Origin: a virus
Virus record (IMG/VR): IMGVR_UViG_3300037247_001544
Location: 1-28,196 of that record
Strand: one strand, 5' to 3'
Length of the DNA: 28,196 nt
The notes under the pieces are model-generated. The model was not told the origin of the DNA. It made no database searches and was given only the letters and a program-made list of their open reading frames with translations. Of this stretch, positions 1-28,196 are shown piece by piece (positions within the stretch are counted from its first letter, which is position 1; each line of letters opens with the position of its first letter). Position numbers and translations under genes: made by a program.

Positions 1-15
1 ACGGTCTGCAGCCAA
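1..15 (-). CDS. Start of next late gene, cut by window edge (likely a major capsid or other virion protein)
   Basis: Only five codons are visible, reading M-A-A-D-R from a TTG start at 15. The start is supported by a strong ribosome site (AAAGGGGGTGAG at about 20-33 on the minus strand), the same form used by the gene just upstream, which also starts with TTG. Its place after portal, scaffold-like and decoration-like genes suggests the major capsid protein, but this is inference from gene order only. Confidence 0.5.
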
Positions 16-36
16 TTATACTCACCCCCTTTCTGT

Positions 37-534
37 TTAGGATGTGCTGTCGAGCTGTCTCCACGGACCTAGGAACATGCACAACAGCCGGCCCCCGGTG
101 TCCCCCACCACGTCCTTTTGGGAATGGGCAATACACCGAACCCGGATGTTGGCGTTAGTGCCGTCGTACACGGTCACGCGGCTGTTCGTGGTGTCCCGGT
201 AAAGCGCAAAACCTTTACCACGGTCAGTCGCAGCGGACGCCACACGAACACCTGAGCTGTCGGTCTTGTTGAACTCGAAGATGTTGTCGGCGTTGGCGAT
301 CTCAACCGACACGTTGTTGGTGCCGGCCGGAGTGGAGTTATGGCCATCCTCGGAAAACAAACCGAGGATGTCACGGGGATTGTTCCCGCACTCCTCAACA
401 TACCCGGCGTTTAAGAACGCCAACTCTCCCCGTACCGCGGTCACTGAAGCCGCCTCAGGCAGCACCAGGATCATGGGGTTGTTACCGCTGATCGTCTGAA
501 CTACCTTACCTGCCTGGTATCCAACAGTTACCAA
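37..534 (-). CDS. Putative capsid decoration or other virion structural protein
   Basis: 165 residues. The start is TTG at 534, chosen because AAAGGGGGTGAG lies just upstream and no better start is near. The N-terminal half (GNNPMILVLPEAAS, then RGELAFLNAGYVEEC and ILGLFSEDGHNS) has the pattern of small phage capsid-stabilising proteins, which carry a 'gelvyl..G.v......ILGia..da' core. It has no membrane segment. It sits downstream of portal and scaffold-like genes, where such proteins are usually found. The family call rests on memory of pattern and position; another minor virion protein is possible. Confidence 0.55.
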   Translation of the reverse strand: MVTVGYQAGKVVQTISGNNPMILVLPEAASVTAVRGELAFLNAGYVEECGNNPRDILGLFSEDGHNSTPAGTNNVSVEIANADNIFEFNKTDSSGVRVASAATDRGKGFALYRDTTNSRVTVYDGTNANIRVRCIAHSQKDVVGDTGGRLLCMFLGPWRQLDSTS

Positions 535-568
535 GTTTCCTCACCCCCTTTACGGTAAGATTGTTGGG

Positions 569-1144
569 TTACTGCTTGTCAGGCTGCTCTTTGAGCTCGT
601 CCATCATGGTCCTTCGGGTTGGCCCTGGCACCGCCTCTGACGGCTCTGGGTGGGTTACTGAAGGTAGCTCTGGCCTCTCCAGTTCACCCGTCTCCTTGCT
701 GATCCCGGCCCCCATAGCGAACGTTGGCTTGTGGCCGGATGCCCCTGGCTTCTCGATCTCCGTGTAGCCTCCTCCCCTTTTGGGGACTCGGTCCACCTCG
801 AAGGTCTCAAAGCCAGACCTGTCTCCTTCAGCGTGGAAGTCCTCCTTCGTCTTCTTTCTTCGCAAAGCGTCCAAGTCGAGGGCCTTTTGCTCCCTGGTCT
901 GCCTGATATGCTTCGGGCAGTACATCAGGGTTTTCTTGCCCAGCATCCGGTGCCCCTCCGCACTGAGGTGAGAACCGGCCTGCTCAGGGTCATCCTTCCC
1001 AACTGGAAGGTAAGCCTGCATCTGGCGCTTACTAGCCTTGTCCGGTGTGACCCACCGGTAATGGCGCTCGTCCTGCTTGCCACGGACTTCGTGTGAGTCC
1101 GTCTTGCCAAACGGGTCAACGATTATCTTGTTCTCTTCGGCCAT
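569..1144 (-). CDS. Hypothetical late protein, charged, 191 residues
   Basis: The ATG at 1144 overlaps the stop of the upstream gene (TAATG), and GAAGGTGA lies 5 bases before it; a start at 1159 would only add five codons over that ribosome site. The protein is very hydrophilic, with many Lys, Glu and Asp, one MYCPKHIRQ segment near residue 75 and a Pro/Glu-rich C-terminus. I do not recognise a family. Its place between the scaffold-like and decoration-like genes suggests a head-assembly or minor virion role. Translation is probably coupled to the upstream gene. Confidence 0.7.
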   Translation of the reverse strand: MAEENKIIVDPFGKTDSHEVRGKQDERHYRWVTPDKASKRQMQAYLPVGKDDPEQAGSHLSAEGHRMLGKKTLMYCPKHIRQTREQKALDLDALRRKKTKEDFHAEGDRSGFETFEVDRVPKRGGGYTEIEKPGASGHKPTFAMGAGISKETGELERPELPSVTHPEPSEAVPGPTRRTMMDELKEQPDKQ

Positions 1145-1854
1145 TATTTCACCTTCCATTTCTTGTATTCTTCTTCATCCTTGAACACGCCGTCGTCTAT
1201 GTATCGCTTGGCGACCATCTTCTCCTCCTCCGTCAGCTCAGCCGTAGCCGGGCCCCCAGGAGGCGGTGGAGGTGTAGCACCTTCGATGACAGGAGGCTTG
1301 GGTTCGAGGTCCTTCCGTATGGTCTCCTTCTCCTGCTCAATGATCTCAGGCAGATGCTGAGCCTTGACAAGATTGAAGGCCTGGACCCAAGCGTTCGGAT
1401 TAGCTCTGGTAACAGGGTCGACCACCCTCATCAACTCCGTAGCTTCGGCCCCGTACTTCGTCTTGTCGGCCTCAGACACCTTGCCCAAGCCGAGCTCCCT
1501 GGCCACACCCGCCTGAGTCTCGTAGTAGTCCCGAAGCACAGGCGTCATCCTGCGGTTGAAGTGCTCGTCGAGGGTAGCACCGGGGGCGCTGTAGATGCCC
1601 TCCCGAATCTGCTCGTAGGTATCGGCCTGTATCTCCGCAGCCGTCCTCTGAACTCCAGGTGCGGGCGGACGCACTACTGGCCGCCTAGCTGCTTCCTCGA
1701 GTCCAGCTGCCTTCTCGGCGGCAGCGGTGACCTCGCCCAGCGCCGCCTGTGTTGCCGTATCTGCAGCCGCAAGCTTAGCTTTTAGCTCCTTTACTTCCTC
1801 GGTCTCCACCGGTGGTGGATCAGGCTCTTTTAGAAGGTCTTTAGGGTCGGGCAT
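1144..1854 (-). CDS. Putative scaffolding protein
   Basis: 236 residues. The start at 1854 has a textbook ribosome site, AGAAAGGAGG, 7 bases upstream. Residues about 15-60 are a charged Ala/Glu/Lys-rich stretch likely to form a coiled coil, a Pro-rich linker follows, the middle is helical and hydrophilic, and the end is lysine-rich (YKKWKVK). No enzyme motif is visible. An acidic, helical protein with a basic C-terminal tail, encoded between portal and capsid genes, fits a phage scaffold, in which the basic tail binds the coat protein. The call is from composition and gene order, not sequence identity. Confidence 0.5.
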   Translation of the reverse strand: MPDPKDLLKEPDPPPVETEEVKELKAKLAAADTATQAALGEVTAAAEKAAGLEEAARRPVVRPPAPGVQRTAAEIQADTYEQIREGIYSAPGATLDEHFNRRMTPVLRDYYETQAGVARELGLGKVSEADKTKYGAEATELMRVVDPVTRANPNAWVQAFNLVKAQHLPEIIEQEKETIRKDLEPKPPVIEGATPPPPPGGPATAELTEEEKMVAKRYIDDGVFKDEEEYKKWKVK

Positions 1855-2068
1855 TTTGCCCCTCCTTTCTAAACTCCATTATCCAAACTGCCACTTGGTC
1901 CAAGCACTCTTGAAACCCGAGTTCCCGCTGCGCCGCCGTGATTCTATCTTCCTGGAGGCGCTCCTTGAGGCGGCCCTCCGACAGGCCCCGCTGGAGGTCC
2001 ACCCACTCCCCCAGCCCCGATGCCTGCAGGAACACCGCCCGGTCCTCCCTCGACAGGCGGTCCTCCAT
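1841..2068 (-). CDS. Small hypothetical late protein overlapping the portal 3' end
   Basis: 75 residues from the ATG at 2068, supported by GGGGAGGTGA five to eight bases upstream. A GTG at 2074 would lie inside that site. The first 125 bases overlap the last, Gly/Pro-rich codons of the portal gene in another frame, and the end overlaps the scaffold-like start by 14 bases. The protein is charged and helical (EDRLSREDRAVFLQ), with no known motif. The strong ribosome site is the main reason to accept it; function unknown. Confidence 0.65.
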   Translation of the reverse strand: MEDRLSREDRAVFLQASGLGEWVDLQRGLSEGRLKERLQEDRITAAQRELGFQECLDQVAVWIMEFRKEGQNARP

Positions 2069-3863
2069 CTTCACCTCCCCCGAGCGCGCTACCCTGAGCT
2101 GCTGCCGCCCTCAGGTCCTCCACGTTAACCGCAAAGGTCTCGGGGTCGGGCACTGCGTAGGATTGCAACACTCTTTCTAAGAGTTTGCCTGACTTTTCAA
2201 CCAGCTTCACCACGAAGTCTTTGATCCCTGATGGGATCTCTGGCTTTGCCAGGATTCCGGAAACCTCCGTGAGGCGCTCATAATAACTAAGGACAAGGTT
2301 AAATAATGCCAGGTTGTTCTGCTTCTCAACTTCACGGTTGATCGAGGCCGAAGAAGCCGAGACATCGAGGCCAAGACCAAGGCGCGCATACTGCTTAGGA
2401 ACGGTGTACTGCTCCATGTTACTAGCACCAGGTGTGAAGAAGTCTATCGTGTCAGAGCCGTACTGCTGCTCGAGTAACAGCACCTGCATTGCCAGCTCTG
2501 AGAAGGAGTGCCTGATGTCTCTGATGGTCAGGTCGAACCGCTTATTGCCCTCTTGAATCAGCGCAAGTGTTGAAGTCGCGGTCGCCCGGTGACCCACGAT
2601 GGCCGACTCTTGCCCGAGGTTGTAATCAGAGACACCAGACCGAAGCTGCGCCAAGTCCTTGATGTACCCGAGGGCGGCGAGGACGGATGGGTTGATGTCC
2701 CCCATATCTATCGTGCCAAGGTCATCCAGCCTGCTCAGCATCCAGAGTTTGCCTGGCCAGATTTCTTCCTCCTCTTTTATAGCGCCTTTCTTGCCCTTGA
2801 ACATCTTGGTGTTGGCCACAGAGGAATTGTCAATTGCCTGGTTGATCTGGGTGCTGTAAGCCCTCTGCAAGTTCCCGACCTGCCAAGCGATGCCTTCACC
2901 ATGGTAAGCACCCTCTCGAAACATATATCGCAGGGGTATAAAGGGTCGCCTACCATCAAGGAGATAGTTGTAAGTCGCATCCAGCACGGTTTCCGATTTG
3001 CGGTGGTACACAAATCTGCATTGCTCTGCAATTCCATCACCATTTGCGTCATAATCTCCCCACCACACGAAGGTCTCGTAAGTGCCAAGCTCCGGCATTG
3101 TGGAGCCCAACTCCACCCCAAACTGCTTCTTGCGGAACTCCTCGATCTTCTCCGGCTGCTTCTCCATAAACGACTTGATGTCGTCCACGTTGTAGTACTC
3201 TTTACGCGCCGCTCGAGCCTTCAGCTCCCACCAGGTCGGATAGCGGCGATGAGCGGCCCACCTCGCCTCTTGGATATCCGTACCAGCGTCGGAGGGTGTA
3301 ATCAGGTCCTGGGCCCTGATGAAGTTGACCATAGGACCGGTATACATAGAGACCTCGGAGGGACCGACAACCTTGCCCGCTTTGTCGTAGTGGAGTATCT
3401 TCTTGGTCTGCCTCTCCCACCCGAGGACGAGGGTGCCGGTGCCGATCTTAACGACCTGCTTGAGACCAGGAGCTATGCGCTCGTACAGCTTGATCCGGTA
3501 CTTCTGCAGCCAGTGCAGATACTGCTGAGTGGGTACAGCAATATCCACGAAGTCCTTATTCATGGCCCGAGCCACCCACAAGGGGTCTACGGAGAAGATT
3601 GTATTGATAATTCTGGCGAAGATTGCCTCAGTATGAATGGCAACGATGGGCGCCACGAGGTTAGAGGCGTCTTTGAAGGGGAAGTTCTTCTTCTCGACGT
3701 CCGGGATGGCGTCATAGTACTTTTCCGCCTCTCTCCACGTAAGCTCGAGCTTCTCATGCTCCCGGATGGCGGTATCCAGCTCCTGATTGAGAAACTTCTT
3801 CAATCTGGTGAGAGCAGCCTCGGAGAACTTGATCCGCTCGACTCTAGACGGAAATACGGCCAT
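1944..3863 (-). CDS. Portal protein
   Basis: 639 residues from the ATG at 3863, which has AGGGAG upstream; an earlier in-frame start would run into the gene before. Portal proteins form the dodecameric ring at one capsid vertex through which DNA is pumped. Visible family features are an N-terminal helical segment with YYDAIPDVEKKNFPFKDAS, a long mixed core, the calcium-loop-like DYDANGDGIAE within a WWGDYD context that recurs in large phage portals, helical SNMEQYTVPKQYARLG in the stem/wing region, and a Gly/Pro-rich low-complexity tail of about 60 residues. Size and position downstream of the terminase fit. It is cotranscribed with terminase and scaffold genes. Confidence 0.85.
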   Translation of the reverse strand: MAVFPSRVERIKFSEAALTRLKKFLNQELDTAIREHEKLELTWREAEKYYDAIPDVEKKNFPFKDASNLVAPIVAIHTEAIFARIINTIFSVDPLWVARAMNKDFVDIAVPTQQYLHWLQKYRIKLYERIAPGLKQVVKIGTGTLVLGWERQTKKILHYDKAGKVVGPSEVSMYTGPMVNFIRAQDLITPSDAGTDIQEARWAAHRRYPTWWELKARAARKEYYNVDDIKSFMEKQPEKIEEFRKKQFGVELGSTMPELGTYETFVWWGDYDANGDGIAEQCRFVYHRKSETVLDATYNYLLDGRRPFIPLRYMFREGAYHGEGIAWQVGNLQRAYSTQINQAIDNSSVANTKMFKGKKGAIKEEEEIWPGKLWMLSRLDDLGTIDMGDINPSVLAALGYIKDLAQLRSGVSDYNLGQESAIVGHRATATSTLALIQEGNKRFDLTIRDIRHSFSELAMQVLLLEQQYGSDTIDFFTPGASNMEQYTVPKQYARLGLGLDVSASSASINREVEKQNNLALFNLVLSYYERLTEVSGILAKPEIPSGIKDFVVKLVEKSGKLLERVLQSYAVPDPETFAVNVEDLRAAAAQGSALGGGEDGGPPVEGGPGGVPAGIGAGGVGGPPAGPVGGPPQGAPPGR

Positions 3864-4011
3864 ACTTGAACTCCCTCTTAGCGTCCAGGTACTCCCCTCG
3901 GAATCCCTCGCAGACCAATAGACCACGGGGAGTAGTCTGGTATCTCTTGGCCTTCAAGGAGTAGTCGCCGTACACCTGCTTGCGGAGCAGCTTCGCCCTC
4001 TTTCCGCTCAC
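3844..4011 (-). CDS. Small basic late protein, 55 residues
   Basis: A GTG at 4011 overlaps the M15 peptidase stop (GTGA), with AGGTAGGA just upstream; the product runs SGKRAKLLRKQVYGDYSLK and ends GRISV at a TAG at 3844. It overlaps the portal start by 20 bases. It is rich in Lys and Arg with an aromatic middle and no membrane segment. Short proteins of the form KRAKxLRKxVYGDYS followed by RxYxxTPRG next to terminase or portal genes are familiar in phage genomes, but I know of no function. Confidence 0.75.
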   Translation of the reverse strand: MSGKRAKLLRKQVYGDYSLKAKRYQTTPRGLLVCEGFRGEYLDAKREFKYGRISV

Positions 4012-4364
4012 ATCCTACCTCGCCACTCCCAACTGTAGTGGTTGCCGTCAGGCTTCTTGAACCGACCCCCCCACACCAGAGGATAACCCCGCCTTCGTCC
4101 CTCAGCCTCCCACCACTCGCCAAGCACCTGGTGATCGCTGGTCTTCGACAGGAATCTCCCACAGACGAAGAGGTTGAGGTCAATGGCCAGCCGGCTGGTA
4201 TGCAGACTAGAGGGTATCCCCTTTTTCCGCTTCGCATAGATTTTCGCAAACTCAGCAGGGCGCTCCGCCCAACCCAGGCTCATCTCAAAGCCCATATCGT
4301 AGGCCTTGATGATGAGGAGGCCGACCATTCTAGTATAGAGACGCTGTGCTTGACCTAGTGTCAT
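4008..4364 (-). CDS. M15-family (VanY-like) D-Ala-D-Ala peptidase, probable endolysin
   Basis: 118 residues from the ATG at 4364. Zinc peptidases of the M15 family cut peptidoglycan cross-bridges or side chains. The signature SLHTSRLAIDLNLF (residues 53-66) gives zinc ligands His55 and Asp62, and DGNHYSWE (106-113) gives the third ligand, His109; WGGRF just before is also typical of the phage branch. There is no signal peptide, so release would need a holin, and a holin-like gene lies at the other end of the window. The start has no clear ribosome site; instead a palindrome (4369-4382) abuts it. Unusually for a lysis gene it sits between terminase and portal. Confidence 0.85.
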   Translation of the reverse strand: MTLGQAQRLYTRMVGLLIIKAYDMGFEMSLGWAERPAEFAKIYAKRKKGIPSSLHTSRLAIDLNLFVCGRFLSKTSDHQVLGEWWEAEGRRRGYPLVWGGRFKKPDGNHYSWEWRGRM

Positions 4365-4366
4365 CT

Positions 4367-4549
4367 TCAGGTAACTTTACCTTCAGCTGTCTTTTCAAAC
4401 TGTTCCCATCCGTACCAGAAATGATACACACCCAGCGCCTTCCAGCCCCACGGGCGCTTCTTCCGATCGGTGACTACCCCGTCTCTCTGCAAGGGGATGA
4501 AAAGCTTAGTCCCCTTAGGCCAGTGCGAGAGGATAGGGTCTTGGTCCAC
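4367..4549 (-). CDS. Small hypothetical late protein, 60 residues
   Basis: GTG start at 4549, two bases after the stop of the upstream gene, no clear ribosome site, so coupling is likely. The product has a polar N-terminus (MDQDPILSHWPKGTK), a basic stretch (TDRKKRPWGW) and an aromatic end (YHFWYGWEQFEK). The stop codon lies at the edge of the palindrome at 4369-4382. No family recognised. Confidence 0.6.
   Translation of the reverse strand: MDQDPILSHWPKGTKLFIPLQRDGVVTDRKKRPWGWKALGVYHFWYGWEQFEKTAEGKVT
4369..4382 (-). repeat. Palindrome copy 1 (AGGTAANNTTACCT)
   Basis: On the transcribed (minus) strand it reads AGGTAAAGTTACCT followed by GAAG and then the ATG of the peptidase gene. It replaces the usual Shine-Dalgarno region. 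As RNA it could form a five-pair stem with an AAGU loop. Confidence 0.8.
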
Positions 4550-4551
4550 GG

Positions 4552-4734
4552 CTAAATCTTTGCGAAGCCGGTCTTCCCGCTACCGGCCTTGGTAGCACCG
4601 GTGGCTCGGGGACCGTGGTCGACGGGGATTGCCTTGCCCCCACCCTTCCACTTCCCACCGGGCTTCTTCTCCAGCTTCCCCGCGGACTTGTTGCCATGAC
4701 TTCCAGGCTTGTACATCCCTCCGTGCTTGGCCAT
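4552..4734 (-). CDS. Small Lys/Gly-rich late protein, 60 residues
   Basis: ATG at 4734 with GAAGGAGGGTGT immediately upstream, a strong site. The product is basic and low in complexity, built of Gly, Lys, Ser and Pro (KPGSHGNKSAGKLEKKPGG), with no membrane segment and no known domain. Such composition suggests an unstructured DNA- or RNA-binding or virion-associated protein, but nothing more specific can be said. Confidence 0.7.
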   Translation of the reverse strand: MAKHGGMYKPGSHGNKSAGKLEKKPGGKWKGGGKAIPVDHGPRATGATKAGSGKTGFAKI

Positions 4735-4755
4735 TACACCCTCCTTCGGTTAGAG

Positions 4756-5064
4756 TTACTCCATGCCCATCCCAGGGAACATACCCCCACCACCGCCGCC
4801 GGTCATATTCTTCAGCATCATCGCCTTCATCAGGGCCTCCATCGTACCGCCGCCAGCACCCTGACCCTCAGGAGGCACAAAGCCCTGAAACTTGGGCTTC
4901 TTCTTCTTCCCACCTCCGAGGAGACCACTGAACATGTCCATCATTCCGCCCATGCCTCCCCCTCCACCTCCAAACCCCCCACTCATACTATCAGGCATCA
5001 CCCCACTCATCTGTAGGGCTGAGTTGAGGAGCTGAATCAGCATCGCCATTGTTGCTGGGTCCAT
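4756..5064 (-). CDS. Met/Gly-rich low-complexity late protein, 102 residues
   Basis: The ATG at 5064 overlaps the large-terminase stop (TGATG). The first 25 residues are helical and hydrophobic (MAMLIQLLNSALQMSG), followed by long Gly runs, a KKKKPKFQGF segment near residue 55, and a second Met-rich helix (MEALMKAMMLKNM) before another Gly run. More than a fifth of residues are Met. Nothing matches a family I know. The coupling to terminase supports it as a real gene. Confidence 0.6.
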   Translation of the reverse strand: MDPATMAMLIQLLNSALQMSGVMPDSMSGGFGGGGGGMGGMMDMFSGLLGGGKKKKPKFQGFVPPEGQGAGGGTMEALMKAMMLKNMTGGGGGGMFPGMGME

Positions 5065-6695
5065 CAGTACCCCGTCACCGGATCGCGGTGCGCTAGTCTC
5101 GCGTACGCTCTGCCCGAGCTTTCTTCATATTCCTCGTCAGATAGAGGCGAAGACCACACGGTAGGCCCCTGTGCCATGGCATCTAGGAGGTGATCGTCGG
5201 TTGTGAGGGGGAAAGAGAGGTATTCGTCTATCATCGGGCACCCACGGTACATGTAAACCTGCTTTGCAGCCCAGTAGGGGCGTAGACCACGTATCCTGGA
5301 CTGCTTAGAGACCTTACTATCGGGTCTGAACTCCATCCAGGGTATCCAAATGCCCTCTTTCTGGCTCTTGTACTCGCCAAAATGCAATAACACGGTCTGT
5401 GCAGCTACCGACTCGACCAGAACGTGCAGAATGTCGGGATATGCCCTGCAAAACTTGAAGATTTGGTCGATCAGGGCCTCCGGGACGGCCTTTTCCATCC
5501 ACGCCTCCATAATGTGAACCCGGAAATAACCTAACGGAGGCTCAGGGGAGATGCCTAGGAGGACCATACCAGTATAGTCCGCCCTGCGCTTCTTACTGAA
5601 AGCTGGGTCCACGAACAGGTATTTGTTCAGATGACCCACTCGATCTATCACTTCTCGCCCATCCTCAGTCTTAACGGGCAGTTTGAAGTCTCCTTCGAGG
5701 GTTACATCGTGGTATTGCAGCCAGTCAGGGTGGAATTCAGTAGCAGAGGGGTGACGAGGATTGTTGTCAAACTGTGTGGCGTACTTTATTGGGTCTTTTG
5801 CTTGGATTGCGGCCAAGGCATGAGCAGGAAATCGTCGAGGAAATATGGGTCCCCCGTGAGGGTGGTGATCACAACAACCTCCCATAGCCTTGTGTGAAGT
5901 AATTCGATATCTGGGGTCCGTGCGCTTGATGTGGTCCACCAGATCATTTTCGGCCCACCTGGTACCCACGATATGGTCGTAGCCATTGACTATGTCCTCC
6001 AGGAGTGGCTCCGAGTAGTCATGCCACTGCTTGGCGGCGTCCATCATTTCCGGAGAGGGCACTCCTTGTGAATCGAGACACTCTTCGTCTATCAAGTCGT
6101 CCTTAATCATTATGTCGTAGTGACGACCTGTCACACGTCCGCCAACCCCCATCGCCTCGATAGTATACTCCTGGTAGTCCTCATCTCGAGGAAGGAGGAT
6201 GTCGGTTTGAGACCACTTTGTTTTTTCAAAGGCGGGGATTGTTTCAGGAAAAAGCCACTGAAAAAGCCGATTGCGCTCAAAAAGGCGCTTGATTATGAAA
6301 ATCCGCTTCGCTGCGTTGGTTGAGGTAGAGCCGGCAATAAGTATACGGGTGTTGGGGTTGTTTAGGTACAGCCAGACGGGTTTGCCGATGGAGTAGACGC
6401 TTGTCTTGAAGTGACCTCGCGGCCAGAGATCATACCGGCGGTGAACGCTCATATCCTGAGCGTCGTCGCACATTTCCTTATGCAAAGGGAAGGTGTAGTC
6501 CTTGCCGACCTTGGATGAGTACGAGATGACGCCTTTGGAGAGGAAATACAACGACGCTTTGCAGAGCCCGCGTAGTTGTTCGCGGAGGTCATTCCGCTCT
6601 GCAAGATCGGCCGGAGAAGCCGTCTTCCACGGGGAACGACTCTCGGCCATGGAAACGGCCTTGGTTAGACCTTCAAATGCCGCTTTCTCGTCCAT
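5064..6695 (-). CDS. terL: Terminase large subunit
   Basis: 543 residues. This is the packaging motor, an ATPase joined to an RNase-H-fold nuclease, which docks on the portal. The Walker A region is WPRGHFKTS (91-99), in the R-G-x-x-K-T/S form common in terminases; Walker B is DIMIKDD (194-200). In the nuclease half, FVDPAFS (361-367) supplies Asp363, VLVESV (425-430) a second acidic residue and DDHLLDAMA (500-508) the last, so all parts needed for activity are present. The ATG at 6695 has GGTGA upstream and overlaps the preceding gene by 23 bases. Confidence 0.95.
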   Translation of the reverse strand: MDEKAAFEGLTKAVSMAESRSPWKTASPADLAERNDLREQLRGLCKASLYFLSKGVISYSSKVGKDYTFPLHKEMCDDAQDMSVHRRYDLWPRGHFKTSVYSIGKPVWLYLNNPNTRILIAGSTSTNAAKRIFIIKRLFERNRLFQWLFPETIPAFEKTKWSQTDILLPRDEDYQEYTIEAMGVGGRVTGRHYDIMIKDDLIDEECLDSQGVPSPEMMDAAKQWHDYSEPLLEDIVNGYDHIVGTRWAENDLVDHIKRTDPRYRITSHKAMGGCCDHHPHGGPIFPRRFPAHALAAIQAKDPIKYATQFDNNPRHPSATEFHPDWLQYHDVTLEGDFKLPVKTEDGREVIDRVGHLNKYLFVDPAFSKKRRADYTGMVLLGISPEPPLGYFRVHIMEAWMEKAVPEALIDQIFKFCRAYPDILHVLVESVAAQTVLLHFGEYKSQKEGIWIPWMEFRPDSKVSKQSRIRGLRPYWAAKQVYMYRGCPMIDEYLSFPLTTDDHLLDAMAQGPTVWSSPLSDEEYEESSGRAYARLAHRDPVTGY

Positions 6696-6855
6696 TCGGA
6701 GTCACCGAAATCGTAACCGTGGCTTTGCCACTAAGGAATAGGTCCAGGTCGCCAGGTAACGACTCGATAACCCTCTGGGCGATCTTGTCGCTCAAAGACT
6801 CGGGCATATTCTCAGATAAGACCTCGATGGTTGCGTCAGTTCGCTTTACTAACAT
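6673..6855 (-). CDS. Small hypothetical protein between terminase genes, 60 residues
   Basis: ATG at 6855, overlapping the gene before by 20 bases and the large-terminase start by 23. It is acidic and probably mixed alpha/beta (VIESLPGDLDLFLSGKATV), without Cys or membrane segments. No family recognised. The GGGCGAG upstream is a weak ribosome site, so coupling is likely. Confidence 0.6.
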   Translation of the reverse strand: MLVKRTDATIEVLSENMPESLSDKIAQRVIESLPGDLDLFLSGKATVTISVTPNGRESGI

Positions 6856-7105
6856 GCAACTCGCCCTTTCCCTTCATAAACGCCAGCGCCCACCTATTAG
6901 ACCGCAGGCGCACCCCAAACCTAATGATGGGCAGCAAATTGCACATAGTCACCCGCACCATCTCCTCAACATGATGGTGGCAGAGCCTGCTCCTCGGCTT
7001 GGCGGTAGGAATCTGGAAGATTACCCCAGGCCCTGGTCTGCGGCAGATCACCGCGTCTAGGCTTGATCCCTCTGGGATGTACCTATACAACTTTAGCGGG
7101 AACAT
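6836..7105 (-). CDS. Hypothetical protein with Cys/His cluster, 89 residues
   Basis: ATG at 7105 with GGGGGAGG six bases upstream, an excellent site that fixes the start inside the end of the small-terminase gene (23-base overlap). The product has one Cys near residue 21, a CHHHVEEM cluster near 42-49 and a Cys near 55, which could bind a metal, and a basic C-terminal half. The Cys and His spacing recalls truncated HNH-type or zinc-binding folds, but the key pattern is not complete enough to call one. Confidence 0.65.
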   Translation of the reverse strand: MFPLKLYRYIPEGSSLDAVICRRPGPGVIFQIPTAKPRSRLCHHHVEEMVRVTMCNLLPIIRFGVRLRSNRWALAFMKGKGELHVSKAN

Positions 7106-7538
7106 TTACAACCTCCCCCATCAGCTCACGCATCGCTTCCGTTATACGGTCGAGCGTGGCCGATTCAAACTTAAAGGTGTACTCACCCTCTTCTCGTTTC
7201 GAGGGCGCAGCCCTCCCCGAATATTCCACGATTGCCTTGTTGGCGGACAACTTGATATTATCCTGCGTATTCTCCGCCTCGCTCATCGCTATGATGCGAT
7301 CAAGTGCAGACTCACTAGCCACCGCTAGCCGCTCTCTATACTCGAGGACGTTCTTGTCGGCTTCGCGTCTGATGGTCTCGAGGGCGTGCTTGAAGTCGTC
7401 CGTATCCATCAACATATAAATAGTATGGGGGTCGCGCTTGGTAATCTCGGCAATATGCCTAGGGGAATACCCGAGAGCGGTTAGGCGCACCACCTCAGGC
7501 ACGGTTTCCTCGTTTCTTATCGCCCACGGCTTAGCCAT
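7083..7538 (-). CDS. terS: Putative terminase small subunit (HTH DNA-binding)
   Basis: 151 residues from the ATG at 7538, which overlaps the previous stop (TGATG). Small terminases bind the packaging site and feed DNA to the large subunit. Residues about 10-45 form a helix-turn-helix (VVRLTALGYSPRHIAEI, then RDPHTIYMLM), followed by a long charged helix (FKHALETIRREADKNVLEY) fitting the oligomerisation core, and a C-terminal tail. Order (three genes before the large subunit), size and fold agree. The longer in-frame version adds 18 residues with no ribosome site. Confidence 0.75.
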   Translation of the reverse strand: MAKPWAIRNEETVPEVVRLTALGYSPRHIAEITKRDPHTIYMLMDTDDFKHALETIRREADKNVLEYRERLAVASESALDRIIAMSEAENTQDNIKLSANKAIVEYSGRAAPSKREEGEYTFKFESATLDRITEAMRELMGEVVNVPAKVV

Positions 7539-7726
7539 CACATATGCCAGGTCTGCTCGTCTACGGCTGAATCTCCATGGTGCTTGTGCCACTCCACCTT
7601 ACGCCGGTTCATATCCATGTTCACCAGTCCCTGCGCCACGCAGTCGAGGAACTTAGATAACACGTAAGGTGGAACGCCCGCCTTTTTCCACAACCTATCA
7701 AAATCTTTGTCCGTAAAAGCGTTCAT
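7538..7726 (-). CDS. Small hypothetical protein, second gene of the late operon
   Basis: 62 residues, ATG at 7726. Its first 29 bases overlap the zinc-ribbon gene ahead of it in another frame. A strong GGAGGTG lies about 18 bases before the ATG, farther than usual, so coupling to the upstream gene may matter. The product is basic and helical (DKDFDRLWKKAGVPPYVLSK) with a His/Lys patch (EWHKHHGD). No family recognised. Confidence 0.6.
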   Translation of the reverse strand: MNAFTDKDFDRLWKKAGVPPYVLSKFLDCVAQGLVNMDMNRRKVEWHKHHGDSAVDEQTWHM

Positions 7727-7832
7727 AGCGAAGGTTGATAAGACACCTCCTCGAACAGTAGTCGCTCAAGAGGAACGCTTGCGCACCACAAGAGTGGCAG
7801 GTCGTCCCTCTCAGCCCCGGAAACAGGTACAT
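7698..7832 (-). CDS. Small zinc-ribbon protein, first gene of the late operon
   Basis: 44 residues from the ATG at 7832 (GAGGT eight bases upstream), or 49 from an in-frame ATG at 7847. The key segment is CHSCGAQAFLLSDYCSRRC, a CxxCG...YCSxxC pattern seen in many small zinc-binding phage and bacterial proteins, so it probably binds one zinc ion. It lies immediately downstream of the leftward promoter: the predicted transcript start is about three bases before the ATG at 7847, so that longer form would be read from a leaderless message. A role as late regulator or DNA-binding factor is inference. Confidence 0.75.
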   Translation of the reverse strand: MYLFPGLRGTTCHSCGAQAFLLSDYCSRRCLINLRYERFYGQRF

Positions 7833-7856
7833 CAGTATAGACCTCATAGTACTGTA

Positions 7857-7885
7857 AGTATACGACAATTTGGCATGATTGTCAA
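7857..7885 (-). promoter_or_regulatory. Late leftward sigma70-type promoter
   Basis: On the minus strand TTGACA (7885-7880), a 17-base spacer, and TATACT (7862-7857). The match is near consensus with ideal spacing. The spacer holds an inverted repeat, GACAAT at 7864-7869 and ATTGTC at 7878-7883 (plus-strand reading), that partly covers the -35 box, so a repressor bound there would block RNA polymerase. It should drive the late operon. Confidence 0.85.
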
Positions 7886-7924
7886 GCCAATTCTGCGGTT
7901 GGCTTGAAGATATGCTTGGCTTGA
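7883..7924. promoter_or_regulatory. Operator-like repeats beside the late promoter
   Basis: CAAGCCAA (7883-7890), eight bases, TTGGCTTG (7899-7906), forming an inverted repeat, then a third TTGGCTTGA at 7916-7924, 17 bases after the second. The first arm overlaps the -35 box of the leftward promoter. This is the arrangement of a repressor or activator binding site. Confidence 0.6.
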
Positions 7925-7975
7925 TCGGATGTGGATTCAGTTGAGGCCAACGGGAATCTGTGCGCCAGGTTCAAA

Positions 7976-8004
7976 TTGTTCGGGGTGCCCGATTTTCGTA
8001 CACT
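7976..8004 (+). promoter_or_regulatory. Candidate rightward early promoter
   Basis: TTGTTC (7976-7981), 17 bases, TACACT (7999-8004). Both boxes are imperfect, but the spacing is ideal and it faces the first early gene at 8063. Stretches 7886-7975 and 8005-8062 hold no convincing gene. Confidence 0.4.
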
Positions 8005-8024
8005 TTTGAAAATTTCGCTGTATG

Positions 8025-8044
8025 TGAACACAAAAACGTGTTCA
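8025..8044. promoter_or_regulatory. Inverted repeat in the early leader
   Basis: TGAACAC (8025-8031), six bases, GTGTTCA (8038-8044), a perfect 7-bp dyad just before the ribosome site of the first early gene. It could be an operator or an RNA hairpin in the leader. Confidence 0.55.
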
Positions 8045-8062
8045 TGTGCAAGGAGGGTGATT

Positions 8063-8155
8063 ATGTATTGTCAGCAATGCAAGTCGCTCATGAAGAGGAT
8101 TAGGGATTACTTTGTGTGTAGCAACAGAAGGTGCAAGGATTACCTGTGGGAATAG
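8063..8155 (+). CDS. Very small zinc-ribbon protein, first early gene
   Basis: 30 residues from the ATG at 8063, directly after AAGGAGGGTGATT, one of the best ribosome sites in the window. MYCQQCKS gives Cys3 and Cys6 and VCSNRRC gives Cys19 and Cys24, a four-Cys set that could hold one zinc. The longer in-frame reading back to 7931 would cross the promoter and leader and is rejected. Likely an immediate-early protein; function unknown. Confidence 0.75.
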   Translation: MYCQQCKSLMKRIRDYFVCSNRRCKDYLWE

Positions 8156-8170
8156 CATAAGGAGGGGAAC

Positions 8171-8314
8171 ATGGTAATCTGGGGAGGGTACAAACGTCAC
8201 TTTGTATCCAAGGACCAGCGTATGCAGAAAAGGCAACAAAGAAATATGCGTAGAAAGTGGAATGGCATCGAAAAAAGGGTAGAACGTGCATTGGAAATAA
8301 TTCTAGGCAAATAG
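8171..8314 (+). CDS. Small very basic early protein, 47 residues
   Basis: ATG at 8171 preceded by AAGGAGGGG. The product is dominated by Arg, Lys and Gln (QRMQKRQQRNMRRKWNGIE) with a hydrophobic helical end (ERALEIILGK). It could bind nucleic acid or an acidic host protein. No family recognised. Confidence 0.7.
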   Translation: MVIWGGYKRHFVSKDQRMQKRQQRNMRRKWNGIEKRVERALEIILGK

Positions 8315-8419
8315 GCATAATTGTGAGAAAGTATGAGTGTGTCGAACAAGGGAGTAACCTGCCCTGAAGGTAAGTATTCATAACCCGGTGGCATCCTGCC
8401 AAAGAAGGGGGTGAGACAC

Positions 8420-8731
8420 ATGGCAACCACGGAGACCACCGCTGTCCTGGACAAGTTCATCGAAGTCATCGGTGACAAGTTCGACAAGGTCACCTTTGAT
8501 GAGGTGAAGGGGTTCGGGGGCAGCAACTTCGCGGATTGGTTGATCCGAGAGGGTTACAAGACGCGGAGGGCCTGGCGGAAGAGCAACCGCAAGGCAACGG
8601 ACCGGAAGGGAACCTCTGTGAAGCATGCTGGTGCGTTTGTCGACCTGAAGGCGAAGGCGAAGTCTAAGGGCGACAAGGCACTCCTGGCGATCATCGCAGA
8701 GGTCGAGAAGTCGCATGGTCTTAGCATCTAA
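8420..8731 (+). CDS. Hypothetical early protein, 103 residues
   Basis: ATG at 8420, with AAGAAGGGGGTGA upstream; a GTG at 8411 lies in the ribosome site. N-terminal half acidic/helical (VLDKFIEVIGDKFDKVTFDE), middle basic (RRAWRKSNRKATDRKG), C-terminal helix (LAIIAEVEKSHGLSI). The last 40 residues weakly resemble the C-terminal half of the 71-residue protein at 12966 (AFVDLKAKAK versus AFDTLIAKSA). A small hairpin, TGGCA-TCC-TGCCA at 8389-8401, precedes the ribosome site. Function unknown. Confidence 0.75.
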   Translation: MATTETTAVLDKFIEVIGDKFDKVTFDEVKGFGGSNFADWLIREGYKTRRAWRKSNRKATDRKGTSVKHAGAFVDLKAKAKSKGDKALLAIIAEVEKSHGLSI

Positions 8732-8791
8732 CACCTAGGGGTGGGGCGCGCATACCTAAAACGCGCGTAACCTCGAAGGGGGGTGAGAGAG

Positions 8792-8938
8792 GTGCCCATG
8801 AACGACAGTTGGGAGACCCTATGGGCAGAATGCCCTGTGGGGTGTGAGCAGTACATCGAGGTGATGCCTTACCTAGGTGGGACGAGTGCTATATTCTGCC
8901 AGAATTGTTACGCACATACGGTAATACGGTTCGTGTAG
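8792..8938 (+). CDS. Small Cys-rich early protein, 48 residues
   Basis: GTG at 8792 after AAGGGGGGTGAGAG; an ATG two codons later (8798) is an alternative. It contains CPVGC near residue 14 and CQNC near 36, a likely zinc-ribbon pair. The 60 bases before it hold a GCGCG/CGCGC dyad but no gene. Function unknown. Confidence 0.65.
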   Translation: MPMNDSWETLWAECPVGCEQYIEVMPYLGGTSAIFCQNCYAHTVIRFV

Positions 8939-8954
8939 GGAGGGGGTGAGACGA

Positions 8955-9122
8955 GTGGAACAGTCAGGGTTGCACTGTGCTGAGTGCGGAGCGGAGTGTC
9001 TGCTCCGTGAGGACACCTGTGAACTAGTGTGTCCCAAGTGTGACAAACACTACTACTGTGCCAAGCATAACGGAGAATTTTACGGAAGTACCTGCCCATT
9101 CTGTATAAACGAAGGGGGGTGA
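8955..9122 (+). CDS. Small double zinc-ribbon-like early protein, 55 residues
   Basis: GTG at 8955 after GGGAGGGGGTGAGAC. Four Cys pairs or near pairs are visible: CAEC, CPKC, CAKH and CPFC, so two zinc sites are plausible, as in small RING-like or rubredoxin-like proteins. Its last codons (GAAGGGGGGTGA) double as the ribosome site of the next gene. Confidence 0.75.
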   Translation: MEQSGLHCAECGAECLLREDTCELVCPKCDKHYYCAKHNGEFYGSTCPFCINEGG

Positions 9123-9127
9123 TACCT

Positions 9128-9253
9128 ATGCTGCAGACCTTAGTGTTTGCTAGGGACACCACCATGCTGCTGTACTGTGCATGTATTTGCCGGCAGTGCA
9201 GGGAGCAGGTGGACAGGGAGAAGAACTGGGCGAATAAGCATATGTCCAACTAG
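9128..9253 (+). CDS. Small Cys-rich early protein, 41 residues
   Basis: ATG at 9128, five bases after the preceding stop and directly behind GGGGGGTGA. It contains CACICRQC near residues 17-24 after a hydrophobic start, then a charged tail. The closely packed Cys could hold zinc. Function unknown. Confidence 0.6.
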   Translation: MLQTLVFARDTTMLLYCACICRQCREQVDREKNWANKHMSN

Positions 9254-9268
9254 GGAGGGGGTGATAAA

Positions 9269-9475
9269 GTGCCCAGTTGTCAGACTGCCTACAGAAAGCA
9301 CGGTGAGCTGGTGCTGTGCAACAGGGAGACGACCATAACGGTGACGGCAGACAGTATAGCGGGTACGCTGTTGGAGATGCCGAGACCCAAGCACTTCTGC
9401 TCGTATGCACACCTAAACTTGTGGGTTAGGTGGGCAGCAAAGTACGAGAAGGAGTTGCTCAAGAAGAGGGGGTGA
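9269..9475 (+). CDS. Small early protein with possible zinc site, 68 residues
   Basis: GTG at 9269 after GGGAGGGGGTGA. Cys4, Cys17 and a FCSYAH segment (Cys44, His47) could form a CCCH metal site; the end is a basic helix (YEKELLKKRG). It ends just before the next ribosome site. Function unknown. Confidence 0.7.
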   Translation: MPSCQTAYRKHGELVLCNRETTITVTADSIAGTLLEMPRPKHFCSYAHLNLWVRWAAKYEKELLKKRG

Positions 9476-9479
9476 GAGT

Positions 9480-9680
9480 ATGCCTCACAGCAGGGATGAG
9501 GAGTGCACAGTGGACCAGTTCGGTGAGTGCACTGTATGCAACGTAGTGCACGGACCACCGTGTCCGTACTGCGAGCAGCAAGCGTTCCATGCAACCGAGT
9601 GTCCAGCAATAGAGGCATTGGATGATACGGACCATATGTACTATGTATACTTCGGGACGCTGCCACACAGGAGGGTCTAG
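9480..9680 (+). CDS. Small Cys/His-rich early protein, 66 residues
   Basis: ATG at 9480 with GAGGGGGTGAGA upstream. Residues 9-41 hold eight possible metal ligands: Cys9, CTVC (17-20), His24, CPYC (28-31), His37 and Cys41, enough for two zinc ions. The C-terminal 20 residues are acidic then aromatic. A regulatory or host-interaction protein is likely, but no family is recognised. Confidence 0.75.
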   Translation: MPHSRDEECTVDQFGECTVCNVVHGPPCPYCEQQAFHATECPAIEALDDTDHMYYVYFGTLPHRRV

Positions 9681-9684
9681 CATA

Positions 9685-9698
9685 AGGTAACATTACCT
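9685..9698 (+). repeat. Palindrome copy 2 (AGGTAACATTACCT)
   Basis: Perfect copy followed by GGAG, in the 41-base gap before the gene at 9722. Flanks are shared with copy 3 (TAAGGTAA...TTACCTGGAG). Confidence 0.85.
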
Positions 9699-9721
9699 GG
9701 AGCAGGAAGGGGGTGAGACAG

Positions 9722-9898
9722 GTGACAATGCTTGCTCATCAACTGGGTGATGAACTAGCCGCCCGCCCTGAGGAGCAGGTGGTGTTCGTCGCGGTTAAGC
9801 AGGAGGACGGTGAGGTGTGGTATTACGAGGCAACCTCGCTGGACCCAGACGACGGGGGACCAGCGATCATCCGACTGGGTAAGATAGCAAGTTGCTGA
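9722..9898 (+). CDS. Hypothetical early protein, 58 residues
   Basis: GTG at 9722, eight bases after GGGGGTGA; an ATG at 9728 is possible. It is acidic and probably beta-rich (QVVFVAVKQEDGEVWYYEA), with no metal site until a final Cys. Palindrome copy 2 lies just upstream. Function unknown. Confidence 0.65.
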   Translation: MTMLAHQLGDELAARPEEQVVFVAVKQEDGEVWYYEATSLDPDDGGPAIIRLGKIASC

Positions 9899-9929
9899 TC
9901 TAGGTCGAAGATGAGGGGAGGTGAGACCT

Positions 9930-10082
9930 GTGGCAACGGGCATAGAGGTGAAGATAATCCTGCATACCGACATAGCAGAGCAGGAGGTGGTGGACCTACT
10001 GAGTGCACTCCGTGTGCAGTTAACGGTGATGACCAACGTCCACCCAATTAAGTTTTGGGAGATGGAGTCGGTGGTCATCTGA
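9930..10082 (+). CDS. Hypothetical early protein, 50 residues
   Basis: GTG at 9930 after GGGGAGGTGAGA. The sequence alternates hydrophobic and charged residues (GIEVKIILHTDIAEQEVVDL), compatible with a small alpha/beta fold. It is the last gene before the candidate origin. Function unknown. Confidence 0.6.
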   Translation: MATGIEVKIILHTDIAEQEVVDLLSALRVQLTVMTNVHPIKFWEMESVVI

Positions 10083-10096
10083 GCAATCCAAGTCGT

Positions 10097-10115
10097 GTAA
10101 GTCGTTGATTCTAAA
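10097..10115 (+). repeat. Iteron-like repeat A1
   Basis: GTAAGTCGTTGATTCTAAA. Direct copy; preceded by AAGTCGT, as is A4 (AAGTCGC). Confidence 0.8.
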
Positions 10116-10117
10116 CG

Positions 10118-10135
10118 ATGTAGAAGCTTCTACAT
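10118..10135. repeat. Perfect 18-bp palindrome between iterons A1 and A2
   Basis: ATGTAGAAGCTTCTACAT. The half-site TGTAGAA recurs at 10184-10190 (inverted), 10309-10315 and 10361-10367, with CGTAGAA at 10373-10379, so a second DNA-binding protein may act here. Confidence 0.8.
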
Positions 10136-10148
10136 GCGTTTCTTCGAC

Positions 10149-10167
10149 GTAAGTCCTTGATTCTAAA
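10149..10167 (+). repeat. Iteron-like repeat A2
   Basis: GTAAGTCCTTGATTCTAAA, 17 of 19 or better identity to A1, starting 52 bases after it. Confidence 0.8.
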
Positions 10168-10263
10168 GGGAAAGGTGCGTGTTTTCTACATTCTCGTTTC
10201 TACTATGTATATGGTATATATAGAATATATCTATATATATATATATGTATAGATATTATCTAT

Positions 10264-10292
10264 TTGACACAGATTCAAAAATCTGTTATACT
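10264..10292 (+). promoter_or_regulatory. Rightward sigma70-type promoter with operator in the spacer
   Basis: TTGACA (10264-10269), 17 bases, TATACT (10287-10292). ACAGATT-CAAA-AATCTGT (10269-10286) fills the spacer as an 18-bp dyad. The box and its following bases, TATACTTACGG, closely match the late promoter's TATACTTACAG. The leader of about 140 bases to the gene at 10442 contains repeats A3 and A4. Confidence 0.85.
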
Positions 10293-10338
10293 TACGGCAT
10301 GGTAGAAATGTAGAAGTGGAAAAATGATCGTTTTGACC

Positions 10339-10357
10339 TTTAGAATCAAGCATTTAC
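10339..10357 (-). repeat. Iteron-like repeat A3 (inverted)
   Basis: On the minus strand GTAAATGCTTGATTCTAAA. The only inverted copy, facing A2 across the AT-rich tract and promoter. Confidence 0.75.
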
Positions 10358-10393
10358 GTATGTAGAAATGAACGTAGAAAGCAGAGAAGTCGC

Positions 10394-10412
10394 GTAAGTG
10401 TATGAATCTAAA
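10394..10412 (+). repeat. Iteron-like repeat A4
   Basis: GTAAGTGTATGAATCTAAA. More diverged in the middle, but with the conserved ends GTAAGT and TCTAAAGG. Confidence 0.7.
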
Positions 10413-10441
10413 GGGTTTGGCATGGAAAGGGGGTGATACAG

Positions 10442-10681
10442 ATGCCAGAGTATGAGGTGCTCAACTGCATAGGCTGTCAGCTAGAGGTCACCTACGACCC
10501 ATCACTCGATCCGCAGGTCAAGCCAGGCACTAAGGTGAATATGATCTGCGAGGGTTGCGGCGGGGCGGTGTGCGAGGACTGTACGGGTGAGGCGACCTTT
10601 CCGGGCAGTACCCACCTATACACCATCGTATGTCCGGAGTGTGTGAAGCACAGCGATGAAGGGGGGAGTACGCCATGGTGA
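10442..10681 (+). CDS. Small zinc-binding (RING-like) early protein, 79 residues
   Basis: ATG at 10442 with AAAGGGGGTGATA upstream. Cys pairs occur at 9/12 (CIGC), 36/39 (CEGC), 44/47 (CEDC) and 64/67 (CPEC), with His58 and His70, giving two probable zinc sites in a crossed order like RING or FYVE-type fingers. It is the first gene behind the 10264 promoter. A protein-protein role is inferred; no exact family recognised. Confidence 0.7.
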   Translation: MPEYEVLNCIGCQLEVTYDPSLDPQVKPGTKVNMICEGCGGAVCEDCTGEATFPGSTHLYTIVCPECVKHSDEGGSTPW

Positions 10682-10827
10682 TCAAACTATCGGTAACAGA
10701 CGGGCAGGGTGTGGTGCTGGACAACTGGGCACCATTCACCATCGAGGACGGCGACGAGAACCTGAAGCAGTTCCTGGCCGAGATTGACAATGTGATCTTC
10801 ACCTTCGAGCAGGTGGAAGACAAGTAA
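10675..10827 (+). CDS. Small acidic early protein, 50 residues
   Basis: ATG at 10675, inside the end of the previous gene, with GGGGGGAG seven bases upstream. Strongly acidic (TIEDGDENLKQFLAEIDN) with beta-like N-terminus. Acidity and size resemble DNA-mimic or inhibitor proteins, but this is only a compositional remark. Stop overlaps the next start (TAATG). Confidence 0.6.
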   Translation: MVIKLSVTDGQGVVLDNWAPFTIEDGDENLKQFLAEIDNVIFTFEQVEDK

Positions 10828-11069
10828 TGGGTAACGGTACGCAAGTGATAGTCAAGGTCCAGCGGCCGCTTGAGGGCTACATGGGTGACCTGCTGGTGTA
10901 CGACGAAGCCAAGGAGCTGGTGTACTTTATACCGTGCGCCAGCGAAGTTGGTAAGTGGTTGCTGAAGATGATGGGCGATGACCTTAAGATGTACCTCGGC
11001 GCGAAGCCCACCGTTGACGGTGACTACGCATTCGACTACAGCGGCCGAGCCAAGGCGCAAGACTGGTAG
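10827..11069 (+). CDS. Hypothetical early protein, 80 residues
   Basis: ATG at 10827 overlapping the previous stop. Mixed alpha/beta sequence (TQVIVKVQRPLEG, then YDEAKELVYFIPCA) with a C-terminal AFDYSGRAKAQDW. One Cys only; no membrane segment or motif recognised. Translationally coupled to its neighbour. Confidence 0.65.
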   Translation: MGNGTQVIVKVQRPLEGYMGDLLVYDEAKELVYFIPCASEVGKWLLKMMGDDLKMYLGAKPTVDGDYAFDYSGRAKAQDW

Positions 11070-11087
11070 AGAGGAGGTGACGAGAGC

Positions 11088-11285
11088 GTGAGCGACTTAA
11101 CACCTTGCAACTACTGCAACTACAAGGACATAAAGCGCCGCTACAAAGGGCAAGACATCCTGAAGGTGCCAGGCTGGCACAAGGGCGTGGACATCCTTGT
11201 TGTGCCGAAAGGCGAGGAGCCTGATAGGGAGAAGCACTTCATAGCCTGGTTCATGGAGCTACCGGACCACTGCTGCTGCGGCTGA
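11088..11285 (+). CDS. Small Cys/His early protein, 65 residues
   Basis: GTG at 11088 after GAGAGGAGGTGACGA. CNYC near residues 7-10 and a C-terminal HCCCG could form a metal site; the middle is basic and beta-like (VPGWHKGVDILVVPKG). From here on ribosome sites use GGAGGTGA rather than GGGGGTGA. Function unknown. Confidence 0.7.
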   Translation: MSDLTPCNYCNYKDIKRRYKGQDILKVPGWHKGVDILVVPKGEEPDREKHFIAWFMELPDHCCCG

Positions 11286-11301
11286 GGGGAGGTGACGAAG
11301 G

Positions 11302-11553
11302 ATGTGGGCTCTACTGCTCGTCGCTATCTACACATCACCGGCGTTCGGTCCCGACCCGGTCACCAACATCGAAACTTACATCTTCGGTACCCGGAACGCG
11401 TGTATGGTGGTGCGGCAAATCAACATGAAGCTTCGGTCAAGCAAGTCTATCGTGAGGACCATAAGTGAGTGTGTGCCGATGGACGTAATGCCGGCACTCA
11501 AGGACTCTCAGGGGCCCAGGAGTAAGTGGACGCCAGACACAGAGAGGAGGTAA
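11302..11553 (+). CDS. Small secreted or membrane-anchored early protein, 83 residues
   Basis: ATG at 11302 with GGGGAGGTGACGA upstream. Residues 1-16 (MWALLLVAIYTSPAFG) are hydrophobic and look like a signal peptide lacking the usual basic start, or an anchor. The rest is polar with two Cys that could pair. It begins a run of four envelope-directed genes. Function unknown. Confidence 0.65.
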   Translation: MWALLLVAIYTSPAFGPDPVTNIETYIFGTRNACMVVRQINMKLRSSKSIVRTISECVPMDVMPALKDSQGPRSKWTPDTERR

Positions 11554-11559
11554 GTTACC
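11549..11559 (+). repeat. Related palindrome with one-base spacer
   Basis: GGTAAGTTACC, the GGTAA/TTACC half-sites of the repeated palindrome with a one-base spacer, lying between GGAGG and the GTG start at 11560. It may be a variant site or chance. Confidence 0.4.
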
Positions 11560-11727
11560 GTGAAAGTCGATCGGAAAGGTCTGCTTGTGCCGACGAGTAT
11601 GATAGTCGGCATCTTCCTGGTGGGCTCCCTGGTATTCGGTGAGATGCAGTACTTCTGGGAGGGTATGTTCGTGGCAGGGGTAATCCTGCTCTACTGCCTA
11701 GCCTGCTACATAAGGAACATACCATGA
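11560..11727 (+). CDS. Small two-span membrane protein, 55 residues
   Basis: GTG at 11560, with AGAGGAGG upstream. Two hydrophobic stretches are visible: residues about 9-27 (VPTSMIVGIFLVGSLVFG) and 37-51 (FVAGVILLYCLACYI), joined by a short loop, with a basic N-terminus (KVDRKG). Size and shape fit holins, but the early position argues for host-membrane modification or superinfection exclusion. Stop overlaps the next start by four bases. Confidence 0.65.
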   Translation: MKVDRKGLLVPTSMIVGIFLVGSLVFGEMQYFWEGMFVAGVILLYCLACYIRNIP

Positions 11728-11939
11728 GGATACTTCTGCTGGTGGGACTGGTCCTCCTCCTTGGAGGGTGTGAGAGCGATTTCGATGCTTGCATGAGGCG
11801 AGGGCTGCAAGCTTATGCAGACAGCGACAACGAATACTCCAAAAGCGCGGAGAAGCTAGTCTTTGCTAACTGCTCCGGGGCAGTATCCCATAGGGGGAGA
11901 AGGAAACCTTTTGGCCGAATAAGAGGGTTGGGTCAATGA
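11724..11939 (+). CDS. Putative lipoprotein, 71 residues
   Basis: ATG at 11724 (ATGA overlap). The first 16 residues (MRILLLVGLVLLLGGC) are a clear lipoprotein signal with lipobox LGGC, so Cys16 would be lipidated after cleavage. The mature part is acidic then basic (SHRGRRKPFGRIRG) with two more Cys. Phage early lipoproteins often block superinfection and late ones act as spanins; position favours the former, by inference. Confidence 0.7.
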   Translation: MRILLLVGLVLLLGGCESDFDACMRRGLQAYADSDNEYSKSAEKLVFANCSGAVSHRGRRKPFGRIRGLGQ

Positions 11940-12172
11940 AAACAGAAAAGGTGTTCGAGTGGGGGCTCGCCATCTACCTGGTGGTGGTGGCCATCATAGC
12001 ACTATTCCTGATGGGCTGCGCCGCGCCGAAGTCTAGGTGTGTGTCGTGGGCCGTAGCAGTACAGAGGGACGGGACCCGCATCACTTACTGTGAAGCATCT
12101 GTGAGGAGGCAGAAACAGTACCCGTGGTGGATAGGGCGGCCACGCCACCACCATCACTTGAGATGGAGGTGA
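11936..12172 (+). CDS. Putative membrane protein or lipoprotein, 78 residues
   Basis: ATG at 11936 overlaps the previous stop (ATGA). Residues 8-28 form one hydrophobic span ending LFLMGCAA, lipobox-like at Cys28. The C-terminal part is basic, with YPWWIGRPRHHHHLRWR at the end. It is coupled to the lipoprotein before it; the two may work together in the envelope. Function unknown. Confidence 0.6.
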   Translation: MKTEKVFEWGLAIYLVVVAIIALFLMGCAAPKSRCVSWAVAVQRDGTRITYCEASVRRQKQYPWWIGRPRHHHHLRWR

Positions 12173-12176
12173 TGAT

Positions 12177-12350
12177 ATGTCTGGTGGATCGGTGAGTCGG
12201 CTACTCGAGCAGGCCCTGTACGACCGGCTGAAGGCGTACTGCCAGGAGACTGGCATGGGCCTCCACCGAACGATAAGGGGCGCGGTCAGCCAGTACCTGG
12301 ATGAGTACGACGACTATAAGAGTACTCACTCTCACACCGATGACTCGTAA
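12177..12350 (+). CDS. Putative ribbon-helix-helix DNA-binding protein, 57 residues
   Basis: ATG at 12177 with ATGGAGGTGATG upstream. The pattern SVSRLLEQALYDRLKAYCQE, then TGMGLHRTIRGAVSQYL, fits the CopG/Arc fold: a short strand, two helices, and small residues at the turn, followed by an acidic tail. Such proteins bind inverted repeats as dimers. A nested palindrome and a promoter lie directly downstream, and a matching word is in the late promoter, so it is the best candidate for a switch regulator here. Confidence 0.6.
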   Translation: MSGGSVSRLLEQALYDRLKAYCQETGMGLHRTIRGAVSQYLDEYDDYKSTHSHTDDS

Positions 12351-12364
12351 CCCGGTCACCCGAA

Positions 12365-12420
12365 TGGCATGATTCTTGCATACATCTTTTCATATACGCG
12401 CGTATGCAATTTTCATGCCA
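12365..12420. promoter_or_regulatory. Nested 56-bp inverted repeat
   Basis: TGGCATGA (12365-12372), three bases, TTGCATAC (12376-12383), 18 bases, GTATGCAA (12402-12409), three bases, TCATGCCA (12413-12420). Both arm pairs are perfect and the spacing is symmetric. ATACGCGCGTAT inside is itself palindromic. No T-run follows, so it is more likely an operator than a terminator. Confidence 0.7.
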
Positions 12421-12440
12421 AATCTCGTCGAAAAAAAGAC

Positions 12441-12469
12441 TTGACACAAATTTATTTTTGTGTTATCAT
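12441..12469 (+). promoter_or_regulatory. Rightward sigma70-type promoter with spacer dyad
   Basis: TTGACA (12441-12446), 17 bases, TATCAT (12464-12469), with an A-tract just upstream. ACACAAA-N6-TTTGTGT (12444-12463) is an inverted repeat across the spacer. The ribosome site GAGGAGGTGA starts about ten bases after the -10 box, so the leader is very short. Confidence 0.8.
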
Positions 12470-12497
12470 GGGCAGCATGAGAGGAGGTGACGACTGA

Positions 12498-12665
12498 GTG
12501 ATATCCAAATGGTTCAAGTGCAACCATGGAGTAGAGCACACCAGGCAGGATATGATAAGTATGCTTCACTGCTTCGACAACGAGAGGTACAAGGAGTCAC
12601 CAGACGGCTGCTGGTTCAAGACATACTTCGGACTGATGCGCGCGGTGGAAAAGTTGGATGGCTGA
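12498..12665 (+). CDS. Hypothetical early protein, 55 residues
   Basis: GTG at 12498 behind GAGGAGGTGACGAC. Contains Cys8, His10, His14, Cys25 and Cys38, which could bind metal, and a helical end (GLMRAVEKLDG). First gene behind the 12441 promoter. Function unknown. Confidence 0.65.
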   Translation: MISKWFKCNHGVEHTRQDMISMLHCFDNERYKESPDGCWFKTYFGLMRAVEKLDG

Positions 12666-12837
12666 GATCATAGTGAGAGAACCTGGAGCGATGTGCGAAG
12701 TATGCCACCAACCTTTCAAGATGGGAGAGGAAGGCCGCTACCAAGGCGGCAAGGAATGGATATGCGCAGGCTGCGACCGAGAGGCTGGCGTGATAAAAGA
12801 ATGGCGCGAGAGGGGGCGGGCGACCCCAACCCTCTGA
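12658..12837 (+). CDS. Small zinc-ribbon early protein, 59 residues
   Basis: ATG at 12658, overlapping the end of the previous gene by eight bases. CEVCHQPF (Cys13, Cys16) and CAGCDRE (Cys36, Cys39) make a classic two-knuckle zinc ribbon with a short beta loop between, followed by a basic tail. Function unknown. Confidence 0.7.
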   Translation: MAEIIVREPGAMCEVCHQPFKMGEEGRYQGGKEWICAGCDREAGVIKEWRERGRATPTL

Positions 12838-12962
12838 GCGACCAGTCTTTCTGGACGTGCGGCTGTGGATGGTTCAACGTGGCGCACCCTGAGAGGTGTA
12901 CGGACTGTGGTCACCCCAGGCAGAACCTAAGTAGTAACGCCAACCCGAGAGGAGGTGATTAG
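12801..12962 (+). CDS. RanBP2-like zinc-finger protein, 53 residues
   Basis: ATG at 12801, inside the end of the previous gene. The core WTCGCGWFNVAHPERCTDCG follows the RanBP2/NZF pattern W-x-C-x-C-x4-N-x6-C-x2-C, whose members bind RNA, ubiquitin-like proteins or other partners. The stop (TAG, 12960-12962) lies in the ribosome region of the next gene. No strong ribosome site precedes its own start. Function unknown. Confidence 0.65.
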   Translation: MAREGAGDPNPLSDQSFWTCGCGWFNVAHPERCTDCGHPRQNLSSNANPRGGD

Positions 12963-12965
12963 AGA

Positions 12966-13181
12966 ATGGCAGACCCAATGAGTATCAAGGACTTCACGGC
13001 CAAGTACGGCGAGGACAGCATCCCGAAGGCACTTGGTACGTATCATGCCCAGCGGCAGCGGTCGACCCAGTGGCGCGAAGGGTCGAGCAAGAAGGCGAAG
13101 GCGTTCGACACGCTGATCGCCAAGTCCGCAAACGACCCCAAGCTCAAGGAGCTGCTCAAGGGGTACGGCGTCGTAGTCTAG
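12966..13181 (+). CDS. Hypothetical early protein, 71 residues
   Basis: ATG at 12966 behind GAGAGGAGGTGATTAGAG. Basic and helical, with SSKKAKAFDTLIAKSANDPK and a C-terminal LLKGYGVVV. Its C-terminal half weakly resembles the protein at 8420 and, less so, that at 14445. No motif recognised. It is followed by a gene-free, strongly self-complementary stretch. Confidence 0.7.
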   Translation: MADPMSIKDFTAKYGEDSIPKALGTYHAQRQRSTQWREGSSKKAKAFDTLIAKSANDPKLKELLKGYGVVV

Positions 13182-13190
13182 CGGCCGGCC

Positions 13191-13298
13191 GGGGGGGCTC
13201 CGCCGTAATAGGTACAGGGCGTGGCGGAAAAGGATCAGGATGCGTGGTGAGCGCACCCCTTAGTACCCCAAGCCCACAGGCTGAGGCGGCGGGGTCCC
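13191..13298 (+). ncRNA. Candidate structured RNA in gene-free stretch
   Basis: GGGGCTCCGCCG (13194-13205) can pair with CGGCGGGGTCCC (13287-13298) in a 12-bp helix with two G-U pairs. Inside are GGTAC (13211-13215) with GTACC (13263-13267), TGCG with CGCA (13241-13255), and hairpin AGCC-CACA-GGCT (13271-13282). The closing helix is followed by TTCTTCTT. No gene with a ribosome site fits here. It could be a small RNA, a leader element for the gene at 13334 or a terminator; pairing was done by eye. Confidence 0.45.
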
Positions 13299-13307
13299 TT
13301 CTTCTTA

Positions 13308-13321
13308 AGGTAAAATTACCT
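13308..13321 (+). repeat. Palindrome copy 3 (AGGTAAAATTACCT)
   Basis: Perfect copy followed by GGAG, which is also the ribosome site of the gene at 13334, so a bound protein or hairpin would affect its translation directly. Confidence 0.85.
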
Positions 13322-13333
13322 GGAGGAAGCGAC

Positions 13334-13660
13334 ATGGCTAGGAGTCCGCAGGGCAAGCTCTGGTCCCCCTCAGAGGTCAGAGCTGTTCGGGAAGAGTACA
13401 ACAAGTGGCTCGCAAAGCAGCCAGAAGGTCAGAGAGTTAAACTCCGCGAAGTAGCCCGCCACATTAAAGACACCGCATTCCCCAACAGAACATACACCGC
13501 TATCGAGGCGGTCATGCAGCGCCACCGCATCTGGAAGCCCGCTTTCAGTAGAGGCACCACCTCGGAGAACCGCACCAGTTCCATCCGGAGACCGAGGAGA
13601 CGGGGTATGGTTAAGGCCTACGAGTGCCCGGGGTGCGGGCTGCTTACGAAGGTGGAGTGA
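13334..13660 (+). CDS. Putative Myb/SANT-like DNA-binding protein, 108 residues
   Basis: ATG at 13334 with TGGAGGA upstream. Residues 8-70 (LWSPSEVRAVREEYNKWL, then AFPNRTYTAIEAVMQRHRIW) have the helical pattern of Myb/SANT-type domains, in which several Trp and aromatic residues form the core. A basic stretch follows (SIRRPRRRGMVKAY) and a terminal CPGCG could hold half a metal site. It may read the palindrome beside its own start; that is inference. Confidence 0.55.
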   Translation: MARSPQGKLWSPSEVRAVREEYNKWLAKQPEGQRVKLREVARHIKDTAFPNRTYTAIEAVMQRHRIWKPAFSRGTTSENRTSSIRRPRRRGMVKAYECPGCGLLTKVE

Positions 13661-13661
13661 C

Positions 13662-13769
13662 ATGAGGGGGGTGAGGAGGCTGTTGTATCTTCACTTCGCC
13701 ATCGCACTCTTCCTCCGAGAGCTGAGGAAGGAAATCCGAACTAGCCGTCGGCGGCTCGAGGTGATGTGA
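13662..13769 (+). CDS. Very small basic protein, 35 residues
   Basis: ATG at 13662, with GGTGGAGTGA just before it, and stop overlapping the next start (TGATG). The product runs RRLLYLHFAIALFLRELRK then RRRLEVM: a basic, amphipathic helix that might touch a membrane. Accepted because of site and coupling; function unknown. Confidence 0.5.
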   Translation: MRGVRRLLYLHFAIALFLRELRKEIRTSRRRLEVM

Positions 13770-13945
13770 TGGTGCTAATCCAAGAGTGGTGGTGTGAGAA
13801 GTGCAGACACAACTGCAGCGACGAGGGCTGTGTGGAAACAGAGCATATGACCTTCCGAGGGAGGAGCCTGCTCAATGTCTTCTGCAACCACTGTGGGGGG
13901 CCGGCGACCCAGAAGTTCAAGAGTGAAACTCCCATTACTCGATGA
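13769..13945 (+). CDS. Small zinc-ribbon protein, 58 residues
   Basis: ATG at 13769, with GAGGTGATG upstream. WWCEKCRHNCSDEGC gives Cys9, Cys12, Cys16 and Cys21, and FCNHCGG gives Cys39 and Cys42, so at least one zinc site is likely. Polar C-terminal tail. Function unknown. Confidence 0.65.
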   Translation: MVLIQEWWCEKCRHNCSDEGCVETEHMTFRGRSLLNVFCNHCGGPATQKFKSETPITR

Positions 13946-14210
13946 GATCACCAAGTTCATGGAGAGTGACCCTCTCCATGAAGTCATCGTCCATGTATAC
14001 TTTTGCAAGAATAGCCTGGAGGAGAACAGACCAATGTTGCTACTGCACAAAGTGGAGGTGGTGAGGCAAGATGCTGTATATCTTAAGGGACGCAAAGGAC
14101 CAGATAATCGGGCACGGCGAGGACCTCGACGCCTTACGAAGCGAAGCCCAGCAGCTAGGGGTACGGTGCGATATCCATTCAGTAGAGATCGAAGGCGGCC
14201 AAGTAGTTAA
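13923..14210 (+). CDS. Doubtful gene filling the gap before 14071
   Basis: 95 residues from a GTG at 13923, or 83 from ATG at 13959; neither has a good ribosome site. The first 50 residues look like a real protein (EITKFMESDPLHEVIVHVYF), but the last third overlaps the next gene in another frame and is Arg/Pro-rich, as shadow frames tend to be. A competing 40-codon frame starts at 13942. Either could be real, or the 125 bases may be untranslated. Confidence 0.3.
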   Translation: MKLPLLDEITKFMESDPLHEVIVHVYFCKNSLEENRPMLLLHKVEVVRQDAVYLKGRKGPDNRARRGPRRLTKRSPAARGTVRYPFSRDRRRPSS

Positions 14211-14448
14211 GGACAGCTGGCTGGAGAGTTGCAACGAGCCGATCTTTGAACCGGGGTCTCAATGGAGGTACAGCGACGAGGAGCTGACCCACGTGACCCA
14301 CCGCATGGTCATCAGCGAGCTGAAGGATGACACAGTATACTACCTGGAGGTGTTCCACACCGACCCCGTGTTCACCACATTCTGCCGCAGGTGTGGGCTG
14401 ATGGATTGGGACAATGATGTGGCGCAAGGACGCATAGTGAGGGTATGA
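14071..14448 (+). CDS. Hypothetical early protein, 125 residues
   Basis: ATG at 14071 with GTGGAGGTGGTGAGG upstream. N-terminal half mixed alpha/beta (MLYILRDAKDQIIGHGEDLD), C-terminal half with TFCRRCGLMDWDNDVAQGR, a Cys pair near residue 110. No family recognised. Stop overlaps the next start by four bases. Confidence 0.7.
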   Translation: MLYILRDAKDQIIGHGEDLDALRSEAQQLGVRCDIHSVEIEGGQVVKDSWLESCNEPIFEPGSQWRYSDEELTHVTHRMVISELKDDTVYYLEVFHTDPVFTTFCRRCGLMDWDNDVAQGRIVRV

Positions 14449-14633
14449 TGGCCGACCCGATAGTAGTTGGCTTGATCGTTCAGCGGCTGCTCGAGCAAGA
14501 GCTACCCCCACCAAAGGAGAAGAGGGTGCCAAGGCAGAGTCATGGTGACTCTCGCAAGAAGGCACTCATGTTCGACAAACTGGCAGAGGAGCTAAAGGAG
14601 GCTGGCTATGCCATTGAGGACATTCTCGGATAA
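14445..14633 (+). CDS. Hypothetical early protein, 62 residues
   Basis: ATG at 14445 (ATGA overlap). A hydrophobic helix (IVVGLIVQRLLEQEL), a Pro/Lys-rich middle (PPPKEKRVPRQSHG) and a C-terminal helix (MFDKLAEELKEAGYAIEDIL). The end covers the ribosome site (AAAGGAGG) of the next gene. Function unknown. Confidence 0.65.
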   Translation: MMADPIVVGLIVQRLLEQELPPPKEKRVPRQSHGDSRKKALMFDKLAEELKEAGYAIEDILG

Positions 14634-14877
14634 ACCCATCACCGACATGATGGATGAGATCAACAAGTGGATAGAGAAAGGTGCAGAGGTCTACATGAAG
14701 TGGACCTGCCCTGGGTGTGGTGAGAGGGTGGCATCGGAGACAGCGAACGTGCACCACACCCGAGGCTACAGGCACGGCGAGAAGGCAAACGGTGAGTTTT
14801 GCGGCGAACTGTACACAGGTGCCCTGTTCGGGTACATGCTGGTGCTCGGCGCCGTGCTAGGAGGCACCGATGAGTAA
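14608..14877 (+). CDS. Zinc-ribbon-like protein, 89 residues
   Basis: ATG at 14608 with AAAGGAGG six bases upstream, overlapping the previous gene by 26 bases. Residues 33-60 hold CPGCGERVASE, HHTRGYRHG and FCGE, a CCHC-type candidate zinc site; a hydrophobic C-terminal stretch (ALFGYMLVLGAVLGG) may be a membrane span or core helix. Function unknown. It leads by eight bases into the nuclease gene. Confidence 0.65.
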   Translation: MPLRTFSDKPITDMMDEINKWIEKGAEVYMKWTCPGCGERVASETANVHHTRGYRHGEKANGEFCGELYTGALFGYMLVLGAVLGGTDE

Positions 14878-15739
14878 GTTCAGGTTTGCCGGCAGTCCAT
14901 TCGGCATTCACTACGAGGGCGACTACAAGGAGTGCCCTACCAAGCACTACCTCTCCCACGAGGTGACATGGTCGAGGGGGAGGGGGTTGCAGTCGACCAA
15001 CCGAGAGGGGTACTTCTCGGTGGGCAGCGCAGTCCACGAAGGTCTCGCCTCGTACTACCGGGGTGAAGGGGAAGGTGACGCCATAGCGCGGGCTGTGGAG
15101 TACCTGGAGGAGGAAGCAAAAGTCTATGGGGGGATAAGCTATGATACGAAGTTGGCGTCCATCCAGCAGACCATGGAGCTACTCTCCGAGTACGTGGACC
15201 ATTACCCGCTGGAGCGGGAAACCTTCAGGGTGGTGCAGACGGAGAGGGAAGTCGAGGTCCAACTCGCGCCCGGGCACACCTTCACGGTCCGAATCGACTT
15301 AGTTGTGCAAGACATACCCACCGGCCGGTTCTTTGTCCTTGAACACAAGACCACCAGCCAACCTCAAGACAAGTTCGAGAAGCAGTTCGCACTCAACCCA
15401 CAGATCACGGGCTCCGTGTTCGGGGCGCGGGAGGCCTACAAGTACCCCGTGACAGGCGTGATAGTCAACGCTATACGGAAGAAGCCCGTAGACTTCTACC
15501 GGTTCCCGGTACTGCGGGACGACAAGGACATCGTGGCCTGGGTTCAGGACAGGGTGGACATCCGAGAAGAGATTGCCCGAAAGAGGGAGAAGAAGTTCTG
15601 GCGGCGAAACGAGGGCTCGCCTTGCGTAGACCCTCTCACAGGAAAGGAGTGCCTATTCAAACCGTTGTGCATGTATGGTGAGAGCGAGCAGGTGTTCGGA
15701 GGCATGTACCTACCACGGTACACGGAGGAGAAGAAATGA
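14870..15739 (+). CDS. PD-(D/E)XK nuclease, RecB/Cas4-like with Fe-S cysteines
   Basis: 289 residues, ATG at 14870 overlapping the gene before. This family resects double-stranded DNA ends for recombination. SAVHEGL (53-59) supplies the motif with His56; RIDLVV (141-146) gives Asp143; FVLEHKTT (155-162) gives Glu158 and Lys160. One Cys near the start (Cys22, in ECPTKHYL) and three near the end (Cys252, Cys261, Cys267) match the 4Fe-4S arrangement of Cas4 and AddB. It is followed by a RecA-like ATPase and an SSB-like protein, so it is probably the exonuclease of a phage recombination module. Confidence 0.85.
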   Translation: MSKFRFAGSPFGIHYEGDYKECPTKHYLSHEVTWSRGRGLQSTNREGYFSVGSAVHEGLASYYRGEGEGDAIARAVEYLEEEAKVYGGISYDTKLASIQQTMELLSEYVDHYPLERETFRVVQTEREVEVQLAPGHTFTVRIDLVVQDIPTGRFFVLEHKTTSQPQDKFEKQFALNPQITGSVFGAREAYKYPVTGVIVNAIRKKPVDFYRFPVLRDDKDIVAWVQDRVDIREEIARKREKKFWRRNEGSPCVDPLTGKECLFKPLCMYGESEQVFGGMYLPRYTEEKK

Positions 15740-16140
15740 CAGAAGAGAGTGCAGGTCCGCTGGATGAGGTCACAAGTCCGGCGGTGGAGCGGGAAGCAAC
15801 ACTGCGAGGCCTAGAGGAGTTGGTGGACCTATTACGGAGGGAGCCCGGCCTGGACCTACCTTCGTTCACCTTCACCATCTGGGAGATCAGCAGGGAGGAC
15901 TTCAGGGAGACGGCTCGCCTGATGGGCAAGACCACGAAACAGATGGACGGAAGTTATATCAGTCTCCGGCGAGATTTCAGCGGTGGCGTCCGGTTGGAGG
16001 TAACCATCGGCAAAGAGTCGATTTGCGAGAGGGTAGTAGTCGGCTCAAGGTGGGTGCCCCCCGCAGACGGGTACACAAGAGAGGAGTACGAGTGGGTCTG
16101 CCGCGACTCCATCTTCGCAGTCCAACCAGATGAGTTGTGA
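15736..16140 (+). CDS. Hypothetical protein in recombination cluster, 134 residues
   Basis: ATG at 15736 (ATGA overlap). Acidic N-terminal helix (ATLRGLEELVDLLRREPG), then a beta-rich middle (TFTIWEISREDFRETARLMG, GSYISLRRDFSGGVRLEVTI) with a single buried Cys. Similar small alpha/beta proteins lie next to phage recombination genes, but I cannot name a family. Coupled to the nuclease. Confidence 0.7.
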   Translation: MTEESAGPLDEVTSPAVEREATLRGLEELVDLLRREPGLDLPSFTFTIWEISREDFRETARLMGKTTKQMDGSYISLRRDFSGGVRLEVTIGKESICERVVVGSRWVPPADGYTREEYEWVCRDSIFAVQPDEL

Positions 16141-17083
16141 CGGCGTAGGAGTTGTAAAGGTACCAGCCTCGTACCCGGGGGACTGGGACTACGAGTTGTG
16201 CTCTGGGTGTGAAAACTGTGAAGGGGGAGTTACTATGGGTAGAGAGTACCATGGTGGAGAACCCGCAACGGCCAGACGGAAGAGCATAGCGATCTACGGC
16301 GCACCGAAGACCATGAAGACCCGCATCGCCCTGAGTGTACCCGGGCGGAAGTTCGTGATGGACTTCGACAAGGGGGCATGGGCGGCTGCGGAAGCTCTGC
16401 TCGGACCTAAGGATGTGATCTTCGAGCCCGACGAGTGGCCCGAGTCACTCGAGCGGATGGGCAAGCTCGCTGACGAGTACGCCAAGGCCCCAGCGGACAA
16501 GCCACCCTTCGATGTCGTCATCGCAGACTCAGCGACCGAGGGCTACGACTGCTGCATGAGAGACGTCTTGAGGTTACCCAGGGCTTGGGGGAAGAAGGAG
16601 ATGGGGGCTGTGCCCTTGTACCCGGTGAGTGGCATGGAAGACATCATCAAGGGTTCAGCCCCTCCCAAGAAAGGTGACAAAACTCACGAGACTGAGACCT
16701 TCGAGGAAGCGGGTAAGTTCAGGCGAGCTTTGGCGGAACAGCGAGACTACGGCCTGGCGCACGAGCGGTGGAAGGTGTTCATCCGTGAGTGCCGCAAATT
16801 CAACTCGCTGTTTATCTTGGTGGCCCACGAGGGTATTAACCAGGACGAGGACACCAAGGTGATTGGTGGGGGTATGCTGCTGCCTGGCAAGATGATGCAG
16901 CAGATACCCCTCCAATTCGACTACTACCTCCGGGTTAAGCCTAAGCCGGGGGAGGAAGGTAAGTTTACCCTCGTCACCCAGCATGAGGGGTGGTGGCCAG
17001 CCGGTTACCGGAAGGGTAGGTTTGAGAAGCTGGAGGCCCCCGACCTCGTCGCCTTCCTCAAGAAGGCAGGGATAGAACTGTGA
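16130..17083 (+). CDS. RecA-like P-loop ATPase, Sak4-type
   Basis: 317 residues from the ATG at 16130. Walker A is GAPKTMKT (57-64) and Walker B FDVVIADS (127-134), the short RecA/RadA-like core of phage Sak4 single-strand-annealing ATPases, which act with SSB in recombination. A second start, ATG at 16235 (residue 36), has its own strong site AAGGGGGAG and would give a standard-length protein. The extra N-terminal 35 residues hold Cys3 and CSGCENC (24-30), a possible metal knuckle, so this may be a fusion or two nested starts. Palindrome-like copy 5 lies near its 3' end. Confidence 0.8.
   Translation: MSCDGVGVVKVPASYPGDWDYELCSGCENCEGGVTMGREYHGGEPATARRKSIAIYGAPKTMKTRIALSVPGRKFVMDFDKGAWAAAEALLGPKDVIFEPDEWPESLERMGKLADEYAKAPADKPPFDVVIADSATEGYDCCMRDVLRLPRAWGKKEMGAVPLYPVSGMEDIIKGSAPPKKGDKTHETETFEEAGKFRRALAEQRDYGLAHERWKVFIRECRKFNSLFILVAHEGINQDEDTKVIGGGMLLPGKMMQQIPLQFDYYLRVKPKPGEEGKFTLVTQHEGWWPAGYRKGRFEKLEAPDLVAFLKKAGIEL
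16957..16970 (+). repeat. Palindrome copy 5, one mismatch
   Basis: AGGTAAGTTTACCC, 11 of 12 fixed positions, inside the ATPase gene. It lacks the GRAG that follows the other four copies. Confidence 0.5.
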
Positions 17084-17211
17084 AGATACCGAAGAAGATG
17101 ACCAATAAACAGCGGCGGGAATTCAACCGGCAGATGAACCCTCGCAAGGAGGTGGAGCGGAACAAGTGGAAAGGGGTACTCAAAAACTTCAAGCCGAAGG
17201 GAGGTGAATAA
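17080..17211 (+). CDS. Small very basic protein, 43 residues
   Basis: GTG at 17080 overlapping the ATPase stop (GTGA). Lys/Arg-rich (KIPKKMTNKQRREFNRQMNP) without Cys; its final codons AAGGGAGGTGAA serve as the ribosome site for the SSB-like gene. A nucleic-acid-binding helper of the recombination module is plausible, not shown. Confidence 0.65.
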   Translation: MKIPKKMTNKQRREFNRQMNPRKEVERNKWKGVLKNFKPKGGE

Positions 17212-17213
17212 AT

Positions 17214-17693
17214 ATGGCAAGAATCCAGCCTGACTTCAGCGAAGCCGTCCAGTTCGGAGAGGTCGTTCCAGGCCTGTATAAGCTGCAGGTCGTCGGCTCT
17301 GCGATGGAGGTGGCCCAAAACGAGAGAAAGACCAGGATGATTAACTGGTCCTTCACCATCGCGGAGGTAATCAAGGGTGGGGACGTGAGTGAGGTCGGCC
17401 GCAACCTCTGGCGGCGTACCCCCATCGAGGGGAAAGGCGCAGGCTTCCTGGAGGAGTTTCTCAAGGCGGTGCGACCCGACCTGGTAGCGGACAAGGGCAA
17501 GCCATGGGACACCGAAGAGTTGCATGGCGAGTTTGTCGGCGCAGCTGTCGGTAATCGGGCCTACACGGACCAGGCGTCCGGCGAGAAGCGAGTGGCGCCC
17601 GACATCACCCGATTCTTCTCCCTCAAGATGGCCGCCGAGGATAGGGAGACCGAGACGATCAGGTCCGAAGACGTGGGCCAGGTTCCGTTCTAG
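17214..17693 (+). CDS. SSB-like / DUF669-type protein
   Basis: 159 residues, ATG at 17214 behind GGGAGGTGAA. The N-terminal GLYKLQVVGSAMEVAQNERK followed by MINWSFTIAEV is the beta-barrel start typical of phage DUF669 proteins, thought to bind single-stranded DNA and usually found next to Sak4-like ATPases. The acidic C-terminus (AAEDRETETIRSEDVGQVPF) resembles SSB tails that recruit partners. Context strongly supports the role. Confidence 0.7.
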   Translation: MARIQPDFSEAVQFGEVVPGLYKLQVVGSAMEVAQNERKTRMINWSFTIAEVIKGGDVSEVGRNLWRRTPIEGKGAGFLEEFLKAVRPDLVADKGKPWDTEELHGEFVGAAVGNRAYTDQASGEKRVAPDITRFFSLKMAAEDRETETIRSEDVGQVPF

Positions 17694-17752
17694 ATTTGGC
17701 TTGAAAAGTACAGCGCCAGGGCCCCAAGTGTCGTTGGGTGAGTCGCGCATCT

Positions 17753-17934
17753 TGCAGTCGGTGGGGGCCCCGGTCCTCGGACCGCTCATAGCCGACTGCA
17801 GCCTCCGAGGGACTAAGCGCCGGCCGGGTCCCGACGTGACAACGGCCGGCATTAAAACTATTGGCGCAGGGTGGGCAGTTAGTACCCGAGGGCTACCGCG
17901 TACCCCGTTAAAATATCGGGCGGTAAGACCCACC
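17753..17934 (+). ncRNA. Candidate structured RNA in the 17694-17957 gene-free stretch
   Basis: Helices found by eye: TGCAGTCGG (17753-17761) with CCGACTGCA (17792-17800), enclosing hairpin CGGTC-CTCG-GACCG (17771-17784); GCCGGCCG (17819-17826) with CGGCCGGC (17843-17850); GGTGGG (17870-17875) with CCCACC near 17929-17934. The 264-base stretch is very GC-rich. An open frame crosses it but has no ribosome site. It could be a small RNA or a long structured leader for the gene at 17958. It shares the words GCCGGCCGGG and TTAGTACCC with the stretch at 13182-13298. Confidence 0.4.
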
Positions 17935-17957
17935 TGTAAGCCGCCTCAGGAGGAAGT

Positions 17958-18452
17958 ATGGCAACCCCACCTAAAAGTTGGCTTAAGGTTCTAGCAGAGG
18001 AGGTGATGTTTCACATGACTAAGCCACCTCTAGGCTGGAGCGAGGTTCCAAAGAACCTCACCATAAAGAGAGTGGAGGAGACTATGAAGGTAACCCTATG
18101 CGACGTTTGCGGAGATAAGATCGACCCCAAGGAGTCGTACGGCGAGTGCAAGGCTGTCCTCTTTCTGCCCGACGAGGTTCGAGAGGGCACGATGGAGTAC
18201 CACGAGAGGTGCCAGCCACCACAGATAGCCGGCTTCCTAGGCATCGCCACGCGGAGGCATAAGCCCGACTCAGATTATGAGACAGCCCCACGACCTGAGC
18301 CGCCTCCTGAGACGCTGCAGCCGAGAGTCCTTGAACATAGTCACGGTCCCTCGGTGCCCGCCGAAGTCGCTCGTGGTCGGAGAGTTGAGCGCATCGGGGG
18401 TGCCGACTGTGAAGTAAACCCCCTCACAGAGGGAGCAGAAGGGAGGACATAA
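17958..18452 (+). CDS. Hypothetical protein with treble-clef-like zinc motif, 164 residues
   Basis: ATG at 17958 with CAGGAGGAAGT upstream. Two later in-frame ATGs also have ribosome sites: 18015 (GAGGAGGTGATG) and 18084 (GGAGGAGACT), the last right before the metal-binding part MKVTLCDVCGDKIDPKESYG. That region holds CDVC and, 30 residues later, HERC, a likely zinc site. The C-terminal half is Pro-rich and disordered (APRPEPPPETLQ). Which start is used is open. Function unknown. Confidence 0.65.
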   Translation: MATPPKSWLKVLAEEVMFHMTKPPLGWSEVPKNLTIKRVEETMKVTLCDVCGDKIDPKESYGECKAVLFLPDEVREGTMEYHERCQPPQIAGFLGIATRRHKPDSDYETAPRPEPPPETLQPRVLEHSHGPSVPAEVARGRRVERIGGADCEVNPLTEGAEGRT

Positions 18453-18992
18453 ATGATCGACTTCGATAGGCCAGACATAGACACCTACTGGATGCAGGTA
18501 GTCCACGACATCAAGGAGCGTAGCACCTGCCTCCGGGCTCAGCACGGGTCGGTGATAGTGGACAAGCTGGGCCGTATCATCGCCACCGGCTACAACGGTG
18601 CGCCTCCGGGCCACCCCCACTGCTATGAGGCCGACTGCATACTGGTGGAGCTGGATGACCAGCGGACGCACTGCCTCCGAGCAATACACGGTGACATGAA
18701 CGCCGTGTGGTCGGCAATGATGACCGGCCAGGCCACGCGGATGATCGGCGCTACGATGTACGCCTCAGGTCATCCCTGCCCCCGATGCCTACCCATCCTA
18801 CTCAGCTCAGGCATCAAGCGTATCGTCTATGAGCGGTACGGGTACACCAACTACGACGAAGAGTCGGTAGAGATGATACAGGTAGTCGAGGCTTTCGGCG
18901 CAGTCCTCGAACCGTTCGGTGTGGAGCACCCACTACCTCAGGAGGAGAAGCGTGGAAGTCAGCCTCGTAAACCCGCGAAGCATCGCAAGTAA
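18453..18992 (+). CDS. dCMP/cytidine deaminase family protein
   Basis: 179 residues, ATG at 18453 with GGGAGGACATAA before it. dCMP deaminase makes dUMP, feeding dTTP synthesis. IHGDMNAV (78-85) and HPCPRC (107-112) give zinc ligands His79, Cys109 and Cys112. The usual HAE catalytic Glu is Asp81 here, which is unusual. HCYEADC (56-62) and His73/Cys74 may form the second zinc site seen in T4-like enzymes. The Lys-rich C-terminus overlaps the next gene by 41 bases. Deaminase next to uracil-DNA glycosylase suggests linked dU handling. Confidence 0.8.
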   Translation: MIDFDRPDIDTYWMQVVHDIKERSTCLRAQHGSVIVDKLGRIIATGYNGAPPGHPHCYEADCILVELDDQRTHCLRAIHGDMNAVWSAMMTGQATRMIGATMYASGHPCPRCLPILLSSGIKRIVYERYGYTNYDEESVEMIQVVEAFGAVLEPFGVEHPLPQEEKRGSQPRKPAKHRK

Positions 18993-20223
18993 CCCACTCA
19001 ACGCATACATATACACCGCCCCTAGCGGAGACGACTTCGAGGCGTTGAAGAAAAGTATCCTGACGGAGGGCATCCTTGAGCCTCTCCTGATCACCACCGA
19101 AGGGATACTCGTCTCCGGTCACAGGCGGCTGGCTGCAGCACTCTCGCTTGGGCTCACCGAAGTGCCTGTCCTCAGCCGCTCCTTCCCCGACGATGCCTCC
19201 CTCTCTATCGCCCTTGTCGAAAGCAACCGCCATCGGAAAAAGACCTTCTCGGAGATGATGCGCGAGGCCGAGGTCCTGCATGGGGCGGAGGACGCTCGAG
19301 CCAAGGAGCGTCAACAAATGGGAAAGGCTATTGCGGAGGATCAGGTAACATTACCTGAAGAAGAAAAGGGCCAAGCACGAGCCAAGGTGGCCGACAAGTT
19401 GGGTGTAGGCGAGCGCACCTACTACATGATGACCAAGATCGTAGCCGCCGGAAAGGATAGCCCCCATGTGGCTGCTCAGATTGAAAAACTGGATCGTGGC
19501 GAGACTACGGTGTTCGCAGTCTACAAGACCGTCCAAAAGGTTGATCGGGACCCACTCGATTTCCCACTCAAGGTGTACGACCTGTGGCACTTCGGTGGTC
19601 TTAACCCTAAGTATGGTCAGCCTCACCCTGGAGCAATACCTGGTGACATTATTGAGAACCTGTTGTGGTACTACACAGACGTTGGCGACCTCGTTGTTGA
19701 CCCTTTCGCCGGAGGGGGAGTTACTCTTGACGTCTGCAAAGCATGGGACCGAAGGTGCATCGCCAGCGACATAAGGCCGGCGAGGGAGGATATCCTTGAA
19801 TGGGACGTGGCTAAGGGCTTACCTGCTGGCTCAGACGGTGCTGATCTTGTGTTTCTTGACCCGCCATATGCTAATATGCTTGCAGAACTCTACTCCGAGG
19901 ACTCGGCGTCAAGTTTCAGTATGGCGGAGTTTATCCAGTTTATGCAGAAGGTTGGTATCAGCTCAAGAGACGCTCTTGGACCGGGCGGAAAGGTTGCTCT
20001 TATCATTATGAAGCAAGTCTACCGTCTACCCGAGGGCGTTCCCTACTTGGACTGGCCGCTCATCCTTTGGAAGGTGTTCACCTCTGAAGGACTGCGGCTC
20101 ATCATGAGAGTGATAAACTCATGGCCGAGCAACATATGGGTAGCCCCGCAGGTGGAGAGGGCGAAGGACGAGAAGAGGATGCTCCCCATCTGCGGAGACT
20201 TGCTTATCTTCGACAAGCCTTAG
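18952..20223 (+). CDS. ParB-like nuclease domain fused to DNA methyltransferase
   Basis: 423 residues from the GTG at 18952, supported by AGGAGGAG; the ATG at 18919 lacks a site. Residues 1-100 are ParB-like (ILEPLLITTEGILVSGHRRL), followed by a helical linker with HTH-like AKVADKLGVGERTYYMM (144-160). The methyltransferase part has motif I VVDPFAGGG (248-256) before motif IV FLDPPY (301-306), the order of alpha/gamma-type amino-methyltransferases; DPPY suits N6-adenine or N4-cytosine. ParB-methyltransferase fusions are known in phages, probably for anti-restriction. Codon choice shifts towards T-ending codons after about 19440, suggesting the halves were joined. Confidence 0.85.
   Translation: MEVSLVNPRSIASNPLNAYIYTAPSGDDFEALKKSILTEGILEPLLITTEGILVSGHRRLAAALSLGLTEVPVLSRSFPDDASLSIALVESNRHRKKTFSEMMREAEVLHGAEDARAKERQQMGKAIAEDQVTLPEEEKGQARAKVADKLGVGERTYYMMTKIVAAGKDSPHVAAQIEKLDRGETTVFAVYKTVQKVDRDPLDFPLKVYDLWHFGGLNPKYGQPHPGAIPGDIIENLLWYYTDVGDLVVDPFAGGGVTLDVCKAWDRRCIASDIRPAREDILEWDVAKGLPAGSDGADLVFLDPPYANMLAELYSEDSASSFSMAEFIQFMQKVGISSRDALGPGGKVALIIMKQVYRLPEGVPYLDWPLILWKVFTSEGLRLIMRVINSWPSNIWVAPQVERAKDEKRMLPICGDLLIFDKP
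19343..19356 (+). repeat. Palindrome copy 4 (AGGTAACATTACCT)
   Basis: Perfect copy inside the ParB-methyltransferase gene, coding Q131-V-T-L-P. The dyad extends to 18 bp (TCAGGTAACATTACCTGA) and is followed by AG, keeping the shared GRAG. Confidence 0.85.
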
Positions 20224-20228
20224 TTAGA

Positions 20229-20357
20229 ATGGGCTTCGAGTACGACCACGACCTTGAGTGGTGGATGGCCGCAAGGGGGTCGATTGTAATAACCGATGAA
20301 CTGGTAAGAGACATAGCAGGAGGAGAAAGTGGACATCAGGGCAGCGAAGAAGATTAG
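20229..20357 (+). CDS. Small hypothetical protein, 42 residues
   Basis: ATG at 20229, six bases after the methyltransferase stop, no good ribosome site. Acidic and aromatic (FEYDHDLEWWMAARGSIVIT). Its last codons contain the GGAGGAG site of the next gene. Function unknown. Confidence 0.5.
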   Translation: MGFEYDHDLEWWMAARGSIVITDELVRDIAGGESGHQGSEED

Positions 20358-20610
20358 AGAGTACTTCCAGATGGCCGCCGATGTAGCAATCGAGGAGAAC
20401 GCCTGGCCCTCCGTTGTAGTAATGAGCCTCCCCACCGGGATGCTTATGATTGGGGGGCCGGGCGCGCCTCGCAAGGTGACCCGTCAGCGACTGATGGACG
20501 CACACGGCGCAATGCTCGGTGCCCTCCCAAGGGCAGACGACCGATTCGGAGTGGTGGCGTACTTCTACCAAGCGAAGGATATCATTGTCCCGGATGACAT
20601 TGTTCACTAA
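20329..20610 (+). CDS. Hypothetical protein, 93 residues
   Basis: GTG at 20329 with GGAGGAGAAA upstream, overlapping the gene before by 29 bases. Helical start (IRAAKKIREYFQMAADVAIE), Gly-rich turn (LMIGGPGAP) and acidic end. No Cys; no family recognised. Confidence 0.65.
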   Translation: MDIRAAKKIREYFQMAADVAIEENAWPSVVVMSLPTGMLMIGGPGAPRKVTRQRLMDAHGAMLGALPRADDRFGVVAYFYQAKDIIVPDDIVH

Positions 20611-20821
20611 GTTTACGCCCAAGCAGTACAGTCTAGGCTACTCCGTCGATAAGGAGATGATGGACGATGACCTGTTCACTCATCTCTTCGGCAATAAGCA
20701 CAAGAACTTTAAGGGTAGACGGTACAGGAGAGGGAAGAATAGGTGCAGCTTCTGCGGAGCAAAGACAGATGATCGACCGGCCATCCCATTGCACCCCCTG
20801 CCCTATTGCATGTCTGACTGA
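20594..20821 (+). CDS. Small zinc-knuckle protein, 75 residues
   Basis: ATG at 20594, overlapping the previous gene by 17 bases, no clear site. A basic stretch (NFKGRRYRRGKNRCSFCGAK) leads into Cys55 and Cys58, with HPLPYC near the end completing a possible CCHC zinc site. Its end overlaps the glycosylase gene by 53 bases. Function unknown. Confidence 0.55.
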   Translation: MTLFTKFTPKQYSLGYSVDKEMMDDDLFTHLFGNKHKNFKGRRYRRGKNRCSFCGAKTDDRPAIPLHPLPYCMSD

Positions 20822-21818
20822 GGGCTTCGCTGTTGGGTTTGGCAACCCTGATGCTCGCATTCTCTTTATGGGCGAGTCTTTGGGTGCTGATGAGGTCAAG
20901 CAAGGGCTGCCGTTCGTGGGGGGAGTTGGGCGTATACTAACCAAGCTCATCATGGAGGCAGGGTTCCGTCGGCAACAATTCTTCATCCACAATGCCATAA
21001 ACTGTCGGCCTCCCAGTAACAAGCTGGACTCACTACCACCAGGCTTAGTGGCTGACGCCCTAGTACACTGCTCCGCGTATTGGCGGCGCACCATTAGGGA
21101 AGTGAAGCCGAAGGTGATAATTGCCCTGGGCAACTATGCCCTGCAGACCCTGGTCGGCCGTAGTGGGATAATGCGGAGGCGGGGGTATGTGTGGCGTGTC
21201 ACCATAGAGGGCGTGGACCTGCTGGTCGTACCAACCCTCCACCCGGGGGCACTGGTCAAGGGTGAGAAGATGCGTACCTTCTGGGGTATAGTTAGAGAGG
21301 ACATCCGGAAGGCAGTCGAGTACGCCAGCGACCCTCCCCCACCGTATGAGGAAAACCTAATCATCCAGCCCACCGTGGACGATGTGGTCAGAGAGCTGTC
21401 GCCCCTGCGGCTGGACGGTGGACCGGTTTGGATTGATCTTGAGTGGCTCGGGGCGGCCCTGCTATGTGTCGGCTTGGCTTGGACTGAGCGGGACGCGCTC
21501 TGCATACCGTTTTGGAGTAACGATGAGAGCAAGTACTGGGCAGAGCCCGACCTGGCTGTGGTCGTGGAGTACCTGTATGATGTCCTCGCCGGCCCCCGTG
21601 GTAAGCGATTCCACTACGGTGGCACCGCCGACATACCCAAGCTGGCCGAGGTAGGGTTCGTGGTGAACAACTGGGACGGGGACACAGGCGCGAAGCACCA
21701 CCTGCTGTACGCTGAGCTGCCACACAAGCTCGAGTTCGTAGCCTCTACTCACAGCACCATGCCGTTCTGGAAGGACATGGCTACGCAGACCGATGAAGCG
21801 GAGGAGGAGGGGAAATGA
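20769..21818 (+). CDS. Uracil-DNA glycosylase (family 4-like) fused to half of a 3'-5' exonuclease domain
   Basis: 349 residues from the ATG at 20769 (GGAG nine bases upstream). Residues 1-190 are a family-4-type uracil-DNA glycosylase: Cys8 and Cys11 (CTPC), NCRPPSNK (Cys79) and Cys101 would ligate a 4Fe-4S cluster, with active-site motifs GESLGADEVKQGLPFVG (35-51) and LHPGAL (157-162). Residues 215-349 are a DnaQ/PolA-type exonuclease lacking its end: WIDLEW (Asp223, Glu225, Exo I), TADIPKL (Asp288, Exo II) and LPHKLEFVAS (318-327). The Exo III motif is in the polymerase gene downstream. The fusion would join uracil removal to proofreading. Confidence 0.85.
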   Translation: MIDRPSHCTPCPIACLTEGFAVGFGNPDARILFMGESLGADEVKQGLPFVGGVGRILTKLIMEAGFRRQQFFIHNAINCRPPSNKLDSLPPGLVADALVHCSAYWRRTIREVKPKVIIALGNYALQTLVGRSGIMRRRGYVWRVTIEGVDLLVVPTLHPGALVKGEKMRTFWGIVREDIRKAVEYASDPPPPYEENLIIQPTVDDVVRELSPLRLDGGPVWIDLEWLGAALLCVGLAWTERDALCIPFWSNDESKYWAEPDLAVVVEYLYDVLAGPRGKRFHYGGTADIPKLAEVGFVVNNWDGDTGAKHHLLYAELPHKLEFVASTHSTMPFWKDMATQTDEAEEEGK

Positions 21819-21997
21819 AGCGAGTCATCTTCCTATATTGGCCGCTAATAATGGCCGGAGTAGGGGGTATATTTGCTCTGGGAATGGTAGCAGCAACGGC
21901 CGCCGAACTACTTAGTGGCCGCACCTTGGATGTGATACTTTTCCTATCCTTAACCTTCTTGGGGGCCTGTATCGTAGGACTGGCTGTAGACGTATGA
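21815..21997 (+). CDS. Small two-span membrane protein between polymerase halves, 60 residues
   Basis: ATG at 21815, overlapping the glycosylase stop (ATGA), and its own stop overlaps the polymerase start the same way. Two hydrophobic spans, residues about 4-31 (VIFLYWPLIMAGVGGIFALG) and 39-58 (DVILFLSLTFLGACIVGLAV). No ribosome site, so translation is coupled. A membrane protein at this spot is odd; it could tether replication to the membrane or be a chance insertion. Confidence 0.7.
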   Translation: MKRVIFLYWPLIMAGVGGIFALGMVAATAAELLSGRTLDVILFLSLTFLGACIVGLAVDV

Positions 21998-23376
21998 GAC
22001 CTAGCAACTCAACCTGGACCTACAACCTCCGTGACTGCCTAGCCACTGCTAGGATAGACGAGCAGCTGGACAGGGACCTGCGGGATGACGGGCTGGTCCA
22101 CTTCTATGCGGACCACGTCCACCCTCTGTTCCAGGCTCTCTACAACCTGCAGTCCAGGGGCATCATGGTGGACCTCGACCGCCACAGCATGCTACAGTCC
22201 CAGTACTACGAGAAGATAGAGGAGCTGCAGTTCCTGCTGAGTGAGTTCACCGGCCGAAAGGTTACCAACCCTGGTTCCAGGGATGAGTGGCGCAAGTTCC
22301 TCTATGAGGACCTTGGCTTGAAACCCAAGGCGCTCACCAAGGTAAAGAAGATACCCCAGCTCACCAAGCTCGTACTCTTCCAACACATCGCCTTCGATGA
22401 GCTCCCCGAAGAGATCGAGCAGCTCTGCCGCCTACTGGTCAAGTGGTTCGAGTGGCGGCACATCAAGGCAGCCTTCCTAGATAACCTGTATGTCCACCAC
22501 GACGAGCGAGTCCGGTCAAGCTGGAAGGGGACCGGGTCGAGGACTGGTCGACCCACCTCATCGAGGCCTGACTTGCAGAATATACCCAAGCGCAAGCACA
22601 ACATCAGGTCGATGTACCGGGCTGCTCCAGGCAAGGTGCTGGTGAACTGTGACGCGAAGCAGATGGAGATGTACCTGATCGCGCTCGCATCGGGGGCCAC
22701 CAAGCTCATCAAGATGATCGAGGAGGACGTGGATGTCCACAGTTACAACGCCTACCTCGCAGACGGCACAGCCACCGGACTCGAGGACATAGCCACTATC
22801 AAGCGACTGATGGAGAACAAAGGCAAAGCGGCTGAGGATAGGCGGGACCCGGCCAAGTCGTACTGGTACGCATGGGAGTTCGGCGCCGGCGATGCCACCA
22901 TCGCAGTTACCATCCTCGAAGAGACTGAGGGTGAGATCGTACTGACCTCCGAGCAGATAGCAAACCTCAGGAAAGTCATACAGGGTGCTTACCCTGAGAT
23001 ACCTAGATGGTGGGGAGACGTCCGCGCGAAGGCACGCCAGCAGATGAGTGTCGTGAACGAGTGGGGACGCCCACGACTACTCTTCGCCGGTGACACGCAC
23101 GGCGTCCCACCCAACACCATCATTCAGAGCACCGGTGCGGACTGGGTCAATGGTATCCTCATAGAGGTGGATAAGATGACCATGAGTGGGCAGCGTAGGG
23201 GGCAGGTCATCCACCACGGGTGGGACTCGCTGCTGGACGAGACGCCCGACGAGCATGAGAGCATCAAGGTGTTCAGCGAAGCGTTCGCAAAGCCCATCGA
23301 GGTGTTCGGGTACACTGTGTCAATGCCGTATGGGATTAGTCGCGGCCCCTACTGGGGAGAATTGGAGGACGTATGA
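21994..23376 (+). CDS. Family-A DNA polymerase, C-terminal part (Exo III remnant plus polymerase domain)
   Basis: 460 residues, ATG at 21994. WTYNLRDCLAT (8-18) is the Exo III motif YxxxD with Tyr10 and Asp14, completing the exonuclease begun in the gene at 20769. The polymerase domain shows SRTGR (182-186), RPDLQNIP (191-198), motif A NCDAKQMEM (Asp220), a motif-B-like RRDPAKSYWYAWEFGAG (283-299, Lys288) and motif C HHGWDSLLDE (407-416, Asp411). Motif C keeps the catalytic Asp but has WDS in place of HDE, so the enzyme is divergent. This is presumably the phage replicase. Confidence 0.85.
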   Translation: MRPSNSTWTYNLRDCLATARIDEQLDRDLRDDGLVHFYADHVHPLFQALYNLQSRGIMVDLDRHSMLQSQYYEKIEELQFLLSEFTGRKVTNPGSRDEWRKFLYEDLGLKPKALTKVKKIPQLTKLVLFQHIAFDELPEEIEQLCRLLVKWFEWRHIKAAFLDNLYVHHDERVRSSWKGTGSRTGRPTSSRPDLQNIPKRKHNIRSMYRAAPGKVLVNCDAKQMEMYLIALASGATKLIKMIEEDVDVHSYNAYLADGTATGLEDIATIKRLMENKGKAAEDRRDPAKSYWYAWEFGAGDATIAVTILEETEGEIVLTSEQIANLRKVIQGAYPEIPRWWGDVRAKARQQMSVVNEWGRPRLLFAGDTHGVPPNTIIQSTGADWVNGILIEVDKMTMSGQRRGQVIHHGWDSLLDETPDEHESIKVFSEAFAKPIEVFGYTVSMPYGISRGPYWGELEDV

Positions 23377-24335
23377 CCAAGGTTCTGATAACCGGGATAG
23401 CCGGCTTCGCAGGCCATCATCTAGCAAAGTACATAATACAGGAGCGGAAGGACTGGGATGTCTATGGCATAGTCGAGCCATGGTACACAGGGCCAAAACC
23501 GGAGCTGCCTGCTGGCATCAAGGAAAGCTACGCCCGGAACATAACCTCAAGGTGGGACGTGGACGAGGTGTTCAGAGACCTAAAACCTAACATAATATTC
23601 CACCTGGCCGCGAGGCCATTCGTTCCAGACTCTTTTGCCGACCCAGTAAAGACCTTTGAAGTCAACTTAATGGGGACACTAAACATCCTGGAGTCTATGC
23701 GAAAGTGCTGCCCCCTCGCAAGGATGCACTTCGCCGGCTCGAGTGAAGAGTACGGGTTGGTAGAGGACCACGAGCTACCCATATGGGAAGGCCAGCCGCT
23801 GCGTCCTCTCAGCCCCTACGGGGTGAGCAAGGTGGCCGCAAGCTACCTCTGCTACCAGTACCACAAGAGTTATGGCCTTGGCATAACCAGGACCCGGGCC
23901 TTCAACCACACCGGCCCAGGGCGGGGGCATATGTACGCTACCTCAACCTTCGCCAGGCAAGTAGCCGAGGTCAAGCAGGGCAAGAGGGACGACATCGTGG
24001 TAGGTAACCTGAGTGCAGTCCGCGACCTCACCGACGTCCGGGACATGGTAAGAGCCTACATCCTTGCAGTAGAGCACTGCCCACCAGGCGAGGTCTTCAA
24101 TGTCTGCAGTGGTATAGGCAGGAGCATGCGCTCGGTCCTCGACCTGCTGCTGGAGTTGGCTAACGTCAAGGTCCGCAACATCCAAATCGACCAGGCCATG
24201 CTGCGACCATCGGATGTGCCCCGCCTGATAGGCCACTGCCACGCCTTTAGGATGCAGACCGGCTGGTCCCCGGAGATACCCTTCGATCAGACCATGAGAG
24301 ACTTGCTGGACTACTGGAGGGACAGGCTGAAATAA
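23373..24335 (+). CDS. gmd: NAD(P)-dependent sugar-nucleotide enzyme, GDP-mannose 4,6-dehydratase-like
   Basis: 320 residues, ATG at 23373 with GGAGG four bases upstream. Short-chain dehydrogenase with nucleotide-binding GIAGFAG (8-14), active-site SSEEYG (123-128) and SPYGVSK (Tyr149, Lys153), and substrate-region motifs RTRAFNHTGPGRG and MLRPSDVPRL. The last two are hallmarks of the GDP-mannose dehydratase/reductase group. It is shorter than the E. coli dehydratase but fits bacterial and phage relatives. A 4-keto-6-deoxymannose reductase is the alternative. With the enzyme at 26858 it could make GDP-L-fucose. Confidence 0.8.
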   Translation: MTKVLITGIAGFAGHHLAKYIIQERKDWDVYGIVEPWYTGPKPELPAGIKESYARNITSRWDVDEVFRDLKPNIIFHLAARPFVPDSFADPVKTFEVNLMGTLNILESMRKCCPLARMHFAGSSEEYGLVEDHELPIWEGQPLRPLSPYGVSKVAASYLCYQYHKSYGLGITRTRAFNHTGPGRGHMYATSTFARQVAEVKQGKRDDIVVGNLSAVRDLTDVRDMVRAYILAVEHCPPGEVFNVCSGIGRSMRSVLDLLLELANVKVRNIQIDQAMLRPSDVPRLIGHCHAFRMQTGWSPEIPFDQTMRDLLDYWRDRLK

Positions 24336-24353
24336 TGGAGTGGAGGCCACAGT

Positions 24354-25799
24354 ATGACCGTCCCGATCCAAAAGCAATTCGACATCCTCGTCCAGCAACT
24401 AGAGGCCAAGGAGTGGCCGACCGACGCATCGAAGATAGAAGTTATAAAGTACCTGCAAAGGTTCATAGAGCACGCCACGCCAGACCAGAAGGACAAGCTG
24501 TTGGTAACGGCCGCCAACAGGCTGGGTGTGCCAATGGACGCCTTGATCTCCGTCGTGATGGGGGGTGCCGACCCGGCCACTCTGCTGGCACCCCCACCAG
24601 AGAGGGTAGCGGTCAGCTTCCCGAAGGAGGGGTGGCTAGGTGAGTACCTTAGACTTACGGAAGGTCACGAAGCTCCCGACATTTTTCATTTCTGGGTTGG
24701 GGTGGCGGTCCTATCTGCTAGCCTCAAGAGAAGTATTAAGTTTGATAAATCCTACTACCGAGTATATCCAAATCACTATATCATTCTCGTCTCGCCCTCG
24801 GGAGTCTGCCGAAAAACGACAGCTTGCGGTATCGGAGTTGACGTTCTGCGTTTCTCCGAAACAGCTAACGTCATCTCTGAGAAAATTACTCCCGAAGGTC
24901 TCATCGAAGCGCTCTCGCTCCAGGTTAAAACGGGCAAAGGAGGTGAAAAGGAGACTAGGATTGAAGGAGACGCGACTGCCATGCTCTTCGCCCCGGAGCT
25001 GGGCGTCTTCCTGGGCAGGCAGACGTATAATGAAGATATGATAGACCTGTTAACCTCTTTAGCGGATACGAGAGATGCGCCATTCGATTACATCACACGC
25101 AGTAAGGGTAAATTTAGACTCAGGGGTACTGCTATTACTCTTCTTGGAGCCACGACACCCGATTGGATGTCCGAAATGTTCCCGCGCCTTGCATACGGTG
25201 GAGGATTTATGGCACGAACTCTGTTCATCCATCAGTCCACCACCCCCAGACGATTTGCGTTCCCTCGAATACCGGACTATGCAAAGTCTAACGATTGGTT
25301 CGTTGAAGGCATCAAAGAGATCGGGAGAATGCAAGGCAACTTCTCCCTCGCGCCCGAAGCGGAGGCGTGGTACGAAAACTGGTACAAAAACTACCCGAAG
25401 GAGCAGGACCACCTCGCGCTCTCGCACTACTACGAGAGGAAGCCGGACCACCTAATACGGCTTGGCATGATACTAGCCGCCAGCGAGGGCAAGCCGATGG
25501 TACTCACGGAGGAACTGTTCGAGCGGGCGCTCGCACTCATCAACATAACTGAGGTGAGTATGCCCGAGGCGTTCCAGCGGGTCGAGACGACTCAGTTAGG
25601 CAAGGAGCATGAGCGGCTACTGTACGCGCTACGCAAGGCGGGTGGGTCCATGAGCAAGTCGAACCTACTGAAGCGGATATACAGGTATGGCATTAGTTCG
25701 AGGCGGCTGCGAGAGTTGACGCAGACCCTGGAGGAGGCTAAGATCATCAGCGTGGCCATGGTGGGTAAAGAGATGGTGTATAGCTTAAGGGAGATATGA
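24354..25799 (+). CDS. DUF3987-type P-loop ATPase, possible helicase or primase-helicase
   Basis: 481 residues, ATG at 24354 with TGGAGG upstream. The P-loop SPSGVCRKTT (147-156) has Arg where most have Gly before Lys-Thr; FAPELG (212-217) looks like Walker B with Glu215. IFHFWVGVAVLSASL (110-124) before the P-loop and YPNHYIILV are typical of DUF3987 proteins, found with phage replication genes and thought to be helicase-like. Residues about 420-475 form a winged-helix-like end. Codons from 24660 to 25300 are more AT-rich than the flanks. It may serve as the replicative helicase, as no DnaB-type gene is present. Confidence 0.75.
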   Translation: MTVPIQKQFDILVQQLEAKEWPTDASKIEVIKYLQRFIEHATPDQKDKLLVTAANRLGVPMDALISVVMGGADPATLLAPPPERVAVSFPKEGWLGEYLRLTEGHEAPDIFHFWVGVAVLSASLKRSIKFDKSYYRVYPNHYIILVSPSGVCRKTTACGIGVDVLRFSETANVISEKITPEGLIEALSLQVKTGKGGEKETRIEGDATAMLFAPELGVFLGRQTYNEDMIDLLTSLADTRDAPFDYITRSKGKFRLRGTAITLLGATTPDWMSEMFPRLAYGGGFMARTLFIHQSTTPRRFAFPRIPDYAKSNDWFVEGIKEIGRMQGNFSLAPEAEAWYENWYKNYPKEQDHLALSHYYERKPDHLIRLGMILAASEGKPMVLTEELFERALALINITEVSMPEAFQRVETTQLGKEHERLLYALRKAGGSMSKSNLLKRIYRYGISSRRLRELTQTLEEAKIISVAMVGKEMVYSLREI

Positions 25800-25800
25800 G

Positions 25801-26139
25801 ATGACACCAGAAGAGCAGGCTGAGCTGGAGTTCTACCGGTCTCTTACCGTCAGCCGCGAGGAAGGCGTAACAGCGATAGACGGAGGTAAGACCGCCGAGA
25901 AGCTGCATGTGCTTTGGGAGGCATACCTAGAGAACAAGCAGCTGAAGGAAGCGTTGCGAAGGTACGCCATACACGGTCCACATTGCCAGCCGACCAAGGA
26001 GGAACTACTGGTAAGCGACCTACCCTACCACACCCACCGGCCACCACACAAGAGAGTTGATGTTGGACCAGTAGCCGAGGTGAAGGTGGACTGTGTATGT
26101 GGGCTTAACGAGGCGCTCGAACCGAGAGGAGGTGATTAA
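25801..26139 (+). CDS. Hypothetical protein, 112 residues
   Basis: ATG at 25801, one base after the preceding stop. Acidic N-terminal helix (TPEEQAELEFYRSLTVSREE), a charged middle, and a C-terminal half with His and Cys (AIHGPHCQP, CVCG) that might bind metal. Its last codons (GAGAGGAGGTGATTAA) are the ribosome site of the next gene. Function unknown. Confidence 0.65.
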   Translation: MTPEEQAELEFYRSLTVSREEGVTAIDGGKTAEKLHVLWEAYLENKQLKEALRRYAIHGPHCQPTKEELLVSDLPYHTHRPPHKRVDVGPVAEVKVDCVCGLNEALEPRGGD

Positions 26140-26142
26140 CCT

Positions 26143-26355
26143 GTGCACAGGGCCCGGTCACTAAAGGAGTGGAACACCTTCGCCAAAGAGAATGGTCACA
26201 AGAGCATAAGGGACATGATAGACAACCTGTACTGGAAGCGGAAGCTGTCGTCCAGGCAGATAGCCGTCATCCTAGGCATAACATGCCAGCGGCTGCTCCA
26301 GATGATGGAGAACTACGGTATAAAGAGAAGGTCAAGAGGAGGGCCCAACAGATGA
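26143..26355 (+). CDS. Small helix-turn-helix protein, 70 residues
   Basis: GTG at 26143 behind GAGAGGAGGTGATTAAC. Residues about 22-65, with LSSRQIAVILGITCQRLLQM and a final YGIKRRSRGG, form a homeodomain-like helix-turn-helix of the kind used by sigma-factor region 4 and phage DNA-binding proteins. Likely a transcription regulator or DNA-site recogniser. Stop overlaps the next start. Confidence 0.65.
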   Translation: MHRARSLKEWNTFAKENGHKSIRDMIDNLYWKRKLSSRQIAVILGITCQRLLQMMENYGIKRRSRGGPNR

Positions 26356-26600
26356 GCGAGACGGTGACTGCTAGGCTAATAAAGCGCGAGACCAAGAACG
26401 GGTTGTGGAAGATAGAAGACCACGTACCAATCGGGAAGAAGTACAGAGTAGACCCGAGCTCAATCCGGATCATATCAGCGTTCAACAAGGAGAAGGAGAT
26501 ACTGCATGACGCCGAGATGATCTGGTCCTACACCCCACCGCCGGGCTGGTTCCCCACCGAGCTACTGGATATACCAGGAGAGGAGGCAGTGGAGATATGA
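26352..26600 (+). CDS. Hypothetical protein, 82 residues
   Basis: ATG at 26352 overlapping the HTH gene stop (ATGA), with GAGGAGGG upstream. Beta-rich (RLIKRETKNGLWKIEDHVPI, GKKYRVDPSSIRIISAF), no Cys, Pro-rich near the end (YTPPPGWFP). Stop overlaps the following start. Function unknown. Confidence 0.65.
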   Translation: MSETVTARLIKRETKNGLWKIEDHVPIGKKYRVDPSSIRIISAFNKEKEILHDAEMIWSYTPPPGWFPTELLDIPGEEAVEI

Positions 26601-26803
26601 GAGCCATGATGGACGAGGAGTGTGCCAGGATGCTGCTCGCAGTGATCGTGGCCAACGGAGGCAAGCTTGAGGTGCCCAACTGGGCTCTCGCAGAGTCGCA
26701 GAAGATAGCCTACATAACAACCCAGGTCAGCCCCAGCAAGGACTGCTTTATACTGGGAGTGAGGTACTACGAAGGAGGCGAACACATTCCAACTCCGGAG
26801 TAG
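26597..26803 (+). CDS. Hypothetical protein, 68 residues
   Basis: ATG at 26597 (ATGA overlap with the gene before). Helical start (MMDEECARMLLAVIVANGG), then beta-like (KIAYITTQVSP, FILGVRYYEGG). The MLLAVIVANGGKLEVP pattern is common in small phage proteins of unknown role. It is followed by a 54-base gap with hairpin GGGCC-TGC-GGCCC at about 26814-26826 but no T-run. Confidence 0.65.
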   Translation: MRAMMDEECARMLLAVIVANGGKLEVPNWALAESQKIAYITTQVSPSKDCFILGVRYYEGGEHIPTPE

Positions 26804-26857
26804 CGATGGCTTGGAGGGCCTGCGGCCCCAAAGGCGCTTTGAAAACAAAAGGAGGGC

Positions 26858-27808
26858 GTGGTGGATAAGATAAAGACTGTGCTGGTGACGGGTGGAGCTG
26901 GTTTCCTCGGTAGGGTAGTTGTGAAAAAGCTGATGGAGAAGGGGTACAACCCGGCGACCCCTCGGTCAGAGAAATACGACTTGAGGCGGCAAGACCAGGT
27001 CCACCAACTGTTCCAGAAGGTGAACCCTCACATCGTAGTGCACCTAGCGGCCACGGTGGGGGGGATTGGATTGAACCAGGCTAAACCGGGCACGATGTTC
27101 TATGACAACATGGCCATGGGGATAGAGGTCATCGAGGCGTGCAGGATGTACGGGGTGGAGAACCTGGTGATGGTGGGTACAGCCTGTTCGTACCCTAAGG
27201 ACGCCGTCCATGTGGAGTACAACCTGTTCGAGGGCTTCCCAGAGCCGACCAACGCTCCCTACGGTATAGCGAAGAGGGCGCTCCTGATGCAGATGCTGGC
27301 TTACTACAAGCAGTATAAGTTGAAGGGGGCGTACCTCATTCCGACCAACCTGTACGGGCCTGGGGACAACTTCGACCTCGAGACCTCGCACGTCATACCG
27401 GCGATCATCAGGAAGGTGGAGAATGCCATTCTCTCCGGCAAGTCGGCGGTTCTGTTGTGGGGGACGGGCACACCTACTAGAGACTTCCTCTACGTGGACG
27501 ACGCTGCTGAGGCAATCGTGAGGGTGGTGGAGAAGACCATGAAGCCGGAGCCTATCAACCTAAGCTCATACGACCCCATATCCATGAAGGTGCTAGCAGA
27601 TATGATCGGCGGGATTATGGGCTACACGGGGTGCTTCGACTGGGATTCCACAAAGCCAGATGGGCAGCCTCGCCGGGCACTAGACCCAAGCAGAGCTGCC
27701 CAGATACTCGACTGGCGGTTCTCCACCAGCCTACGGGTTGGCTTGGAGAACACGGTCAGGTGGTACAGAGCTACAAGTGGGTTCGGGGGAGGGTGTACGA
27801 GGCGCTAG
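26858..27808 (+). CDS. fcl: GDP-L-fucose synthase-like epimerase/reductase
   Basis: 316 residues from GTG at 26858; the next codon, GTG at 26861, is better spaced from AAAGGAGGG. GDP-L-fucose synthase turns GDP-4-keto-6-deoxymannose into GDP-L-fucose. GGAGFLG (12-18) binds NADPH, HLAATVGGI (62-70) is the family hallmark, GTACSYPK (107-114) and APYGIAK (Tyr135, Lys139) form the active site, and NLYGPGDNF (164-172) is diagnostic. Its partner dehydratase is at 23373. It is the last early gene and its stop interlocks with that of the opposing gene. Confidence 0.85.
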   Translation: MVDKIKTVLVTGGAGFLGRVVVKKLMEKGYNPATPRSEKYDLRRQDQVHQLFQKVNPHIVVHLAATVGGIGLNQAKPGTMFYDNMAMGIEVIEACRMYGVENLVMVGTACSYPKDAVHVEYNLFEGFPEPTNAPYGIAKRALLMQMLAYYKQYKLKGAYLIPTNLYGPGDNFDLETSHVIPAIIRKVENAILSGKSAVLLWGTGTPTRDFLYVDDAAEAIVRVVEKTMKPEPINLSSYDPISMKVLADMIGGIMGYTGCFDWDSTKPDGQPRRALDPSRAAQILDWRFSTSLRVGLENTVRWYRATSGFGGGCTRR

Positions 27809-28196
27809 ATTTTCTCTTTTGCTTTGAGTACCCTGACGATCTTCTCGATGCCTCGAGTCCCGCCAATGAAACCCAGCCCCATCATGAGTGCGTTCCAAGA
27901 CATGGTGGCATCCGGGGCGTTCTGAACACCCCACATTGGCGCCCAGTGGCTGACCATGACGTTGGCCAGCAGCAGATACATCGTGACGGGCCTCCAGGAC
28001 CAGACCAGCCAGCGATCTGACTTGCCCTCAAGCTCCAGCACCTTGACCCGCATTTCGGCCGCCGTCTTCTCCAGCTCGACCGATGCCAGGAGGATGGGCT
28101 GGTAATGCTCCATCAGCTTGGCCTTCATCACGAGCCGCTCCTCGTCAGAGGTATGCACGCTGTCGATGAAGCCGAACACGGACTTGAGGCCCTCTA
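27805..28196 (-). CDS. Holin-like membrane protein, probably cut at its start by the window edge
   Basis: The frame stays open to the right edge (EGLKSVFGFIDSVHTSDEER); a GTG at 28179 would give 124 residues, but the true start may lie outside. An amphipathic charged helix is followed by SDRWLVWSWRPVTMYLLLAN, a short loop, and WNALMMGLGFIGGTRGIEKI. The Trp-Arg-Pro segment, two or three hydrophobic spans and the G-x-x-G-x-RGIEK end match phage/GTA three-span holins, which release endolysin through the membrane. It would be the last gene of the late operon on a circular map. Confidence 0.7.
   Translation of the reverse strand, partial: EGLKSVFGFIDSVHTSDEERLVMKAKLMEHYQPILLASVELEKTAAEMRVKVLELEGKSDRWLVWSWRPVTMYLLLANVMVSHWAPMWGVQNAPDATMSWNALMMGLGFIGGTRGIEKIVRVLKAKEKI

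Follow-up and report, generated by a model that had tools for sequence, protein, structure and literature searches.

The polymerase gene described here is divided within its proofreading domain. The window, viz. the whole stretch of 28,196 nucleotides that was analysed (positions 1 to 28,196 of the IMG/VR virus record IMGVR_UViG_3300037247_001544), encodes a uracil-DNA glycosylase (UDG)-exonuclease-family A DNA polymerase as two ORFs rather than one, and we consider it highly probable that the products of these two genes come together to rebuild a DEDDy proofreading site in trans. All of the DEDDy residues (the DxE of Exo I, the D of Exo II and the YxxxD of Exo III) are present, distributed over the two chains, with only the Asn of Exo II missing. 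An earlier sequence-only reading of this DNA had placed Exo I and Exo II on the glycosylase protein and Exo III on the polymerase protein, and this is confirmed by our results, as the motifs are in register with those of single-chain relatives. The same reading had described an ORF for a 60-residue membrane protein between the two halves, with four-base overlaps on both sides, and this ORF is found where it had been placed. The features of the window are listed in Table 1.

Table 1. Features of the polymerase locus and its surroundings, in positions of the window.
Feature	Position	Strand	Description or basis
dCMP deaminase	18453..18992	+	Pfam PF00383 (E=7e-19), PHROG_174; makes dUMP; same replication region
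ParB-N + N6/N4 DNA methyltransferase fusion	18919..20223	+	Pfam, PHROG
UDG-exonuclease half	20769..21818	+	Family-4-type UDG, then Exo I and Exo II; C-terminal end ...TDEAEEEGK, at 21818
Exo I, D257 to E259	21435-21443		W-I-D257-L-E259-W
Exo II, Asn replaced by Gly318	21618-21632		Asp kept
Exo II, D322	21630-21632		GTADIP
Purine-rich Shine-Dalgarno-like run gaggaggaggggaa	21801..21814	+	Sequence
ATGA overlap	21815-21818		First half/membrane ORF
60-aa two-helix membrane ORF	21815..21997	+	Junction insert, ATGA overlap at both ends
ATGA overlap	21994-21997		Membrane ORF/polymerase half
Polymerase half	21994..23376	+	Exo III, then complete family A polymerase
Exo III, Y10	22021-22023		Y10-N-L-R-D14
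Exo III, D14	22033-22035		Y10-N-L-R-D14
Motif A, D220	22651
Motif B, K288	22855
Motif C, His replaced by Trp	23221-23226
Motif C, D411	23224
Nucleotide-sugar epimerase	23373..24335	+	Pfam, PHROG; between polymerase and primase
ATGA overlap	23373-23376		Polymerase/epimerase boundary
DUF3987 primase-like protein	24354..25799	+	Pfam; PHROG_14296
Second epimerase-like gene of the replication region	26858-27808		Judged from sequence only

The residues of the first half are numbered in the 383-aa ORF that opens at position 20667, in which the ATG at 20769 is M35. In the AlphaFold2 model of this ORF (pLDDT 82.9), the disorder of residues 1-36 favours the ATG at 20769, which was also the start chosen in the sequence-only reading, over a start at 20667. 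The other disordered segment comprises residues 371-383, and the model thus supports a predicted floppy C-terminal tail at the break. A UDG domain (PF03167, E=4.7e-25) is recognised by Pfam in the first ORF, and the best Foldseek matches of its model are the family 4 UDG structures 1l9g and 4zbx (E to 1e-16) and the phiLo polymerase 9qhs. The family 4 residues E70, N109 and H192 and the cysteines C42, C45 and C113 are conserved in it, the fourth iron-sulphur Cys being judged by eye in the alignment. Based on its fold, the catalytic E/N/H and the cysteines, the first half is predicted to be a family 4 UDG. The first two iron-sulphur cysteines are absent or gapped in the alignment in about half of the polymerase family, so that many family members may have an altered or inactive UDG and the clade of the window an intact one.

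The second ORF contains DNA_pol_A (PF00476, E=4.1e-32) and its PDB profile matches are to Klentaq/Klenow (E to 1e-65). Only 9 residues precede its Exo III motif, and with PF00476, the Asp of motif A, the Lys of motif B and the Asp of motif C all present, it belongs to the family A DNA polymerases. Both outer ORFs match PHROG_17 ('DNA polymerase'), and they do so at consecutive positions, viz. 477-782 and 807-1196. Two positions of the window's enzyme deviate, both in a way that is rare in the family. The Exo II Asn, which is found in 56 of the 57 enzymes split at the same place (site A, see below), is a Gly here, and the His of motif C, found in 18 of 19 split members, is a Trp; these losses could weaken the exonuclease or the polymerase of this particular enzyme.

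The ORF for the ParB-methyltransferase fusion shares 74 nt with the 3' end of the dCMP deaminase ORF, and in L001, L003, L004 and L006 (numbers of this kind denote loci) the polymerase likewise has a ParB or methyltransferase gene on its upstream side. In relatives, L002 and L004 among them, the polymerase is directly followed by a DUF3987 primase-like gene. The sequence-only reading had proposed that the layout would place uracil removal at the replication fork, next to a dCMP deaminase; this is a plausible idea, and it would apply to the whole polymerase family.

That reading had also regarded the fusion with a UDG as part of what is new in this locus. This is not borne out, and the possibility of a recent UDG fusion was rejected once single-chain relatives turned up. 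The three activities are carried by one protein of 780-860 aa in vir526, ctMlz233 and Microcystis phage Mel-JY34, and unsplit UDG-exonuclease-polymerases account for 79 of the 98 sampled polymerases in the tree. A phage structure of such a UDG-polymerase fusion, that of the phiLo polymerase (9QHS), has been solved, and several UDG structures bear the name 'phage SPO1 DNA polymerase-related'. The single-chain relatives align straight through the window's break, with all exonuclease motifs in register, and these phage enzymes (PHROG_17; 9QHS; vir526, Mel-JY34) have the same domains, in the same order and with the same catalytic residues, as the window, the difference being that they consist of one chain and the window's enzyme of two. 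Members of this phage polymerase family are ordinarily single chains, and the break is a derived trait. Single-chain forms are present also in contigs assigned to Phenylobacterium, Thermodesulfobacteriota and Thermoproteota MAGs (L175, L213 and L216), which are probably viral contigs or prophages.

The position of the break was examined on an AlphaFold2 model of the single-chain enzyme L019 (pLDDT 90.5, pTM 0.88), whose nearest fold is Klenow (1kfs). The window's break corresponds to the loop 341-361 of this model, which is flanked by the helix 333-340 on one side and by the Exo III helix (362-389) on the other; the local confidence in the loop falls to 71, and the length of the Exo II-Exo III loop varies among unsplit members in the alignment. 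We refer to this position as site A, and it was placed by the conserved alignment anchors Lys347 and Tyr368. In L001 and L011 the break (site A') is directly after the Exo III helix, at model position 393, next to the linker 390-392; in the global alignment of half-proteins on L019 the ends are scattered in most rows, and only the A' rows were used. A third position (site B) is just before polymerase motif A, in a loop around 595-611 with a block confidence of 62. The loci split at site B (L006, L012, L014, L035, L048, L052, L053, L064 and L073/L077) require at least four origins, which are forced by well-supported branches, and site B is a second break hot spot of the same polymerase family. 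Eight minimal breaks as tightly placed as these are obtained in about 0.04% of uniform draws, under a null that is a rough one.

The sequence-only reading knew of no described enzyme with this layout and had suggested that the gene order be looked for in other phages. When this was done, the break was found repeatedly, with inserts that differ or are absent; the layout is thus not unique, and the isolated phage Kuura shares the break, as do more than 50 environmental phages, counted without redundancy. The enzymes broken at site A are those of the window with its nearest relatives L009 and L010, that of L015 and those of the Kuura clade. If all of these enzymes descended from one split ancestor through split enzymes only, then they should form one clade, and such a clade is rejected (p-AU about 1e-51). 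Because of this, the distribution points to several breaks, viz. at least three in the Exo II-Exo III loop (the window's clade, L015 and the Kuura clade), or alternatively to several re-fusions, as the tree would also be compatible with a break in the common ancestor that was followed by re-fusions. A scan with sequences of the Kuura clade gave a site-A split in 75 loci and, in 6 more, a split enzyme that is truncated by the contig end; 1 locus was uninformative and none was unsplit, and the four seed loci are among this set. The matching IMG/VR stretches number more than 550, and as the best 80 matches were covered per scan, the frequencies should not be interpreted as population estimates. 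L009 and L010 carry the break with no insert and with a direct ATGA overlap between the halves, and Kuura, L015 and L071 carry it with one or two inserts.

After removal of near-copies, 57 non-redundant enzymes split at site A were compared, of which 53 belong to the Kuura clade, with a minimum pairwise identity of 37%. D257, E259 and D322 of the first chain and Y10, D14, D220, K288 and D411 of the second are kept in all 57. The nearest relative of the window shows 33% identity, single-protein scans of viral contigs revealed no close relatives of it, and selection was therefore measured on relatives. For L071 and L068, the dN/dS of the split UDG-exonuclease half is 0.06 (0.060 for the exonuclease part alone); for both halves of a site-B split it is 0.07. 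With complementary ORFs that are under selection, as measured on these relatives, the window's pair appears to be an instance of genes in pieces. Because the five exonuclease residues are invariant and the dN/dS is this low, the two halves are argued to come together, which supports the proposal of the sequence-only reading that the proofreading site is shared by two polypeptides that must join in order to proofread. The evolutionary scenario that we favour is that the ancestral single chain came apart in the flexible loop that leads from Exo II to the Exo III helix. With its own start codon and with coupling by ATGA, each half would then be made as a separate protein; the two would join again to form a Klenow-like enzyme, and its proofreading site would receive its Asp/Glu/Asp from the UDG-exonuclease chain and its Tyr/Asp from the polymerase chain. 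The break would tolerate and collect small unrelated genes, in this case that of the 60-residue membrane protein, which need have no role in the polymerase.

Other interpretations of the two-gene form were also considered. The epsilon subunit of Pol III is a model for a dissociable proofreading subunit, and if the break has itself been selected, then the UDG-exonuclease chain would be a dissociable subunit for proofreading and uracil scanning that could detach from the polymerase half or be exchanged on it, with adjustable fidelity as the result, and the membrane protein would help in its placement; we regard this as unlikely. If, instead, proofreading has been lost, then the first protein would be a free UDG only and the polymerase would be without an exonuclease. 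The halves could fold separately, each around its main domain, and the Exo II of the window is degenerate at one position, as this reading would allow; however, the invariance of the exonuclease residues extends to both chains, the exonuclease part shows a dN/dS of 0.06 after the split, and the Tyr and Asp of Exo III, which would be useless without the partner chain, are retained in every second half. Because both of the separated exonuclease parts are conserved, the halves are unlikely to represent a dead exonuclease, and we judge the loss of proofreading to be quite improbable.

The membrane ORF has two hydrophobic stretches, the best 19-residue Kyte-Doolittle mean being 2.63. It has a GC3 of 0.50 and a codon score of -0.108, the lowest of all genes tested, whereas codon use is normal in both polymerase halves, and it has no significant match in Pfam, PHROG or the phage collection. 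In a random control, 5.5% of shuffled 176-nt gaps were open in its frame, a figure for which exact ATGA overlaps at both ends were not yet required, and the arrangement is taken to exceed chance. The junctions at site A contain either nothing or unrelated genes. Among the latter are HNH endonucleases (HNH_3) in L240, L283, L232 and L268, an endonuclease VII-type ORF (Endonuclease_7) in L247, a DNA-ligase-like ORF in L260, DUF7768 in L281 and tiny membrane ORFs in L068, L242, L247 and L258; at the other break sites, a NrdR-type zinc ribbon is found in L001 (site A') and an HNH endonuclease in L012 (site B). Homing endonucleases colonise the junction repeatedly. A frequent site-A insert is a DUF7768/nucleoside 2-deoxyribosyltransferase-like gene (in L037, L248, L261, L281, L289, L296 and others), where the family match was tested in L037 and L281 and the other loci were recognised by similar sequence starts; it suggests nucleotide-metabolism cargo travelling to the junction. 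The first halves of L071 and L068 are 97% identical, yet an entire membrane ORF of 27 aa is present at the junction in only one of these two loci. Because its codons are atypical, it is without a phage homologue, and other junctions differ or are empty, the 60-residue ORF of the window is probably a recent passenger and not a subunit, and the suggestion of the sequence-only reading that it forms part of the enzyme's layout is not supported in this respect. It could still be proposed that the three genes form a functional unit, in which the 60-aa protein would tie both parts of the polymerase to the membrane, and the exact ATGA coupling on both sides as well as the tiny membrane ORFs in a few other phages are in accordance with this. 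However, most junctions hold other genes or none, a membrane ORF can be present or absent between near-identical first halves, and the window's ORF is foreign in composition and without a homologue in the phage collection. A tether of this kind seems to us a rather improbable explanation, and the passenger interpretation is preferred.

The purine-rich run gaggaggaggggaa encodes EEEG, the acidic tail with which the first half ends, and at the same time forms a Shine-Dalgarno-like run for the next ATG, thereby giving the membrane ORF its own predicted ribosome site; the polymerase half is preceded by a weak Shine-Dalgarno. Across the 57 site-A junctions, each of the three possible relative frames of the halves is represented, and 14 of these junctions are at most 60 nt long, which leaves no room for an insert or an intron. 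No intron was matched by Rfam in the window or in ten relatives, no intein domain by Pfam in the window's two halves, and no canonical -1 slippery heptamer was seen by eye at the junction in the window, L009 or L010. Because the halves occupy three relative frames, 14 of the 57 junctions are too short in this sense and no intron is recognised, two separately initiated proteins are the simplest expression model. If the break were bridged in expression by a group I/II intron, an intein or programmed frameshifting, then a single chain would result; introns do occur in phage polymerase genes, and one has been discussed for a similar split (PMC10580990), but the polymerase does not appear to be interrupted by a group I/II intron, the frames and the short junctions speak against bridging in general, and two frameshifts through the membrane ORF would insert a membrane segment into the exonuclease, all of which makes bridging very improbable. 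Least probable of all is that a sequencing, assembly or frameshift error, or decay of the gene, mimics a split, since, despite the window being one environmental virus record without reads and its Exo II Asn and motif C His being altered, an indel error does not produce an in-frame ORF of 176 nt whose ATGA overlaps are exact, the break is shared by the isolate genome of Kuura and more than 50 independent contigs, all of the catalytic Asp, Glu, Tyr and Lys residues are intact and the codon use of the halves is normal.

A proofreading site that is shared by two proteins, that has arisen repeatedly and that is kept across a diverse clade would constitute a natural split-enzyme experiment. These phages offer ready-made pairs for studying the assembly of an exonuclease in trans and the exchange of the proofreading part, and their junctions provide a system in which coupled genes can be studied as landing sites for new genes. 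Where the first half is labelled 'hypothetical', proofreading can be missed by annotation. This is the case for the Caulobacter phage Kuura (OQ067476), an isolated and fully sequenced phage in which Kuura_029 and Kuura_026 are the two halves and the first half is annotated as hypothetical in the genome record; a term search of the paper on this phage gave no mention of a split (PMC9959647). In the open-licence literature no description was found of a phage UDG-polymerase fusion or of a polymerase split within its exonuclease, and while the domain fusion itself is known, the exonuclease-splitting form is apparently undescribed. Kuura resembles the window in its domains and in that the loop from Exo II to Exo III is the place of its break, but its gap contains two other small ORFs and its break is probably of separate origin. 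In the OM43 phages MEP401 and MEP402, too, the family A polymerase is encoded by two ORFs that are separated by a small one, and the authors suspected an intron (PMC10580990). They are similar to the window in the split family A polymerase and in the uncharacterised kind of the small intervening ORF; however, their break is at polymerase motif A, leaving the exonuclease whole in the first ORF, and there is no UDG. The closest precedents for an essential phage replication enzyme in two ORFs are the split family B polymerase gp43A/gp43B of Aeromonas phages 25 and 44RR, whose parts co-purify and are active in polymerisation, and the split NrdA of phage Aeh1, which is active (PMC2988022). In such genes in pieces a homing endonuclease is frequent in the gap but not required, the gap of 44RR being a non-coding spacer (PMC2988022). 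Some gp43-type members thus have a homing endonuclease in the gap, as do relatives of the window, whereas the window itself has only the membrane ORF. Further, these precedents involve a family B polymerase or a ribonucleotide reductase and no UDG, whereas the window's enzyme is a family A polymerase with a UDG, and its break, unlike that in split gp43, divides the exonuclease active site.
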